Shown here one piece after another: positions 1 to 64,000 of a stretch of DNA of 64,000 nucleotides. The notes beneath the pieces were generated by a model. The model made no database searches and was not told the DNA's origin. It saw nothing but the letters and a program-made list of their open reading frames with translations. The position numbers and the translations under genes are program-made. Origin of the DNA: Asticcacaulis sp. SL142 (GTDB lineage: Bacteria > Pseudomonadota > Alphaproteobacteria > Caulobacterales > Caulobacteraceae); assembly GCF_026625745.1 (NCBI RefSeq), contig NZ_CP113061.1, positions 1,513,501 to 1,577,500 on the forward strand, read 5' to 3'. Each line of letters starts with the position of its first letter. The first letter of the stretch is position 1.

Positions 1-722
1 CTTCGCGGGTCCAGGCCTTAAACTGGCCGCCGCCGATGGCATTAAGCTCAGCCACGACCTGCTTGGCGCGGGTCGGGTCCTTGACCTTGACCAGCAGCGG
101 GCCGACGCGTGGTCCTTCGTAAACAATGCCCAGCAGGCGGGCCGTCTGGCGCGAGGTAAAGACCATCGAATTGAACATGGACGGATAACCATCAACGGTG
201 GCGCGGACGTTGACCGTCTGGCCGTTCATCTTGGCCTTATCGCCCAGCCCTACGCCCAGCTTGCCTAGAACCGAGCGGTCAAGCACGACCGCATAGGGCT
301 CCTGCAAAGCCTGCATGACCGGCTCGGAGAAATCGCTAGGCAGGGTCACTGAACCCTCGAACGGATCGATCACAATGACCTGAACCCCGTCGGACTTGGC
401 GGTCTGGCCGTCCTTGGGGAAGTTGGAAAAGTTGGCCCAGCTTCCGTTCATCGGCATGACTTCGGCCACTTCCGGATGCTGATACAGCATCGGGATAATC
501 CGGCGCGGCTGGCCACCGGAATTGGCAAACAGGCTTTCCGACTGCGGCGGCAGCACCATGATATGGGCGGGGGACCTGTCGATTAGTATTGGTAAACGAC
601 TTGGCCATGCCCATGAACATACCGCTCATGGCCAGAACCAGCAGCCCGGCCACGGCCAGGGCGATAACGGCGGCCAGATACCGGCGCCATTCAAAAATCA
701 GGGTAGATAAAGCTAAAGACAT
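1..722 (-). pseudogene. FtsX/MacB-type ABC transporter permease, 5' part, frameshifted and cut by the window edge
   Basis: The ATG at 722 follows an AGGAAGGGG ribosome binding site. The first ~45 residues hold a short cytoplasmic start and one membrane helix (about residues 15-38), as in DevC/MacB permeases with a large periplasmic domain. After codon ~49 the frame is lost. Removing one G from the GGGGG run at 569-573 restores an open frame that continues to the edge of the window (about 240 codons in all). The restored part reads as a soluble domain (SGGQPRRIIPM, SWANFSNFPKDG, VKVKDPTRAKQVV), typical of the extracytoplasmic domain of this family. The gene continues to the left, where the other transporter parts may lie. 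Family and frame repair are well supported; the substrate is unknown. The extra G may be a sequencing error in a homopolymer. Confidence 0.75.
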
Positions 723-944
723 AGAACCCCTTCCTCACTGGGTTCAACATGTTAGCTTTTGCAACAAAGGTCTAATTAAATCGGTGTAATGCACATTACC
801 GTTTGTTTATGCGCAATCACCCTCCCTTTTTTGCACCGCCGCTGAAATCGTGAGATTTGAGTCAGATAATAGCCGACAAGCGCCGCAGGTAGACTAACTA
901 CCTGCAAGCGCAGACTGCGTATTAGCTGGCCAAAGACCGCGATT

Positions 945-1568
945 TCAAATGTCGTGCTTGGCGGCGATGAAATATGCCGCGCCCGTCCAGACGGTGATGG
1001 CGGCGGCGATCCAGATCAAACCGTATGAAATCAGGGACATCATCGGCACATGGATCGGGTCGAAGTCAAAGGCGGCCCAGCTTTCGGTCAGGAGTAACAG
1101 GCCCAGCGCCACAAGCTGAATAGTCGTTTTCCACTTGGCCAGCAGGGTCACGGGCACGGCCACGCCGCGTCCGGCAGCGGCTTCGCGCAGGGCGCTGACG
1201 GCAAATTCACGGAACAGGATGAGCGCCGTCGGCAGGGCGATCACCGGCTGGGCGCCCAGGGCGAACAACCCAAGGATAGTGCCGCAGACCAGAATCTTAT
1301 CGGCGATTGGATCAAGAATGGCGCCCCAGCGCGTTTCCGCGTGCATCTTACGCGCCAGATAACCGTCGGCGAAGTCGGTCACGGAGGCGACCACAAAGGC
1401 CACGCAGGCCCATCTTTGCATGGCGAACTGGTCATCGATGGTAAGGTATGCGCTCAGAAACGGTACGCCCCCCGCCGCCCCGGCCAGCAGCACGAACATG
1501 ACCAGCCCGACCACCAGACGCACGGCCGTGATGGCATTAGGGATGGGGCTGACGTTTTCTTTGGTCAT
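945..1568 (-). CDS. pgsA: CDP-diacylglycerol--glycerol-3-phosphate 3-phosphatidyltransferase
   Basis: Makes phosphatidylglycerol phosphate from CDP-diacylglycerol and glycerol-3-phosphate, the committed step to phosphatidylglycerol, in the inner membrane. The CDP-alcohol phosphatidyltransferase signature D-G-x2-A-R-x8-G-x3-D-x3-D is complete (DGYLAR ... G AIL D PIA D). Several hydrophobic helices follow, and the length of 207 residues is normal. The ATG at 1568 (MTKENVSPIPN) is chosen because a GGGAT-type ribosome binding site precedes it and the protein then begins where family members do; an in-frame ATG at 1616 would add 16 unrelated residues. In many alphaproteobacteria pgsA lies directly after uvrC. 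Here uvrC is upstream on the same strand, but an oppositely oriented small gene lies between them. Confidence 0.93.
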   Translation of the reverse strand: MTKENVSPIPNAITAVRLVVGLVMFVLLAGAAGGVPFLSAYLTIDDQFAMQRWACVAFVVASVTDFADGYLARKMHAETRWGAILDPIADKILVCGTILGLFALGAQPVIALPTALILFREFAVSALREAAAGRGVAVPVTLLAKWKTTIQLVALGLLLLTESWAAFDFDPIHVPMMSLISYGLIWIAAAITVWTGAAYFIAAKHDI

Positions 1569-1986
1569 GGGGAATCCCTGCGATCTAAACTGGTTGTTCT
1601 TTTGGCATTTAATCACTCAGCGCTCAAGCCGCGAATTGGACCGCCACGGCGGCGTTAGCGCACTAAAATCTCCTAACTCAAGGGGCAAATGGCAATGCCT
1701 CACTTAGGCGAGCCTGTTTCACAATCGCACAACCTTTAGAGGGCATATGTCCCGCAATCGATTAATTTGCGACCCATAGCGCCCGCACACACCCATCTGT
1801 GGGCGAATCCTCCGGCCTAATTTTTATAAGTATATCATAAAGATAGCGGGATTGGTCTTTATCAGGACGGTTTATCCCATAAGCGGACGGCGGCGGCCCG
1901 CTTTATGCACTTAAGGCACTAAATGGCCTGTTCGGCGCGCAAACGCCCACAGGCTCAGGTTTCAAGTCAAAAAGGCCGGTAATATC
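1569..1986. other. Intergenic stretch, nothing firm
   Basis: About 420 bases separate pgsA from the divergent small membrane gene. I see no tRNA, hairpin terminator or convincing reading frame. Two TTTATC hexamers at 1858-1863 and 1871-1876, 13 bases apart, are the only local repeat and could be a binding site or part of a promoter. Both flanking genes read away from this stretch, so it should hold two promoters. Confidence 0.5.
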
Positions 1987-2214
1987 ATGTCGATAATGTC
2001 CCCGTTTCAAAACGAAGCATCAACTGAGCGCCGCGACCATAGCTGGTTGGGCTGGGTATTTCTGGTATCGTGGGTGGTGGTGATCGCCCTGACGGTCATA
2101 GTCCATAAATCATCGACCGATATCGTCCATACCTATGCCCTGCCGGTCATCGCGGGCAGCCTGTGGATGTCGGTCTATCTGCTGTTCCTGACCCCGGAAC
2201 TGAATGCGGAGTAA
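1987..2214 (+). CDS. Small two-helix membrane protein, unknown function
   Basis: A 75-residue protein with two hydrophobic segments, about residues 19-41 (LGWVFLVSWVVVIALTVIV) and 48-68 (HTYALPVIAGSLWMSVYLLF). They are joined by a short polar loop (HKSSTDIV), and the N terminus is charged. AAGG lies 8-11 bases before the ATG at 1987; a second ATG at 1996 is possible. It lies between uvrC and pgsA on the opposite strand, so it has its own promoter and converges on uvrC with only 13 bases between the stop codons. I do not recognise the family. Codon use matches the neighbours, which supports a real gene. Confidence 0.65.
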   Translation: MSIMSPFQNEASTERRDHSWLGWVFLVSWVVVIALTVIVHKSSTDIVHTYALPVIAGSLWMSVYLLFLTPELNAE

Positions 2215-2227
2215 AAACCCCGTCGTA

Positions 2228-4163
2228 TCAGCCGTGAAAATAGTCATATATTTTCTGCGCCATAGCGGCATTGATGCCTTCGATCTTGATCAGGTCTTCG
2301 ACGCGGGCTTCCCCCACTTCGCGGGCTGAGCCAAAGGCCTGTAGCAGGGCGCGTTTACGACGCGCACCGATGCCGTCAATCTCATCAAGCGGGTTTTTGG
2401 TCAGGGCCGCGGCCCGTTTCTGACGGTTGGCCCCAATGGCATAGCGGTGGGCCTCATCGCGCAAGCGTTGCAGGTAGTATAAAACCGGCGACTTCGGCTC
2501 CATCATGAACGGCAACCGCCCCGGCATGAAAAAGCGCTCCATGCCCGCGTCACGGTTCGGGCCCTTGGCCACCCCGACGATCTTGATTATCGCTCATGCC
2601 CAGTTCGTCCATGACGCCCAACACCGCATCAAGCTGCCCCTGACCGCCGTCAACCAGCACCAGATCGGGCTTGCCAAAGCCTTCGTCTTCTGAGGCATCC
2701 GACGCGCGGTTTTTCAGGCGCAGGAACCGCCGCCGGAATACCTCACGCATCATCGCATAGTCATCACCGGCCACGGTATCGAGGTCGCGGATGGTGAATT
2801 TGCGGTACTGCCCCTTAATGAACCCTTCGGGGCCAGCCACCACCATACCACCGACCGCATGGGTGCCACTCAGGTGGGAGTTATCGTAGATTTCGATGCG
2901 CGTCGGCGGGTTCTCAAGCCCAAAGGTCTCAGCCACCCCTTGCAGCAATTTGGATTGCGCCGACTGTTCCGCCATGCGCCGCCCCAGCGCCGCCTTAGCA
3001 TTATTAAGCGCGTGCTGCACGACATCCAGCTTTTCACCGCGCTGGGGGCAGGTGATCTGCACCTTACGGTCGGCCTTAAGGCTCAAGGCCTCCATCATAA
3101 GGTCGGGTTCGCTCAAACCGTGAGAGATCAGCACCAGCTTCGGCACCGGCTTATCCTGATAGAACTGCCCCAAAAAGGCATCGAGGATATCGCCCTCAGA
3201 ATCGGAAATATCAACGCGCGGGAAATAGGCCCGGTCGCCCCAGTTCTGCCCCGCCCGGTAAAACACGCTCTGGACGCAGGCATAGCCGCCTTCGGCATGG
3301 ACGGCGAAGACATCGGCTTCGGCTTCGTTCAAGCCCACCGACGACGACATGACGACGTGATTAAGGGCGCGCATCCGGTCGCGCAGATGGGCGGCGCGCT
3401 CAAACTCCATGTCCTCTGAAGCCCGCATCATGCGTGCGGACAGGTCTTCGATCACCGCGCGGCTCTTGCCATTCAAAAAGGTCTGAGCCTGCTTGACCAG
3501 CTCACCGTAAGCTTCAAGGCCGATCTCACCGGTGCAGGGCGCTGAGCAGCGCTTGATCTGATGCAACATGCACGGCCGGGTGCGGCTGGCATAGACATTG
3601 TCGGTGCAGGTCCGCAGCAAAAATGCCCGTTGCAGGGTATCTAGCGTGCGATTAACGGCCTGGGTCGAGGCAAACGGCCCATAATATTCGCCCTTGATGC
3701 TGTGTGAGCCGCGGTGCTTGGTGATCTGCGGCGCTTCGTGATCCTTGCGCACCAGAATTTCGGCAAAGGATTTATCGTCGCGCAGCAGGACGTTGTAGCG
3801 CGGCTTGAGCGATTTGATCAGGCGCGCCTCAAGCAACAGCGCCTCACCTTCGGTTTCGGTGCGCACCAGCACCATTTCGCGCGTCAGCGACACCATGCGG
3901 GCGATGCGGTTGGAGTGGAACCGGCCTTGCGCATACTGAAGGATGCGTTTTTTTAAGGATTTGGCCTTGCCGACGTACAGAACCTCAGAGTCCGTGCCGA
4001 TCATCCGATAGACGCCGGGCTTATCGGGGGCGAGCGCCGCCTCCTTGCGGATCAGCTCACCGCCGATCAGAAGCTCATTCACGGCCTCAAGATCAACCGG
4101 CGGCATGATCGGCGCTTCATCCACGTTCTGGGCTTCATCTGGCAAGGGCGGCTCTATAGTCAA
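2228..4163 (-). pseudogene. uvrC: Excinuclease ABC subunit C, interrupted by a one-base insertion
   Basis: UvrC makes the dual incisions of nucleotide excision repair after UvrA/UvrB damage recognition. The first reading block (4163 to about 2590) has the GIY-YIG nuclease domain (GVYRMIG ... LYVGKAK), the UVR motif ([16 protein letters not shown]) and the RNase H-like second nuclease domain ([22 protein letters not shown]). The second block, in another frame (to 2228), carries the remaining [10 protein letters not shown]-type sequence and the C-terminal helix-hairpin-helix pair. Removing one base near 2585 joins them as [15 protein letters not shown], which is the family sequence, giving a normal 644 residues. 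The start is TTG at 4163 behind AAAGGAA. As read, the protein would lack its DNA-binding C terminus. A sequencing error is more likely than real loss, because both halves are fully conserved. Confidence 0.88.
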
Positions 4164-4176
4164 CGTTGTTCCTTTT

Positions 4177-4306
4177 AGAACCTCCCCTAATTTTAGGGGA
4201 GGAGGAGGCCAGCATGGCCGGAGGTGGGGTTAATCTGGGCACGGCTTAACCCCACCTCCATTGCGCTTCGCTTATGGTCTCCCTCCCCTCCTTGAGGGGA
4301 GGTTCT
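4177..4306. repeat. Intergenic inverted-repeat element R1
   Basis: A 130-base element between uvrC and the acyltransferase gene with perfect 12-base terminal inverted repeats (AGAACCTCCCCT at 4177-4188 and AGGGGAGGTTCT at 4295-4306) and further internal symmetry (AGGTGGGGTTAA near 4225 against TTAACCCCACCT near 4247). The inner part (CCACCTCC, then a TTGCGCTTCGC-type block) resembles the elements at 20992-21210 and 60868-61027. No transposase is present. It looks like a non-autonomous palindromic repeat family. Confidence 0.7.
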
Positions 4307-4432
4307 GGATAAGGAATCGCGGCTCAGTGAGGTGATAAATAAGTCGTCACCGGCTCAATACAATCTCTTTTTGTTCTCATCACGGCATTTTGCCCCTTGC
4401 CATTTCAAACAGACCGGATAGGGAAGCGCCGA

Positions 4433-5497
4433 ATGTCGACCGAGCACCCTGAGATTAAATCCGAGATCAAGGCCCTGACCGGCCTGCGCGGGATCGCGGC
4501 CATCTATGTCGTGCTGTATCACATGACGGGGCACTACCGCTTTCCGGACGCGATCAGGCCGTTCATCAAGCACGGTTATATCTCCGTCGATCTGTTCTTT
4601 ATCCTTAGCGGGTTTGTCATGGCCCTGACCTATGGCAAGCTGTTTATGGACGGCTTTAAGTGGCCAGATTATAAGCGCTTTTTGTGGGTGCGGCTGGCGC
4701 GGGTCTATCCGCTCTACCTGTTGATGACCGTGATCACCGCGATCCTGATCGTCACCGTGCTGGGCAAGACCTATTTCCGCGAAGACCTTGTGCGCGCCAT
4801 CCTGCCCAACCTGACCATGACTCAGGCGTGGGGGCTGGCCAATTCAATCGTGCGACCAACCTGGTCGATTTCAACCGAGTGGATGGCGTATCTTCTGTTC
4901 CCGCCGTTTGTGTGGGCGGCGTTGCGCGCGCCTAAACGCGTAGCGATGGCCGGTGCGGTGATAAGTTTAAGCGTACTGGCCCTGATCGCCTTTGGGCCAA
5001 GCTTCTTAGCCAAGACCGAGCTTCTGCGCCGCACCGGCCCGCTCGATATCGCCTCATCCTATGCGCCGGGGACGATGCTCAGGTGTCTGGCGTCATTCTT
5101 TATCGGTCTGGTCGCCTATCGATTGCGCGATTTCGTCAGCGCCAAATGGGTCACGCCGACGGTTGTGGCTATCCTCGCCCTTTTGTTGTGGCGGTTTAGC
5201 GATATCGCGCTGATTGCCGCATTTATGGTGCTGATCATGGCCCTAAGCCACGATAAAGGGCCAGTGGCACGAGCCATCAATGTCAATTGGGTGCATGGGC
5301 TGGGGCTGTTGTCCTATGCCATTTACCTGATCCACGACGCGGTGCTGTATCTGATGTTCAAGGCCGCCCCGCCCCTGCCCGGCCCCAAGGAACTGTGGTT
5401 GATCATAAGCATGGCCGTCATCATAGGCCTGTCGGCACTGGCCCACTATGGCTTTGAGGTGCCCTCACGGCGTTATATTCGTAGATTTATCAAATAA
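4433..5497 (+). CDS. Acyltransferase family 3 membrane protein (OafA/YrhL type)
   Basis: A 354-residue inner-membrane protein of the acyltransferase-3 family, which transfers acyl groups, often acetyl, to surface sugars or other cell-envelope molecules. The N terminus has the hallmark LTGLRGIAAIYVVLYHMTGH, with the family arginine and catalytic-type histidine, followed by DLFFILSGFVM and about ten hydrophobic segments. STEWMAYLLFP is also typical. The start is placed at the ATG at 4433 (MSTEHPEIK) because AGGGAAG precedes it; an earlier in-frame ATG at 4397 has no such site. The stop abuts the NUDIX gene, which runs the other way, with no gap. The acceptor cannot be read from the sequence. 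Confidence 0.9.
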   Translation: MSTEHPEIKSEIKALTGLRGIAAIYVVLYHMTGHYRFPDAIRPFIKHGYISVDLFFILSGFVMALTYGKLFMDGFKWPDYKRFLWVRLARVYPLYLLMTVITAILIVTVLGKTYFREDLVRAILPNLTMTQAWGLANSIVRPTWSISTEWMAYLLFPPFVWAALRAPKRVAMAGAVISLSVLALIAFGPSFLAKTELLRRTGPLDIASSYAPGTMLRCLASFFIGLVAYRLRDFVSAKWVTPTVVAILALLLWRFSDIALIAAFMVLIMALSHDKGPVARAINVNWVHGLGLLSYAIYLIHDAVLYLMFKAAPPLPGPKELWLIISMAVIIGLSALAHYGFEVPSRRYIRRFIK

Positions 5498-5971
5498 CTA
5501 CCAGAGCGGATCAGCCGGAAATCCCCGCATAGCTTCATTGATCCGGTTGAGCGACCCGCGATTAGTATCTTCGGGCAGGTCATCAATCCCAAAGAAACCC
5601 ACATTCTTGATTTCCCCATGCGATGTCATGTCGCCCGCCTCAAACTGATCGACCCGAAACAGCAGGACATGATCGCCGGGAAAGAACTGCTCATTGGAAT
5701 GTACCGACAGCAGTTTCGGCGCTTCCCGCGCAATCACCCCGGCCTCTTCCTTAAGCTCGCGGATAACCGCATCGCCCGCCGTTTCGCCAGCATCGACCCC
5801 GCCCCCCGGCAACCACCAGCCCTTGAGGTAGGTATGCTCGACCAGCAATACCCGCTCGCGCTCATCGACCACCAGCCCGCGCACGCCCAAGGTCTTGCCC
5901 CGCGTCATGCGCGAATGGGCAAAGAACAAAGGCCGTGTATAGGGCTCAACGACGCGTTTCCAGTCTTCCAT
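5498..5971 (-). CDS. NUDIX hydrolase
   Basis: A 157-residue pyrophosphohydrolase of the NUDIX superfamily. The Nudix box G-x5-E-x7-R-E-U-x-E-E-x-G-U is complete in GGVDAGETAGDAVIRELKEE followed by AGV (about residues 58-80), which supplies the magnesium-binding glutamates. The segment VRGLVVDERERVLLVEHTY is the usual first strand pair. A short N-terminal extension (MEDWKRVVEPYTRP) precedes the fold. The nucleotide-type substrate cannot be predicted. The gene is divergent from the pterin cluster to its right and converges on the acyltransferase gene to its left. Confidence 0.88.
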   Translation of the reverse strand: MEDWKRVVEPYTRPLFFAHSRMTRGKTLGVRGLVVDERERVLLVEHTYLKGWWLPGGGVDAGETAGDAVIRELKEEAGVIAREAPKLLSVHSNEQFFPGDHVLLFRVDQFEAGDMTSHGEIKNVGFFGIDDLPEDTNRGSLNRINEAMRGFPADPLW

Positions 5972-6091
5972 GCAGACGACTTCCTATTATTACTTTTAAT
6001 CTTCATATAAAAAGACAACCCACCCGACGCAAGGCTTGTCACAGCGAAACGGTCAGGTTACACCAATCACAAATATGTATGGGAGATGACG

Positions 6092-6172
6092 ATGGTAGCC
6101 ATCGGTGTGCTGGCCTGTTTTCTGGGCTTTATAGTGGCTTTGAACCTGATTGACTTTGGCCGTATTGACTAA
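6092..6172 (+). CDS. Possible 26-residue single-helix membrane peptide
   Basis: A very short frame reads MVAIGVLACFLGFIVALNL and then IDFGRID before a stop: one membrane helix with a short polar tail. GGGAG at 6081-6085 is well spaced for the ATG at 6092; an in-frame ATG at 6086 is too close to it. Its last 23 bases overlap the start of the SDR gene in another frame, so it could be a coupling leader or an independent small membrane protein. The evidence is the ribosome binding site and the clean hydrophobic composition only. Confidence 0.4.
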   Translation: MVAIGVLACFLGFIVALNLIDFGRID

Positions 6173-6923
6173 CCTTTCTAAAGCCGCGCTGGTCACGGGG
6201 GCCGCCAAACGCATTGGTCGCGCCATTGCCTTTGAGCTGGCCCGTCATGGCTATGATATCGGCGTCCATTATGGCCGCTCAGACGACGATGCGCGTAAGC
6301 TGGTTGATGAGTTATCGGCGCTCGGCGTCATGGCGGTCGCCGTTCAGGCCGACCTGAGCGACACCCTAAGCGTCAAGGCTCTGCTGCCCAAAGCGGCCGA
6401 AGCGCTGGGGCCGATCAGCCTTCTGGTCAATAATGCCTCGGTCTTTTCCGATGACCGGCTGGGATCGATGACCGAGGCAAGCTGGCAATCCCACATCGAT
6501 ACCAACCTTAAGGCACCGGTGCTGTTGTCGCAGGCCTTTGCGGCGCAAGCCCACATCCCTGATGGGGCCTCGATCATCAACATCATCGATCAACGCGTGC
6601 TGAAGCCCTCCCCGCCCTTTTTCAGCTACGGTCTGTCCAAGGCCGGACTGTGGCACGCCACACGCACTTTGGCGCAGGAACTGGCCCCACGCATCCGCGT
6701 CAATGCGGTTGGCCCCGGTCCGACCCTGCCGTCGATCCACCAGAGCGCCGAGGATTTCGCTCAGGAAGCCCGCGCGATCCTGCTGCAAAAAGCGACCACA
6801 CCGCAGGAAATCGCCGCCGCCGTCGCTTACCTTGCGACCGCCCCTTCGGTCACAGGCCAGATGATCTGCGTCGATGGCGGTCAGCATCTCAACTGGCGCA
6901 CCCCCGATATGGCGGGGCTGTAA
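6150..6923 (+). CDS. SDR-family pteridine reductase (FolM-like)
   Basis: A 257-residue short-chain dehydrogenase/reductase. The coenzyme motif is TGAAKRIGRA, the TGxxxRxG form typical of pteridine reductases and FolM (dihydromonapterin reductase) rather than the usual TGxxxGxG. It also has NNAS, the catalytic Y-x3-K (YGLSKAG) and a PGPTLP loop. It most likely reduces dihydropterins with NADPH in the cytoplasm. The next two genes encode a 6-pyruvoyl-tetrahydropterin synthase-like enzyme and a FolB/FolX-like aldolase, which strengthens this reading. The start is uncertain: TTG at 6150 or TTG at 6165 (LTNLSKAALVTG); no ATG is available. Both overlap a possible short membrane peptide frame. Confidence 0.82.
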   Translation: MTLAVLTNLSKAALVTGAAKRIGRAIAFELARHGYDIGVHYGRSDDDARKLVDELSALGVMAVAVQADLSDTLSVKALLPKAAEALGPISLLVNNASVFSDDRLGSMTEASWQSHIDTNLKAPVLLSQAFAAQAHIPDGASIINIIDQRVLKPSPPFFSYGLSKAGLWHATRTLAQELAPRIRVNAVGPGPTLPSIHQSAEDFAQEARAILLQKATTPQEIAAAVAYLATAPSVTGQMICVDGGQHLNWRTPDMAGL

Positions 6924-6996
6924 CCCTCACATTATTTGACATGAAGCTCTATATAGGATTTAGCAACGCAAGCCTTTTGCCTGTCTTGAGCACAGT

Positions 6997-7533
6997 ATGC
7001 CCCAGATTCAGTTCACCCGCCGCTTTTCCATGGCCCACCGCCTGCGCGCCGACGCCTCGTCGAAGTGCATGACGCCCCATGGCCATAATGAGTTCGTCAA
7101 GGTGACCCTGAAAGCCAAGCCCTCGGCTCCGGCCGTTGCGTGGGGTGACCGGAACTATGCCTTGAGTTTTGAGGCGCTGAAACGCGACTGGCACGCCTTT
7201 GTCGACAATGCGCTCGATCATGCCTTTCAGCTTGGCCATGACGACCCGATGATCGGCTATTTTCGGACGCATGAGCCGCAACTGCTGCCGCGCCTGCTGG
7301 TGATCAAAGGCGACCCCACCACCGAAGCCGTGGCGATGGCGCTCTATCATAAGCTGGGGGCCATCCTGTCCGCCCATGTGCCGGATTTCGAGTGCGTGCG
7401 CTTTGAGATCGAAGAAACCCCGACCAACAGCGTCATCCTCACCCTCGAAGATCTGGCCGAATGTAGCTTTGACTTCGGGGCCTGGACGCACCGCCCTGAC
7501 CACAGCATCAACGATCTGGAGCCTGCCGCATGA
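6997..7533 (+). CDS. 6-pyruvoyl-tetrahydropterin synthase / QueD-like enzyme
   Basis: A 178-residue member of the PTPS/QueD T-fold family, which acts on dihydroneopterin triphosphate. Visible zinc ligands are the His in FSMAHRL (about residue 13) and the two His in PHGHNE (about 28 and 30). The nearby Cys in SSKCMTPHGH is the usual catalytic position, and the pterin-anchoring Glu is in IEETPTNS. It follows the FolM-like reductase by 73 bases and overlaps the aldolase gene by ATGA (7530-7533), so the two are translationally coupled. QueD acts in queuosine synthesis, while PTPS-like enzymes make pterin cofactors. The neighbours favour a pterin cofactor role, but the sequence alone does not decide. 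Confidence 0.85.
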   Translation: MPQIQFTRRFSMAHRLRADASSKCMTPHGHNEFVKVTLKAKPSAPAVAWGDRNYALSFEALKRDWHAFVDNALDHAFQLGHDDPMIGYFRTHEPQLLPRLLVIKGDPTTEAVAMALYHKLGAILSAHVPDFECVRFEIEETPTNSVILTLEDLAECSFDFGAWTHRPDHSINDLEPAA

Positions 7534-7883
7534 GCCTGAAATCCCGTAAGATTTTCGTCCGGGGTTTAAAGGTTGAGGCCGCGATCGGGATCTATGACCA
7601 CGAACATGGCCGCACCCAGCCCCTGATCATAGATGCCGTCATTACCGTCGGCACCCACCCCATCCACGGTCTGAAAGACACTCTCAACTACGAACTGGTC
7701 GGCCAGTTTGCCCGCGACATCATCGCCCGCGGCCATATCAAGCTGGTTGAATCTCTGGCCGAAGATATCGCCATGCACCTGCTTGAACTGCCGATTGCAC
7801 ACGCGGTCGAAGTCACCATCAACAAGCCCGAGGCCCTGTCCGATGCCGATCAGGCTGGCTGCACCGTCGTCCTTGAGCGATGA
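7530..7883 (+). CDS. Dihydroneopterin aldolase/epimerase family protein (FolB/FolX)
   Basis: A 117-residue T-fold protein of the FolB family. The N terminus has the family pattern IFVRGLKVEAAIGIYDHEHG, followed by LNYELVGQFARDII and the C-terminal VEVTINKPEAL. FolB cleaves dihydroneopterin in folate synthesis; FolX epimerises the triphosphate toward tetrahydromonapterin. With a FolM-like reductase two genes upstream, a FolX-type role is plausible. The gene starts inside the stop of the PTPS-like gene (ATGA) and ends inside the start of the DinB-fold gene (ATGA, 7880-7883), so three genes are coupled in a row. Confidence 0.85.
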   Translation: MSLKSRKIFVRGLKVEAAIGIYDHEHGRTQPLIIDAVITVGTHPIHGLKDTLNYELVGQFARDIIARGHIKLVESLAEDIAMHLLELPIAHAVEVTINKPEALSDADQAGCTVVLER

Positions 7884-8410
7884 CCCAGAAAGCCGCCCTG
7901 AACCATCTGGCGCAATATAATCAGTGGATGAACGCCAAACTGATCGAGGCCGTCCGCCCGCTTAGTCATGACGATTTGTGGGCTGATCGCGGGGCGTTTT
8001 TCGGCTCGGTCATGGGTACGCTCAACCATCTGATCGTCGCTGACATCATCTGGGGCAAGCGCCTGACGGGTCATGCCGCCAGCAGCGCGCTCACCCCGAT
8101 CCATGATTACCCCATGCCGTCGGGTCTGAATGCGGTGCTTTATGAGCGGCTTGACGATTACATCCCCGCCCGTCAGGCGCTGGATCACTTAATGATCACC
8201 TATATCGACAGCCTTGATGAAGCCGCCCTCGAAACCCCGCTCAGTTACCGTCGCGTTAACAATGACCCTCATCATAAGACTTTAGGTCTCGTCCTGACCC
8301 ATATCTTTAATCACCAGACCCATCACCGCGGCCAGATCACCACCCTTTTAGCGCAAATGGGCCTAGATGTCGGGGTTACGGATATACTAGCGCTTATCCC
8401 GGAGGTTTAA
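7880..8410 (+). CDS. DinB-fold protein
   Basis: A 176-residue four-helix protein of the DinB/YfiT-like family, metal-dependent proteins that include thiol transferases. The likely metal-binding histidines are in GTLNHLIVADIIWGKR (about residue 50) and in HIFNHQTHHRGQ (about 145-153), the usual positions. The N terminus ALNHLAQYNQWMNAKL is typical. It is the last gene of the coupled pterin cluster, overlapping FolB by four bases. No pterin function is established for this family, so the link is positional only. The reaction is unknown. Confidence 0.85.
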   Translation: MTQKAALNHLAQYNQWMNAKLIEAVRPLSHDDLWADRGAFFGSVMGTLNHLIVADIIWGKRLTGHAASSALTPIHDYPMPSGLNAVLYERLDDYIPARQALDHLMITYIDSLDEAALETPLSYRRVNNDPHHKTLGLVLTHIFNHQTHHRGQITTLLAQMGLDVGVTDILALIPEV

Positions 8411-8532
8411 GCACTTGCGTCTGCGGCGCTTTGGTTTTTATACCTTTGACGCGCATTTTGTCCAAAAAACCGTTTCACACTTTTTGGAATGCGCTCTAAT
8501 CTGATCACATCCTTATTTATCAGTTAGTGATC

Positions 8533-8934
8533 ATGTCCTCCGAAACACCTGCCCCCTTGTCCGAAAAACCTGCGTCCCAGCTCAAAGCCTTTTTCGGCAA
8601 TCCACGTCTGGTGCCGATGATCAACTATCTGCTGTTTTTCATTTTCCTGATGAGCCTTGGCTTTACCGGAATTCTGGCGATAACCCTGATCTACCTGTTT
8701 CAGGACAATGCCCCCGACTGGCTGAAATCCCATTATGAGTTCCAGAAGCGCACCTTCTGGATCGGGATTGCTCTGGTGATCGGACTGATCGTGATTACCG
8801 GCCTGAAAATCCCGTTTCTGGCCTGGGTGGCGTTCGGCAGCGTTTTTATCTGGACGGTTGGCCGCAGCGTGGCCGGCTTCAACCATCTGGTCCACAACCG
8901 CCCGTACCCAACCCCCAAGGGCTGGTTGATATAA
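8533..8934 (+). CDS. Small integral membrane protein (DUF4870-like)
   Basis: A 133-residue protein with a polar, proline-rich N terminus, then three or four hydrophobic segments (INYLLFFIFLMSLGFTGI, IALVIGLIVITGLKI, FLAWVAFGSVFIW) and a short end (NRPYPTPKGWLI). The layout resembles DUF4870 membrane proteins of unknown function. The ATG at 8533 is chosen; a GTG at 8527 in the same frame is possible and neither has a clear ribosome binding site. It ends nine bases before the stop of the convergent lipoprotein gene. Confidence 0.68.
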   Translation: MSSETPAPLSEKPASQLKAFFGNPRLVPMINYLLFFIFLMSLGFTGILAITLIYLFQDNAPDWLKSHYEFQKRTFWIGIALVIGLIVITGLKIPFLAWVAFGSVFIWTVGRSVAGFNHLVHNRPYPTPKGWLI

Positions 8935-8943
8935 AAGACCAGA

Positions 8944-9564
8944 TTACTGACTGGCGCTATCAGATGATCCCGATTTATCAAGCAGGTTCATACGGACATC
9001 GCCGGGCATAATGATGTCGCCGCCGGTCATGCCAGACGAGCAGGCGCCGATACGGCGGGCCTTAACGGTGATGTTGGCCACACGGTTCATGTGCTCAAGC
9101 GCCGCGCCCGTTGTTTGGGACCTGGCCGTAAACGTATATTTGGTCACGTAGTCGCCGGTGATTTTGCCGCTGATTTCGGTCTTGCCGCCAGAGCCCATAT
9201 CGCATTCAGCGATCATCGCCCAGTAGGGTTTGCCATCTTCATCTTCCATGCGCGACACTGCCGTCTTAACACAGCGGTCGTCGGACAAATCATTGCCGTT
9301 TATACCCAGACGCTTATCAGTTTCGGCATCAATACAAATGCGCGTGACCAGTGATTCCCCGTCAGAGCCTTCTTCGGAATAGGCTGTCTCCCACAAACCG
9401 GGCTTACGGGCGGGCATAGGCTCCATCGGTGGGGGTTTGGGGGCCTCGACCACCGGGGCTGGCGCAGGCGGCGGCGCCTCTTCCTTTTTGCCGCAGCCAG
9501 ATAGCGAAATCATGACCACGGATGCGGCGGCGATAAGGGCGAAACCGTTTCGTGAAACGCGCAT
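8944..9564 (-). CDS. DUF3617-family lipoprotein
   Basis: A 206-residue secreted lipoprotein. It begins MRVSRNGFALIAAASVVMIS and has the lipobox LSGC, so the mature protein is lipid-anchored at Cys. A proline-rich linker (residues ~30-52) leads into the DUF3617 start RKPGLWE, with ICID, DDRCVK and IAECDMGSG supplying the conserved cysteines. The function of DUF3617 is not known. The ATG at 9564 is preceded by GCGGAGG at good spacing; the frame is open further upstream but without lipoprotein character. Confidence 0.82.
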   Translation of the reverse strand: MRVSRNGFALIAAASVVMISLSGCGKKEEAPPPAPAPVVEAPKPPPMEPMPARKPGLWETAYSEEGSDGESLVTRICIDAETDKRLGINGNDLSDDRCVKTAVSRMEDEDGKPYWAMIAECDMGSGGKTEISGKITGDYVTKYTFTARSQTTGAALEHMNRVANITVKARRIGACSSGMTGGDIIMPGDVRMNLLDKSGSSDSASQ

Positions 9565-9652
9565 AAAGCCTCCGCAAACAAGACAATGACCCGCTTTCAT
9601 AGGGAATAATTCCCCGTTTAGCGAGTCATTTTCAGTGGACGCCACCAAAGCC

Positions 9653-10165
9653 TTAGTTGCGCTTGGTGATGGCTTGCAGGGTTTGCAGGGTGCGCGGTAG
9701 TTCATCAGCCAGACGGCGACACAGTTCGCGCGATCCGACCGAATAGATATCCCCGCCATCAGCGATATCGAGCGCCATCTTGGCGGTCGCTTCCAGCAGC
9801 ACTTCAAATTCCAGAATTTGCTCACGCGCCAGACGCTTGGCTTCTTCCTGAAGCTTGCGCACACGCTCATTGCGGCTTTCGCCCTTGGCCAGATAGGTTT
9901 CGGCCATGGAGGCGGTCACACTCACGTCAGGCAGATTTGCCGGGGTCAGGTTGATCGACGTCATATCAAGCGCAATCGTCGCCAGAGTGCCGTTGTGTGC
10001 AACATCCGCACCAAACCCGGATTCCCCGAACCCAGCTTCAATAATATTGCTGTGGCCATTGGTATGCCCGTTTGCGCCATGACCATTGGTGACGACAGCA
10101 TTGCCGTTTTCCTTAGCGTGCGGCTTGGAGATCGGCGGCACGACATTTAAACGAGTTCTACGCAT
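9653..10165 (-). CDS. Conserved-looking cytoplasmic protein, unknown function
   Basis: A 170-residue protein without membrane segments. The first ~60 residues are low in complexity and rich in Asn, Gly and His (VTNGHGANGHTNGHSN), so probably disordered. Residues ~85-170 are predicted helical and highly charged (RVRKLQEEAKRLAREQI, LADELPRTLQTLQAIT). The ATG at 10165 (MRRTRLNVVPP) follows AAGAGG; an earlier start at 10306 is less likely. I do not recognise the family. It is upstream of and co-oriented with the DUF3617 lipoprotein, 88 bases apart. Confidence 0.6.
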   Translation of the reverse strand: MRRTRLNVVPPISKPHAKENGNAVVTNGHGANGHTNGHSNIIEAGFGESGFGADVAHNGTLATIALDMTSINLTPANLPDVSVTASMAETYLAKGESRNERVRKLQEEAKRLAREQILEFEVLLEATAKMALDIADGGDIYSVGSRELCRRLADELPRTLQTLQAITKRN

Positions 10166-10501
10166 CCTCTTAACCCCACAATCCTTGTTTAACGCTTCAC
10201 AAACGGACACTGATACAGCGACCTGACCGAAGTTATGCACAGGTCGGGCCACGCTTAAAATGTCATTTTGCCCCAACTCGACAGCGTTTTTCCCTTTTCG
10301 TGCCACATTAGCACATTTAAGTCTCAGCGGTGTGACATTTTGCGACAGCTAAGCTGTGATCACGCCCTTGTTATTTACTTATATTTACACGAACAGCGAA
10401 CACACATCAGCGCGCAAATAAAGCCCCAATCGGTCATCAAAAAGCGATAGGCATATGACTTATGCACAGCCATAGTGGCCACATAGTCACAGTATAATAG
10501 C
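10166..10501. other. Intergenic stretch upstream of the helical protein gene
   Basis: This 336-base stretch lies between the end of uvrB and the start of the helical protein gene on the same strand, so it should hold the promoter of the latter. I see no clear terminator for uvrB, no RNA gene and no reading frame I would support. Confidence 0.4.
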
Positions 10502-12691
<2,190 letters not shown>

Positions 12692-12906
12692 GAACACAAT
12701 GTAGCTTTTTAAAATAAAAATGAAAGGTGCCAACACAAAATGTTTCAACCGCGCTCCTTTTGCACCCACCCTTCCGCACACGGCCTATTGACATGTATTC
12801 GCTCTCACGCGGCCCCGCCGAATTTCCTCATAGAGATCAAGGCCATTTACCGTCCCTGTGGATAGCCACATCTCTCAATACGGTAAAAATCACCCACATC
12901 TTTCGT

Positions 12907-12921
12907 TTAAAACTTTATTAA
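12907..12921. promoter_or_regulatory. Candidate CtrA binding site
   Basis: An exact TTAA-N7-TTAA (spacer AACTTTA) in the AT-rich 670-base region between uvrB and the cell wall hydrolase gene. This is the full CtrA recognition pattern known from Caulobacter. It lies 438 bases before the hydrolase start and 216 bases upstream of uvrB, so its target is uncertain. The rest of this region (12692-13358) is AT-rich and holds no gene that I can support. Confidence 0.45.
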
Positions 12922-13358
12922 CAGGCCATTAAATTGACCAACGCGCGACGAATACAGAACAGCCCAACAATAAAAATCAGGCAAACCGAAAAGACAAAGC
13001 AATTTATACTCACAAAGTCCTGTCAATATAAATCGCATTAACTACGACACGCCACCCCCATGAACTCTAGCTATAGTCTATTGTTTTGGGGCAGAACTGT
13101 GCTAAGTTCAGATCATATTCATAGCGAACACATTTTCGCCACATTTGTGATGTTAACCGCACCTCCGAACGCGGTGGCCCAAGGTTATAAGACGCTGTCC
13201 ATGACAGGCCCGCGCGGCAAAAAGCCGTAGGTTCAGACTTTAAGTTAGTACGCTTAATTGAGTTGAATTTTACGCACCTTTTCCGGGGAGCCACAAAGGC
13301 TCTCGTCACATAGGACTCGAAACCTTTGGTTTTGAAACTTAACCTGCGTGTTCCGAAG

Positions 13359-14555
13359 ATGAACCTCGCTGCCCGCACGAAAGCGCGGGCCATGATGGCG
13401 GCGTCATCTATCGGCCTTCTGCTGGGCGCTGCCGTAGGCGCAGCCTGGCTGGGTGGCCATATGTCACGCAACTCAAACGTCCACTCTCAGGCCGAGCGTC
13501 TGCTCGAAGTCGCGGATAACGGCTTTGCGGACGAACACTTTCTAAACATGTCTGCTGTGGCCCCTGTGCGGGCCCACGCCCCTCATAACACGATTGCCCT
13601 CTCTACCGATCAAGCCTCTGTTGACCGCAGCGCCATGGCGATCGCCATGCGCTATGATCCGGCCGTCAGCCCATCTCAGGCCCTGCGTGACCGTCAGTCG
13701 ATCCTGCTGGCCCAGAACCTGTCGTCCCTGCGCGCCGACCCGCATCGCCCTCAGCGCCAGATCAGGGTTCGTAAGCAACCCAGCCATGACGGCGCTCAGA
13801 TCGTTCAGGCCAGCCTCGGCATGGGCCTTAGCAAAGAGGGTCTTCTGGGCCGCCCACGCTCTCAGGCCGCCGCCCCCTTCGCGCTTGATAACCGCTCCCG
13901 CAGCGATATGGATTGCCTGACCCAAGCCGTCTATTACGAAGCGCGCGGCGAAACCGAAGCCGGTCAGCGCGCGGTGGCGCAAGTTATTCTGAACCGCGTC
14001 CGCCATCCGGCCTACCCCAAGACCATCTGCAATGTGGTCTATCAGGGCGCCTATCACCGCACCGGCTGCCAGTTCAGCTTTACCTGCAACGGCGCTCTGG
14101 GCCGCCGCGTTGAAAACTGGGCCTGGAAGCGCGCCGAGAAGATCGCCGCAGACGCCCTGTCCGGTCACGTCATGGCCAGCGTTGGCACCTCGACCCACTT
14201 TCACACCACTCAGGTCAATCCGTCGTGGTCGGGCCGCATGGACCGCATCGCCACCGTTGGCAGCCATGTCTTTTATCAGTTTAAGGGTGCCCGCTCCCAG
14301 ATGGCGCGCAATAACCGCGGTATAAGCCCGTCTACCGCCCCGCAACTGGTCAAGGCTCCCGAAACCGAATCCGTGATCGAAGCGCCCGCCGATGACGTGA
14401 CCACCGTTCTGAACCGCCAGCAGGGCCCCGAAATCCGAGCCATGCAGGTAACCGATACTCTCAAAGGTGCGACGGCTAACGAGCTGGTCAGCACCCTGAC
14501 CAAGCCCGCCAAAGCGGCTCCGGCAGACAAAACAGCCCCCGGCGACGCGTCTTAA
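13359..14555 (+). CDS. Cell wall hydrolase, SleB/CwlJ type
   Basis: A 398-residue exported protein. It has an N-terminal hydrophobic anchor (ASSIGLLLGAAVGAAWLGG), a polar linker of ~150 residues, and the Hydrolase_2 (SleB) domain at about residues 188-310. This has the hallmark AVYYEARGE with its catalytic-type Glu, AVAQVILNRV, and CQFSFTCNG. A charged tail follows. SleB-type lytic enzymes cut peptidoglycan glycan strands; outside sporeformers they serve in wall remodelling. The ATG at 13359 (MNLAARTKAR) is chosen although its ribosome binding site is weak; in-frame TTG codons at 13326 and 13332 are alternatives. A strong terminator follows. Confidence 0.85.
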   Translation: MNLAARTKARAMMAASSIGLLLGAAVGAAWLGGHMSRNSNVHSQAERLLEVADNGFADEHFLNMSAVAPVRAHAPHNTIALSTDQASVDRSAMAIAMRYDPAVSPSQALRDRQSILLAQNLSSLRADPHRPQRQIRVRKQPSHDGAQIVQASLGMGLSKEGLLGRPRSQAAAPFALDNRSRSDMDCLTQAVYYEARGETEAGQRAVAQVILNRVRHPAYPKTICNVVYQGAYHRTGCQFSFTCNGALGRRVENWAWKRAEKIAADALSGHVMASVGTSTHFHTTQVNPSWSGRMDRIATVGSHVFYQFKGARSQMARNNRGISPSTAPQLVKAPETESVIEAPADDVTTVLNRQQGPEIRAMQVTDTLKGATANELVSTLTKPAKAAPADKTAPGDAS

Positions 14556-14596
14556 GACCAAAAGCGGCCCCAAAATCGTTAATGACACAAGATTTA

Positions 14597-14623
14597 GGCC
14601 CTGCCCTCCGGCGGGGCCTTTTT
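14597..14623 (+). terminator. Rho-independent terminator of the cell wall hydrolase gene
   Basis: A GC-rich hairpin (GGCCCTGCC, loop CTCC, GGCGGGGCC) followed by five T. It starts about 40 bases after the hydrolase stop. Confidence 0.85.
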
Positions 14624-14957
14624 CATGCCAAAGCCCTACCTATGAAGACCTTAACTCGCCCTCGCCCTGTCTGATCATGGCCATATGGGGCATTGTAGCC
14701 GCCCAAATATGGTTAACCCTGCGGTCGGTAACCACCTTCCTTTACCGTGTTAGGAATTCGACAACTATAATCTGACATGTTGGCGCCCATGGCTTGAGGT
14801 CTGCGACTCATGCCGTGAGGCCGATTGATTCGGTACTCGCGCACCGACCCGCGGATCCCAGGCGACAGAAGAATGCTCTTAATATCAGGGGGGCAGCTTC
14901 TTGCTTTATGAATCTGGACTGGCCGGGGGGAACCCGGCAGGCATTAAGGGGCCACGC
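14624..14957. other. Intergenic stretch before the chemoreceptor gene
   Basis: 334 bases that should hold the chemoreceptor promoter. A weak sigma-54-like arrangement (GG, ten bases, GC) occurs near 14890-14903 in a G-rich context, too poor to call. A GC-rich inverted repeat (GCCGGGGGGAACCCGGC) lies near 14923-14939, just before the ribosome binding site. Confidence 0.3.
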
Positions 14958-16685
14958 ATGACGAAGCCAACCAAGATCCGCGCCAAGGGTAGCGGGATCA
15001 ATATTTCAAACTGGTCATTTACGTTGAAGTTCATGGCGCCCGCCGCCGTGGCCACCGCGCTGATCGCCGCTCTGGCAGGTGGTGCGATCTACACCATGAA
15101 CCAGCAGAGCAAGGCCATTGACGCCATCAACAACAAAAGCCTGCCGCAGGCCGTTGAGATGGGCGAGATCAAGGCTGAGATCCGCGAAGCCAACGGTGAA
15201 TTCTTCCGCATCCTGACCGCTCAGGCCGCCGGTGTCGGCACCAACTCTGCCGCCAAGTCCGCCGAAGTCGTCGCTGACATCGGCAAGATCGAAGCCCACA
15301 TCAAGCAGGTCGATGCCTCCGTCACCGACCCGAACCAGAAAAAACTGCTCGGCGAACTGTCCAAAGAAGTGAAGACCTATAAAGAGGCCGTGGACTTTGC
15401 CGGTCAGGTCATGGAAGTGGACTTCGCCTCCGTGGTTGGCTTCCTTGAGCAGTTCGATGCCGGTTACGCCAAGATGTCGGACCTCAGCGACCAACTGATC
15501 AAGGCAAGCGTCGCCTCGGCCAAGGCTGACGGCACCAAGGCTCAGCAAACCCAGAATTCGGCCATCGGCCTTCTGACCATCTTCGCTGTGATCATGGCCG
15601 CTGCGTCCTGCACCATCGCCTACCTGTTCTCGCGCACCACAGTCGCAGGCATCAACCGCATCGCCAAGACGACCGAAGAACTGGCCAACGGCCACCTGAA
15701 CGTCGACATCAGCGCCCTGGCCCGCCGCGACGAACTGAAGTCGGTGGTCGAAAGCCTGAACGTGTTCAAATCGAACGCCGAAGAAAAAGAGCGCCTGATG
15801 GCTATCGAAGCCGCTACCGCCAAGACCCGCGAAGAACGTGCGCGTCAGATGTCGGAACTGGCTGAACGCTTCCGCCACGAAGCGCAGGACATGCTGGATG
15901 CCTTGGGTTCTGCCGCCTCTGACCTCGATGCTAACGGCCGTACCCTGCTGACCATTGCCCAGGAAAATGAGCGCCGTTCGCAATCGGCCGTCTATTCGAT
16001 CCGCAACTCGGCTGACAACGTCCAGAACGTCGCCTCGGCCACGACTGAGCTTTCGGCCTCGATCGGCGTTATCGGTGACCAGGCCGTCCGCTCGGTGGAA
16101 ATCGCCGCTGAGGCCGTGAGTGAGGCCGACCGCACCAATGACAGCATGGCTGAACTGAGCCGCGCCGCTGACCAGATCGGTGAAGTCGTTGACCTGATCA
16201 ACGCCATTGCTCAGCAAACCAACCTGCTGGCCCTGAACGCCACCATCGAATCGGCCCGCGCCGGTGAAGCCGGTAAGGGCTTTGCGGTTGTGGCCTCCGA
16301 GGTGAAGTCTCTCGCCCAGCAAACCGCTAAGGCCACCGATGAAATCCGCGATCGCATCAAGGACATTCAGGGTGCCGCCCAGAACGGTGTCAACGCCATC
16401 CGCGGTATCGGAGAGACGATCAAGCACATGAACGAGATCGCCGCCTCGATCGCTGACTCGGTGCATCAGCAAGGCGACGCCACCAATGAGATCGCCCGCA
16501 ACGTCAACGAAGCCTCCGACGGCACCACGACCGCCTCGTCTTCGGTCGAGCAGTTGTCGGCCTCGGCGGCGGATACGGAAAAGGCCTCAACTGAAATGCT
16601 CGGCGCTGCCCGTCAGTTGACCGACCGCACCCAAGCGATGAGTGAGAACATCCGCCGCTTCTTAAGTGAATTAACTGCGGCTTAA
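14958..16685 (+). CDS. Methyl-accepting chemotaxis protein
   Basis: A 575-residue chemoreceptor. Order: short cytoplasmic N terminus, membrane helix 1 (about residues 28-50, [17 protein letters not shown]), a periplasmic helical sensor of ~150 residues, membrane helix 2 (about 205-228, [20 protein letters not shown]), HAMP domain (about 228-285), and the signalling domain. The hairpin tip that binds CheW and CheA is intact ([20 protein letters not shown], then FAVVASEV). Methylation-helix Glu/Gln pairs flank it. The C terminus ends in a helix without a CheR-binding NWETF-like pentapeptide. The ATG at 14958 is used because AAGGGG precedes it. The ligand is unknown; the sensor looks like a four-helix bundle. 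Confidence 0.93.
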
Positions 16686-16737
16686 CTATAAATACTTAAC
16701 TATCACGAATATAGTTACACCATGTAACGCAAAGAGA

Positions 16738-16768
16738 ACGGAGAAGTACTCACTTCTCCGTTTTTTTG
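16738..16768 (+). terminator. Rho-independent terminator of the chemoreceptor gene
   Basis: Perfect hairpin ACGGAGAAG, loop TACTCA, CTTCTCCGT, followed by a run of T. Confidence 0.9.
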
Positions 16769-16856
16769 TTGTTTTGAGTGGTTTCTTTTACGTCGTTTTA
16801 ACTGTGCCCTTATATATTGGGGCTTCCACATCCCATTCAGAATGAGTGATCTTTAC

Positions 16857-17225
16857 ATGCGCAAGTCCCTTTTCATCGCCACCGCCTTTGCTCTCAGCGC
16901 CCTGTCGGCCCAAGCCTTCGCCGAGTGCGATGAAGCTCAGGAAGGCGTCGCCGGTAAGGCCGTAGCCGCCGCCGCGAAAACCGAAGTCTCCAAAGCCGTT
17001 GCCGTCACCGGCAAGCAGATGGTGACCCTGAACACCTGCGAAGTCCGCGCCGGCACCACCATCGTTGACTATAAGTATAACTTCCTCGGCGCCGATGGCC
17101 TGTACTGGGTCGAAGGCTCAGCCAAGGTTGCCGGTGGCGCCGTTTCGGAAATCAAGCTGCGTAAGCTGTCGCCAAACCTGGCTGACGCTTCAGGCAAGGC
17201 TGGCGTGAAGCTCGCTTCTAACTAA
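16857..17225 (+). CDS. Small secreted protein, unknown function
   Basis: A 122-residue protein with a clear Sec signal peptide (MRKSLFIATAFALSALSAQA, cleavage likely after AFA) and a mature part of ~97 residues. The mature part has two cysteines (AECDE and LNTCEV) that could form a disulphide, an alanine/lysine-rich helix (AVAAAAKTEVSKAVAV) and strand-like stretches (IVDYKYNFLG, GLYWVEGSAKV). I do not recognise the family. The ATG at 16857 gives the best signal peptide; an in-frame ATG at 16842 adds five residues. It is a single gene between two strong terminators, so it has its own promoter; high expression is possible. Confidence 0.75.
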   Translation: MRKSLFIATAFALSALSAQAFAECDEAQEGVAGKAVAAAAKTEVSKAVAVTGKQMVTLNTCEVRAGTTIVDYKYNFLGADGLYWVEGSAKVAGGAVSEIKLRKLSPNLADASGKAGVKLASN

Positions 17226-17246
17226 GACCTAATAATAATAAAAGAG

Positions 17247-17281
17247 AAAGCCTCTGCGTGAACAACGCAGAGGCTTTTTTT
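17247..17281 (+). terminator. Rho-independent terminator of the small secreted protein gene
   Basis: Perfect hairpin AAGCCTCTGCG, loop TGAACAA, CGCAGAGGCTT, followed by a T run. Confidence 0.92.
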
Positions 17282-17347
17282 GTGCGCTAACACTTCGTTT
17301 CTTGAGCGCGAGCTTTTTTGTTGAGGTGATTTAAGTCAACTCAGGGA

Positions 17348-17485
17348 CTACTTCTTACCTGTCGGTTTATAGTCCTGGGGACGACTGCCTGCGCCGGATG
17401 ATTTTGGCCGGTTATTGACCAGGATGCCGCCCAGAAATGCGAATGAATTCAGGGCGTGTTGCATATTTTTGTCGTTGTCCTTCAA
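17348..17485 (-). CDS. Candidate 45-residue protein with TTG start and strong ribosome binding site
   Basis: A short frame from TTG at 17485 to TAG at 17348. AAAAGGAGA precedes the TTG at ideal spacing, the strongest ribosome binding site in this area. The protein begins MKDNDKNMQHALNSFAFLGG, has a short hydrophobic centre (FAFLGGILV) and a basic Gly/Ser/Pro-rich tail (NNRPKSSGAGSRPQDYKP, then TGKK). An internal ATG at 17464 would drop the first seven residues. It is isolated: the secreted protein gene ends more than 120 bases away on the other strand. I do not recognise it. The ribosome binding site and an open frame inside a long intergenic region are the only evidence. Confidence 0.5.
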   Translation of the reverse strand: MKDNDKNMQHALNSFAFLGGILVNNRPKSSGAGSRPQDYKPTGKK

Positions 17486-17826
17486 TTTGCGTCTCCTTTT
17501 CCAACAAACAATACAAATGGACAAAGAGACGCGTCGCGGCTCGCAGGGGTTTTCACCCTCTCAGTCGTCGTCGCGTCACTGACATATGGTGACACAGAAT
17601 TTACCAAACGCAAGAATTAATCAGAACCCTGATCATATATTTTCCATAAAAAATTATAAATAGTTGTTTTAATTATGCAAATATCAATATCAAAAACCCA
17701 AAAATCGCAAATTACACACTACAAAAATCCCACCCGCCGATTCACTCTATAAAAACCATCTTGGGTTAGACTGATCCTTAAGGCGTAAAAAGCGCCGCCA
17801 TAGATGGTTGGTTGGGATTAAATCCT
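17486..17826. other. AT-rich intergenic region
   Basis: About 340 bases, unusually AT-rich between 17600 and 17760 compared with the rest of the window. It should contain the promoter of the small gene on the minus strand and that of the aspartic protease gene on the plus strand. I see no RNA gene or terminator in it. Confidence 0.5.
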
Positions 17827-18360
17827 ATGTTGAAGTCGGCTGTTATACTTACCTGCGCCGTCGCCTGCGCCTTGTTTACTGGCCACACGGTTATGGCGCT
17901 GGACGACACCCTGTCCGCCCAGACGGTGAAGAGCGAAGCCCAAAGCCTGACCACGGTCGCCATGACCATCCCGGTTTTGCCCGCCAACGCGGGTTCAGTG
18001 ACTTCGATCCCCAAGTCTCAGGACGGCCATTACTGGGCCGAAGCGCGCGTCAATGACGCCTCCGTGAAGTTTCTGGTCGATACCGGCGCCACCATTGTCG
18101 CCCTCACCCCGTCCGATGCCCTGCGGTTAGGGGTCGATGCCGATGAGTTGAAATACGACCGGCTGGTGACCACGGCGATGGGCAAGACCGAAGCCGCCGT
18201 CGTCAAACTGCGCTCCGTCCATATCGGTCAGACCGAAGTGCGCGACGTCGACGCCATCGTCATCCGTGAGGGCCTGAGCACGTCCCTGCTGGGTATGAGC
18301 TATCTTGGCCGCCTGTCGGGCTTTGAAGCCACCCGCACGGCGCTTATTTTAAAGCCTTAG
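17827..18360 (+). CDS. Retropepsin-like aspartic protease, secreted or periplasmic
   Basis: A 177-residue protein with a signal peptide (MLKSAVILTCAVACALFTG) and a single clan AA protease domain. The active-site motif is FLVDTGATIVALTP, with the catalytic Asp in D-T-G-A. The later LLGMSYLGRL matches the second conserved strand of bacterial TIGR02281-type proteases. These act as dimers; targets are unknown. The ATG at 17827 is chosen with GGGA upstream; an in-frame TTG at 17812 is possible. Its end overlaps the end of the convergent AraC-type gene by 12 bases. Confidence 0.85.
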   Translation: MLKSAVILTCAVACALFTGHTVMALDDTLSAQTVKSEAQSLTTVAMTIPVLPANAGSVTSIPKSQDGHYWAEARVNDASVKFLVDTGATIVALTPSDALRLGVDADELKYDRLVTTAMGKTEAAVVKLRSVHIGQTEVRDVDAIVIREGLSTSLLGMSYLGRLSGFEATRTALILKP

Positions 18361-19396
18361 ATCCGTCTTCGCATCAATTAAAGACGTTTCATCGCCATGC
18401 GTCTTTCGCCATTGGTTTGGCGGCAGGCCTTCCCACTCGCGGAACGCCCGGCAGAATGAGCGGGTGTCCTGATAGCCCAGCAGATAGGCGATTTCGTCAA
18501 TCCCGGACGTGCCATCGCGCAGAAGCTGACACCCCCATTCGCGGCGGGCGTCATTAAGTAAGGTGCGAAAACTCGTCCCTTCCTCAGGTAATCCGCCGCT
18601 GCAGCGTCCGCTCACTTAAACCCAGGTCCCTAGCGACCTCCGCTAATTCAGGGCGCCCGCTGGCCAGCTTTCCCTTAAGAACGGCCTTAACCTGATCCCC
18701 GATCGCGTCGCTCGCGTCCAGTTCCCCAAGCGCTGCCGACAGGGCGGGCGTCAGCATCTCAAGCAGTTCGGGATTGTGGCCAGGGAATGGGCGCTCAAGG
18801 TCACCGGGCTTGAGGATCAGCGCATTGCGAGCGGCACCAAAATGCACCGGACAGCCAAAAAAGGTCTGGTGCGCGCTGCCTTGTGGCTTTGGCCTCATCA
18901 ACTCAACCCGCACAGGCGTCAGGTTTTGCCCGGTGCCATGACGGCCAATGGATAACAGCAGGGCGAACGCCACATCGGTAGAGACCGCCGGTTCCGGCTC
19001 CACGGCAAAAAGCCATTTTGTGGTCAGCGTAACCTCATGCTCGGTTTCCGTTATATATAACTCTTCCGGCGTGCACAGGCGTTTGAACCGCGCCGTTCGC
19101 ATCAGGGCATCGCGGTAATCGCGCGCAAAATAGGCCGCCAGAAAGGCTGGGGGATAACCTTCCGGGTCGGACATTTCGACCAGTCTGATCCCGAACGCTG
19201 GCTCACTGCTTAAGGTCTCCAGCGCGCGCCATACGGCGAAATACTGGCCGGTACTGACGACCTGCGCGCCGCCCAGCACAGTGGCGGGCAGCCGCGCCTG
19301 ACGCAGAACCGCCACCGGCGGCAGTCCGCACCGGTCCAGAGCCCGCCAGAAGGCGGGTGGCAGCTTGCAACGGTCGGCGGGAATGTGGCTGGTCAT
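18349..19396 (-). pseudogene. AraC-family transcriptional regulator, interrupted by a one-base insertion
   Basis: The first block (19396 to about 18587) encodes an N-terminal ligand-binding domain of the Arabinose_bd type (ARDYRDALMRTARFKRLC, TFFGCPVHFGA) and the first DNA-binding helix-turn-helix (LAEVARDLGLSERTLQRRIT), then meets a stop. The second block in another frame carries the rest of the AraC domain (TSFRTLLNDARREWG, IDEIAYLLGYQDTRSFCRAF). Removing one T at 18586 joins them as TLQRRITEEGTSF, the normal family sequence, giving 348 residues. As read, the regulator would lack its second helix-turn-helix. It lies 37 bases downstream of an SDR gene on the same strand, which it may regulate. 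A sequencing error is a good alternative. Confidence 0.85.
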
Positions 19397-19432
19397 AAGC
19401 CTCGGTGCCCTCTTAGTCCTTAAGGTGTAGTA

Positions 19433-20269
19433 TTACTTCATCTGGCTCAGTATAAGGCTGTCAAAGGCGCGATCACCAAACCATTTTCTAACGCTGATCA
19501 TCATCTTGGCATACCGGCCGGCGGCATATCGTGTTTTAGGTCTGCGGGCCTTAATGGCCTTCGATATAACACGGGCGATCACCTCTGGTTTCGTACCGGT
19601 CCCTAGCTTGTAGCTTTGGAGGGTCACCTTGGCGACACGCTGCGTCACTTCGGCATAGGCACCGTCGCCTGATCGCTTGAGTATGCCGTCCACGACCACA
19701 TCCCCGAAACCTGTGTCTATAATCCCAGGCTCAATCACGACCACCCGGATACCCAAGGGCTCCAGTTCCAGCCTCAAACAATCTGACCAGCCTTCAAGCG
19801 CATGTTTGGTCGCATGATACCAACTTCCCAGCAGGGTATATATCTTACCACCCATTGAGGTGATGTTTACGATCGTGCCCGCGCGTTTCGCGCGCATGGC
19901 CGGCAGCAAAAGCTGGGTCAGTCGCGCCGGTCCAAAGACATTGACCTCGAACTGATAACGCGCTTCGTCGATGCCGATATCTTCCATCGCCCCGAACAGG
20001 CCATAGCCCGCATTGTTGACGAGCACATCGACCGTTCCGGCCTGACTTAAAATGGTCTGCGCGGCCGCATCGACGTCTGCGGCTACGGAGATATCCATCT
20101 TGATGGCAATGGCGCCTTCGGCCACCAGATCGGCCATTTTATCGACGCTTCGGGCCGCGACATAGACGCGGTAACCGTCTTTGATCAGTTGCAGGGCGAT
20201 GGCATGGCCCATACCGGAAGAGGCTCCGGTCACGACGGCGGTTTTGGCGGGTTTTGAGGTCTTTGACAT
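19433..20269 (-). CDS. SDR-family oxidoreductase
   Basis: A 278-residue classical short-chain dehydrogenase. It has TGASSGMG for the coenzyme, NNAGYG, the active-site Ser in NITSMGG and Y-x3-K (YHATKHALEGW). The ARS segment after the second strand suggests NADP(H), but this is a guess. The ATG at 20269 follows AAAGGA. It forms a likely unit with the downstream AraC-type regulator and is divergent from the pyridoxamine-oxidase-fold gene, with 106 bases between the starts. The substrate is unknown. Confidence 0.87.
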   Translation of the reverse strand: MSKTSKPAKTAVVTGASSGMGHAIALQLIKDGYRVYVAARSVDKMADLVAEGAIAIKMDISVAADVDAAAQTILSQAGTVDVLVNNAGYGLFGAMEDIGIDEARYQFEVNVFGPARLTQLLLPAMRAKRAGTIVNITSMGGKIYTLLGSWYHATKHALEGWSDCLRLELEPLGIRVVVIEPGIIDTGFGDVVVDGILKRSGDGAYAEVTQRVAKVTLQSYKLGTGTKPEVIARVISKAIKARRPKTRYAAGRYAKMMISVRKWFGDRAFDSLILSQMK

Positions 20270-20375
20270 TGTGTTTTCCTTTGTGATGGCCACAATGTCG
20301 CGCAATCTGGCGCAGGACACAGCCACCAAAGGCGCCATCTCATTCACAAAAGACGCCAAGTTTAAGGAGGCCTGC

Positions 20376-20987
20376 GTGGGTTACGATTATCTGGATCGCC
20401 TGATCACGCCTGCGGTCAAGGCCGCGCAAAGCGCCAACGGGGCGGCCGCCCTGTGGGAGCGCCACCATGACCGCCCCTCGGACCGCTTTACGCCCGCCGA
20501 GGCCGCGTTCATCGCCCAGCGCGACAGCTTTTACATGGCCAGCGTGTCTGAGAACGGATGGCCCTACGTTCAGCACCGCGGCGGGCCAGCGGGCTTTCTA
20601 AAGGTGCTGGATGACACCCACCTTGGCTTTGCGGATTTTCGCGGCAATCGCCAGTATATCAGCCTAGGCAATGTCAGCGTTGACGACCGCGTATCATTGT
20701 TTCTTATGGACTATCCGCATCAGGCCCGCCTCAAGGTACTGGCCCATGCGTCGGTTCATGATCTTAACCTTGAGCCAGACCTGGCCGCCAAACTGGCCAC
20801 GCCGGGCTATCGCGGGGTGGCCGAGCGCGGGATTGTGCTGAGGCTTGCGGCCTTTGACTGGAACTGCCCGCAGCATATCACGCCCCGCTTCACGGCCCCA
20901 GAGATCGAGGCCGCCACCGCCCCTCTGCGCAACCGCATTGCCGAACTGGAGGCCGAAGTGGACGCCCTGCGTAAGGCGGGGGGATAG
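20376..20987 (+). CDS. Pyridoxamine 5'-phosphate oxidase-fold flavoprotein
   Basis: A 203-residue protein of the split-barrel flavin-binding family (PNPOx-like). FTPAEAAFIAQRDSFYMASV leads into the barrel; VQHRGGPAGFLKVLDD, GNVSVDDRVSLFLMDY and ARLKVLAHA are typical FMN-binding strands. The C terminus is a charged helix (RIAELEAEVDALRKAGG). The start is taken as GTG at 20376 because AAGGAGG stands five bases before it; the frame is open further upstream but overlaps the divergent SDR gene. Family members reduce or oxidise small molecules with FMN or F420; the reaction here is unknown. Confidence 0.83.
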   Translation: MGYDYLDRLITPAVKAAQSANGAAALWERHHDRPSDRFTPAEAAFIAQRDSFYMASVSENGWPYVQHRGGPAGFLKVLDDTHLGFADFRGNRQYISLGNVSVDDRVSLFLMDYPHQARLKVLAHASVHDLNLEPDLAAKLATPGYRGVAERGIVLRLAAFDWNCPQHITPRFTAPEIEAATAPLRNRIAELEAEVDALRKAGG

Positions 20988-20991
20988 CCCC

Positions 20992-21210
20992 TTCTCCTCC
21001 CTGTTGCGCAGTAATGGGGACCGGGCCGCCGGAGCGGGTGGATCGGCGCGTTAGCGACGAGACGGAGGGGGATAGCTGAGGCATTACCAACGCACCGGCT
21101 TTTAAGGTGTAGCCCCCAAAAGCCTTTCAGACATTGAGGACGGCGCAGTACCCCTCCGTCATTTCGCTGCGCTCAATGCCACACCTCCCCATCTACGATA
21201 GGGAGGAGAA
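20992..21210. repeat. Intergenic inverted-repeat element R2
   Basis: A 219-base element with perfect 10-base ends (TTCTCCTCCC at 20992-21001, GGGAGGAGAA at 21201-21210). It shares an exact 18-base block (21150-21167) with the element at 60868-61027, where it is inverted, and further similarity around it (CTCAATGCCAC, CCTCCCCA). It fills most of the gap between the flavoprotein gene and the next gene. It has no reading frame that I would support. Confidence 0.72.
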
Positions 21211-21229
21211 ATCAAATGGCCCGTGTACG

Positions 21230-21790
21230 TCAACACCAGTGCTGTGAATGAAATGGCTTGCTGTAGGGCAACGTGCCCGCCCCCAAGAGGTCGATGCACT
21301 CTTTTCCCTCAGAGGCAGGGGTAAACTGTATTGAACCGCGCCCGTCAGTTGTGCCAATGAAGCGCCAATCCATACCGTCGGCGGAGTTCAAATCCTTATT
21401 TATATCCAGCTTGGTCGGAGAATAATGATGGCCGATAGCAAAGGCGTACACATTGCCACCGCTTCCAATCACAACCAAATTATTGTCTGGTGTTAGGTAA
21501 AACGACGCCCGCGTGGCTGGCCCCCAATTGCTCCAGAGCTTAGTCTTAAACTGTCCGGATTTATTATGAATAATGAGTTGATACGCACCTTCATCCCATT
21601 CGGGCAAAAACTGCATCTTAACGACAGTTTCCATTTCAGGGATCGGCACAATCGCTTCAGATGACGGGCGAGCACACCCCCACCAACCACCAAAGCAGAT
21701 ACAAATCAGAACAATCCAGATTAGGTAGTGGCGCTGCCAGATCATACCTAGCGGCCAACGACTAACCGTTACTTTGGCCTTTTGGCCCAT
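21230..21790 (-). CDS. Membrane-anchored protein, unknown function
   Basis: A 186-residue protein with one N-terminal membrane segment (YLIWIVLICICFGGWWGC, about residues 22-40), which could also be a lipoprotein signal ending in Cys. The outside domain is rich in aromatic and beta-prone residues (YQLIIHNKSG, FYLTPDNNLVVIGSGGNVYA), with two further cysteines near the C terminus. The ATG at 21790 follows GGGAGCG. I do not recognise the family. It appears lower in G+C than its neighbours and sits against the R2 repeat element, so recent acquisition is possible. Confidence 0.65.
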   Translation of the reverse strand: MGQKAKVTVSRWPLGMIWQRHYLIWIVLICICFGGWWGCARPSSEAIVPIPEMETVVKMQFLPEWDEGAYQLIIHNKSGQFKTKLWSNWGPATRASFYLTPDNNLVVIGSGGNVYAFAIGHHYSPTKLDINKDLNSADGMDWRFIGTTDGRGSIQFTPASEGKECIDLLGAGTLPYSKPFHSQHWC

Positions 21791-21879
21791 TAACGCTCCC
21801 CTATCTGCATTTCCAGATATCAGCTAAAACCTATAACCATAACACTCAAAACTTCCGGGTGCAGGGGCCGCGCCCCTGC

Positions 21880-22911
21880 CTATTGAGCGGCTCCGGTGGC
21901 ATAGGCTTCGCGGCGGGCGTCGGCGGCGGACATGGCGTCATGGACGGCGGCGATGGCCATATCCAGCACCTCAAGGCCTGCACCGTCGCGGATAGATTCC
22001 ACCGTCATAATCCGCCGGAAAGCGCGCGCGCCGGGCAGGCCGTGCATGATCCCCAGCATGTGGCGCGTCATGGCGGGCAGGCTGACGCCCGCCTCCAGTT
22101 GCGCCTGCATATAGGGCCGGTAGGCCTCAAGCGCCGCAAACGGCCCGACATCGCCGTCCGCGCCAAACAAACGCCGATCGACCTGCCCCAGAAAGGCCGG
22201 TTCCTGATAGGCGGTGCGGCCCAGCATGACGCCATCAACGTGCATGAGGTGCTCATCGATCGCCTCAAAAGACGTGATGCCGCCATTGATGATGATGTTC
22301 AACTCCGGGTGGGCGCGTTTCAGGGCATAGACTAGCGGATAGTTGAGCGGCGGAATATCGCGGTTTTCCTTGGGCGACAGACCTTTTAACCACGCTTTGC
22401 GCGCATGGACGACAAAGGTGTTCACCCCGGCCGCAGCGCAAGATTCGACCAGCGCAAACAGGGCGGCTTCCTCGTCCTGATCATCGACGCCGATGCGGCA
22501 TTTGACGGTCACGGGCAGGGTCACAGCCTCGGCCATCGCCTGCATGCAGTCGGCGACCAGTTGCGGCTCGCGCATCAGGCAGGCGCCGAATGACCCTGAC
22601 TGCACCCGCTCGGACGGGCAGCCGCAGTTGAGGTTGACCTCATCATAGCCCCAGTCTTGCGCGATCTTCGCACACGCCGCCAGTTCTGCCGGATCAGAGC
22701 CGCCGATCTGCAAGGCCACCGGATGCTCAACCGGGGAATAGCCCAGCAATTTCTCCCGGTCGCCGTGGATGATCGCCCGTGAGGTCACCATCTCGGTATA
22801 GAGCAGCGCCTCTTTGGTCAGGGCGCGGTGAAAGGCACGGCAATGCCGGTCCGTCCAGTCCATGAGCGGGGCAACGGCAAAGGTATGACGCGAGGGCTTT
22901 TGCAAATTCAT
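21880..22911 (-). CDS. dusA: tRNA-dihydrouridine synthase A
   Basis: A 343-residue FMN enzyme that reduces uridine in the D-loop of tRNA (positions 20/20a in the DusA group). It has the opening VAPLMDWTDRHCRAFHR, the TEMVTS strand, the phosphate-binding ALQIGGSDP, the active-site cysteine in NLNCGCPS, KCRIGVDD, and the flavin-binding INGGI and VMLGRTAY. The HARKAWLKGLSPKENR segment is specific to DusA among the Dus groups. The length is normal. It is a single gene on the minus strand, divergent from the GH2 glycosidase gene. Confidence 0.95.
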   Translation of the reverse strand: MNLQKPSRHTFAVAPLMDWTDRHCRAFHRALTKEALLYTEMVTSRAIIHGDREKLLGYSPVEHPVALQIGGSDPAELAACAKIAQDWGYDEVNLNCGCPSERVQSGSFGACLMREPQLVADCMQAMAEAVTLPVTVKCRIGVDDQDEEAALFALVESCAAAGVNTFVVHARKAWLKGLSPKENRDIPPLNYPLVYALKRAHPELNIIINGGITSFEAIDEHLMHVDGVMLGRTAYQEPAFLGQVDRRLFGADGDVGPFAALEAYRPYMQAQLEAGVSLPAMTRHMLGIMHGLPGARAFRRIMTVESIRDGAGLEVLDMAIAAVHDAMSAADARREAYATGAAQ

Positions 22912-23046
22912 GCGGGCGCTTTACCAAGCTTTGGCGGAAAAGTCAGCCAGCTTCGTCATAGGCCAATTAAGACCCGCCGGGTTTTCGCTTGAAAGGCCGA
23001 CTTTTTTATTTGTAAGATAATTTCAACAAAAAAAGAGGAAACCCAC

Positions 23047-25548
23047 ATGTCTGATCTCAACCGCCGCCACCTCCTGCAAACGGCCGCTGTAACGGGTGCT
23101 GCCCTGAGTGCGGGCTTAGGCACTGCGGACGCCATGGCCGCCCCGAAACTGGACACGCTTAGCGATATTTTCCCCAAGGACGATCTGGCGCCGCGTGAGC
23201 GCACGCTTATCGATTTTGACTGGAAATTCCACTTTGGCCACGCCAGCGATATCTATAAAGATTTCCGCTTTGGCGCGGCACAGGCGACCCATGCCAAGCA
23301 AGGGGCCAATGTCGCGTCATGCCTTGGGGCCGACTACGACGATTCCGGCTGGCGCACGCTGAACCTGCCCCATGACTGGGCGGTCGAGCTGCCGTTCGAT
23401 CCTCATGCGGACTATATTCCTGAAACCGTGCGCGAGCATCACCCCCCGTCGGATCATGGCTATAAGCCGATCGGACGCGACTTCCTCGAAACCTCGATCG
23501 GCTGGTACCGCAAGATCGTGCCGGTATCGACGGCGGATAAGGGCAAGCGCCTGTGGATCGAGTTCGACGGCGTGTTTCGCGACGCCGTCATCATCTTCAA
23601 CGGCTTTATCCTGAAACGCCATGAGAGCGGTTATACGTCTTTCAATGTCAACATTACCGACTTCATCAATACCGACGATAAGCCCAATGTGCTGGTGGTG
23701 CGCGTTGACGCCACCCAAGGCGAAGGCTGGTTCTACGAAGGGGCTGGCATCTACCGCCACGTCTGGCTGGTCAAGGCCCATGCCGTCCATATCCCGCAGT
23801 GGGGTGTCTGCGTACGCGGCAGTGCTGATGGCACGGTTGAGCTATTTACCCGCGTCTATAACAGCACTGACACGGCGGTTACGGTTACCGTAAAACCGGT
23901 AGCCACCGGTAAGGATGGTAAGGTTCACAGCCTGCCGGTTTTGTCGGCCACGACCATTCCCCCCCATAGCCATCGCACTATTGAACAAAAACTGGTCATC
24001 GGCGCCCCTGTGCTATGGGATATCGACAACCCCCATCTCTATCGGTTGTCGAGCGAAGTTCAGATCGACGGCCAGACGATTGATAAGGCCATCACCTACT
24101 TCGGCCTGCGCGATATCCGCTTTGATGCCGAAAAAGGCTTCTTCCTCAATGGCAAGCACGTCAAACTCAAAGGCACCAATAACCATCAGGATCATGCCGG
24201 GGTGGGTTCCGCTATCCCCGACGCCCTGCAACTGTGGCGGTTGCAGCAGCTTAATGACATGGGCAATAATGCCTATCGCTGCTCACACAATCCGCCGACG
24301 CCCGAAGTGCTGATGGCCTGCGACCGGCTGGGGATCGTGGTCATCGATGAGACGCGCAAGATGTCATCCAGTGAGGACGGCCTCTATCAGCTTGAGGCCA
24401 TGATCGTGCGCGACCGTAATCACGCATCAGTCATCCTGTGGTCGATCTGTAACGAGGAACCGATGCAGGGCACCGATCGCGGCGTTGCGGTCGCCAAGAC
24501 CATGAAGGCCCTGTGCAAGCGCCTTGATCCGACCCGGCCGGTAACGGTGGCGCTTGATAATTCCTACGATAAGGGCATCAAAGATGTCGTTGATGTGTTA
24601 GGCTTTAACTATCGCCACAACATCATGGAAAAGTTCCACGCCGACTATCCGCATATTCCTATTCTGGGGACTGAGACCGGCTCAACCGTCTCAACGCGCG
24701 GGGAATATGTGACAGATGCCGCCAAATCGTTCGTGCGCGCCTATGATACCGAACATCCGTGGTGGGCCTCGACCGCCGAGGCCTATTGGCCGCTATTCGA
24801 CGAAAAGCCGTTTATTGCCGGAGCCTTTATCTGGACCGGCTTTGACTATCGCGGGGAGCCGACGCCCTATAACCGCTGGCCGGCTATTTCGTCGCAGTTT
24901 GGCATTCTGGATACCTGCGGCTTCCCCAAGGACAACTATTATTATTACCGCGCCTGGTGGAAGGCTGAGCCGCTGCTGCACCTGTTCCCGCATTGGAACT
25001 GGGAAGGCCGTGAGGGCGAAACCATCCCCGTCTGGGTTCATTCCAACCTTGATGAGGTTGAGTTGTTCGTTAACGGCAAGTCGGCAGGCAGGAAGCCGGT
25101 CGTCAAGAACCGCCACCTGGAATGGGATGTCGTCTATCAGCCCGGCAAAATTCAGGCCTTTGGCTATAAGGGCGGCAAGGTCGTGATGAAGCAAACCCGC
25201 GAAACCGCAGGGCCTGCGGCGAAACTAGTGCTGACAGCGGATCGTGCGACGCTCAAAGGTGATGGTACTGATATGGCGATCCTCAAGGTCGAAGCCTTCG
25301 ATGCCAAGGGCCGTGCGGTACCAAAAGCGGATCATCTGGTGACCTTTAGCGTCTCCGGCCCCGGTGCGGTGATCGGCGTCGGCAATGGCAATCCGGTCAG
25401 CCACGAAGCCGATAAGGCCTCACAGCGCAAGTTGTTCAACGGTCTGGCGCAGGCGATTGTCCAGACCGATCGTAAAGCCGGGGCCATCACCGTGACCGCC
25501 AGCGCCGAAGGTCTGCGGGCCGGAAGCGTGAAACTGACGGCGGGCTAA
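23047..25548 (+). CDS. Glycoside hydrolase family 2 (beta-galactosidase type), Tat-exported
   Basis: An 833-residue secreted glycosidase. The twin-arginine signal is clear: NRRHLLQTAAVTGAALSAG, with Ala-rich cleavage region. The order is typical GH2: sugar-binding jelly roll (FDWKFHFGH, NLPHDWAVELPFD), immunoglobulin-like domain, then the TIM barrel with GTNNHQDHAGVG, the acid/base Glu in SICNEEP (about residue 470) and the nucleophile Glu in LGTETGS (about residue 543). C-terminal beta domains follow (DUF4982-like; Ig-like VSGPGAVIGVGNGNP). The layout matches beta-galactosidases that act on plant polysaccharides; exact substrate unknown. A good ribosome binding site (AGAGGAAA) precedes the ATG. 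It is followed by the iron-uptake genes, but the 70-base gap and different role suggest a separate unit. Confidence 0.92.
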   Translation: MSDLNRRHLLQTAAVTGAALSAGLGTADAMAAPKLDTLSDIFPKDDLAPRERTLIDFDWKFHFGHASDIYKDFRFGAAQATHAKQGANVASCLGADYDDSGWRTLNLPHDWAVELPFDPHADYIPETVREHHPPSDHGYKPIGRDFLETSIGWYRKIVPVSTADKGKRLWIEFDGVFRDAVIIFNGFILKRHESGYTSFNVNITDFINTDDKPNVLVVRVDATQGEGWFYEGAGIYRHVWLVKAHAVHIPQWGVCVRGSADGTVELFTRVYNSTDTAVTVTVKPVATGKDGKVHSLPVLSATTIPPHSHRTIEQKLVIGAPVLWDIDNPHLYRLSSEVQIDGQTIDKAITYFGLRDIRFDAEKGFFLNGKHVKLKGTNNHQDHAGVGSAIPDALQLWRLQQLNDMGNNAYRCSHNPPTPEVLMACDRLGIVVIDETRKMSSSEDGLYQLEAMIVRDRNHASVILWSICNEEPMQGTDRGVAVAKTMKALCKRLDPTRPVTVALDNSYDKGIKDVVDVLGFNYRHNIMEKFHADYPHIPILGTETGSTVSTRGEYVTDAAKSFVRAYDTEHPWWASTAEAYWPLFDEKPFIAGAFIWTGFDYRGEPTPYNRWPAISSQFGILDTCGFPKDNYYYYRAWWKAEPLLHLFPHWNWEGREGETIPVWVHSNLDEVELFVNGKSAGRKPVVKNRHLEWDVVYQPGKIQAFGYKGGKVVMKQTRETAGPAAKLVLTADRATLKGDGTDMAILKVEAFDAKGRAVPKADHLVTFSVSGPGAVIGVGNGNPVSHEADKASQRKLFNGLAQAIVQTDRKAGAITVTASAEGLRAGSVKLTAG

Positions 25549-25625
25549 AAGGCTTCGAACAAAACGAATGCAAATGCCTCGCAGTTTCTGTTTACAGAGC
25601 GGCTTGCATTTGTTATCGCGTGATC

Positions 25626-26222
25626 ATGACTTTTATTCTCACCGTGATCGCCGTCGCCCTGATCGCCGCCGCCATGGGTTTGCTATATGTCAAATGGCGG
25701 GGCGAAGGTTTGCCGCCTCACCTGTTGGCCGTCGCCGTGCCGGTGGCGTGGGGGTGTTTATGTATATCGGCAGCCCTGTGGATGCGCGCCTATACACCGG
25801 ATTTTGGCCTGTCGGTCGGGTTTTTGGTCTTCATGAGCCTGCCGCTGATCATCATCGGTTGGCAGGGCTACAGGGGCTGGACATCGGCCCCGCTCAGCCA
25901 TCGGGAGCGCCGCGAAAAGGCCCCCGCCGACCCCACGGCCTCGCCCGGTAAGGGTTTACGTATCACCGCGCGGGTTCTGTCCTGCCTGATCGTCGCCCCC
26001 GTCACCGGCATGGCGATAGGCCTTCTGGCGTGGGCCTATATGCCGGGTCACGGTGCCACCCGCTATGCCTGGGCGGTATTTTTCTTCACCCTGTCGTTCG
26101 CCGTCGCCCTGATCGTGGGCTTGGCCGCCCAGCGCCCGTGGCGGGCCACCGGCCTGATTGCCCTCACCGGTGCCGCCGCCTCCGCCCTTGTCAGCCTGCC
26201 TATCCTTACGGGAAGCGTTTAA
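25626..26222 (+). CDS. Multi-pass membrane protein of an iron-uptake gene group
   Basis: A 198-residue protein with five or six hydrophobic segments (FILTVIAVALIAAAMGLLYV, LLAVAVPVAWGCLCISAALW, VGFLVFMSLPLIIIGW, VAPVTGMAIGLLAWAY and others) and a charged cytoplasmic loop (SHRERREKAPADP). I do not recognise a named family; similar proteins accompany PepSY membrane proteins and siderophore receptors. It starts at ATG 25626 (or GTG 25620) and ends one base before the next ATG, so it is in one operon with the PepSY gene. Confidence 0.7.
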   Translation: MTFILTVIAVALIAAAMGLLYVKWRGEGLPPHLLAVAVPVAWGCLCISAALWMRAYTPDFGLSVGFLVFMSLPLIIIGWQGYRGWTSAPLSHRERREKAPADPTASPGKGLRITARVLSCLIVAPVTGMAIGLLAWAYMPGHGATRYAWAVFFFTLSFAVALIVGLAAQRPWRATGLIALTGAAASALVSLPILTGSV

Positions 26223-26223
26223 T

Positions 26224-27738
26224 ATGTCCGTCTGGCCCAAAGTCCACGCCCCGTTCGTTCGCCGCCTGTTGAGCGGCCATAAGATTCTGGGGCTTGCCCT
26301 GTGCGGCATATTGTATCTGATCTGCATGACCGGCTGGGCCGGGGTCTATTATGTTGAAGTTGAGCGCTGGGAACGGCCCAATGTGCCGGAATTTTCCACA
26401 GCCACCCCCGAAGCGATTGCGCGCGCCACGGCGGATATGCGTAAGGTTATGCTGGCCGATGATCACCGCGGGCCGCTCGATACCGATCTTTATATCACCA
26501 CCCCGTCGCAGGCCATGCCGCGCCTGACGGTGGGCTATGGTCACGAAGCGCGCGCCTATGATCAGGATGGCCGCTATGTCGGCCCTGCCAGCCACGACCT
26601 TACCCACTTTTTGACCGAACTGCACTACTATCTGCACCTGCCCGAAACCTTCGGCATGATCGTCGTCTGCCTGTTCGGGGTCGGGATGATGGCCTTGCTG
26701 ATCGGCGGAGCTTTGTCCCACCCCAAGATGTTCCGCGATGCCTTTGCCATTCGCGTGCGTAGACAAGGGCATTTGACCCGCGCCGACATCCATAACCGCA
26801 TCGGGGCATGGACCCTGCCGTTCGGGCTGATCATTACGCTTACCGGCACGGCCATCGGCCTGGGGCAACTGGTCGCGCTGGTCATGGGCGCGCTCTATTA
26901 TGACGGCAATAGCCTTAAGGCCTATGAGCCCATATTCGGCACCCCCGAAGACGTGACGGCAGCCACCGGAGGCTTACCGCTTCAGGACGGCGCGATGATC
27001 AACGCCATCACGAACCTCAAGGCCGCCCAGCCGGATCAGCCGATCACCTTCATCGCCATCCGCATGGTCGGCACCCCGACCGAGTTCATCGAGATCACCA
27101 CCAAGCCCAATCAGCGTCTGGTCTACGGCGAAGCGTGGCGGTTTGACTCTATGGGCAACCTCAAGGGCAGCTATAATCTGTCCGATGGTCCGGCCGGCCG
27201 TCAGGTTGCCGCCAGTCTGTACGACCTGCATTTCGGATCGTTTGGCGGCTGGCCGGTCAAGCTGATCTACGTCATTCTGGGCTTTGGCCTGACGGTCATG
27301 ATCGCGGCGGGCATGGATATCTGGCTGATCAAATCGGCCGAAAAGGGCAAGCCCCATCCGCTGATCCACCGGTTATGGACCGTGCTGATCTATGGTTCAC
27401 CCGCCCTGATTGCCGTCACATTTGCCTTGGGCATGGGGCTTAATCTGCCGCCGGTGGCGATATTTTGGGGCGGCATGGCGCTGATGGCGGTGCTCACCCT
27501 GATCAGTCCGCGCTTCAGCGACGCCCCCATTGCCGACGTGTCGCGCCTGATGCGGCTGGCTCTGGGCCTGAGCCTGCTGGCCATGGCAGGTGTCCATCAG
27601 GCGACCCACATGTCATTCACCGCCGCCGCGTTACAGGTCAATATCTTACTGGTTCTGTTAGGCGTCGGGTTAACTCTTACCGCCGCACGCGGCTGGCTCA
27701 CCGCCCGTAAGGCGATGATGTTGCAAATAGGTCAGTAG
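26224..27738 (+). CDS. PepSY-associated transmembrane protein (iron-uptake reductase type)
   Basis: A 504-residue inner-membrane protein of the PepSY_TM family, found beside siderophore receptors and thought to serve ferric-siderophore reduction. Visible: the first membrane helix (ILGLALCGILYLICMTGWAG), a periplasmic PepSY-like stretch with HELHYYLHLPETF-like histidines (LTELHYYLHLP), DIHNRIGAWTLPFGLIITLT, a second periplasmic part ending LYDLHFGSFGGWPVKLIYV, and C-terminal helices. Conserved His residues near membrane ends could bind haem or metal. The start is ATG 26224, one base after the stop of the previous gene. A TonB-dependent siderophore receptor follows 128 bases later. Confidence 0.85.
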   Translation: MSVWPKVHAPFVRRLLSGHKILGLALCGILYLICMTGWAGVYYVEVERWERPNVPEFSTATPEAIARATADMRKVMLADDHRGPLDTDLYITTPSQAMPRLTVGYGHEARAYDQDGRYVGPASHDLTHFLTELHYYLHLPETFGMIVVCLFGVGMMALLIGGALSHPKMFRDAFAIRVRRQGHLTRADIHNRIGAWTLPFGLIITLTGTAIGLGQLVALVMGALYYDGNSLKAYEPIFGTPEDVTAATGGLPLQDGAMINAITNLKAAQPDQPITFIAIRMVGTPTEFIEITTKPNQRLVYGEAWRFDSMGNLKGSYNLSDGPAGRQVAASLYDLHFGSFGGWPVKLIYVILGFGLTVMIAAGMDIWLIKSAEKGKPHPLIHRLWTVLIYGSPALIAVTFALGMGLNLPPVAIFWGGMALMAVLTLISPRFSDAPIADVSRLMRLALGLSLLAMAGVHQATHMSFTAAALQVNILLVLLGVGLTLTAARGWLTARKAMMLQIGQ

Positions 27739-27749
27739 CCCCGCCAATT

Positions 27750-27764
27750 TGCAATTAATTCTCA
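27750..27764 (+). promoter_or_regulatory. Candidate Fur box upstream of the siderophore receptor
   Basis: TGCAATTAATTCTCA matches 10 of 14 defined positions of the Fur 7-1-7 pattern (TGATAAT-N-ATTATCA). It lies about 100 bases before the receptor start, just upstream of a TTGACT hexamer at 27772-27777. The match is partial; iron control is plausible from context. Confidence 0.4.
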
Positions 27765-27866
27765 ATCAAACTTGACTTCCGCGCCCGCAAGAGTCATTGC
27801 GACGCATTGTTAAAAATTAGCTAGCAGCTTTGTGTGTGACCAGCGCAAAACAAGGGCCTTTACCTG

Positions 27867-29960
27867 ATGTTCAAATCCTCCCTGCGGGCGACCGCTTCTG
27901 TCCTCATTCTGTCCAGCCTGACCTTCGCCCTGCCCGCCGCCGCCGATGATGCGGCGGATGCTGACGCAGGCGACGTGCGTGAAGTCATCGTCATGGGCAA
28001 ACGCGTTATCCGCGAGTCCGCCGGTGCCACCGGCCTTGACCTGAGTTTGCGCGAGACGCCTCAGTCAGTGACCGTGATCAGCGCCCAGCAGATGAAAGAT
28101 TTCGCGCTGACCGAAGCCAACCAACTGCTGGCCACCCTGCCCGGCATCAATGTGGAAGCGTCAGAAACCGACCGCACATATTATAATTCGCGCGGCTTTG
28201 ACGTCGTGAATTTTCAGGTCGATGGCGTAGGTCAGCCGCTGGACTGGGGGCTGCAAACCGGCGCGCTGGATGTCGCCATCTATGAGCGCATCGAATCGGT
28301 CAGAGGGGCCAACGGCATGATGACCGGCACCGGCAACCCGTCAGCCACGATCAACTATATCCGTAAGCGACCCACAGAGGATTTCCGCGGCAACCTTTCC
28401 GCCAGCTATGGCACCTGGGATAATCTGCGCCTGACCGGTGATGTCTCCGGCCCGCTCAATGCCGATGGAACCGTCCGTGGCCGTTTCGTCTACGCCAATA
28501 GCGATTCTGAATCCTATCTTGATTACTACGGCGTCAATCGTAACGTCTTTTACGGCGTTCTGACCTGGGACATCACTGAAAAGCTCAACGCCACCGTCGG
28601 TCACTCCAAACAGGATAATCTGGCGACCGGCAACAACTGGGGCGCCTTGCCTCTGGTCTATACGGATGGCACCCCGATCAATTACGACGTATCGGCCAAT
28701 AGCTCAGCGCCGTGGACCTACTGGGACACGCACAATGCCGTCACGTTCAGCGAGTTGTCCTACGCCTTTGACAATGGCTGGACCATCAAGGGCGTCTATA
28801 CCTACAAAGACCTGAGCGACGAAGCCAAACTGGTCTATGCCTATAACTATCCTGACAAAACGACCGGTCTGGGCGTGGCGGCAGCCGCCGGTTATTATCC
28901 GTCGAACTGGGAGCAGCACCTGTTCGATGTGGTGGCCAATGGGTCGGTTTCCCTGTTCGGGCGCGAGCATCAGGTGGTCTTGGGCTTAAATACGGTCAAG
29001 AGCGACACTGACCGATGGGCGGGGGCATCCGCAGCGTTTGCTTATCCGGCCTATCAGGGGGCGAACATCATTGCCCCGTCTGAACCTGTGTTCGCCACAC
29101 CCTATCAGGCTGCGGACGTCACGGATGAACTGGTGCGCGCCTATGCCGCCATTCATCTGAACCTCACCGACCGCCTTAAGGGCATCGTCGGCCTCAACAG
29201 CATCGACCTTAAGACGGACGGCGTCTCTTACGGTGTTTCTCAGGATCGCGATGAAAAGAAGGTCAGCCCCTATGTGGGCGTTGTCTATGATGTGAACACC
29301 AATGTCTCGCTTTACGCCAGCTACAGCGACATCTTCAACCCGCAGGCGGAAGTCGACATCAATCGCAACCGCCTGCCGTCAGCCCAGGGCAAAAGCTATG
29401 AAGCCGGGGTAAAGTCTGAGTGGTTCGAAAACCGCCTCTATGCGACCGCGTCGGTCTTCAAGTCGGAACAGAGCGATCTGGCTGAATTCATAGGCTATAT
29501 CCCGAACACATGGGATTCTTATTACGAAGGCATCGACACGATCGTCAAGGGCTATGAGTTTGAAGTCTCCGGCAAGATCACCCCGAACTGGAGCCTGAAC
29601 GGCGGCTGGACCGATCTGTCGATCGAAGACTCTGATGGCAATGATGCGCGGGTATATCTGCCGCGTCAGTCGCTGAAGATCGCCACCACCTATAGTCTGC
29701 CTGAATACCGTGATCTGAAACTGGGCGGTTCGCTCCGCTGGCAAAGCGACACCGAAACCACCGCCCTGACCACCGTTATTGAGCAGGAAGCCTACAGCGT
29801 CGTTGATTTGTTCGGCAGTTTGAAAGTCACCGATAAGGTGCGCGCCTCACTGAACATCAAAAACGCCTTTGATGAAAAATATTGGGGTGGCCTGCGCTGG
29901 GGTCAGTCCTTCTACGCCGCGCCACGCAGCGCGATGGTCACCCTCGACTACACGTTCTAA
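27867..29960 (+). CDS. TonB-dependent siderophore receptor
   Basis: A 697-residue outer-membrane receptor for ferric siderophores. It has a signal peptide (MFKSSLRATASVLILSSLTF, ALPAAA end), then a TonB-box-like EVIVMGKR, the plug domain (LRETPQSVTVISAQQMKDF, RGFDVVNFQVDGV, ERIESVRGANGMMTGTGNPS) and a 22-strand barrel with receptor signatures (YASYSDIFNPQ, KSYEAGVKSEWF). The C terminus ends VTLDYTF with the required aromatic. The plug sequence is of the FhuE/FpvA/FoxA type. No N-terminal signalling (STN) domain is present, so regulation is not by surface signalling. It sits with the PepSY gene upstream and ends in a strong terminator. Confidence 0.94.
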   Translation: MFKSSLRATASVLILSSLTFALPAAADDAADADAGDVREVIVMGKRVIRESAGATGLDLSLRETPQSVTVISAQQMKDFALTEANQLLATLPGINVEASETDRTYYNSRGFDVVNFQVDGVGQPLDWGLQTGALDVAIYERIESVRGANGMMTGTGNPSATINYIRKRPTEDFRGNLSASYGTWDNLRLTGDVSGPLNADGTVRGRFVYANSDSESYLDYYGVNRNVFYGVLTWDITEKLNATVGHSKQDNLATGNNWGALPLVYTDGTPINYDVSANSSAPWTYWDTHNAVTFSELSYAFDNGWTIKGVYTYKDLSDEAKLVYAYNYPDKTTGLGVAAAAGYYPSNWEQHLFDVVANGSVSLFGREHQVVLGLNTVKSDTDRWAGASAAFAYPAYQGANIIAPSEPVFATPYQAADVTDELVRAYAAIHLNLTDRLKGIVGLNSIDLKTDGVSYGVSQDRDEKKVSPYVGVVYDVNTNVSLYASYSDIFNPQAEVDINRNRLPSAQGKSYEAGVKSEWFENRLYATASVFKSEQSDLAEFIGYIPNTWDSYYEGIDTIVKGYEFEVSGKITPNWSLNGGWTDLSIEDSDGNDARVYLPRQSLKIATTYSLPEYRDLKLGGSLRWQSDTETTALTTVIEQEAYSVVDLFGSLKVTDKVRASLNIKNAFDEKYWGGLRWGQSFYAAPRSAMVTLDYTF

Positions 29961-29988
29961 GATTTAGTCGGGCTAAGACGAGCACAAT

Positions 29989-30026
29989 GAAAAGGCCGGA
30001 GCATTTATGATGCTCCGGCCTTTTTT
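29989..30026 (+). terminator. Rho-independent terminator of the siderophore receptor gene
   Basis: Hairpin AAAAGGCCGGAGCAT, loop TTATG, ATGCTCCGGCC, then six T. The A run on the other side makes it usable from both strands. Confidence 0.92.
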
Positions 30027-30035
30027 GTATCAAAG

Positions 30036-30066
30036 AAAAGCCCCTCCGCCAGAAGCGAAGGGGCTT
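30036..30066 (-). terminator. Rho-independent terminator of the minus-strand TonB receptor gene
   Basis: Read on the minus strand: GCCCCTTCGC, loop TTCTG, GCGGAGGGGC, then TTTTC. It begins 23 bases after the stop of the receptor gene at 30089. Confidence 0.85.
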
Positions 30067-30088
30067 AAATTTATCCAGATCAGCTATC

Positions 30089-32734
30089 TTAGAACTGGGT
30101 CGACAGGCTGACCGAGACGCTTTGGCCGATATCGTAGTTGTTGATATTCACGCGGCCATTGCGCTCCTGGTACTCTTCGTATTCGGTGCCGAGCAGGTTG
30201 CGGATTTCAACCCCAAAGTTCAGTTCCTGACCGAAGGCATCAAAGCCCTTACGGTAGGTGAAGTCGAGCATAGCACCCGGCTCCTGAATGTAGTCAGGAT
30301 AGCCCGGCTTACCACGCGCCGAGACGCGCTCGGAGACGTAGGTCAGCAGAAGTGTAGCTTGTGACTTGGCTTCCACGTCGTTCCAACCGAACTGAAGGTT
30401 AGCGACATGCTCCGACTGCCCCTGAAGGCGCGAGCCGTCGATGATGTAGTTGGTGGCCGGTGTCGGCTGACCCTGGTTAGCCGCGGTGTAGACTACATCA
30501 CCCGACTTTGCCTGAACCTCTGAGTCCGTCCAGGTGTAGTTGGCCGCAACCAACCATTTCTTGGAGGCGAACCATGCGCCTTCGACCGGTGAGTCGAACT
30601 CGCCCTTATAGTCGAATTCCAGACCCATCAGCGTGGCTTTAGGCGCGTTGATGTAGGACTGCTGGCCTTCGCCGGAACCGGTATCCAGGATGACGGCTTC
30701 AACCGGCTTTTCGATGTCCTTATAGAACAGGCCTGCGGTGATATATTGGCCGGCGTCGTAGTACCACTCATAACGGGCATCGAAATTGGTGATTTCGGTA
30801 TCGGTCAGATAGGGGTTACCGACAAACAAGCGATCCTGCTCAGGATCAAGATAGACCTGCGGGGCCAGTTCACGGAACTGCGGACGACCGATGGTCTTGG
30901 AGATACCGCCGCGAACCTGCATATCATCCGCGAAGTTCCAGGTCACCGTCGCCGATGGCAGGACATATTCTTCCTTGAGCGGCTGAATAGGTGTTGGCGT
31001 CGCCCCCGAGGTAAACAGGTTGATCGCGGTTATGCGCTGTTTGGCCGATTCAAAACGTAAGCCCGCCGCTAAGCGCACCAGCGGAATGATCTCGACATCA
31101 ACCTTAGCGAATGCCGCGTTGACGAACAGACCGCCTTCATAGGCCGCCGCCCCGTCGCCGCCGGTGACTTCGGTCAACACCAGACGATCCGGCGAGATGT
31201 TGAAGTCGGACAGCAGGAAGTCAACACGGGTATATTGCACCGGGGTCGGCAGGGTGTTGTTTGGTGTCAGGAAGCTGAACTGACGCGTCCAGGAGTCACG
31301 TTTGTTTTCAAGAATATCAAACCCGCCGGTCAGTGTACCGTCACGGCCTTCACCGAGCGAGAAGTCGTAATCGAGGCTGGCACCGGCGCTCTTGACCTTA
31401 TCGTTCAGTTCCGAGAAGTCGGTACGATTGCGATAGCGCGAGGCGTCATGATACCAACGGCCTTCGAGTCCAACCCCGTAAGTGATTGACTTTTCATATG
31501 GTACGTCACGCTCGGTTTGAGCATAGGATGCGCGCCAGTTCAATGACAGCTTATCGGTCAGGTCAGACGTACCATTCAACTGGGTGGAGAACAGTTGACG
31601 CTCATACCATCCGGTTTGTTCACGGCGCCGTTCATCACCGTTAGCTCCGTCGCTACCTTCGCGGACCTGAGTACGCTTGGTGGTGTTGCGGATGAACAGG
31701 TTGGTCCACTGCACCGAATGTTTATCCATGCGGTAGCCCAGACCAAACAGGCCGTTCAGGCTGACATTGTTTTCCGATGTCTCATATTCGTAATCGTCAT
31801 AAACAGCCAGCTTATCGAGATCGTTCACGGCAGTCTGCTGGATACCGTTGCGGACTTTCCAGCTATTGGAAAAATCAACCAGACCGATCACGCCCAGTTC
31901 GCCCGTCGCAACATCAAAGCTGCGGCCACCAACCACGTTAAAGCTGAAATTGGCAGGCAGTGTGTCGGTTTCCTGAATGAGGTTCAGGGGCGCGTTGACA
32001 AAGTCCTGACCGATCTTTTGCAGTTCCAAATCGGTGAAATTGCCTTGTGTGACCTGCTTGCCGGTAGCGATGGCCTGACGCAGGCGCAAAGGCAGCTTGC
32101 GCGTGCCATCGTCAAAGCCGAGCCCATCACTGTCAGAACCGTAGTGGGTAAAGGCATGCTGACCCGTAGTTTCGGTGTTGCCGCCGGTGCTGAGGCTTAA
32201 GGACAGGAAGGGTTCAGCCGGGGTCGTAACCGTCTTCAGATCGACCACGCCGCCACCGAATTCAGCCCAGAGTTCAGCAGAATGGGTCTTCTGCACTGAC
32301 AGACGGCTCAGGATGGAAGACGGGAACAGATCGAGCGGCACAACACGCTGAAGCGGCTCAGGCGACGGCAAGGGCGACCCGTTCAGAAGCGCTGATGAAT
32401 AGCGCTCGCCCAGACCACGCACATAAACGAAACGGCCTTCGACCAGCGACAGGCCGGTCACGCGAGTAAGGGCAGTGGCTGCCGAGTCATCGCCGGTACG
32501 CTTTAGGTCTTCCGAGGTCATAATGGCGGTGACTTCGGCGGTACGGCGCATGGAATTGGGCACGAACTTGCCCTTTACCGTCACTTCGGTAATGGGCTCT
32601 TCGGCAGAGTCAGTAACTTCAGGCACCACGTCCGATTGGGTGGTCGCGGTGGCATCCTGGGCCATCACACTCATGGGCGCGGCCAATGCCGTCGTCGCCA
32701 TAAGCAGAGCCAGGGAAAGGGTTGTGGGCTTCAT
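30089..32734 (-). CDS. TonB-dependent receptor, large, paired with a beta-helix lipoprotein
   Basis: An 881-residue outer-membrane protein. Signal peptide MKPTTLSLALLMATTALAA, a TonB-box-like EPITEVTVKGKF, plug domain (ALTRVTGLSLVEGRFVYVRG, SPLPSPEPLQRVVPLDLFPS) and a long barrel ending SVSVSLSTQF. The plug has the RGLGERYSSALLNG pattern seen in receptors of Caulobacter- and Sphingomonas-like bacteria whose substrates are not iron. The ATG at 32734 is chosen for its signal peptide; the frame is open to 32803. The lipoprotein gene lies 87 bases upstream on the same strand with a hairpin terminator between, so the two are probably co-regulated with less receptor than lipoprotein. Substrate unknown; uptake of phosphate-containing or polymer-derived compounds is possible. 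Confidence 0.92.
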   Translation of the reverse strand: MKPTTLSLALLMATTALAAPMSVMAQDATATTQSDVVPEVTDSAEEPITEVTVKGKFVPNSMRRTAEVTAIMTSEDLKRTGDDSAATALTRVTGLSLVEGRFVYVRGLGERYSSALLNGSPLPSPEPLQRVVPLDLFPSSILSRLSVQKTHSAELWAEFGGGVVDLKTVTTPAEPFLSLSLSTGGNTETTGQHAFTHYGSDSDGLGFDDGTRKLPLRLRQAIATGKQVTQGNFTDLELQKIGQDFVNAPLNLIQETDTLPANFSFNVVGGRSFDVATGELGVIGLVDFSNSWKVRNGIQQTAVNDLDKLAVYDDYEYETSENNVSLNGLFGLGYRMDKHSVQWTNLFIRNTTKRTQVREGSDGANGDERRREQTGWYERQLFSTQLNGTSDLTDKLSLNWRASYAQTERDVPYEKSITYGVGLEGRWYHDASRYRNRTDFSELNDKVKSAGASLDYDFSLGEGRDGTLTGGFDILENKRDSWTRQFSFLTPNNTLPTPVQYTRVDFLLSDFNISPDRLVLTEVTGGDGAAAYEGGLFVNAAFAKVDVEIIPLVRLAAGLRFESAKQRITAINLFTSGATPTPIQPLKEEYVLPSATVTWNFADDMQVRGGISKTIGRPQFRELAPQVYLDPEQDRLFVGNPYLTDTEITNFDARYEWYYDAGQYITAGLFYKDIEKPVEAVILDTGSGEGQQSYINAPKATLMGLEFDYKGEFDSPVEGAWFASKKWLVAANYTWTDSEVQAKSGDVVYTAANQGQPTPATNYIIDGSRLQGQSEHVANLQFGWNDVEAKSQATLLLTYVSERVSARGKPGYPDYIQEPGAMLDFTYRKGFDAFGQELNFGVEIRNLLGTEYEEYQERNGRVNINNYDIGQSVSVSLSTQF

Positions 32735-32763
32735 GTGATCAAACCTTTGCTGATCAAAAAAGG

Positions 32764-32798
32764 AAAAAGGGCGTCGGGCCATAGCCGGCCTGACGCCC
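32764..32798 (-). terminator. Internal terminator between lipoprotein and receptor genes
   Basis: On the minus strand: GGGCGTC, AGGCCGGCTATGGCC as inner stem-loop, GACGCCC, then TTTTTCC. It would end most lipoprotein transcripts before the receptor gene, with readthrough giving a lower receptor level. Confidence 0.82.
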
Positions 32799-32821
32799 CG
32801 CATCAGGCGCTTATACTTTGA

Positions 32822-34321
32822 TTAGCAAGGGTTGCTGTCCAGACCGCAAGACCAGCCCTTCCACCAGTTGTCATTGGCATCCTTGACGGCACCGATATAG
32901 GTGGTCGTCGAGAAGGTGGCAGAGACGCTGGTCAGAGCCGTGCCGGTGACCGGGGTCACAGCCGCTTCATTGGCACCGTTGACAAAATCAGCCAATGTGG
33001 AGGTTCCGGCGGAAGTTACGTTGGAACCTGCGTTGAAAATGGAAGCCGTGTTGACCGTATTGTTGAGAGCTGCAGTAGAGCTAAACGAACCGAAAGGTGA
33101 AGCAAAGCCCGACATATATACCGAGTTGAAGCTCGGAGCCGCAGACGCTGTGGCGGCAGCTATCATGTTGATGCCAAAAGCTGAGGTCGAAGACGTATTA
33201 TGAATAACGGAGTTTACCATCGCAAGGTCGGTACCTGAGTTCAACTCAATACCCATCGAGGCAACTGACGAACGACGTATAATCGTAGCGTTGGCAATCT
33301 TAGGCGTCGAAATCAGAGCAGCGTTACCGGCGCTCGACATTTCAAACAGACGGTCACCGCCGTTATCGCGTTGCTTGATGATCAGGAATTGCAAGGCACC
33401 GGAGTAGCCGTTGTCAGTATCCAGGCTGTCGTCATCGTTGCCGGTCAGGATGATGTGCTTCAGGTTGACCGTGCCGCCGAACATTTCCATGCCGTCGTCG
33501 GACGAGTTGTGAACCTGAACATACTCAACTGTAGTACCCGAACCGACACCGGCGAAGGTAATGCCGTTCAGTTCCTTGGCGGGCAGAACTTCAAAGCCCG
33601 AATGTTGCACGCGAACGTACTTCAGGATACCGGAGTTGTCGTTAGCTGTGTTGCCGCCGTAGAAAGCGTTGGTGCCTTCGACCTGACCTTCGGAACAGGC
33701 AACGTTCGGCGGGGTCACGCCGGATGGACAGACGTTGGTCGGTGCGCGACCGGCGATGACCAGACCACCCCATTGACCGATGGCGTTGGCGCCTGCAGTG
33801 CCTTCAATGCCTTGCTTGGAGGTGAAGATAATCGGTTCAGCGGCGGTACCCGAGGCGAAGATTTGCGAACCGCGGCTGATGATCAGGTAGTCAAGACCGG
33901 CCGAGCCGAAGATCTTCACGCCCGGCGCGATGGTCAGAGTGCCTTTGGAACCGGCCAAAGGGGCGGCTGGGTTAGCGCCGAGATCGTCACCGACCTGAAC
34001 GCGACCGTTGATGGAGTAAACAGCGCCAGCAACCTTATTCAGAACCAGATCACCGGTGATCAGGTTTGGCAACTGACAGGCGCGCAAGGTGTTGTTGGCG
34101 ACCAGGCCACCATCGAGCAGGCCGGCCGGGCAGGCAGTAGCCGGCGTACCATTGCCCGGCGTTGAGCTGCTGCTCGAAGACGATGAACCGCCGCCGACCA
34201 ATATGCCTTCGCCAGGGGAAGCCACGCCGTCAGCACCACCGCAGGCGGCCAGCGTCAGGGCTACGCCGAGGGCAGCGCCACCGGTCATGAGCGCGATACG
34301 GAATTTTCTGGATTTGATCAT
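32822..34321 (-). CDS. Secreted beta-helix lipoprotein
   Basis: A 499-residue lipoprotein. It starts MIKSRKFRIALMTGG, has the lipobox TLAACGG (Cys at about 27), and a low-complexity Gly/Ser linker ([16 protein letters not shown]). The body shows the repeating short strands and Asn/Asp-rich turns of a right-handed parallel beta-helix (LTIAPGVKIFGSAG, IEGTAGANAIGQWGGLVIAG, LNGITFAGVGSGTTVEYVQV, LKHIILTGNDDDSLDTDNGY). The end is WWKGWSCGLDSNPC, with a likely disulphide. The start at 34321 has GGAGA before it. Such proteins are encoded beside TonB receptors; the phosphate-starvation lipoprotein ElpS of Caulobacter is a possible relative in role, but I cannot confirm homology. It is first in a unit with the receptor gene downstream. 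Confidence 0.82.
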   Translation of the reverse strand: MIKSRKFRIALMTGGAALGVALTLAACGGADGVASPGEGILVGGGSSSSSSSSTPGNGTPATACPAGLLDGGLVANNTLRACQLPNLITGDLVLNKVAGAVYSINGRVQVGDDLGANPAAPLAGSKGTLTIAPGVKIFGSAGLDYLIISRGSQIFASGTAAEPIIFTSKQGIEGTAGANAIGQWGGLVIAGRAPTNVCPSGVTPPNVACSEGQVEGTNAFYGGNTANDNSGILKYVRVQHSGFEVLPAKELNGITFAGVGSGTTVEYVQVHNSSDDGMEMFGGTVNLKHIILTGNDDDSLDTDNGYSGALQFLIIKQRDNGGDRLFEMSSAGNAALISTPKIANATIIRRSSVASMGIELNSGTDLAMVNSVIHNTSSTSAFGINMIAAATASAAPSFNSVYMSGFASPFGSFSSTAALNNTVNTASIFNAGSNVTSAGTSTLADFVNGANEAAVTPVTGTALTSVSATFSTTTYIGAVKDANDNWWKGWSCGLDSNPC

Positions 34322-34405
34322 GTCTTTGTCTCCAACGTTTGACAGGCGTCGAAGAGCGAAGACCGCTCTCCCCCACAACAAAGGTCGTTTTTGCCTTAAG
34401 AGGGG

Positions 34406-34450
34406 CTTATAGGGGCGCTATATGACAGAACCGGCATGAACATGTGACAG
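34406..34450 (-). promoter_or_regulatory. Candidate PhoB-type promoter of the lipoprotein gene
   Basis: On the minus strand CTGTCAC (34450-34444) and CTGTCAT (34428-34422) are 22 bases apart, two 11-base units, as in PHO boxes; the middle repeat (TCATGCC) is poor. Ten bases after the second copy comes TATAAG (34411-34406), the place of a -10 element in PhoB-activated promoters. The lipoprotein start is about 85 bases downstream. The remaining bases to the flippase gene at 34651 show nothing else. Confidence 0.42.
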
Positions 34451-34650
34451 ATTTGTGTAAATTGCGACACGGCGGGGGCCGTGGTTCGTTAAGGCCTCGC
34501 CTGTGGCGCACAGACCACACTCAAAGCCGGTAGGGAAATCCTAATGGCTTATAACTATGGTAATAATCGACGCGCGCCTTGCCCTACGCGCGCGCTGTGT
34601 GCCAATAGCCGGGGCATCTCGCCCGTCAATCTGTACCGCCCGGAAACCTG

Positions 34651-36174
34651 ATGACCGACCAGCCCGCCCCCTCTCCCGGCGATACCCCGACCCCATCCTT
34701 ATCAGGCCGCACCGCCAAGGCCGGGGCTTGGTCGATCAGCGGACGCCTGCTGGCCAAGGTGCTTGATTTCGTTGCGCTGCTTATACTGGCACGCTTTTTG
34801 GGCCCCGCCGATTTCGGGCTGGTCGCTATGGCCATGACGTCGGTATTCATTGTCGAGACCGTGCTTGACCTGCCGATTACCACGGTTCTGCTGCGCGAAG
34901 ACCATCTGACCGATGACATGTTCAACACGGCCTTTACGCTCGGCCTGATGCGCAGTTTGATTGTGGCGGCGGTGCTGGGGGCGCTGGCCTGGCCCATGTC
35001 GCTGTTTTACAACGAGCCGCGCCTGCTGCCGCTGATTGCGTGTCTGGCGATCTCACCCATTATGCGCGGCCTGATCAGCCCGCGTCTCATCCTGTTTACC
35101 AAGCGCTTTGATTTCAGCAAAAGTTTTATACTGGATGTGGCGTCCAAAAGTGTCTCCCTGATTGTTGTCGCCACGGTGGCCATTTTGACCCGCAGCTACT
35201 GGGCGCTGGCCATCGGCACCATCACCACGGCGGTCGTGTTTGTGTCCCTGACCTATGTGTTTGCGCCCATGAAGCCGTCCCTGACCTTTAAGGAATGGCC
35301 GCGCTTTGCCAATGTCGTTGGCTGGAGCACGCTGACGCAGTTTATCTCGTCCGTGAACTGGCAGATGGACCGGCTGATCCTGCCGCGCTATATCGATCTT
35401 GTGCCCTTTGGCCGATTTACGGCAGCTACCGACATGGTCAACATCCCCTATCAGGCTATTGCTTTACCGACCCTCGGCCCGATTAATGCGGCCTTTGCCA
35501 CCCTTATTCAATCACCCAAAGATCTGAGGGCGGCCTATCTCAAGGCCTCAGCCGGGATACCGATGCTGATCACGCCGGTTTTGCTGTCGCTGGCTATGTT
35601 ATCGACGCCGGTGCTCAATGTACTGTTTGGTGATAAGTGGCTGGAGGCCGCGCCATATCTGACCGCGCTGGCCCTGACGGCGATGATTGTGCTACCGGCG
35701 TTTCCGCTGCCATGTCTGGCGATGGTGCTGAACCGCAACCAGTTTACATCCATGCGCGGGATGGCCGAACTGGCCGTCAAGCTGCCGATCATGTTGTTTG
35801 CCGCCAGCCAGTACGGCGTTTATGGCGCGATTGCCACTCAGGCCATAGCCGCGACCGCCGTGGTTATCTTCTCCATGTTCAGCGTACGCACCCTGATCGG
35901 CCTGAAAATCCGCGACCAGATCGGCGCGTTAGTCCCCTATATGCTGGGCCTTCTTGCGATGGCCGCGACGATTTATGGCCTGAAACCGCTGGTCTGGTTT
36001 GACAAAGGCATATGGCTTGAGGTCATCAGCATTGGATTGGTCGTCGCCCCGGCCCTCATTATATATGCCATTGTGGTCTTTACCGTGTGGGGGCTAGCGG
36101 GCCGTCCCAATACGATTGAGCACACCATCGTCCATAAGGGGCAGGGCATCATCAGGCGTTTATTAAAAAAATAG
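34651..36174 (+). CDS. Polysaccharide flippase, Wzx/MOP family
   Basis: A 507-residue inner-membrane protein with 12-14 predicted helices, of the oligosaccharide/lipopolysaccharide flippase group (Polysacc_synt_3). Family signs are KAGAWSISGRLLAKVLDFVA at the N terminus, ARFLGPADFGLVAMAMTSV, RGLISPRLILFTKRFDFSKS and WQMDRLILPRYIDLVPFGRF. It moves lipid-linked sugar units across the inner membrane for capsule, holdfast or O-antigen. No glycosyltransferase cluster adjoins it, but genes for periplasmic glucan synthesis follow 2 kb away. The ATG at 34651 gives the expected N terminus. A terminator follows directly. Confidence 0.88.
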   Translation: MTDQPAPSPGDTPTPSLSGRTAKAGAWSISGRLLAKVLDFVALLILARFLGPADFGLVAMAMTSVFIVETVLDLPITTVLLREDHLTDDMFNTAFTLGLMRSLIVAAVLGALAWPMSLFYNEPRLLPLIACLAISPIMRGLISPRLILFTKRFDFSKSFILDVASKSVSLIVVATVAILTRSYWALAIGTITTAVVFVSLTYVFAPMKPSLTFKEWPRFANVVGWSTLTQFISSVNWQMDRLILPRYIDLVPFGRFTAATDMVNIPYQAIALPTLGPINAAFATLIQSPKDLRAAYLKASAGIPMLITPVLLSLAMLSTPVLNVLFGDKWLEAAPYLTALALTAMIVLPAFPLPCLAMVLNRNQFTSMRGMAELAVKLPIMLFAASQYGVYGAIATQAIAATAVVIFSMFSVRTLIGLKIRDQIGALVPYMLGLLAMAATIYGLKPLVWFDKGIWLEVISIGLVVAPALIIYAIVVFTVWGLAGRPNTIEHTIVHKGQGIIRRLLKK

Positions 36175-36207
36175 CGCCGCCCCCATAGGAGAGCGGCGCT
36201 TTATTTT
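36173..36207. terminator. Bidirectional terminator between flippase and MFS genes
   Basis: Hairpin AGCGCCGC, loop, GCGGCGCT, with TTATTTTT on the plus side and TTTTTTT on the minus side (from the A run before the flippase stop). It can end both convergent genes. A second GC-rich inverted repeat without a T run lies at about 36221-36251. Confidence 0.88.
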
Positions 36208-36279
36208 TAGTCCCTCGCCGGGCGGCGGCTGCGCCACCTTGGCCGCCGCCTCAATGGCGGCTTGAGTAGTCCTGTCCTG

Positions 36280-37608
36280 TTAGCCGACCCGGATTTTCTC
36301 GATCGGTATCCGCTTGAGGTGCGGCGTCAGCAGGTGGATGACCGTAATCGCCACCAGATAGGCACTGCCCGCCACAATGAAGATCGGCTGATAAGAGCCA
36401 AAGAACTCAAGAATATAGCCGTTATAGGTGGTCATCAGCATGCCGCCGATGGCGCCCGCCGTGCCGCCGATGCCGATGACCGAAGCCACCGCTGCCTTTG
36501 GGAAAATATCCGACGGCAGGGTCATCAGGTTGGCTGACCAGGCCTGGTGAGCCGCAGCCGCCAGACCTATAATGGCCACCGCGCCCCACAGATGACCTAC
36601 AAACTGCGCGAACACGATGGGTATGACCGCAAACGCACACAACAGCATGGTGGTCTTACGGGCAGCATTGGGCGTGCGGCCCATCTGAATCTGCTTGGAG
36701 GATGACCAGCCGCCCGCGACCGAGCCGACATCGGCAAGAATATAGATAGCAATCAGCGGCGGCCCGAAGCTTTTGAGGTCAAGCCCGTAAGATTTGCCCA
36801 AAAAGTCCGGCAACCAGAACAGATAAAGCCACCAGATCGGATCGGTCAGGAACTTACCCAGCGCATAGGCCCAGGTGCCGCGGAAGGTCAAAAGCTTAAA
36901 CCACGAAATTTTCTCAATCGCTTCACCGGAGTGCTGATCGACATCCGAGCGGATGTGCGCCAGCTCAGCGGCATTGACCTTGGGGTGCTTTTCCGGCTGA
37001 CGGTACATCAGCATCCACGCCACCAGCCACAGGGCCGTCACAATACCGATAGAGATAAAGGCGGCGCGCCAGCCGAACGCCAACGTAATCGCGGGCACCA
37101 AAAGCGGTGTGATGATCGGGCCCATGGCCGTCCCGGCGTTAAAAATGCCGACAGCCTGCGCGCGTTCTTTTTGCGGAAACCATTCCGACACGGCCTTAAG
37201 CGAGGACGGGAAGCTGCCCGATTCGCCAAAGCCCAGAACAAAGCGGGCCAGAGCAAACTGCGTCACCGTATGGATCAGGCCGTGGCCGATCGAAGCAATC
37301 GTCCAGATGGTAAAGGCGACGGCATAGCCGATCTTAACCCCGACCCTGTCGATAACCCGTCCGAAGGTCAGAAAGCCGATGGCATAGGCGCACTGAAACC
37401 AGAAAACGATATTGGCATATTCGATTTCCGTCCATTGCAGGTCTTTCTGAAGCGTCCCCTTCAGAATGCCGATCATCTGGCGGTCGATATAGTTGATGCC
37501 AATAGCGATAAACAAAAGGGTGACGATCACCCAGCGGTATTTGCTCATCCGGCTCTCAGGCATGGTGCCCGGCTGCGGGGCTGCGGTGCCCCCCGTTGAT
37601 TCACTCAT
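36280..37608 (-). CDS. MFS transporter, hexuronate (ExuT/anion-cation symporter) type
   Basis: A 442-residue 12-helix carrier of the anion:cation symporter branch of the MFS. Signatures are IGINYIDRQMIGIL at helix 1, the loop motif FGRVIDRVGVKIGYAVAFTI, LARFVLGFGESGSFPSSLKA and FPQKERAQAVGIFNAGTAMG. These match hexuronate transporters such as ExuT, which import galacturonate and glucuronate by proton symport. The ATG at 37608 follows AAGGGAA. It converges on the flippase gene and is divergent from the glucan genes. A TGGTnnnACCA operator of the FadR/UxuR GntR type lies about 195 bases upstream, fitting sugar-acid control. The exact sugar acid is inferred only. Confidence 0.86.
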   Translation of the reverse strand: MSESTGGTAAPQPGTMPESRMSKYRWVIVTLLFIAIGINYIDRQMIGILKGTLQKDLQWTEIEYANIVFWFQCAYAIGFLTFGRVIDRVGVKIGYAVAFTIWTIASIGHGLIHTVTQFALARFVLGFGESGSFPSSLKAVSEWFPQKERAQAVGIFNAGTAMGPIITPLLVPAITLAFGWRAAFISIGIVTALWLVAWMLMYRQPEKHPKVNAAELAHIRSDVDQHSGEAIEKISWFKLLTFRGTWAYALGKFLTDPIWWLYLFWLPDFLGKSYGLDLKSFGPPLIAIYILADVGSVAGGWSSSKQIQMGRTPNAARKTTMLLCAFAVIPIVFAQFVGHLWGAVAIIGLAAAAHQAWSANLMTLPSDIFPKAAVASVIGIGGTAGAIGGMLMTTYNGYILEFFGSYQPIFIVAGSAYLVAITVIHLLTPHLKRIPIEKIRVG

Positions 37609-37801
37609 AGCGTTCCCTTTTCTGCGACCGTACATGGCCCGCAGTGCAATATCCCGTGTTGCCGCTTGTTTTATGTGTTCGATCACTCAGCGACGTAGTG
37701 ACCGTTATGACCGCGTACGTGTGCGGTAACCTGACTCTGGCGCACATATGACTCTAAAAATTCTCAGACTTCAACACGCTGTGTCAGATATAGCGATTTT
37801 T

Positions 37802-37812
37802 TGGTAAGACCA
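37802..37812. promoter_or_regulatory. Candidate GntR (FadR/UxuR-type) operator
   Basis: TGGTAAGACCA fits TGGT-N3-ACCA, the operator pattern of FadR-subfamily GntR regulators, which include UxuR and ExuR. It is extended to a larger inverted repeat by TTACCAAG at 37818-37825. It lies upstream of the hexuronate-type transporter gene. No such regulator is encoded in the window. Confidence 0.42.
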
Positions 37813-37901
37813 TACACCTTACCAAGCGTGCCGCTGGTCGTGACACGGCGTAACCGTTGGTGAAAAATTACCCTAAAAGCCACACCTGACGGTGTTTGAG
37901 T

Positions 37902-37917
37902 GTGTCAGATTTGACAC
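37902..37917. promoter_or_regulatory. Perfect palindrome, unknown regulator
   Basis: GTGTCA-GATT-TGACAC, six-base arms with a four-base centre. A related TGTGTCAGAT occurs at about 37778, suggesting two sites for the same protein. Confidence 0.4.
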
Positions 37918-38008
37918 CAGACAGGCGAAATCAACCGTTCATAACTCGCCTTTGTTGTAATTGGTGCGCGTTCCTTATCGAATTTTTACAACCCGAAACC
38001 GTAACTGG

Positions 38009-38023
38009 TTAATTGCGTCTTAA
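38009..38023. promoter_or_regulatory. Candidate CtrA binding site upstream of the glucan genes
   Basis: Exact TTAA-N7-TTAA with spacer TTGCGTC, 344 bases before the start of the glucan synthesis operon. Cell-cycle control of these genes is possible. Confidence 0.42.
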
Positions 38024-38366
38024 GGATTGCGACACGGACGGCGGCCTGTTTCAAGGCAGGCGCTGTATTCCTCCCCGGTTTGTGTCCTTTGTGACGTTGT
38101 CTGTGGGGTCCCGGAAATTGGGACACCGGGATAAGTCAGGCCATTAACGCCCCAAGCGGTTGCCTCATGACCTTAAAGGCCCGCCGACGGTTTCCGTTCG
38201 CTGCATAAGACAGCAGGGTTCAGAGGGCGACCTCTGAGCACAATTTCAACAGACGGATTCTTAATGACCCGCCGCATGACCCTTTAAGCCCAAAGGGTGT
38301 GCCGCTTTGAGTTCAGACCTGAACGCAGCCGCATTCAGGTGACGAGTTGTGTGTTTTGGGGATAGG

Positions 38367-39884
38367 ATGAGTTTGAAGCGACGCCAGTTTGTGAGCGGGA
38401 TCAGTGCGGCGGCCATGGCCACGACCATGCTTGCGCCCGCGCGTGCAATGAGCGCCCCAAATTTTGGCTTTCAGACCGTCATCGATCTGGCGCGAAAAAC
38501 CGCCCGCCCCTATGTGGCCCCCTCAACCGAACTGCCCGCCGAACTGGCCAGCCTCGGCTATGATGCCTATCGCGGCATCCGCTTTAAGCCGGAACATGGG
38601 CCGTGGAAACAGGCGGGCTTAGGCTATCACCTTGAATTTTTCCATCGCGGCGGCTTAAGCCGTGAGCGCATCGACATCTTTGAAGTCCATGACGGCAAGG
38701 CGACGCCGTTTCGTTATGAGGCTTCACAGTTCACTTTCGATCCGCGCTCAGCCACGGCCCCTGCCGGTGATATCGGCTATGCCGGGTTTCGCATCCACGC
38801 CCATAATGTCCCCGGCATGGATGAAATGGCGGTGTTTCTGGGGGCCAGCTATTTCCGGTCTTTAGCCGCAAACCAAACCTACGGCCTGTCGGGTCGCGGA
38901 CTGGCGCTTGCGACCGCCAGCGCGCGCGGCGAAGAATTTCCGATCTTCCGCAGCTACTGGATCGTACGCCCCAAGGCGGGCGATACGTCCGTTCAGGTCT
39001 ACGCCCTGCTGGATAGCCCCAGCGTCTCTGGTGCCTATGCGTTCAAGATCACGCCGGGCACAGCGACCGTTTATGATATTCAATGCACCCTGTTCCCGCG
39101 CGTGACGCTCGATATGGTCGGTATTGCGCCACTGACGGCCATGTATCTCTATGGCCCTGCCGATCAGGGCGGCTTTGATGATTTCAGAGGGGCTGTCCAT
39201 GATGCCGACGGCTTGCAACTGCGCACCGGCAGCGATGAGGCCATCTGGCGCGTCCTGACCAACCCGCCTCACGTTGAGGAAAGCGCCTTTCAGGATACCG
39301 GCCCTAAAGGCTTTGGCCTGATGCAACGCGAGCAATCTCAGGCGGTATTTGAGGATTACGAAGCCCGCTATGACCTGCGCCCCAGCGGCTATGTCACCCC
39401 CAAAGGTGATTGGGGCAAGGGTGCCGTGCATCTGATTGAACTGCCGTCCAATACTGAGGGTTTTGACAACATTGTGGCCTTCTGGCGGCCCTCTGCCCCG
39501 CTTCAGCCTAACCGCGGCCACACTTATCACTATACTGTCATGTGGGGATCACCTTCGGTTGATCCGCAAATCCAGACGATCGGCCGTGTGGTTCAGACCC
39601 GCACGGGTAAGGACATCAATGGCTATGGCCGGGTGTTCATGGTCGATTTTGCCCTGAAAGGCATCGACCCCGAAACCCTTACCGCCGTGGCGGAAGCCTC
39701 CGCCGGGACGTTAAGCGCCGTCAGGCTGCAAACCCTAAACGATCGCGGCGTTATCCGCGCGTGGTTTCACCTGGAATTGGGCCACCTCCAACCCGAACAG
39801 GCAAAAACAGCGGATCTGCGGCTTGCGCTGCACAAAGACGCTACGGCGCTCACGGAAACATGGATGTTCAGATGGACTTACTGA
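38367..39884 (+). CDS. Periplasmic glucan biosynthesis protein OpgG/OpgD (MdoG family)
   Basis: A 505-residue periplasmic protein of the MdoG family, needed to make or shape osmoregulated periplasmic glucans. It has a twin-arginine signal (LKRRQFVSGISAAAMATTM), then the family beginning FQTVIDLARKTARPYVAPST, and later AYRGIRFKPEH, GLSGRGLALATASARGEEF and RVLTNPPHVEESAFQD. Tat export is a feature of OpgD, whereas enterobacterial OpgG uses Sec, so OpgD-like is a fair alternative name. The ATG at 38367 is chosen; an in-frame GTG at 38349 lies upstream. The end overlaps the next gene by 25 bases, so it is cotranscribed with the glucosyltransferase. Confidence 0.92.
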   Translation: MSLKRRQFVSGISAAAMATTMLAPARAMSAPNFGFQTVIDLARKTARPYVAPSTELPAELASLGYDAYRGIRFKPEHGPWKQAGLGYHLEFFHRGGLSRERIDIFEVHDGKATPFRYEASQFTFDPRSATAPAGDIGYAGFRIHAHNVPGMDEMAVFLGASYFRSLAANQTYGLSGRGLALATASARGEEFPIFRSYWIVRPKAGDTSVQVYALLDSPSVSGAYAFKITPGTATVYDIQCTLFPRVTLDMVGIAPLTAMYLYGPADQGGFDDFRGAVHDADGLQLRTGSDEAIWRVLTNPPHVEESAFQDTGPKGFGLMQREQSQAVFEDYEARYDLRPSGYVTPKGDWGKGAVHLIELPSNTEGFDNIVAFWRPSAPLQPNRGHTYHYTVMWGSPSVDPQIQTIGRVVQTRTGKDINGYGRVFMVDFALKGIDPETLTAVAEASAGTLSAVRLQTLNDRGVIRAWFHLELGHLQPEQAKTADLRLALHKDATALTETWMFRWTY

Positions 39885-41749
39885 GATTTGCAGGCCGCTT
39901 GGGCCCCGCCTTTGGCATCCGCCAGCCGGTGACCGAACCTCACACGCCGGTCATGCCGTCTGAGGCCCCGCTCTACATGCCGGTGCAGTCCCTGACCGAA
40001 GGCACCTTGTCATCGGCGCTCATCCCGACCTCACCGCGCCACATGATCTGGCGGCGGCTGTTCATCTTTGGCCTATCGCTGCTGATCGGGGTTAGCGGTA
40101 TTGGCGTGCTGGCGGCGAGCCTGAGCTATCAGGGCTTTCACCCGCTGGAGATGGTGTTTTTAGGTCTGGCGGGCTTTCTGTTCACCTGGATGGCGTTTGC
40201 CTTTATCTCATCCCTGGCGGGCGTATGGGTATACCTTAAACGCCAAGACGATCTGGGGCTATTTCCGGACGGGCCGATCCCGCTGCTGACCCAGAAAACC
40301 GCTATTCTCATGCCGATCTGCAACGAGGATGCCCATGCGGTCGTGGGGCGGCTCGATACCATCCGTCAGTCCCTGATCGCCACCCTGCAAGGCAATCGGT
40401 TCGATATTTTTGTCCTGAGCGACACGCAAGATCCGGTCGTGGCAGAGACTGAGCGCACCACCTTTCTCAAGATGCAGCGCTTAAGCGGTGCGCCGCGTAT
40501 CTATTACCGCCGCCGCCCGATCAATACCGACCGCAAAGCGGGTAATATCGCCGATTGGGTCAGTCGTCATGGCGGGGCTTACGCCCACATGATCGTGCTT
40601 GATGCCGACAGCCTGATGAGCGGCAACACGCTGGTGCGACTGGCGGGCGGGATGGAGCGCCACCCCCGCGTTGGCCTGATCCAGACCGCGCCCCGCCTGA
40701 TCAACCGCAAAAGCCTGTTTGCGCGTTGTGAACAATTCGCCGCCAGACTTTACGGGCCGGTTGCCGCCTGCGGCATTGCGTGGTGGTCCGGGTCTGAGGG
40801 CAATTTCTGGGGCCACAACGCCATCATCCGCACCCGCGCCTTTGCCGAGGCCGCCGGTCTGCCGCATCTGCCCGGTCGTGCGCCGTTTGGCGGGCATATT
40901 ATGAGCCACGATTTTGTTGAGGCCGCCCTGCTGCGCCGCGCCGGCTGGGCCGTGCACATGGCCCCGCACCTTGACGGATCATTTGAGGAAAGCCCGCCCA
41001 GCTTGATGGACACATTGGGTCGGGACCGCCGCTGGTGTCAGGGCAATCTGCAACATGCCGCCGTGGTTGGGGCTTCGGGCCTGCACGGGATCAACCGTTT
41101 CCATCTGCTGCGCGGGGTGTTCAACTACCTGCTGGCCCCGATGTGGGTGGGTATGGTTATGACTGGCGCAGCTCTGGCCGCCGCTGATATCACCCCGGCT
41201 GCCGCCTCCGTCGGGCCTCTGGCCGGATTGTTCGCCGTGACCATGGCGTTCCTCATTGTGCCCAAGGTTCTGGCGGCCATCGTCGTTCTGCGCGATGCTG
41301 AGACCCGCTCTGGCTTTGGCGGCGGCGTGCGCGCGTCTTTAAGCCTGATCGTCGAGACGGTGTTATCGACCCTGATCGCGCCGGTGGTGATGATCAGCCA
41401 CGCCTTTATGGTGGCGTCGATCCTGTCGGGCCGGAAAAGCGGCTGGAAATCTCAGCGCCGCTCGGAATACGAAGTCTCCGCCGATGAACTGGCGCGGCGC
41501 TTTACCGCCCACACCCTGATCGGCATGGGGCTGTTGCTGGTCGCGTCTATCTTCGCGCCCGAAACCTTGCTGATGACCGCCGGAGCTGCCTTTGCGCTGA
41601 TGCTGTCGGTGCCGGTGGCTTACCTTACGGCCAAGGCAACACCGCGCCGCCTGATGCCGGTCTTCCTGATCCCCGAAGAGGGCCGAGTTATAACAGAGTC
41701 CGATAGTCCAATGGACAGCCCGCTGGCGCCCGCAACGCAACTGCCATAA
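39860..41749 (+). CDS. opgH: Glucan biosynthesis glucosyltransferase H (OpgH/MdoH)
   Basis: A 629-residue inner-membrane glycosyltransferase of family GT2 that polymerises the glucan backbone from UDP-glucose. N-terminal region with two membrane helices, then the catalytic domain: TAILMPICNEDAHAVVGRLD, LSDTQDP, the metal-binding VLDADSLM, GHNAIIRTRAF and the processive Q-x2-R-W-like RDRRWCQGN. C-terminal membrane helices follow. The start at ATG 39860 lies inside the end of the preceding opgG/D gene; ATG 39872 is also possible. In E. coli OpgH also couples cell size to UDP-glucose; whether this protein does is unknown. A terminator follows at 41762. Confidence 0.94.
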   Translation: MDVQMDLLRFAGRLGPAFGIRQPVTEPHTPVMPSEAPLYMPVQSLTEGTLSSALIPTSPRHMIWRRLFIFGLSLLIGVSGIGVLAASLSYQGFHPLEMVFLGLAGFLFTWMAFAFISSLAGVWVYLKRQDDLGLFPDGPIPLLTQKTAILMPICNEDAHAVVGRLDTIRQSLIATLQGNRFDIFVLSDTQDPVVAETERTTFLKMQRLSGAPRIYYRRRPINTDRKAGNIADWVSRHGGAYAHMIVLDADSLMSGNTLVRLAGGMERHPRVGLIQTAPRLINRKSLFARCEQFAARLYGPVAACGIAWWSGSEGNFWGHNAIIRTRAFAEAAGLPHLPGRAPFGGHIMSHDFVEAALLRRAGWAVHMAPHLDGSFEESPPSLMDTLGRDRRWCQGNLQHAAVVGASGLHGINRFHLLRGVFNYLLAPMWVGMVMTGAALAAADITPAAASVGPLAGLFAVTMAFLIVPKVLAAIVVLRDAETRSGFGGGVRASLSLIVETVLSTLIAPVVMISHAFMVASILSGRKSGWKSQRRSEYEVSADELARRFTAHTLIGMGLLLVASIFAPETLLMTAGAAFALMLSVPVAYLTAKATPRRLMPVFLIPEEGRVITESDSPMDSPLAPATQLP

Positions 41750-41761
41750 TTTTAGCCTCCC

Positions 41762-41793
41762 AAAACCGCCGAAAATGATTTCGGCGGTTTTTT
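41762..41793 (+). terminator. Rho-independent terminator of the glucan operon
   Basis: Hairpin AAAACCGCCGAAA, loop ATGA, TTTCGGCGGTTTTTT, starting 13 bases after the opgH stop. Confidence 0.92.
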
Positions 41794-41824
41794 CATGGCC
41801 AGATCTCGTGCCTCGATTCTGGGC

Positions 41825-41910
41825 AAAAAAAAGCCGGACACGAATGTCCGGCTAAAGTCTACAGGGAGGAAACGCCCAGGAAGGGCAATCAGCGTCGAAA
41901 CGCTGAACAC
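41825..41910 (-). ncRNA. Candidate small regulatory RNA, about 86 nt
   Basis: The minus strand between opgH and the catalase gene has every part of a small RNA gene. The predicted start lies 5-7 bases after a sigma-70 -10 element (41915-41920). The RNA folds as: hairpin 1 at 41890-41905, stem CAGCGT/ACGCTG with a UUCG loop; hairpin 2 at 41874-41886, GCCC/GGGC; a single-stranded part at 41854-41873 containing UUUCCUCCC (anti-Shine-Dalgarno); and a terminator hairpin at 41832-41853 with a nine-pair stem and UUCG loop, followed by eight U. Alphaproteobacterial sRNAs with exposed C-rich anti-Shine-Dalgarno segments are known (GsrN of Caulobacter, the CCUCCUCCC-type RNAs). Identity with any of them is not shown. 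It reads away from the catalase gene start. Confidence 0.72.
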
Positions 41911-41914
41911 CTTT

Positions 41915-41943
41915 ACAATATGCTGCGACGCACAAAGTTGCAA
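41915..41943 (-). promoter_or_regulatory. Sigma-70 promoter of the candidate sRNA
   Basis: On the minus strand TTGCAA (41943-41938), a 17-base spacer and TATTGT (41920-41915): near-consensus hexamers at optimal spacing, directly before the hairpin-rich RNA segment. Confidence 0.62.
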
Positions 41944-42141
41944 GTTTTTTCAAACACAATCCGCTTCAACTCATGTTACATTTTGGCTTGGTTTTGTGAT
42001 CGTATACAAAGCTTAACCTTTTGAGCGTGCCGCACGCACGCCCTTTACCAAATTAGCCCCCTTTCAGACTGCATCTTTACGCCCGTAAGGCGCATTGTCC
42101 CCGCGAACTGCCACAATCATAACCTTAAGCGGGGACTCCTC

Positions 42142-44235
42142 ATGGACGACAAAACACACTTTGACACGGTCAAAGGTAACGGCGGCGAAACGCACCAGCA
42201 TGTGCCGGAAAAGGGCCCCCATACGGCTGATGGGCACCTGACCACCAATCAGGGCCTGCGCGTACCGGATAACCAGAACAGCCTGAAAGCCGGGGCGCGT
42301 GGCCCCAGCCTGCTCGAAGACTTTATCCTGCGTGAAAAGATTTTTCATTTTGACCATGAACGCATACCTGAGCGCATCGTCCATGCCAGAGGGTCGGCCG
42401 CGCACGGCTATTTTGAACTCACCGAAGAGCTGTCAGACGTCACCACCGCTGATCTGTTTCAGCGCGTAGGTGAAAAAGTGCCTTTATTTGCGCGCTTTTC
42501 GACCGTGGCAGGCGGCGCAGGCTCAGTTGACACCCCCCGCGATGTGCGCGGCTTTGCGGTTAAATTTTACACCCAGGCGGGCAACTGGGATCTGGTCGGC
42601 AACAATATTCCGGTCTTTTTCATTCAGGACGCCATTAAGTTCCCCGACCTGATCCACGCGGTAAAGATGGAAGCCAATACCGGCTATCCGCAGGCCGGAT
42701 CGGCCCACGATACCTTCTGGGACTTCGCCTCGCTGATGCCGGAGACCACCCACATGCTGATGTGGGCCATGTCCGACCGCACCATTCCGCGCAGTCTGCG
42801 CACTATCGAAGGCTTCGGCGTCCACACCTTCCGCTTTATCAATGCCAAGGGCAAATCGACCTTCGTCAAGTTCCACTGGAAGCCTAAGCTGGGCCTGCAA
42901 TCAGTGGTGTGGGAAGAATCGCTTAAGCTTCAGTCCGCCGATAATGATTACCACCGCCGCGACCTTTATGAAGCCATAGACACCGGCAACTTCCCGGAGT
43001 GGGAGCTTGGTGTGCAACTGTTCGATCAAGCCTTTGCCGACAGTCTGCCCTATGATGTGCTTGATGCCACCAAGCTGATTCCCGAAGAGGTCGTGCCGGT
43101 CAAAATCGTCGGCCGCATGGTGCTGGATCGCAATCCCGACAACTTCTTTGCGGAGACTGAGCAGGTCGCCTATTGCCCGGCCAATATCGTGCCCGGCATA
43201 GATTTCAGCAATGATCCATTGTTACAAGGCCGTTTGTTCTCATATCTCGATACTCAAAAATCACGCCTGGGCACAGCCAACTTCCATCAGTTGCCGATCA
43301 ATGCGCCGAAATGCCCGGTCATGAACTTCCAACGCGACGGCATGATGCAGATGAACGTCCCCAAGGGCCGCGCCAACTATGAGCCCAACTCACTGGCCGA
43401 ATTTGGCGAACCGGGCGGGCCGCGCGAATGTCCGGTGACCGGTTTCAAGACCGATGCGGGTCGCTCTGATCACGACGAACAGGGCGATAAGCTGCGCGTA
43501 CGTCCCGAGCTATTTGCCGACCATTATTCTCAGGCCCGCCTGTTCTGGGTTTCGCAAACCGAGTCCGAGCAGGCCCACATAGCCTCAAGCTTTGTGTTTG
43601 AACTGTCCAAGGTCGGTTTAGCCCCCGTCCGTGAGCGCATGGTGGCCAATCTGCGCAATGTCACCGATGAACTGGCCAAGCGCGTGGCCGACGGCCTGAA
43701 CATGCCCCTGCCGGATAAGGCCAAGGCGGCCAGCGCGCCGTTTGACCTGCCCGCGTCAGATGCCCTGTCGATCCAGAAGAATCTTAAAGCCACCCTTATG
43801 GGGCGCGCCGTGGGGATTCTTATCGCCGATGGCACCGATGCCACCCTGCTGAAACAGGTAAAGACCGCCGTGACCGATGCGGGGGCTAAGGCCGTCCTCA
43901 TCGCGCCTAAGGTCGGCGGGGCCAAACTGTCGGACGGCAAATTAATGCCCGCCGATGCCCAGCTTCAGGGCGCACCGTCGGCCCTGTTTGACGCCATCTT
44001 TGTGTGCCTGTCCGATGAGGGCTGCAAAGCTCTGATGATCGAAGGGGCCGCCATACAATTTGTGATGGATGCCTTTGGCCACCTGAAAGCCATTGGCCAT
44101 ACGCCGCAAAGCCATCCCCTGCTCGATAAGGCCGGTGTGGTGCACGATGACGGCGTGGTCTTTGCCGAGAACTTTATCGATAAGGCGGCCCTGCGCTTCT
44201 TTGAACGCGAACCCAGTGTTCGAATGTTAGCTTAA
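42142..44235 (+). CDS. katE: Large-subunit catalase (hydroperoxidase II type)
   Basis: A 697-residue haem catalase that breaks down hydrogen peroxide in the cytoplasm. The catalytic His is in [15 protein letters not shown] (His81), the catalytic Asn in GNNIPVFF (Asn154) and the haem-ligand Tyr in RLFSYLDTQ (Tyr368); the spacings of 73 and 287 residues match E. coli KatE. The C-terminal ~150 residues ([33 protein letters not shown]) form the extra flavodoxin/DJ-1-like domain found only in large-subunit catalases. GGGGA precedes the ATG. The stop overlaps the end of the convergent MFS exporter gene by nine bases. The neighbouring sRNA candidate is divergently placed. Confidence 0.95.
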
Positions 44236-45819
44236 CGCCAATAAATGCCGCACCACCGGCCGATCAGGCCCCGAATGAAAGCGTAACACCCCCGCCTGCA
44301 GGTCAGCATCAGCCTTTGAAACGCGCTGGTGCTGACGCAGGTGCTCGGCCCACGATTCGACCATGAACCATTCGGTGATCCGCTCAGGATCGTCGCTGTC
44401 CTCGCTGACACCCCAGCTATAGGCCCCGTCCCGCAGCCGCTCAAACGACAGATCTTTGAGAGCGGCCAAAAAGGCCGGGCGGTCTTCACTGAGGATTTTA
44501 TAGTCAATCAGGATCAGGACCGGCCCGCGATCATGGTCGATGGCTTCGAGCCTGACCGGCTCCGGCCAGTGCACCGACGGCGTCAGGTCGGCCTCACCGA
44601 CCGGCAGCTTAAAGCGGTGAAAAATCAGCCCCGCCAGAGATAAGCCTGCGGCCGCGATCACCAGAGTCGTCGCCACATTGGTAACTTGCGCCACAGCCCC
44701 CCACCCCAGACTGCCCGCCGTCATAGCCCCGTTAAATACCGTCAGATAAACTGCCAAAGCCCGCCCGCGCACCCAGTTCGGCAGGACGGACTGAGCCGTA
44801 CCGTTAAGGGTGGTAAGCGCTATGATCCACGCCGCGCCCATAAACAGCAGGATGATCACCGCCAGCACCTTGGGCGGTGCGGCGGCCAAAACCGTCATCG
44901 CGGCGGCGGTGACGATAGCCGCCATCAGCATCAGGCCATCAGCGTTCAGCCTTTGGCGCAACCGCGGCAGGAGCAAGGCCCCGCCAATCGCCCCGGCCCC
45001 CACGGCCCCCAGCATCAGGCCGTAAAAGGCCGCGTCGCCCTTAAGCAGGGTCCTGGCCACCAGCGGCAGTAAGGCCCAGACCGCACTGGCAAAGGCAAAG
45101 AATATGGCGGCGCGCATCAGGACGCGGTGCAGTTCGCGGCTGGCCTTGACATAGCGCATCCCGGCCCGGAACGCGCCGGAGAACGATTCTTTCAGGTCTG
45201 AGGCTTCGGTCTTGGGCCGCTTCCACCACAGCAGAGCGGCAATCACGAAACCGTAAGTCGCCACGTCCGCCCCGTAGGTCAGGGCGGCGCCAAACGATGC
45301 CAGCAGCAGCCCACCGGCGGCCGGGCCGATGGAACGGGCGATATTGATGCCCAGTGAATTGAGGGCGATGGCGTTTTTGACATCTGGCTTTTTGATCAGT
45401 TCCGGCACAATCGCCTGCCAGGTCGGCCCCATCAGTGCCGCGCCAATTCCGCCCACAAAGGTCAGACCGATCAGCCATTCCACGCTCATCAGGCCATTCG
45501 CCGACAAGACCACCAGCGCCAGACTAACCGATGCCAGTAAAAGCTGAATGAAGATCAAAAGCTTACGCCGGTCCAGAATATCGGTCAGCACACCCGCCGG
45601 AATGGCCAGCAAAAAGATCGGCAGGGTGGCCGCCGCCTGCACCATCGCCACCGCCGCCGGGGATCCCGACAAATCGGTCATCAGCCAGCTTGAGGCGACA
45701 TCGCGCATGAATGAGCCGGTATTGCCCAGCACGGTGGCGGCCCACAACACGGCAAATACCGGCTGGCGCAGGGGCGCGAAGGCGCCGGACGGGCGCATGG
45801 AAGCCGATGAAGGGCTCAT
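44227..45819 (-). CDS. MFS exporter with C-terminal ABM-like domain (MFS_3 family)
   Basis: A 530-residue protein of the enterobactin-exporter-like MFS_3 family (PF05977 type). Twelve helices fill residues ~15-410 ([58 protein letters not shown]). Residues ~420-525 form a soluble ferredoxin-like domain resembling antibiotic biosynthesis monooxygenases ([40 protein letters not shown]). Members with this tail are common in proteobacteria, with mostly unknown substrates. It is the last gene of a seven-gene minus-strand operon and overlaps the DoxX gene by ATGA (45816-45819). A role in removing a product of the operon's hydrolases is inference. Confidence 0.88.
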
Positions 45820-46244
45820 GCCCTTATCTCCGAGTGACGATTACCGAGAGTCAGAGCCCACCAGCTCAGCAAGCCCCCAGCGACAGCCAGATTTTTCAGA
45901 AACGCTTTGCGCGCCATGATCGAGGCCGGTTCGACCATGTTCCAGAAATCAAAATAAAAAAAACTGACCGTCAGGGAATAGAGGGCAAGGGCGAGCAGAG
46001 CCGGCGTCACAAACACCCCACTGATCAAGGCCGCGCTACCTATGATCTCCACAATGGCCGCAAGGCTCAGAGACAGGGAAGCCAGCGGAATGCCATGAGC
46101 CGCCGCTTCGGTGACATAGGCCTGCCAATGCAGGAGCTTATCGACCCCGCTTTCCACAAACATGGCCGCCAGCATCAGGCGGGGCAACCAGAGAAATGCC
46201 GGTTTCCGGGCAAGCCATGTGGCCGCCTTTGTATCTAATGTCAT
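45816..46244 (-). CDS. DoxX-family membrane protein
   Basis: A 142-residue four-helix membrane protein of the DoxX/DoxD-like superfamily. Typical are LWLPRLMLAAMFVESGVDKL, the VEIIGSAALISG helix and AFLKNLAVAGGLLSW. DoxX proteins take part in thiosulphate:quinone oxidation in archaea and in an oxidative-stress membrane complex in mycobacteria; function here is open. It starts behind GGAACC at 46244, 51 bases after the porin gene, and its stop overlaps the MFS exporter start, so these are one transcript. Confidence 0.87.
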   Translation of the reverse strand: MTLDTKAATWLARKPAFLWLPRLMLAAMFVESGVDKLLHWQAYVTEAAAHGIPLASLSLSLAAIVEIIGSAALISGVFVTPALLALALYSLTVSFFYFDFWNMVEPASIMARKAFLKNLAVAGGLLSWWALTLGNRHSEIRA

Positions 46245-46295
46245 ATGATTAGGTTCCTTATTGCGGGCCCGCTCTAAAACTTTCCGTGGCCATGC

Positions 46296-47540
46296 CTAAA
46301 AGCGCCAGCCCAGCCACGCGCCGATGTAGCGGGTGTCGGCGACGCCCGCCGCATTCAGACGCGAATGGATGTCTATGCGCGAAACATGGGTGGTGAGGTT
46401 GAGTTCAGGGCTTATCTGCCAGGTTGCACCTATGAAGGCCTGAGTACCTGTATAATGGCCGCCCTTTCCTGCGGTGCCGGCTATTGGCAGATTGGGTTGA
46501 CGGTAGAGGGCATCGGAGACACGATTCCGCCAAAGACCGTCCGCGCCCATCACCAGCGTTACCATTCGAAGCGGCTTGACGCTCAGGTAGGTCCCAACCC
46601 GCACCAGATTAGTCGGCCCCACACGACCGGCTTCATCTAAGTATGCGCCCCGGGGAAAAAGTGGATTAAAGGTTTTCAGATGGCCTTCATGGTCATCACC
46701 CGTCGCCTGATCGATTTTCAGGGCGATCCGGGGAGCATTACCGCCTGCCCATGTGTAGCCCAGATGCGCCGAGACATAGTGGGCACGGATGGTCTGGGTG
46801 CCAAAGGTGCCGCCCTGAACGACCGCTTCCAGATCATAGTCGAAGGCCTCGCGTACACCATACAGCCGGACACCGACGCTAGTCCGATCTTCGTCGGCTA
46901 TACCGTTAGCAAAGCGGGCCGCCGTGCGCTCCAGCCTCAGCGCATAAAGATCGGCCTGCATTCCCTTGATCTGAGGCACGTTGAATACCCCATATAGGCC
47001 TAAAAGCGTTTGATCGCGGTTCGTCGCATCGTCGAAGGACCGGCGGCCTATGCGCACTGGGTGGCCGATGAAGGCGGTAACCGTGCCGAGGTCGAAACGG
47101 ACCGCGTCGAAACTCTGGCGGATATTGGGACCATCGCGGCGGGAAATCAGACGTTGCGAACCAAGAGGCATTTCCTGACGCCCCGCGCGAAGGCGCAGAT
47201 GGGGGGTATGGTACTCCACGAAGGCTTGCTGGATGTCGGTGCCACTCTCTTGTGTGGCGTTTATGGGGCCTTTTTGACCCACAACGTCGTGGTATCCAAG
47301 TTGGCCCAATAGACGTACATTTGCGTCAACAGCCCAGTCAAGGCCCACTAAAGCGCGCCGCAGGACATAGTCTTCCGGAGCGGGCTGAGGCGCGCTCCCA
47401 CTCGTGTCCTCAGACAGGTTCTCATACCTTAGCCTCGTTTCGAGCGTGAATTTTAAGGGGGCCTCGACTGCCGACGGCGCAACGGGGCTATCCGTCACAC
47501 CCACCAGGGAAGCGACCGCGAGAAAGGGAGCGAACATCAT
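46296..47540 (-). CDS. Outer-membrane porin, alginate-export (AlgE) family
   Basis: A 414-residue beta-barrel protein. After a short signal (MMFAPFLAVASLVGVTDSPV) the family pattern starts with FTLETRLRYENLSED, and continues with RALVGLDWAVDANVRLLGQL, the LRLRAGRQEMPLGSQRLISR signature and IRQSFDAVRFDLG. The last residues WLGWRF give the C-terminal aromatic for barrel assembly. Family members form outer-membrane channels, for alginate in Pseudomonas, but similar proteins occur in many catabolic operons. The ATG at 47540 overlaps the preceding XapX stop (TGATG), so it is translationally coupled to it. Confidence 0.87.
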   Translation of the reverse strand: MMFAPFLAVASLVGVTDSPVAPSAVEAPLKFTLETRLRYENLSEDTSGSAPQPAPEDYVLRRALVGLDWAVDANVRLLGQLGYHDVVGQKGPINATQESGTDIQQAFVEYHTPHLRLRAGRQEMPLGSQRLISRRDGPNIRQSFDAVRFDLGTVTAFIGHPVRIGRRSFDDATNRDQTLLGLYGVFNVPQIKGMQADLYALRLERTAARFANGIADEDRTSVGVRLYGVREAFDYDLEAVVQGGTFGTQTIRAHYVSAHLGYTWAGGNAPRIALKIDQATGDDHEGHLKTFNPLFPRGAYLDEAGRVGPTNLVRVGTYLSVKPLRMVTLVMGADGLWRNRVSDALYRQPNLPIAGTAGKGGHYTGTQAFIGATWQISPELNLTTHVSRIDIHSRLNAAGVADTRYIGAWLGWRF

Positions 47541-47692
47541 CAGAATGATCCGCCTGCGACAAAGCCGAGCGTCATCGCCACGACAAGCAGGGCGCCGACA
47601 AGCCTGGGCGGGGCCGGTAAGGGCAGATCAAAAAAACGGCAGACAAACCCGATCAGCAGGCCCAGCGCGATACCAATAAGTGTAGGCCACAT
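47540..47692 (-). CDS. XapX-domain small membrane protein, second copy
   Basis: A 50-residue protein, MWPTLIGIALGLLIGFVCRF then FDLPLPAPPRLVGALLVVAM and TLGFVAGGSF, with two helices joined by the conserved Pro-rich turn of the XapX family (DUF1427). It is coupled on both sides: it starts two bases after the stop of the first XapX gene (TGATCATG), and its TGA overlaps the porin ATG. The function of XapX proteins is unknown; the name comes from a position near xanthosine genes. Confidence 0.85.
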   Translation of the reverse strand: MWPTLIGIALGLLIGFVCRFFDLPLPAPPRLVGALLVVAMTLGFVAGGSF

Positions 47693-47694
47693 GA

Positions 47695-47940
47695 TCAGTC
47701 TTTCTGAGGGTTATGGGGAAGGCCGGTCGGGCCGCCGCAGTGGATTTCGTTGACTTTGGGCCGGTGCGACAACCAACGATCGGTGAGTATCCAGCCGACC
47801 GTCATGGCGACCACCAGCAATGCGCCGGTGATGACGGGGGGTGCTGGGCTGGGGATGCTGGCTACGCGACAGCCGAACCCTATGCCGAAACCGAGCACCA
47901 GGCCGATGATGATCTTGAGATGCTGAGTGGTCATGGTCAT
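47695..47940 (-). CDS. XapX-domain small membrane protein, first copy
   Basis: An 81-residue protein of the same XapX (DUF1427) family: HLKIIIGLVLGFGIGFGCRV, SIPSPAPPVITGALLVVAMT and VGWILTDRWL, then a polar C-terminal tail of ~25 residues (HRPKVNEIHCGGPTGLPHNP) that the second copy lacks. The start at ATG 47940 is preferred because it overlaps the amidohydrolase stop (ATGA); ATG codons at 47934 and 47955 are alternatives. It carries out an unknown membrane role, possibly together with its neighbour copy. Confidence 0.85.
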   Translation of the reverse strand: MTMTTQHLKIIIGLVLGFGIGFGCRVASIPSPAPPVITGALLVVAMTVGWILTDRWLSHRPKVNEIHCGGPTGLPHNPQKD

Positions 47941-49880
47941 GCCCAGCACGCGCAACCGAGCACGCCCCAGAAATCACGCAGGTTGCTGGCGGGAATATTG
48001 GCGGCATAGGCCCCCCCATGGGCGTGTCCGTGGACCTTGCAGTCCGTGCCGCAGGCGCAAGCGATGCGCGAGATTTTGTCGAGCGACGCGATCTCGGCCT
48101 TTTTATGCTGATACCCGCCAAAGGTGCGCACCGGCGACCAGTCAGGGCTGATCGGCAGCGCCGCCGGGGCGAGCGGTTTAAACGCGTCCTGCGCATGAAC
48201 AATCTTGCCGCCGACGATCGTCAGGACGGAATAAAGATCCTTGATATCGCTTTCAGGGATGCGCATCAGGTCAGCATTGGGCACGGCGATATCCGCATAT
48301 TGCCCGACCTTAAGCGCACCCTTCTTGCCGTTTTCGGTCGAGAACCACGCCGAGCCTTCGGTATAGAGACGCACCACCTCTTCGCGGTCAAGGCGGCTCT
48401 GGGGGCCATAGAGTTGCAAGCCCCCCAAGGTCTTACCCGTGACCAACCAGTAGATACCCACCCACGGATTATAGCTGGCCACGCGGGTAGCATCCGTGCC
48501 CATGCCCACGGGGACGCCGGCCGCCAGCACCTTAGTGACCGGCGGGGTCTGCTCTGCGGCCTTGGCGCCGTAGCGGGCCACAAACGCCTCCCCCTGATAG
48601 GCCATGCGGTGCTGAACGGCGATGCCGCCGCCCAGGGCCTTGATGCGATCGATATTGCGGGCGGAGACGGTTTCGGCGTGATCAATGATCCAGTGCAAAC
48701 CGTCAAACGGAACCTCGGCATTGACGCGCTCGAACACATCGAGAAAGCGCGAGATGCTTTCATCATAGGTGCCGTGGATGCGGAACGGCCAGCGGTTTTC
48801 GACCAGATGTCGGGTCACCGCATAAAGCTCATCTTCCATAGTGGCCGCAAGTTCCGGGCGAGGCTCACGGAAATCCTCAAAATCTGCGGCCGAAAAGACC
48901 AGCATTTCCCCGGCACCATTATGGCGATACATGCCGTCACCCTGACCCGGTTTGACGATCCTGGTCCAGGTCTGGAAATCCTCCAGTTCCTTGCCCTTGT
49001 TCTGGGTGAACAGGTTATAGGCGATACGCACGGTCAACTGGTCATTTTTGGCCAGTGTGCCGATAGTGTCATAATCATCGGGGTAATTCTGAAACCCGCC
49101 GCCGGCATCAATCACCGAGGTGATGCCCAGTCGGTTCAGTTCCTTCATGTAATGGCGGGTCGAGATGACCTGATCGGCGGGCGACAGCTTAGGGCCCTTG
49201 GCCAGGGTCGCATACAGGATCAGGGCGTTGGGTTTGGCAATCAGCAGGCCGGTCGGGTTACCGGCACTGTCGCGCTGGATCTCACCGCCCGGCGGATTGG
49301 GCGTATCCTTGTCGTACCCGACGGCGCGCAAAGCGGCCTTATTGAGCAAGGCCCGGTCATAAAGATGCAGGATAAAGACCGGCGTATCCGGGGCGATGGC
49401 GTTGATCTCATCCAGCGTCGGCAGGCGCTTTTCCGCAAACTGGTGCTCGGTGAAGCCACCCACCACCCGCACCCACTGCGGCGCGGGGGTAAGGGCGACT
49501 TGCGCCTTAAGCATATCGAGCGCCTCAGCAACCGAGGCGACCCCGTCCCAGCGCAGTTCCATCAGGTAGTTCAGCCCGCCGCGGATCAGGTGGGTGTGGC
49601 TGTCGTTCAGGCCGGGAATAACGCGCTTACCCTTAAGGTCGATAAGTTTTGTCTTAGGGCCTTTGAGCTTCATGACCTCGGCATCGGTATCCACCGCCGT
49701 AAAGACCCCGCCTGCTATCGCCACCGCCGTCGCGTTGGGATTGGTGCGGTCGAGCGTGGTCAGCTTAGCGTTATAAAGGATCAGGTCGGGGGTCATGTTC
49801 AGGTCTTTCGTAAAAGCAAAGGTCGCAAGCAAGGCCGAGATAGCGGAGCCCCCGGCAATGGCATGGCGTCGGTTTAGCAT
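47937..49880 (-). CDS. Amidohydrolase, YtcJ-like (Amidohydro_3), exported
   Basis: A 647-residue metal-dependent hydrolase of the YtcJ/Amidohydro_3 group. It begins MLNRRHAIAGGSAISALL, a twin-arginine-like signal, then the composite beta domain (LILYNAKLTTLDRTNPNATA). The metal site H-x-H is in LNDSHTHLIRGG, and later ligands are in WIIDHAETVS and GMGTDATRVASYNP. The end has a Cys- and His-rich tail (ACACGTDCKVHGHAHGGAYA) that is unusual for the family and might bind metal. The ATG at 49880 follows GGGAGCC; the frame is open further upstream but overlaps the hydrolase gene. It follows that gene by 25 bases and is coupled to the first XapX gene. Substrate unknown. Confidence 0.87.
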   Translation of the reverse strand: MLNRRHAIAGGSAISALLATFAFTKDLNMTPDLILYNAKLTTLDRTNPNATAVAIAGGVFTAVDTDAEVMKLKGPKTKLIDLKGKRVIPGLNDSHTHLIRGGLNYLMELRWDGVASVAEALDMLKAQVALTPAPQWVRVVGGFTEHQFAEKRLPTLDEINAIAPDTPVFILHLYDRALLNKAALRAVGYDKDTPNPPGGEIQRDSAGNPTGLLIAKPNALILYATLAKGPKLSPADQVISTRHYMKELNRLGITSVIDAGGGFQNYPDDYDTIGTLAKNDQLTVRIAYNLFTQNKGKELEDFQTWTRIVKPGQGDGMYRHNGAGEMLVFSAADFEDFREPRPELAATMEDELYAVTRHLVENRWPFRIHGTYDESISRFLDVFERVNAEVPFDGLHWIIDHAETVSARNIDRIKALGGGIAVQHRMAYQGEAFVARYGAKAAEQTPPVTKVLAAGVPVGMGTDATRVASYNPWVGIYWLVTGKTLGGLQLYGPQSRLDREEVVRLYTEGSAWFSTENGKKGALKVGQYADIAVPNADLMRIPESDIKDLYSVLTIVGGKIVHAQDAFKPLAPAALPISPDWSPVRTFGGYQHKKAEIASLDKISRIACACGTDCKVHGHAHGGAYAANIPASNLRDFWGVLGCACWA

Positions 49881-49905
49881 TGTCTGAGGCTCCCTTATTC
49901 CAAGC

Positions 49906-50586
49906 TTAAACGTGTTCCAGCGCCCCCTTGACGACATGGGCAAACTCGCCGCGCTGAGGCGCCTTATGGACGTGGGTGTAGGCGTAATCGACGCCCATGC
50001 CGTAGGCTCCGAAATGATCGCGGACGATTTCCATAACGCCGTTATAGGTGTCGCGTTTGGCCCAGTCGCGTTGCAGTTCAAGCAGGGCTGTGAGGGTGGT
50101 CATCGACTTGGCGCCGGCCTGTTCCATGCGACGCACCGCGGCGTTATGGCTCTCCTCGGACGTGCCGCCCGAAGCGTCGGTTACGATAAAGACCTCAAAG
50201 CCATTTTCCAGCGCGCTCAAGGTAGGGAATAGCAGACATGCCTCGGTCCACAACGCCGCCATAACCAGCTTTTTCTTGCCCGTGGCCTTGACCGCCGCCA
50301 CAAACGCATCGGTATCCCAGGCGTTCATCGATGAGCGCTCGATCGGGTTCTGCTGCACGACATTGAGCAGTTCCGGCCAGATGTAGCCGGAGAAGCTTTC
50401 GGTCTCAACCGAGGTCAGGATGGTCGGTACGCCGAAAAGCTTGGCGGTGCGGGCCAGAGCGACTGTGTTGTTTTTCAAAAGCTGACGGTCAATGGTCGTC
50501 ACGCCAAACGCCATTTGCGGCTGATGGTCGATGAAGATAAAGGCGGTGTCGTCGGCATTGATCAGGGCGTTGGTGCGATAGGACAT
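49906..50586 (-). CDS. Isochorismatase-like hydrolase, YcaC type
   Basis: A 226-residue cysteine hydrolase of the isochorismatase superfamily, close in pattern to YcaC. Visible are the catalytic Asp in FIFIDHQPQM (Asp20), the SSMNAWD segment that in YcaC reads INAWD, and the catalytic Cys in ALWTEACLLFPT (Cys117), then GFEVFIVTDASGGTSEESHN. It has a C-terminal extension of ~35 residues (MGVDYAYTHVHKAPQRGEFA) not present in E. coli YcaC. It is the first gene of the seven-gene minus-strand operon that ends with the MFS exporter, so its upstream region at 50587-50825 should hold the operon promoter. Confidence 0.88.
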   Translation of the reverse strand: MSYRTNALINADDTAFIFIDHQPQMAFGVTTIDRQLLKNNTVALARTAKLFGVPTILTSVETESFSGYIWPELLNVVQQNPIERSSMNAWDTDAFVAAVKATGKKKLVMAALWTEACLLFPTLSALENGFEVFIVTDASGGTSEESHNAAVRRMEQAGAKSMTTLTALLELQRDWAKRDTYNGVMEIVRDHFGAYGMGVDYAYTHVHKAPQRGEFAHVVKGALEHV

Positions 50587-50725
50587 GATGTGGCTCCGTG
50601 TAAAAGATTGGCTATGACAACTTAGCCCGTTTTTGCGGCCTGAAGGCCGCTAAGACGGGGGATTTACAGGGGAGACATCGTATGTGTGTGCGGCGTCGCC
50701 CTGTGGTGACAACAGGTGTATGCCG

Positions 50726-50782
50726 AACAAATTTGTTGCGGAAGTCGCGATTTTTTATTCACTAAGTTGCAAAAAATGCAAC
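50726..50782. promoter_or_regulatory. Two palindromes in the operon promoter region
   Basis: AACAAATTTGTT at 50726-50737 is a perfect 12-base palindrome, and GTTGCA-AAAAA-TGCAAC at 50766-50782 is a perfect spaced one. Both lie 140-200 bases upstream of the YcaC-like gene. A GC hairpin (GCGGCC, TGAA, GGCCGC) at 50635-50650 would lie in the leader RNA. The regulator is not encoded nearby. Confidence 0.4.
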
Positions 50783-50825
50783 ACTTTGGACGCAAACTGA
50801 CTGTGAGCGGCCATACAGCGAACGC

Positions 50826-51218
50826 TTAGCGCGTCGCGGATTTCAGATATTGGATGAGGGCAGCGCGGCGCGCTGGATCGGCGGGGGCGCGGGTCACCAT
50901 CTTAGTTCCCGGCACTGCCTTGGTCGGGTTTTGCAGATAGGCGTCAAGGGTCGCCTCATCCCACACTTTGCCATAGGCTTTCAGGGCCGGCGAATAGTTG
51001 AAGCCCTTGGAGACCGTACCGGCTTTTTTGCCAAACAGGCCATTCAGGTTAGGCCCCGCCCCGTCCTTGCCACCCGCCTCTAAGCTGTGGCAGGTCTTGC
51101 AAGCCAGAAACACCCGCTGGCCCGCCGCCACCGGATCGGTCGCCGGAGCTTGAGCCCAAACGGGTGATGCGCCCATCAGAAATGCGCCCACCAAGGCAAA
51201 TGCGGCAACCGTCTTCAT
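50826..51218 (-). CDS. Periplasmic c-type cytochrome (class I)
   Basis: A 130-residue cytochrome c. Signal peptide MKTVAAFALVGAFLMGASPV ending AQA, the haem-binding C-x2-C-H in FLACKTCHSLE, GPNLNGLFGKKAG as in cytochrome c2/c550 proteins, and the axial Met in AVPGTKMVTRAP. It carries electrons in the periplasm. The ATG at 51218 is chosen for the signal peptide. It is the third gene of a minus-strand set with the DUF4126 gene and the flavoprotein reductase, 56 bases after the latter. No partner oxidase is in view. Confidence 0.9.
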   Translation of the reverse strand: MKTVAAFALVGAFLMGASPVWAQAPATDPVAAGQRVFLACKTCHSLEAGGKDGAGPNLNGLFGKKAGTVSKGFNYSPALKAYGKVWDEATLDAYLQNPTKAVPGTKMVTRAPADPARRAALIQYLKSATR

Positions 51219-51273
51219 GGGAACCCTCTCGATCAGGAATATCCCTCCAGACATAGTGGTTTTGCGCCCGCGA

Positions 51274-52638
51274 TCAAGCTTTATGCTGCTTTAAATCCCC
51301 CAACAGGGTCGGAATAAGCTCAGATACCGTCGGGTGTATCGGTACCGCCCACTGCAATTGATCGACGGTTGCCCCTGCATTCATCATGTCGAGAATACCG
51401 TGAATGGCTTCATCCCCGCTGGTGCCCAGAATGGCCGCGCCAAGGATTTTTTTGGTTTCCGCATCCGCCGCAACCTTCATAAAGCCCTTGGTTTCGCCCT
51501 TTTCGATTGCGCGACCGACACGGGTCATGGGTCGGGTCGAGACCAGAAGTGGCCGGCCGGTTTTTTCAGCCTCAGCCACGGTCATCCCGACCCGCCCCAG
51601 TGGCGGATCGATATAGAGTGCATAGCCCAAAATCCGGTCGCTCACCTTACGGGCCGCGCCATCAAGCAGATTGGCGGCGATGATTTCAAAATCATTATAG
51701 GCCGTATGGGTGAACGCCCCGCGGCCGTTACAATCGCCCATCGCCCAGATACCGTCCACCGAAGTTTTAAGGTCATCATCGACCGTAATATAACCGCGTG
51801 CGTCGGTTTTCACCCCCGCCGCCTCCAGCCCCAGATCATCGGTATTGGGCCGGCGTCCAGTCGCCACCAAAAGATGCGATCCGGTGACGGTCTGCGCCCC
51901 GAACGACACGCTAATGCTTCCGCCGGTTTTGGATACAGCCATGTCCTCGATGCCGGTGTGGACGGTGATGCCTTCGCCCTCAAGGATATCGCGCACGGCC
52001 TCGGAAATATCGGCATCTTCACGCGCGATCAGGCGGGCCCCGCGCTCGATCACCGTGACCTGTGCCCCAAAGCGGCGGTACATCTGCGCGAACTCCAGCG
52101 CGATATAGCTGCCGCCGATGACGGTCAGATGGTCCGGCAGATGATCCAGCGTCACGATCGAGCTGTTGGTGAGATATGGAACCCCATCAAGCCCCGGAAT
52201 ACCGGGAATGGCTGCCCGTCCGCCGACATTGAGAAAGATTTTAGGTGCGGTAATGTCTTGGCCATTCACGCTTAAGCTTTTAGGGCCGGTAAAGCGGGCA
52301 TGGCCCTCAATGATCGTGCAGCCGTCCATGCCTTTGAGCCAGTTTTCGACATTGCCGCGCGCGTCGAGCGTAACCTTATGGCTGCGGGCGGCGACGGCCT
52401 TCATGTCGACGGACACCTCTCCCACACTAATCCCGTAGTCGCCACCCCGCCGCGCCAGATGGGCGGCATAGGCACTGGCGACCAGCGCCTTGGTCGGCAT
52501 ACAGCCGGTATTGACGCAGGTGCCGCCGAACAGCTTGCGCTCAACTATGGCGACCTTTTGGCCCGCCTGCGTCAGCCGCCCGGCCAGAGACGGCCCCGCC
52601 TGTCCGGCCCCGATAATGATCGCGTCAAACTCTTTCAC
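51274..52638 (-). CDS. FAD-dependent pyridine nucleotide-disulphide oxidoreductase (mercuric reductase-like)
   Basis: A 454-residue flavoprotein. FAD motif DAIIIGAGQAGPSLAGRLTQ, the redox-active pair in GGTCVNTGCMPTKA, the NAD(P) motif TVIGGSYIALEFAQMYRRFG, the second FAD motif GIWAMGDCNGRGAFTHTAYN and the C-terminal dimer domain with the active-site His-Pro-Thr (IHPTVSEL). It resembles mercuric reductase and SoxA-like reductases, but lacks the N-terminal metal-binding domain and the C-terminal vicinal cysteines of MerA, so mercury reduction is unlikely. GTG at 52638 has GGAG at good spacing; GTG at 52650 is the alternative. It is 22 bases after the DUF4126 gene and precedes the cytochrome gene. 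Confidence 0.87.
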   Translation of the reverse strand: MKEFDAIIIGAGQAGPSLAGRLTQAGQKVAIVERKLFGGTCVNTGCMPTKALVASAYAAHLARRGGDYGISVGEVSVDMKAVAARSHKVTLDARGNVENWLKGMDGCTIIEGHARFTGPKSLSVNGQDITAPKIFLNVGGRAAIPGIPGLDGVPYLTNSSIVTLDHLPDHLTVIGGSYIALEFAQMYRRFGAQVTVIERGARLIAREDADISEAVRDILEGEGITVHTGIEDMAVSKTGGSISVSFGAQTVTGSHLLVATGRRPNTDDLGLEAAGVKTDARGYITVDDDLKTSVDGIWAMGDCNGRGAFTHTAYNDFEIIAANLLDGAARKVSDRILGYALYIDPPLGRVGMTVAEAEKTGRPLLVSTRPMTRVGRAIEKGETKGFMKVAADAETKKILGAAILGTSGDEAIHGILDMMNAGATVDQLQWAVPIHPTVSELIPTLLGDLKQHKA

Positions 52639-52660
52639 GGGAAACTCCACGGACGCCCCC

Positions 52661-53119
52661 TTAGACGAAATGGATCAGGGCCAGCGCCCCAAGCACGGCC
52701 ACCGCGTCCTCAATAAGCGCTGCGGGCAAGTCCTTGCCAAATCGGGCCGCCAGCTTGGCCCGTACAGACGCCCCGCCATAGGTTCCAACAACCGCCCCGA
52801 CGATACCCAGAACGATACCGGGGATAAGTGCGCCCACACCAATCGCCAAGGTCGCTCCGGCCAGAGCCCCAGAGACCAGCCGCGCCCCGAACTGCACCGG
52901 CACCTTGCGGCTGGGGGTTTGCGGCAACTGATCGGTGATCAGTTCACCTATGGCCAGCAGGGTAAATATCCACGGCGCCCATTGATTACCCATGAACTCA
53001 AGCGGTGTGCCCGCCACGCTGACCCAGCCCAGATACGCCGCCCACGACGCGGCCGCCAGCGGCGTCATGGCCCTTAAGCCCGCAATAACGCCCATCAAAA
53101 ATGTAACTATGAAAATCAT
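52661..53119 (-). CDS. DUF4126-family membrane protein
   Basis: A 152-residue membrane protein with about five hydrophobic segments rich in Gly and Ala (FLMGVIAGLRAMTPLAAASW, GALAGATLAIGVGALIPG, IVLGIVGAVVGTYGG). GLRAMTPLAA at the N terminus and FGARLVSGALAG are typical of DUF4126, of unknown function. It is the first gene of the unit that continues with the flavoprotein and the cytochrome c; the reductase may act near the membrane with it, but this is inference. Confidence 0.82.
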   Translation of the reverse strand: MIFIVTFLMGVIAGLRAMTPLAAASWAAYLGWVSVAGTPLEFMGNQWAPWIFTLLAIGELITDQLPQTPSRKVPVQFGARLVSGALAGATLAIGVGALIPGIVLGIVGAVVGTYGGASVRAKLAARFGKDLPAALIEDAVAVLGALALIHFV

Positions 53120-53379
53120 GAGATTTGCCCCTCAGCTTAAAGTCATGCTGTCAAAAACGGGCACCCTCGTCGCCTAAACGACATCGCACCCTACGCTTAA
53201 GCCACGGAACTTACGGGCAGAGGGTACCGGACAGCCGCGCCGCCCCCTAAGCACAACTTCGTGAATTTCAAAAATGTGGCATGGTGTGGTGTTAGTCTCG
53301 CATAAGCCCAATGTACCGATTTAAAACTTATGATGCCTTGCCAATAATCGCGCCTCAAAAGCCTTAAAGGACGCAGAAT

Positions 53380-55533
53380 ATGGATACGCTCTACCGCCAG
53401 ACTACCGAACCCAAGGTGTCTGGCCAGAACCCTCATCTTCAGCGGTATCTTGCGGTGCGCGCCCATACTCTGGCACTGATCGCCCCGCTTTCGCCAGAGG
53501 ACATGGTGGTGCAGTCCATGCCGGACGCCAGTCCTGTCAAATGGCATCTGGCCCATACGACTTGGTTTTTTGAGACCTTTATCTTAAGCCAAATGGCCGG
53601 GTATCAGGTGTTTGATCCGGCATACTGCTACCTGTTTAATTCCTATTATGAGGCACTGGGCCCGCGTCAGCCGCGCGCCCAGCGGGGGCTTCTGACTCGC
53701 CCGTCTGTGGAGGCGGTTCTAGCCTATCGCCGCTATGTTGATGACCATATGGGGCGGATGCTGGCGTCAGAATTACAGGCGGAAGTCACTGATTTACTTG
53801 AGCTAGGGCTGGCTCACGAAGAACAGCATCAGGAACTGCTGTGCATGGATGTCCTGCATCTGCTGGCGCAATCCCCGCTCAAACCGGCCTACAATCCGCG
53901 CTGGCCATCTGTCGAGAGTGGACAGCGCGGGCGTTTCATCCGCATAGACGGCGGGCTGGTTGAGATCGGCGCGGACAATGTCGGCTTTGCCTTTGATAAT
54001 GAACGCCCGCGCCATAAGGTCTGGCTGGAACCGTTTGAGATCACCGACCGGCTGGTGACCAATGGCGAATGGCTGGAATTTATGGCCGACGGCGGTTATC
54101 AGCGCGCCGACCTGTGGCTGTCGGACGGCTGGGCTATGGTGCAGACAATGGGCTGGGACGCGCCGCTGTATTGGCAGGCCGATGGTGCTCATTGGCAGGT
54201 CATGAGCCTGCGGGGTGTGCAACCGCTGCAACCGGATGCCCCTGTTACGCATATCAGTTATTTTGAGGCCGCCGCCTTTGCCCATTGGAAAGGTGCGCGT
54301 CTGCCGACCGAAGCCGAATGGGAATTGGCGGCGATGGCAGGCGCACTAGAGCAATCCCACGATTTCGCTTGGCAATGGACGAATAGCGCCTATTTGCCCT
54401 ATCCCGGTTTCACCCCCGGCACCGGCGCGGTTGGCGAATATAACGGCAAGTTCATGTCGGGTCAGATGGTCCTGCGTGGCGGCGCTTCGGTCACCCCCAA
54501 GGGCCATACCCGCCCCACCTATCGCAACTTCTTTGCGCCTGATAAACGCTGGCTGTTTTCAGGGTTAAGGCTGGCCAGAGATGCAAAACCCAGAGACGCT
54601 AAACCGAACCGGTTCATAGACAGTGAGTTCTCCGCTGATGTTATCGCCGGGTTGACCTCCGCACCTAAATCTCTGTCGCCGAAATATTTCTATGATGCGG
54701 CGGGGTCTGAGCTGTTTGAAGCCATCTGCGAGTTACCGGAATATTACCCGACCCGCACGGAAACCGCCCTGCTGCAACGGATCGCACCGGACATCGCCGC
54801 CCATATTCCGGCGGGCGCGGCCCTGATTGAGTTTGGCAGCGGGGCCAGTGCCAAGACGCGCATCATGCTGGATGCCGCCCCGCACATATCGGCATATGTC
54901 CCCATCGACATCAGCGTGGACGCCTTGGACGGTGCCACTACCCGACTGAAAGCCAGCTACCCGCAGCTTGATATCCAGCCCGTTGCGGGAGATTTCACCG
55001 CCCGCGTCGACCTGCCGGACACGGTGCGCAACCGCCCCAAGGTCGGGTTTTTTCCGGGCTCAACCATTGGCAATTTCAGCCATGACGCCGCCATCGCCTT
55101 CTTAATGAGTGCGCGCGAGGTACTGGGCGACCACAGCCACCTGATTATCGGTGTCGATATGGTCAAGGATGAAGCCACACTCCATGCCGCCTATGATGAC
55201 GCCCAAGGGGTGACCGCCGCGTTCAATAAAAACCTGCTCGTCCGCATCAACCGCGAACTGGACGGCGATTTCGACCTTGATAGTTTTGATCATCTGGCAG
55301 TGTGGAACCCCGATCATGAGCGCATAGAAATGCACCTGGTCAGCCGCAAGGATCAGATCGTGCGCGCCGCTGGCCAGACTTTCACCTTCACGGCGGGCGA
55401 GCGCTTTCACACAGAAAACTCCCACAAATTCACGGTCGCCTCGTTCACCCGTCTTACCACCGCCGCTGGCTGGACAATCCGCGATCAGTGGATCAGCCCA
55501 TCGCCGGAATTTGCGGTTTTTCGTCTGACCTAA
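53380..55533 (+). CDS. egtBD: Fused ergothioneine synthase: EgtB-like sulfoxide synthase joined to EgtD-like histidine methyltransferase
   Basis: A single 717-residue frame. Residues ~15-170 are the DinB-like helical domain of EgtB, with iron-binding histidines in WHLAHTTWFFE (His59) and HEEQHQELL (His146, His150). Residues ~180-398 are the FGE-sulphatase-like domain (FEITDRLVTNGEWLEFMADG, RLPTEAEWELAAMAGA, FSGLRLARD). After a short tandem linker (RDAKPRDAKPNRF), residues ~415-717 are the EgtD domain: LSPKYFYDAAGSELFEAICE, LIEFGSGASAKTRIMLDA for SAM, FFPGSTIGNFSHD. EgtD trimethylates histidine to hercynine and EgtB adds sulphur to it, so one chain would carry both key steps. Usually these are two adjacent genes; fungal Egt1 is fused in the other order. 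AAAGGA precedes the ATG. EgtC and EgtE are not nearby. Confidence 0.9.
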   Translation: MDTLYRQTTEPKVSGQNPHLQRYLAVRAHTLALIAPLSPEDMVVQSMPDASPVKWHLAHTTWFFETFILSQMAGYQVFDPAYCYLFNSYYEALGPRQPRAQRGLLTRPSVEAVLAYRRYVDDHMGRMLASELQAEVTDLLELGLAHEEQHQELLCMDVLHLLAQSPLKPAYNPRWPSVESGQRGRFIRIDGGLVEIGADNVGFAFDNERPRHKVWLEPFEITDRLVTNGEWLEFMADGGYQRADLWLSDGWAMVQTMGWDAPLYWQADGAHWQVMSLRGVQPLQPDAPVTHISYFEAAAFAHWKGARLPTEAEWELAAMAGALEQSHDFAWQWTNSAYLPYPGFTPGTGAVGEYNGKFMSGQMVLRGGASVTPKGHTRPTYRNFFAPDKRWLFSGLRLARDAKPRDAKPNRFIDSEFSADVIAGLTSAPKSLSPKYFYDAAGSELFEAICELPEYYPTRTETALLQRIAPDIAAHIPAGAALIEFGSGASAKTRIMLDAAPHISAYVPIDISVDALDGATTRLKASYPQLDIQPVAGDFTARVDLPDTVRNRPKVGFFPGSTIGNFSHDAAIAFLMSAREVLGDHSHLIIGVDMVKDEATLHAAYDDAQGVTAAFNKNLLVRINRELDGDFDLDSFDHLAVWNPDHERIEMHLVSRKDQIVRAAGQTFTFTAGERFHTENSHKFTVASFTRLTTAAGWTIRDQWISPSPEFAVFRLT

Positions 55534-55638
55534 AGCTTTACGTTCCCCTTACAAAACAAGCTAAGTGACAAGATGGCTTTCAGGGTATGGTGATCTCTAT
55601 TACACTCCTAAAACATAGAGAGTTCAGAGCCTCAATCC

Positions 55639-56718
55639 ATGAAAATTTTCACCTGCAGCAACTGTCAGAATACGGTCTATTTCCATAACCGTAATTGCGT
55701 GAACTGCGGCTACCGGCTGGGCTTTGTGCCGCAGCTTCAGGAACTGTGCGCAATGGAGCCGGTCAGCGAACCGTTCTGGAAGCCGGTGAATGGTTCGGCC
55801 AGTCAGCGCTTTTGCGCCAATGCCGTTACCGATGTCTGTAACTGGACCGTCGGTGCCGAAGACCCCAACGATTTTTGTAGAGCCTGCCGCTATAACCGCT
55901 TCGTGCCCAACAGCATCGACAACTGGCGTCGGATTGGCGAGGCCCAACGACACCTGTTTTATTCGTTCCTGAAATGGAACCTGCCCGCCCAGGGCCGCGA
56001 TATTGATCCCAAAGGCGGTCTGGCCTTTGATTTCCTTGAGGATCAGATCACCTCCGATGGTCGCCATAAAGCTGCCATGACCGGCCACGATGAGGGCCTG
56101 ATCTCCATCCGCGCCGCCGAAGCCGATGACCTGACCCGCGAGACCGTGCGCAGCCAGATGAACGAGCATTACCGCACACTTTTGGGCCATTTCAGGCACG
56201 AAATCGGGCATTTTATCTGGAACAAGATGATCCGTGACGGTGGCCTGCTGGAAGAATGTCGCGCCGTCTTTGGCGATGACCGCATCGACTACGACACCGC
56301 CATTCAGAAGCACTACGCCAACGGTACGCCACCCAACTGGCAGAACGAATATATTTCGGCCTACGCCTCGATGCACCCGTGGGAGGATTTCGCGGAATCG
56401 TTTGCGCACTGCCTGCATATTATTGATGCGCTGGAAACCGCCCACTGTTACGGCATGGCGCTCAAGGCCCCGCACCACGAAAACATAGCCGCCGATGTCG
56501 ATTTCGACCCCTATACGGTGCTCGATTTCGAGCGTCTGGCTGAGACCTGGATACCGCTCAGCGTCGCTATCAACTCCATCCATGCCTCAATGGGGGAGCG
56601 CCCGCTTTACCCGTTTATCCTGTCCCCGCGCGTCAAGGAAAAGCTGGCGTTTGTGCATAAGATCATCACCCGTCAGCCGGTGCAGCGCCCCTACATGCAA
56701 ACGCCGCAAATGGCGTAA
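55639..56718 (+). CDS. Zinc-ribbon metallopeptidase-like protein (peptidase_Mx type)
   Basis: A 359-residue cytoplasmic protein. The N terminus is a zinc ribbon with CxxC pairs (FTCSNCQN, CVNCGYRLG) and a further pair (DFCRACRYNR). The catalytic domain has H-E-x2-H in GHFRHEIGHFIW and a third-ligand region WEDFAESFAHCLHI. This matches the putative zinc-binding metallopeptidase family (DUF2248/peptidase_Mx), common in alphaproteobacteria with unknown targets. It is 105 bases after the ergothioneine gene on the same strand and may share its transcript; a functional link is not known. Confidence 0.85.
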   Translation: MKIFTCSNCQNTVYFHNRNCVNCGYRLGFVPQLQELCAMEPVSEPFWKPVNGSASQRFCANAVTDVCNWTVGAEDPNDFCRACRYNRFVPNSIDNWRRIGEAQRHLFYSFLKWNLPAQGRDIDPKGGLAFDFLEDQITSDGRHKAAMTGHDEGLISIRAAEADDLTRETVRSQMNEHYRTLLGHFRHEIGHFIWNKMIRDGGLLEECRAVFGDDRIDYDTAIQKHYANGTPPNWQNEYISAYASMHPWEDFAESFAHCLHIIDALETAHCYGMALKAPHHENIAADVDFDPYTVLDFERLAETWIPLSVAINSIHASMGERPLYPFILSPRVKEKLAFVHKIITRQPVQRPYMQTPQMA

Positions 56719-56779
56719 AAAAGCAGGTGCGCAGACTGGCTGCGGCTGATATGGTTAACGTCTGTTCGACTTAAGGGGG

Positions 56780-57400
56780 ATGAAGGTCGTGTCACGGATA
56801 TTACCGCTTACCGTTATTTTTGCGTTGCTGGCGTTCGTCGCGGCGTTTCTGGCCGGGCCGATCTGGTCGTTTTACGATCTGCGCTCCTCGGCCGAAGCCG
56901 AGGATATTCAAAGCCTTGCCGAACTGGTCGCGTTTGATGATGTGCGCACAAGCCTTAAGGCCCAGTTGATCACCTCCACCGGGGGCGACAGCATCGCCGC
57001 CCCGCCGCCCAGCTTCCTGAAAGACCCGATCGGTGCCGTGGCTGCCGCCATTGTGCCCATGACCAAGCCCGCCCCGACCATCAATATCGACTCGTATCTG
57101 ACCGCCCGTGCGATTTGGGCGCTGACCTTGGGCGCCGGTAAGGATGCCAATAAGGTCGACCCCAGAACCTTTACCGACAAACCGCCGGTGCCTGATGTGC
57201 TCTACTGGAGCCCTGACCGCACCCGCCTGTCGGTCACCCATCCGGTGCAGGGCGAGACCATCTTCACCATGAAGCGCAAGACTTTGTTTGGCTGGCAACT
57301 GATGCATGTCGGTCTGCCGGGTACGGACGACCTGCCCGCCACCATGCCGGTGACACCTTCGCCCGAAGACAAGGCGCTCAGCAAATCGCCTGTTGAGTAG
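56780..57400 (+). CDS. DUF2939-family membrane-anchored protein
   Basis: A 206-residue protein with one N-terminal membrane segment (LPLTVIFALLAFVAAFLAGP) and an outside domain. The pattern FYDLRSSAEAEDIQSLAELV then AFDDVRTSLKAQL is the DUF2939 signature. YLTARAIWALTLGAG and the C-terminal TIFTMKRKTLFGWQLMHVGL are consistent with it. Function unknown. The ATG at 56780 has AAGGGGG only one base away, so GTG at 56789 (VSRILPL), which then has GAAGG at good spacing, may be the true start. It converges on the M20 peptidase gene with six bases between the stop codons. Confidence 0.82.
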   Translation: MKVVSRILPLTVIFALLAFVAAFLAGPIWSFYDLRSSAEAEDIQSLAELVAFDDVRTSLKAQLITSTGGDSIAAPPPSFLKDPIGAVAAAIVPMTKPAPTINIDSYLTARAIWALTLGAGKDANKVDPRTFTDKPPVPDVLYWSPDRTRLSVTHPVQGETIFTMKRKTLFGWQLMHVGLPGTDDLPATMPVTPSPEDKALSKSPVE

Positions 57401-57406
57401 AGTGCC

Positions 57407-58717
57407 CTACCCCCGCGTCAGCATAAACAGCGCCGCCAGAGCATGGGCGCGCACCCCGACCTCCATCGCCGGTTCATAGATGTTGAAATAGGGCGAATGG
57501 TTGGGCGGGATTTTTTCCGGGTCTTCGCCGGGTTTAGCGATCCCTAAAAAGCAAAATACCCCCGGCACGACCTTTTGGTATTCGGCAAAGTCCTCACCGC
57601 CAGTAATCAGGGTGGCCTTATCGCTGACCTTACCCTCCCCCGCCGCCTTGACCAGCACCGGGAATATATCTTTCGACAGTTGCGGATCGTTGTAGGTCAG
57701 CGGCGCATTCATAGTGAACTCGACCCTGGCCGTCGCGCCATAAGACGCTGCCAATTGTTCGACCGCCTTGGTCACCTTATCGATGGTTTCATCACGGCGC
57801 GCCTTGGAAAAGGTGCGCATGGTGCCCGCCAGCCGCAGGGTTTCGGGGATGATATTATAGCGCAAGCCGCCTTCCATGATCGAAATCGTCACCACCGTCG
57901 GCTCCTTGGTGATGTTCAGCCGGCGCGAGGTAATCTGATTGATGGTCTGGGTGATGTCGGCCGCCAGTGCGGTAATATCGACCCCGTCCCAAGGCCGTGA
58001 TCCGTGGGTCTGAACGCCCTTTAGCTGGATCTCCAGCCGGTCGGTCTGGGCCATAAAGCCTTCGGGCCGGTACAGCAGTTCGCCGGTTTTACCCGGCCAG
58101 ACATGGATGCCGAAGATGGATTTTACCTTGGGATTATCCAGCGCGCCGTCGCGGATCATGACATCGGCGCCGCCCTCCTCACCCTTGGGCGGGCCTTCCT
58201 CAGCCGGTTGAAAGATAAAGACAATCTCTCCGGCAATGTCGGCCTTCATCTGGCTAAGGACTTCTGCCGCCCCCAGCAGCATGGCGACATGGGCATCGTG
58301 GCCGCAGGCGTGGGTGACCGGCACGGCCTTGCCCTCATATTCGCCCATGGCTTTGGAGGCAAACGGCTCACCCGTCTTGTCTTCAACCGGCAAGGCGTCC
58401 ATGTCGGCGCGTAACGCGACCGCAGGCCCCGGCTTTGCGCCCGTCAGCACACCCACCACGCCATTGCCCGCAAGGCCGGTGCGCACGCTAAGCCCCATGC
58501 GTTTCAGTTCTTTGGCGACCAGTTTTCCGGTGCGCACTTCACGGTTGGACAGTTCCGGGTTCTGATGGATATCGCGCCGCCAGGCGACGACCTTGGGCTG
58601 GTACTGGGCCGCCAGTGACGCCACGCGGGCCTCAAGACCTTGCGCCCACGCGGGCAAGGGCACGGCCGCCGCAGTCAGCCCCATCAGAACAAAACGGCGA
58701 TCAAAGTGGATGGTCAT
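57407..58717 (-). CDS. M20-family metallopeptidase/amidohydrolase, exported
   Basis: A 436-residue zinc hydrolase of the M20D group (hippurate hydrolase, N-acyl amino acid amidohydrolase). Signal-type N terminus FDRRFVLMGLTAAAVPLPAW (Ala-Gln-Gly cleavage), then WRRDIHQNPELSNRE, the metal-binding VTHACGHDAHVAMLLGAA and FIFQPAEEGPP, and the dimer-domain THGSRPWDGVD. The final metal ligand region is PPNHSPYFNI. Substrates are N-acylated amino acids or small peptides, not predictable further. It is divergent from the AEC carrier gene, with about 120 bases between. Confidence 0.9.
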   Translation of the reverse strand: MTIHFDRRFVLMGLTAAAVPLPAWAQGLEARVASLAAQYQPKVVAWRRDIHQNPELSNREVRTGKLVAKELKRMGLSVRTGLAGNGVVGVLTGAKPGPAVALRADMDALPVEDKTGEPFASKAMGEYEGKAVPVTHACGHDAHVAMLLGAAEVLSQMKADIAGEIVFIFQPAEEGPPKGEEGGADVMIRDGALDNPKVKSIFGIHVWPGKTGELLYRPEGFMAQTDRLEIQLKGVQTHGSRPWDGVDITALAADITQTINQITSRRLNITKEPTVVTISIMEGGLRYNIIPETLRLAGTMRTFSKARRDETIDKVTKAVEQLAASYGATARVEFTMNAPLTYNDPQLSKDIFPVLVKAAGEGKVSDKATLITGGEDFAEYQKVVPGVFCFLGIAKPGEDPEKIPPNHSPYFNIYEPAMEVGVRAHALAALFMLTRG

Positions 58718-58836
58718 GGCCTGCCCCTCATGTGAAGCCTAAAGCCTTTCACTGAAACGCCGATCCGGCAAGTTTTTTTGCGGCGCGGCACCGCAACCGC
58801 TTTACCTGAAAGCGTGCGTGGTTTACGCCAAATCCC

Positions 58837-59757
58837 ATGTTTGAAACCGTCGCGCGCGTCCTGATCTTTTTCTGCCTGATCGGTTTGGGGGCGGTGCTGG
58901 TTAAAACCAAACGCCTGACCGCGCACGGCCTTGATGGCTTATCGGCCTATTTCTACTGGCTGGGCTTTCCGGCTTTTCTGCTGTCCTATTTCTCGCAGAT
59001 GACCCGTCCCGATGTCCACACCAGCCTGATGATATTGACCTATGCCGGGGCCATGATCGTGTGCGCCGCGGTCAGCGTCATCACCCTGAGCGCGTTGAAA
59101 TCCCAGCGCACCGAAGCGATCGGTGCGGGCATGGCCAGCTTTATCAATAACTCGGCGTTCCTCGGCATCCCCATAGCCACCAGCCTGTTCGGGCAGGCGG
59201 CAGGCCAGATCGGGGCGCTGATTGTCGCCGTCGATTTCCTTTTGCTGTTTTGTCTGGGCTGTGCCGCGCTGGCGTGGTCATCGGGCCATAAAATCCGCGC
59301 CGCCCTCAAACGCACCGCCATGAACCCGACGATTATCGCCAGCGCGGTGGGCTTGGTGCTGATGCTGTTTCATGTGCGCTTTCCGCCGGTGTTTCAAACG
59401 GGGCTTGATATGCTGGGGCGGTCCGGCCCGCCGGTCGCGTTAGTGGCGCTGGGCGGGATGCTGGCCATGATGCCGGCAAAGACCCTGTTCGGGTTTGAAA
59501 AATCGTCAGCCGTGGCCGTGACCGCCAAGATCGTCCTCGCGCCCGCCGTTGTAGCCATTGCCCTGTGGGCCGTGAATGCCGAGCCACTCATTTTCAAAAC
59601 CGGCGTCCTTCTGGCCGCCACCCCCACGGCGGTCAGCGTGTTTATTCAGACCAAAATCTATGGCACCTGGTATGAAAATGCCGCCATCGCCATTTCCCAA
59701 AGCACGGCCATCAGCCTGTTTACCCTCAGCGCCATCGCGCTAATTTTAACCCACTAA
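58837..59757 (+). CDS. AEC-family (auxin efflux carrier-like) transporter
   Basis: A 306-residue inner-membrane carrier with ten hydrophobic segments in two five-helix halves, as in the AEC family. FCLIGLGAVLVKTKRLTAHG and the helix-breaking motifs FINNSAFLGIPIATSLFG and AATPTAVSVFIQTKIYGTW are typical. Bacterial members export small acids such as malate or malonate; the substrate here is unknown. A Dabb-fold gene starts ten bases after the stop and is probably cotranscribed. Confidence 0.88.
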   Translation: MFETVARVLIFFCLIGLGAVLVKTKRLTAHGLDGLSAYFYWLGFPAFLLSYFSQMTRPDVHTSLMILTYAGAMIVCAAVSVITLSALKSQRTEAIGAGMASFINNSAFLGIPIATSLFGQAAGQIGALIVAVDFLLLFCLGCAALAWSSGHKIRAALKRTAMNPTIIASAVGLVLMLFHVRFPPVFQTGLDMLGRSGPPVALVALGGMLAMMPAKTLFGFEKSSAVAVTAKIVLAPAVVAIALWAVNAEPLIFKTGVLLAATPTAVSVFIQTKIYGTWYENAAIAISQSTAISLFTLSAIALILTH

Positions 59758-59767
59758 AGGAACTGCC

Positions 59768-60058
59768 ATGATCAAGCACATCGTCATGTGGAAACTGAAA
59801 GACGACAACAAAGCCGAAAACGCGGCCAAGGTGAAAGAGGTTCTGGAAGGTCTGGCCGGTAAAATCGACGGCCTGACCTTGATCGAGGTCGGCATTGATT
59901 TTTCCGCGACCAATGTGTCGGGTGATGTCGTGCTCTATTCTGAGTTCACCTCGCGCGCAGCCCTTGACGCCTATCAGGTTCACCCCGCCCATCAGGAAGC
60001 TGCCGCCTTCGTGCGCTCGGTCGTGGCCGATCGCCTGATGGTCGATTACGAAATCTGA
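59768..60058 (+). CDS. Dabb-family protein (stress-responsive alpha/beta barrel)
   Basis: A 96-residue protein of the dimeric alpha/beta-barrel Dabb family. MIKHIVMWKLKDDNK with its conserved His, GLTLIEVGIDFS, VVLYSEFTSRAALDAYQVHP and HQEAAAFVRSVV match the family closely. Members range from stress proteins to cyclases such as olivetolic acid cyclase; function here is unknown. AAAGGA precedes the ATG at 59768. A small hairpin without a T run follows at 60074-60090. Confidence 0.87.
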   Translation: MIKHIVMWKLKDDNKAENAAKVKEVLEGLAGKIDGLTLIEVGIDFSATNVSGDVVLYSEFTSRAALDAYQVHPAHQEAAAFVRSVVADRLMVDYEI

Positions 60059-60094
60059 TGTTGACTAAAGGCGCCTTATCCTCGATAAGGCCCG

Positions 60095-60260
60095 CATCCT
60101 TTAGGGGAGTAACCGCGCGGTTTTAATCGCGGATAACGTCAACATACTTGCCGGGTATCGGCATGGCGTTATCAGTCTGTGGCCACACAGTCGAGGTGAG
60201 ACCTAACGATCCGCTGACGGCCAGATGTGATTGGCCGCCGTCAGAAGATCGTTATGTCTT
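60095..60260 (+). promoter_or_regulatory. yybP-ykoY manganese riboswitch
   Basis: The leader of the TMEM165-family gene has the conserved parts of the yybP-ykoY aptamer: TTTAGGGGAGTAACC at 60100-60114 and GAGGTGAGACCTAACG at 60193-60208, separated by stem-forming sequence (CATGGCGTTATC near 60162-60173). An inverted repeat with CTGACGGC and GCCGTCAG arms (about 60214-60243) follows and may be the expression platform. This riboswitch class senses manganese and is often found before manganese exporters of this very family, which supports both calls. Confidence 0.82.
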
Positions 60261-60293
60261 ATGACCGGCCGGTCACGATTGCGAACCTAACCT

Positions 60294-60861
60294 ATGGATG
60301 CCTTCCTCCACTCCACCACCCTCGTCGCCCTCAGCGAAATTGGTGACAAGACGCAATTGCTGGCGCTGATTCTGGCCGCGCGGTATCAAAAACCCGCGCC
60401 GATTATCTTTGGTATTTTTGTAGCCACCCTGATCAACCATGCCTTTGCGGCCTGGGTCGGCACGTTCGTGGGTGGTCTGGGCATAGACGCCTATATGCCG
60501 TGGCTGGTCGCCATTGCCTTTATCGGTCTGGGTTTATGGATTCTGGTGCCCGATAAAATCGAAGAGGGCGAAGGTGAAATCAAAAAAAGACTACGGCCCG
60601 TTTGTCACCACCACCATTATGTTCTTTCTGGCCGAAATGGGCGACAAGACCCAGATCGCGACCGTGGCCTTGGGCGCTCAGTATGACAGCCTGATCGCCG
60701 TAGTTTTGGGGACGACCTTGGGCATGATGCTGGCCAATGTGCCCGCGGTATTCTTTGGCGATAAGGTGCTGAAGGTCGTGCCGATGCAGTATATCCGCTG
60801 GGCCGCATCCGTGATGTTTGTCGGCTTTGGGGTGTGGCAGATCATTAATTTGCTCAAATAG
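60294..60861 (+). pseudogene. TMEM165/GDT1-family (UPF0016) manganese exporter, interrupted by a one-base insertion
   Basis: The first frame gives the first half of the transporter with the metal-binding motif SEIGDKTQLLALILA; the second frame gives the second half with AEMGDKTQIATVALGAQYDS. Members consist of two such three-helix halves with E-x-G-D-K-T motifs and export Mn2+ (and Ca2+). The frames join if one A is removed from the seven-A run at 60582-60588 (EIKKDYGPFVTTTIMFFLAE), giving the normal 188 residues. As read, the protein would stop after the first half plus 36 unrelated residues. A homopolymer error is likely. It is headed by a manganese riboswitch. Confidence 0.88.
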
Positions 60862-60867
60862 ATGCCA

Positions 60868-61027
60868 CTTCCTCCGCCCCACTATGTGGGGAGGTGGCAT
60901 TGAGCATCGCGAAATGACGGAGGGGTATTTTAATACCAATCATACCCCTCCGCCTCGTAAACTCGGCACCTCCCCATGCTTTTTAAGTGCGCTACCGCTG
61001 CGCTGCTTGAGCGCGCATGGGGAGGAG
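60868..61027. repeat. Intergenic inverted-repeat element R3
   Basis: A 160-base element between the TMEM165-type gene and the SDR gene, with CCTCC/GGAGG ends and internal inverted repeats (CCCCACTATGTGGGG; ATACCCCTCCG against CGGAGGGGTAT). The block at 60909-60926 is an exact inverted copy of 18 bases of R2, and the surrounding ~40 bases are also similar. Its right end meets the end of the SDR gene. Confidence 0.72.
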
Positions 61028-61030
61028 ATA

Positions 61031-61819
61031 CTACTCCGGTGACGCTGACGATCCGGCCAGTATCCCACCGTCGATGTTGAACTCAGACCCGGTGATATAG
61101 GTCGCCTCATCCGATGCCAAAAGCAGCACCAGGGCGGCCACCTCTTCCGGCCGCCCAAACCGGTGCAAAGGAGCGGCGGCCTTCATCTTATCGGCATTGC
61201 TTTTCTTGACGATCTCATCCCACATAGCGGTCTGAATCGCCGCCGGATGGACCGAATTGCAGCGGATATTCAGGTTCTGCTCGGCACAATATAGCGCCAC
61301 GGTTTTCGAGTGATTGCGCACCGCCGCTTTTGAGGCTGCATAGGCCGCCTGATGCGGAATACCGACCAGCCCCGACCGCGACGACATATTGATGATCGAC
61401 CCGTTTGAGCCCGTTTCGCGCATCACCCGAATGGCGTGCTTGCAGCCCAAAAACGTGCCGTCCAGATTGACGTGCATGACCTTGCGCCAGTCTTCCAGCG
61501 CCGTATGTTCCGGGTCGTGTGGCCGCCCGCCACCACCCTCATTGCCGGTAATACCGGCATTATTCACCAGGATATTCAAGGCCCCGAACTTGGCGGCGAT
61601 GATATCGGTGACGTTTATCCACTCGGATTCCAGCGCCACATCCAGGTGCATGTAGGAGGCACGTTCGCCCAATTCAGACGCCAGCGCCTCGCCTTCTTTC
61701 GGGTCGATGTCGGAGATAATGACGGTTGCCCCTTCCGCCACAAAGGCCCGCACGATCGCTTCCCCGATCCCGCTGGCCCCGCCGGTGACAAGGGCGACTT
61801 TGTTGTTAAGACGGGTCAT
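61031..61819 (-). CDS. SDR-family NAD(P)-dependent oxidoreductase
   Basis: A 262-residue classical SDR. Coenzyme motif TGGASGIGEA with Asp after strand 2 (IISDIDPKEG), which favours NAD(H); NNAGITG; active-site Ser in NMSSRSG and Y-x3-K in YAASKAAV; and PAAIQTAM in the substrate loop. The C-terminal GSEFNIDGG is standard. The start at 61819 is MTRLNNKVALVTGG, as in close family members. The substrate is unknown; this pattern is common in steroid- or cyclic-alcohol dehydrogenases. Its end abuts the R3 repeat. Confidence 0.88.
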   Translation of the reverse strand: MTRLNNKVALVTGGASGIGEAIVRAFVAEGATVIISDIDPKEGEALASELGERASYMHLDVALESEWINVTDIIAAKFGALNILVNNAGITGNEGGGGRPHDPEHTALEDWRKVMHVNLDGTFLGCKHAIRVMRETGSNGSIINMSSRSGLVGIPHQAAYAASKAAVRNHSKTVALYCAEQNLNIRCNSVHPAAIQTAMWDEIVKKSNADKMKAAAPLHRFGRPEEVAALVLLLASDEATYITGSEFNIDGGILAGSSASPE

Positions 61820-61888
61820 GGTGCGGCTCCTGTTGTGTCAGTCATTATGCGCTGACATGCGTCAAAAACCAAAGCGGCATTGCGACGT

Positions 61889-61917
61889 TTGACGGGATTT
61901 CATTAATGCAGTACAAT
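61889..61917 (+). promoter_or_regulatory. Sigma-70 promoter of the toxin-antitoxin operon
   Basis: TTGACG (61889-61894), 17-base spacer, TACAAT (61912-61917). The imperfect inverted repeat TGTT-cacttat-AACA at 61918-61932 just downstream is a likely operator for the antitoxin's autoregulation. Confidence 0.68.
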
Positions 61918-61941
61918 GTGTTCACTTATAACAGGTGCTTT

Positions 61942-62241
61942 ATGGCTGCTAAGGCTGATACATTCTCGGTTCGGTTGCCCGACGATCTTAAGGCCGAGAT
62001 CACCCGCATCGCCGAGGCGACGCAGCGGTCGCGCGCGTTTGTTATCAAAGAGGCCGTGGCCGCCTATGTCGAAGATCACCGCGCCTACAAGGCGGCCATT
62101 CAGGAAGCCATAGCTGAGGCCGATAAAGGCGTGTTCATTTCGGGCGAAAAGGTCATGGCCTGGCTTGAAGAGTTGCGCACCAATCCCGATGCCCCCGATC
62201 CCGAACCGGATATATTCCCTGAGACCGATACCAGAGCATGA
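61942..62241 (+). CDS. Ribbon-helix-helix antitoxin (CopG type)
   Basis: A 99-residue protein. The N-terminal ~45 residues form a ribbon-helix-helix DNA-binding fold (TFSVRLPDDLKAEITRIAEA, SRAFVIKEAVAAYV); the acidic C-terminal part (EKVMAWLEELRTNPDAPDPE) is the typical toxin-binding tail. The ATG at 61942 (MAAKADTF) is chosen over an in-frame ATG at 61906, which would lie inside the promoter. The stop overlaps the toxin start (ATGA), the usual coupling for such pairs. It would neutralise the ParE-like toxin and repress the operon. Confidence 0.88.
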   Translation: MAAKADTFSVRLPDDLKAEITRIAEATQRSRAFVIKEAVAAYVEDHRAYKAAIQEAIAEADKGVFISGEKVMAWLEELRTNPDAPDPEPDIFPETDTRA

Positions 62242-62522
62242 CCGCCAAGCTTCTGGCTCAGGCCCGCGCTGATATGAGGCAGGCCTTCAACTTCATTCGC
62301 GCCGAAAATCCGCAGGCTGCGGATAATCTGATTACAGCCATTCAAAAATCCATCAGTCTGATCGAGACAAAACCGTTTATTGGTCGGTTCGACCCTGAAG
62401 ATAACACGCGCGAATGGTCGATCCCGCGCTGGCCATATGTCATTGTGTATAGAGTAAGGGGCGAAAACATTGATGTTCTTCGGGTTTGGCATACGCGGCG
62501 GGATCGGTTTTCGGACAATTAA
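62238..62522 (+). CDS. RelE/ParE-family toxin
   Basis: A 94-residue protein of the RelE/ParE fold: LLAQARADMRQAFNFIRAEN, LIETKPFIGRFDPEDNTREW, and the C-terminal strands PYVIVYRVRGENIDVLRVWH ending TRRDRFSDN. The conserved Arg and Tyr residues of the C-terminal sheet are present. ParE toxins inhibit DNA gyrase and RelE toxins cut mRNA; the sequence fits the ParE side better, without proof. It is coupled to the antitoxin by a four-base overlap. The pair sits directly beside rpoD, convergent with it. Confidence 0.88.
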   Translation: MTAKLLAQARADMRQAFNFIRAENPQAADNLITAIQKSISLIETKPFIGRFDPEDNTREWSIPRWPYVIVYRVRGENIDVLRVWHTRRDRFSDN

Positions 62523-62561
62523 TTCATGGGGTTTGGGGCCTACGGCCCCAAGTCTTATATA

Positions 62562-62603
62562 TTCAAAAGAAAAGCCCCATCTAAGATGAGGCTTTTCTTT
62601 TGA
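62562..62603. terminator. Bidirectional terminator between the toxin gene and rpoD
   Basis: A long near-perfect hairpin (TTCAAAAGAAAAGCC on one side, GGCTTTTCTTTTGAA on the other, ATC/GAT at the tip). Its flanking A and T runs let it end both the toxin-antitoxin transcript and the convergent rpoD transcript. A smaller hairpin (TTGGGGCC, TAC, GGCCCCAA) precedes it at 62533-62551. Confidence 0.88.
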
Positions 62604-62645
62604 AGTACAAAGGTTTGTGGGGTCACAAACCCCACGCCCCATACG

Positions 62646-64000
62646 TTAGCTGTCGAGGAAGGAGCGCAGTTTGCGCGACCGGCTGGGGTGCTTAAGCTTA
62701 CGCAGCGCCTTGGCCTCGATCTGACGGATACGCTCACGAGTAACCGAGAACTGCTGGCCGACTTCTTCCAAGGTATGATCAGTGTTCATCCCGATCCCAA
62801 AGCGCATCCGCAGGACACGTTCTTCCCGCGGCGTCAGTGACGCCAGAACGCGGGTTGTTGTTTCGCGCAGGTTCGACTGGATCGCCGCATCAATCGGCAG
62901 GATCGCGTTCTTGTCCTCAATGAAGTCCCCAAGGTGCGAATCCTCTTCGTCCCCGATCGGGGTTTCCAGCGAAATCGGCTCCTTGGCGATTTTAAGAACC
63001 TTGCGCACCTTCTCCAGCGGCATGGCCAGCTTTTCCGCCAGTTCTTCCGGCGTCGGTTCGCGGCCAATTTCATGCAGCATCTGACGCGAGGTCCGCACGA
63101 TCTTGTTGATCGTTTCGATCATGTGTACCGGAATACGGATGGTGCGGGCCTGATCGGCGATCGAGCGCGTAATCGCCTGCCTGATCCACCAGGTCGCGTA
63201 GGTCGAGAACTTATAACCCCGGCGATATTCAAACTTATCAACCGCCTTCATCAGGCCAATATTGCCTTCCTGAATCAAATCCAGGAACTGCAAACCACGG
63301 TTGGTATATTTCTTGGCAATCGAGATCACGAGGCGCAGGTTGGCTTCGACCATTTCGGTCTTGGCCTGACGGGCTTCGCGCTCACCCTTTTGCACGGTCT
63401 GGACGATGCGACGGTAATCATCGACCGCCACGCCCATATCGGTCGCCAACTGGATCACATCGCCGCGAATACGGCCAATCGCATTGCCTTCGTTGTCGAT
63501 GAACTTTTGCCAGCGCACGCCCATGTCGCGCACTTTTTCGGCCCATTGCGGGTCAAGCTCACGTCCATAATAGGATTGCAAAAATTCGGTGCGCGAAATG
63601 CCGTAGGAATCCGCCATCCGCAGCAGACGCCCTTCTAAGCCCATCAGGCGCTTATTGATCGCATAGAGCTGCTCGACCAGCGCTTCGATCCGCTGATTAT
63701 TGAGCTTCAGCGTCTTAAGGTGACGGGTGATGGTCGCGGTCACTTCATCGTAAGCAGCGCGGTCTTTGGGATCGAGCGGCAGGCCCTCAAGCTTGGCCGT
63801 CAGCATCTTTTCCTGCGTCCGGCGATAGGTTTCGAACTCACCGGCAATGGCGTCCAGCGTTTCCATCACGCCTTCGCGCAGTTCCGATTCCATGGCAGAA
63901 ACGGTAGGGCCGGCACCGTCATCGAAGTCATCTTCGTCTTCTTCTTCGACGACTTCGGGCTTTTTCTCTTCTTCGTCCATAGGGACGTAGTCATCGTCAT
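62646..64000 (-). CDS. rpoD: RNA polymerase primary sigma factor (sigma-70), 5' end outside the window
   Basis: The housekeeping sigma factor, here lacking its N terminus because the window ends; the frame is open to 64000 ([15 protein letters not shown]), so an ATG at 63980 is internal. Present are the acidic linker, the non-conserved region, region 2 with [20 protein letters not shown], the -10-recognition segment ([20 protein letters not shown]), region 3 ([20 protein letters not shown]) and region 4.2 for the -35 element ([20 protein letters not shown], ending [10 protein letters not shown]). The sequence is of alphaproteobacterial type. The missing part is the autoinhibitory region 1.1. 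Confidence 0.96.

Follow-up and report, generated by a model that had tools for sequence, protein, structure and literature searches.

The window analyzed here, a stretch of 64,000 bases from Asticcacaulis sp. SL142, carries on its minus strand a small RNA gene (41825..41908, about 84 nt, its 5′ end deduced from the position of the −10 box) which, judging by its sequence, is almost certainly a member of the alpha-R8/MmgR/SisA family (Rfam RF00519). We consider it probable, from the arrangement of conserved elements described below, that this locus encodes a second, Hfq-type alpha-R8 sRNA of the genome, controlled by PhaR and acting with its anti-Shine-Dalgarno segment on several mRNA targets. 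The comparison of related sequences demonstrates the family membership, a conserved seed, hairpins that keep their pairing, and a PhaR-type dyad placed between the −35 and −10 elements. The covariance search against Rfam that the earlier note had suggested returned an RF00519 (suhB/MmgR) match at 41818-41893 on the minus strand, which scores 63.7 bits (gathering score 41; E 8.7e-11 for the window) and covers positions 1-77 of the 77 positions of the model. That note had called the RNA unlisted; a discrete small RNA is indeed encoded here, but it is not unlisted, because Rfam already holds the family. The window RNA adds a new member to a family already described, a real and mostly ordinary find, and we have corrected the description to RF00519. 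In the surrounding 451 bases, 10 other Rfam models reached an E-value of 1 or less, SorX and SorY included, all of them below their gathering scores.

According to PMC12559287, the family comprises MmgR of Sinorhizobium meliloti and SisA, SisB, SisC, and SisD of Caulobacter crescentus, and its hallmark is a weak hairpin followed by 5′-UUUCCUCCCU-3′ and a Rho-independent terminator. All the parts that had been proposed for the window RNA (promoter, two hairpins, exposed segment, and terminator) were located on the minus strand in that order. By sequence and fold, hairpin 1 (41889..41906) reads UCAGCGU-UUCG-ACGCUGA and hairpin 2 (41874..41886) reads GCCC-UUCCU-GGGC. They are followed by the anti-Shine-Dalgarno seed UUUCCUCCCU (41863..41872), the 10-mer described for the family in that same source and the segment singled out earlier as UUUCCUCCC, and by a Rho-independent terminator (41825..41853) made of a UUCG-looped 9-pair stem (41853-41832) and a T run, with one of the 8 U in the tail taking part in the closing pair of the stem. 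The UUCG loops noticed earlier are present in hairpin 1 and in the terminator of this copy, but relatives do not generally have them. The 86 nt between 41823 and 41908 fold with a free energy of −35.4 kcal/mol (z −6.3), none of 200 shuffles being equally stable, and in the MFE fold the 10-mer lies unpaired downstream of a weak hairpin, which bears out the proposal of an RNA of about 86 nt with a single-stranded anti-Shine-Dalgarno segment.

To follow these elements in relatives we fetched all 78 above-cut-off loci of the genus and 54 loci chosen from 20 further Caulobacteraceae genera among the matches listed. Of the 133 fetched loci, sub-threshold L004 included, 131 have the 10-mer unaltered, an identity that partly follows from the method since most seeds were located by their first nine letters; the two exceptions, L118 and L181, have a final C instead of T. 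These first nine letters were found near the RF00519 match in 79 of 79 genus rows. Hairpin 1 is off by one base between subgroups in the MAFFT alignment and was therefore judged by the stems of individual sequences: a stem of at least 6 pairs forms in 103 of 115 unique regions, as compared with 27% of shuffles, and its sequence takes 52 forms, a few belonging to a non-homologous hairpin. The other two stems were examined in alignment A1, built from 49 of the 67 non-redundant sequences; the other 18 are mostly oddly spaced or without a clear hairpin 1, so that the counts favor well-formed members. In these 49 sequences, every one of the nine consensus pairs of the terminator is preserved through one or more double changes, while the four G-C pairs of hairpin 2 are invariant and hence uninformative on covariation. 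The RNAalifold consensus of A1 contains hairpin 2 and the terminator only. Compensatory changes were to be looked for in all three stems; they are found in the terminator, and hairpin 1 stays paired through its changes. The conservation expected within Caulobacterales was observed here for Caulobacteraceae, in the seed, in the retained stems, and in the distribution of the family, for RF00519 exceeded its cut-off in all 25 Asticcacaulis genomes searched (that of SL142 included) and in 115 of the 119 sampled Caulobacteraceae genomes (16 belong to Asticcacaulis).

Nine genomes of the genus (G001, G004, G006, G007, G013, G015, G016, G018, and G021) hold four or five above-cut-off copies. The SL142 genome holds two, L001 (71.4 bits), which adjoins an FGase gene (PF05013), and the window copy, which is located between opgH and katE and has no FGase neighbor. 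The FGase gene is reported as the usual neighbor of the alpha-R8 family, and three of the four Caulobacter copies sit away from it (PMC12559287). As the fetched flank gave no FGase match for 54 of the 78 genus copies either, this neighbor does not define the family; it is usual in single-copy species and no requirement for paralogues. A second copy with an identical seed is also what one would see if the window gene were an unexpressed or dead duplicate of the FGase-linked one, yet the window copy is intact from its promoter boxes and dyad to its seed and terminator, and these parts are conserved beside opgH in other genomes (G014, G005, G020, and G008), and we find such a duplicate very improbable. 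Sub-threshold matches L003 and L005-L007 were not taken as members. At L004 (1500-1576), directly after a gene that by eye is GST-like, there is a third RF00519-like element of 30.4 bits, below the threshold, with the exact 10-mer and without the PhaR dyad; its fold is weaker than that of the window sRNA (z −2.1, 5 of 200 shuffles equally stable). At L039 (1500-1700), UUUCCUCCCU stands at one end of an apparent inverted repeat, long and imperfect as judged by eye, rather than in an sRNA.

The genes on either side of the window copy are both on the plus strand. Convergent with it is a glucosyltransferase gene (PF13632; 39761..41749), OpgH-like and which we take to be OpgH/MdoH, and divergent from it is the gene of a KatE-type long catalase (PF00199, PF06628, and PF18011; 42142..44235), which we place outside the system. 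Caulobacter GsrN has a C-rich loop and targets catalase mRNA, and it had been invoked as a precedent for this kind of RNA. The window sRNA differs in belonging to RF00519. A GsrN-like RNA acting on the adjacent catalase would suit the gene order and the C-rich segment, and at L149 (1-365), in one other genus, an RF00519 match comes after the 3′ end of a KatE-like gene, in an arrangement unlike that of the window. Against it, pairing of the seed with the katE start region reaches −13.7 kcal/mol, rank 31 among the 41 window ORFs (taken mechanically, with an ATG start and at least 150 aa), and the order opgH, sRNA, katE is common to only 3 of the 24 other genus genomes (G014, G005, and G020). In G008 the sRNA adjoins opgH and the fetched flank has no catalase match; in the remaining 20 genus genomes, no KatE match was found in the fetched flanks of RF00519 loci. 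On family membership, synteny, and pairing rank we set the GsrN precedent aside as scarcely credible; MmgR/SisA supplies the precedent that fits, and the catalase looks to be a neighbor only, its link to the sRNA incidental as far as the genomes compared suggest. Elsewhere in the window, a yybP-ykoY manganese riboswitch (60098-60274, plus strand; 55.2 bits, gathering score 45) lies directly before the ORF at 60294, by eye presumably a UPF0016-type membrane protein.

The promoter of the sRNA consists of a −35 element TTGCAA (41938..41943) and a −10 element TATTGT (41915..41920), both on the minus strand and separated by 17 bases. Its description as near-consensus was too generous, since we count by eye 8 of the 12 sigma-70 consensus bases and a promoter scan with a threshold of 9 of 12 listed none at the window sRNA; its placement, on the other hand, is conserved. 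Among 100 unique promoters that bear the dyad, 86 have TTG 11 bases upstream of it, the distance seen in the window, and the first T and the A of the −10 element keep their spacing relative to the dyad in 98 and 99 promoters, respectively. The dyad itself, TGCGTCGCA (41924..41932, minus strand), occupies the promoter spacer and resembles a PhaR/AniA operator, with the core YGCRNYGCR reported for the S. meliloti PhaR motif (PMC12542648); the earlier note had overlooked it. We first spotted the shared spacer by eye, and the PhaR motif was sought afterwards. Of the 78 genus loci, 66 have the dyad 50-70 bases upstream of the seed, as do, among the matches listed, 40 of the 54 loci from other genera, where 19 of the 20 sampled genera have it. 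Counted over unique promoters, it is at the same place in 100 of 126, against a mean of 3.8 and a maximum of 8 in 200 rounds of shuffling; these counts are descriptive only, because we fixed the search interval of −70 to −50 relative to the seed once the genus promoters had been viewed, and because related sequences lack independence. The dyad is present at each of the 50 loci where an FGase neighbor was detected, and 26 of the 132 loci (12 of the genus and 14 of other genera) lack it at the usual place. Genome-wide, the pattern TTG-N8-YGCRNYGCA-N3-TA has 3 matches in 3.7 Mb, namely the window promoter, the L001 promoter, and L325, and its reversed version has none; as the pattern was derived from these promoters, the two hits in sRNA promoters were expected and only its rarity elsewhere informs. 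By eye, L325 is located just past the apparent end of an opposite-strand coding frame.

A rival reading is that the RNA is an alpha-R8 sRNA whose promoter PhaR does not control, the dyad serving another regulator or being left over from duplication of the FGase-linked copy. The core is short, with 25 matches in the 64-kb window (rarer than the shuffle mean of 56), so a single match means little and it is position and conservation that carry weight; in addition, S. meliloti mmgR also responds to NtrC (PMC8401924 and PMC7143759), and 7 of the 78 sibling promoters of the genus have other palindromes. Nevertheless, the dyad contains the PhaR core at the position reported for S. meliloti mmgR, in the interval between −35 and −10, and it is retained in copies at different loci as well as in 19 of the 20 other genera sampled. 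In S. meliloti, control of mmgR relies on a dyad between −35 and −10 (PMC8401924); gel shifts show binding of PhaR to the mmgR promoter, and phasin is one of its targets (PMC12542648). In the genus, the YGCRNYGCR core is found at most 260 bases upstream of the phasin gene in 25 of 25 genomes (a raw count), which supports the core as a probable PhaR site in Asticcacaulis. The SL142 genome has phaR (L128; PF07879 and PF05233), phaC, and phasin genes, and the control search for the PhaR family found a match in Caulobacter vibrioides too. The phaR gene adjoins one that by eye is thiolase-like. With both sides considered, we hold a promoter independent of PhaR to be unlikely, though a serious possibility, and we retain PhaR control as the probable arrangement.

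Palindromes of the TAGCGCTA or GACAGCGC type, which we take to be LacI-family-like, are present in 13 RF00519 promoters, 12 of which have no PhaR-type dyad at the usual place, so that 12 of the 26 dyad-less loci carry them. Seven of these promoters belong to the genus (L012, L031, L083, L090, L096, L106, and L118) and the others to one other genus (L130, L131, L136, L143, L162, and L171). Against PhaR control stand these dyad-less loci and the finding of PMC12559287 that the Caulobacter sisA-D promoters have no motif in common; the latter fits a split into promoter classes. In the literature consulted, we found no report of a PhaR dyad at Caulobacteraceae paralogues, although a phylogenetic study of 2016 and a study of the mmgR promoter of 2018 may already have it.

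Candidate targets were sought in the start regions of genes. Searching the genome for the exact complement of the 10-mer gives 4 sites, 3 of which are merely the opposite strand of RF00519-matching loci; exact complements being so few, targets must pair imperfectly. GGGAGGA before an ATG gave 40 pattern matches genome-wide (13 in the reversed control), 30 of which were taken as loci; 26 of these were examined after removing two duplicates from alternative ATGs and two at the third sRNA-like locus. Many of the 26 have unconvincing gene starts, and Pfam gave a name to three. L213, a TonB-dependent receptor gene (PF07715) with AGGGAGGAGUUUUAUG in its start region, and L188, a tryptophan-halogenase-like gene by Pfam, were chosen for the pairing test on account of this GGGAGGA. 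Pairing of the seed with L213, at −24.0 kcal/mol, is the strongest of the four start regions compared (phasin, katE, L213, and L188) and exceeds that of the best window ORF (−22.0). L213 is of the same class as CCNA_03574, a verified SisA target; SisA represses a TonB-dependent receptor mRNA via the 10-mer, which pairs with an mRNA leader and also with CrfA, a sponge RNA (PMC12559287). Phasin was dropped as a conserved direct target, since an AGGGAG block is present in its start region in SL142 but in just 7 of the 25 genus genomes; within that set, L242 is a fragment without the start, and in L230, L233, and L234 a GTG was possibly taken just after the true ATG.

Taken together with the S. 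meliloti precedent, these elements suggest how the circuit could work. PhaR would sit on the dyad in the promoter spacer and block RNA polymerase; when PHB granules form, it would be drawn away and the sRNA would be made. With Hfq, UUUCCUCCCU would then pair with Shine-Dalgarno regions of the AGGGAGG type and block translation of several mRNAs, that of the TonB-dependent receptor being one example, so that uptake and storage would be trimmed when carbon is plentiful. A wider proposition, for which we see even chances, is that most Caulobacteraceae alpha-R8 siblings sense PHB via a PhaR operator while a minority have swapped to LacI-type palindromes, one seed thereby answering different carbon signals. 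What results is a testable wiring in which the PHB sensor PhaR would switch the anti-Shine-Dalgarno RNAs of the SisA type in Caulobacteraceae; if true, it would join the MmgR-PhaR circuit of S. meliloti to the SisA-CrfA feast/famine circuit of Caulobacter.

Finally, the window sRNA can be set beside the systems it resembles. With SorX (RF02784) and SorY (RF02651) it shares the CCUCCCUGU segment and the shape of the terminator; membership in either was rejected, at 35.1 bits against a gathering score of 46.6 for SorX and 29.2 against 111 for SorY. SisA-D of C. crescentus, as described in PMC12559287, likewise have the 10-mer seed, a weak hairpin upstream of it, a terminator, and several paralogues per genome. 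The window copy differs from them in its location between opgH and katE and in its PhaR-type dyad, sisA-D having no common motif in that account. With MmgR of S. meliloti (PMC12542648, PMC8401924, and PMC7143759) it shares the family, the seed, and the PhaR/AniA dyad between −35 and −10. MmgR is, however, the sole copy in S. meliloti, whereas SL142 has two above the cut-off, and Asticcacaulis has not conserved the pairing with the phasin leader.
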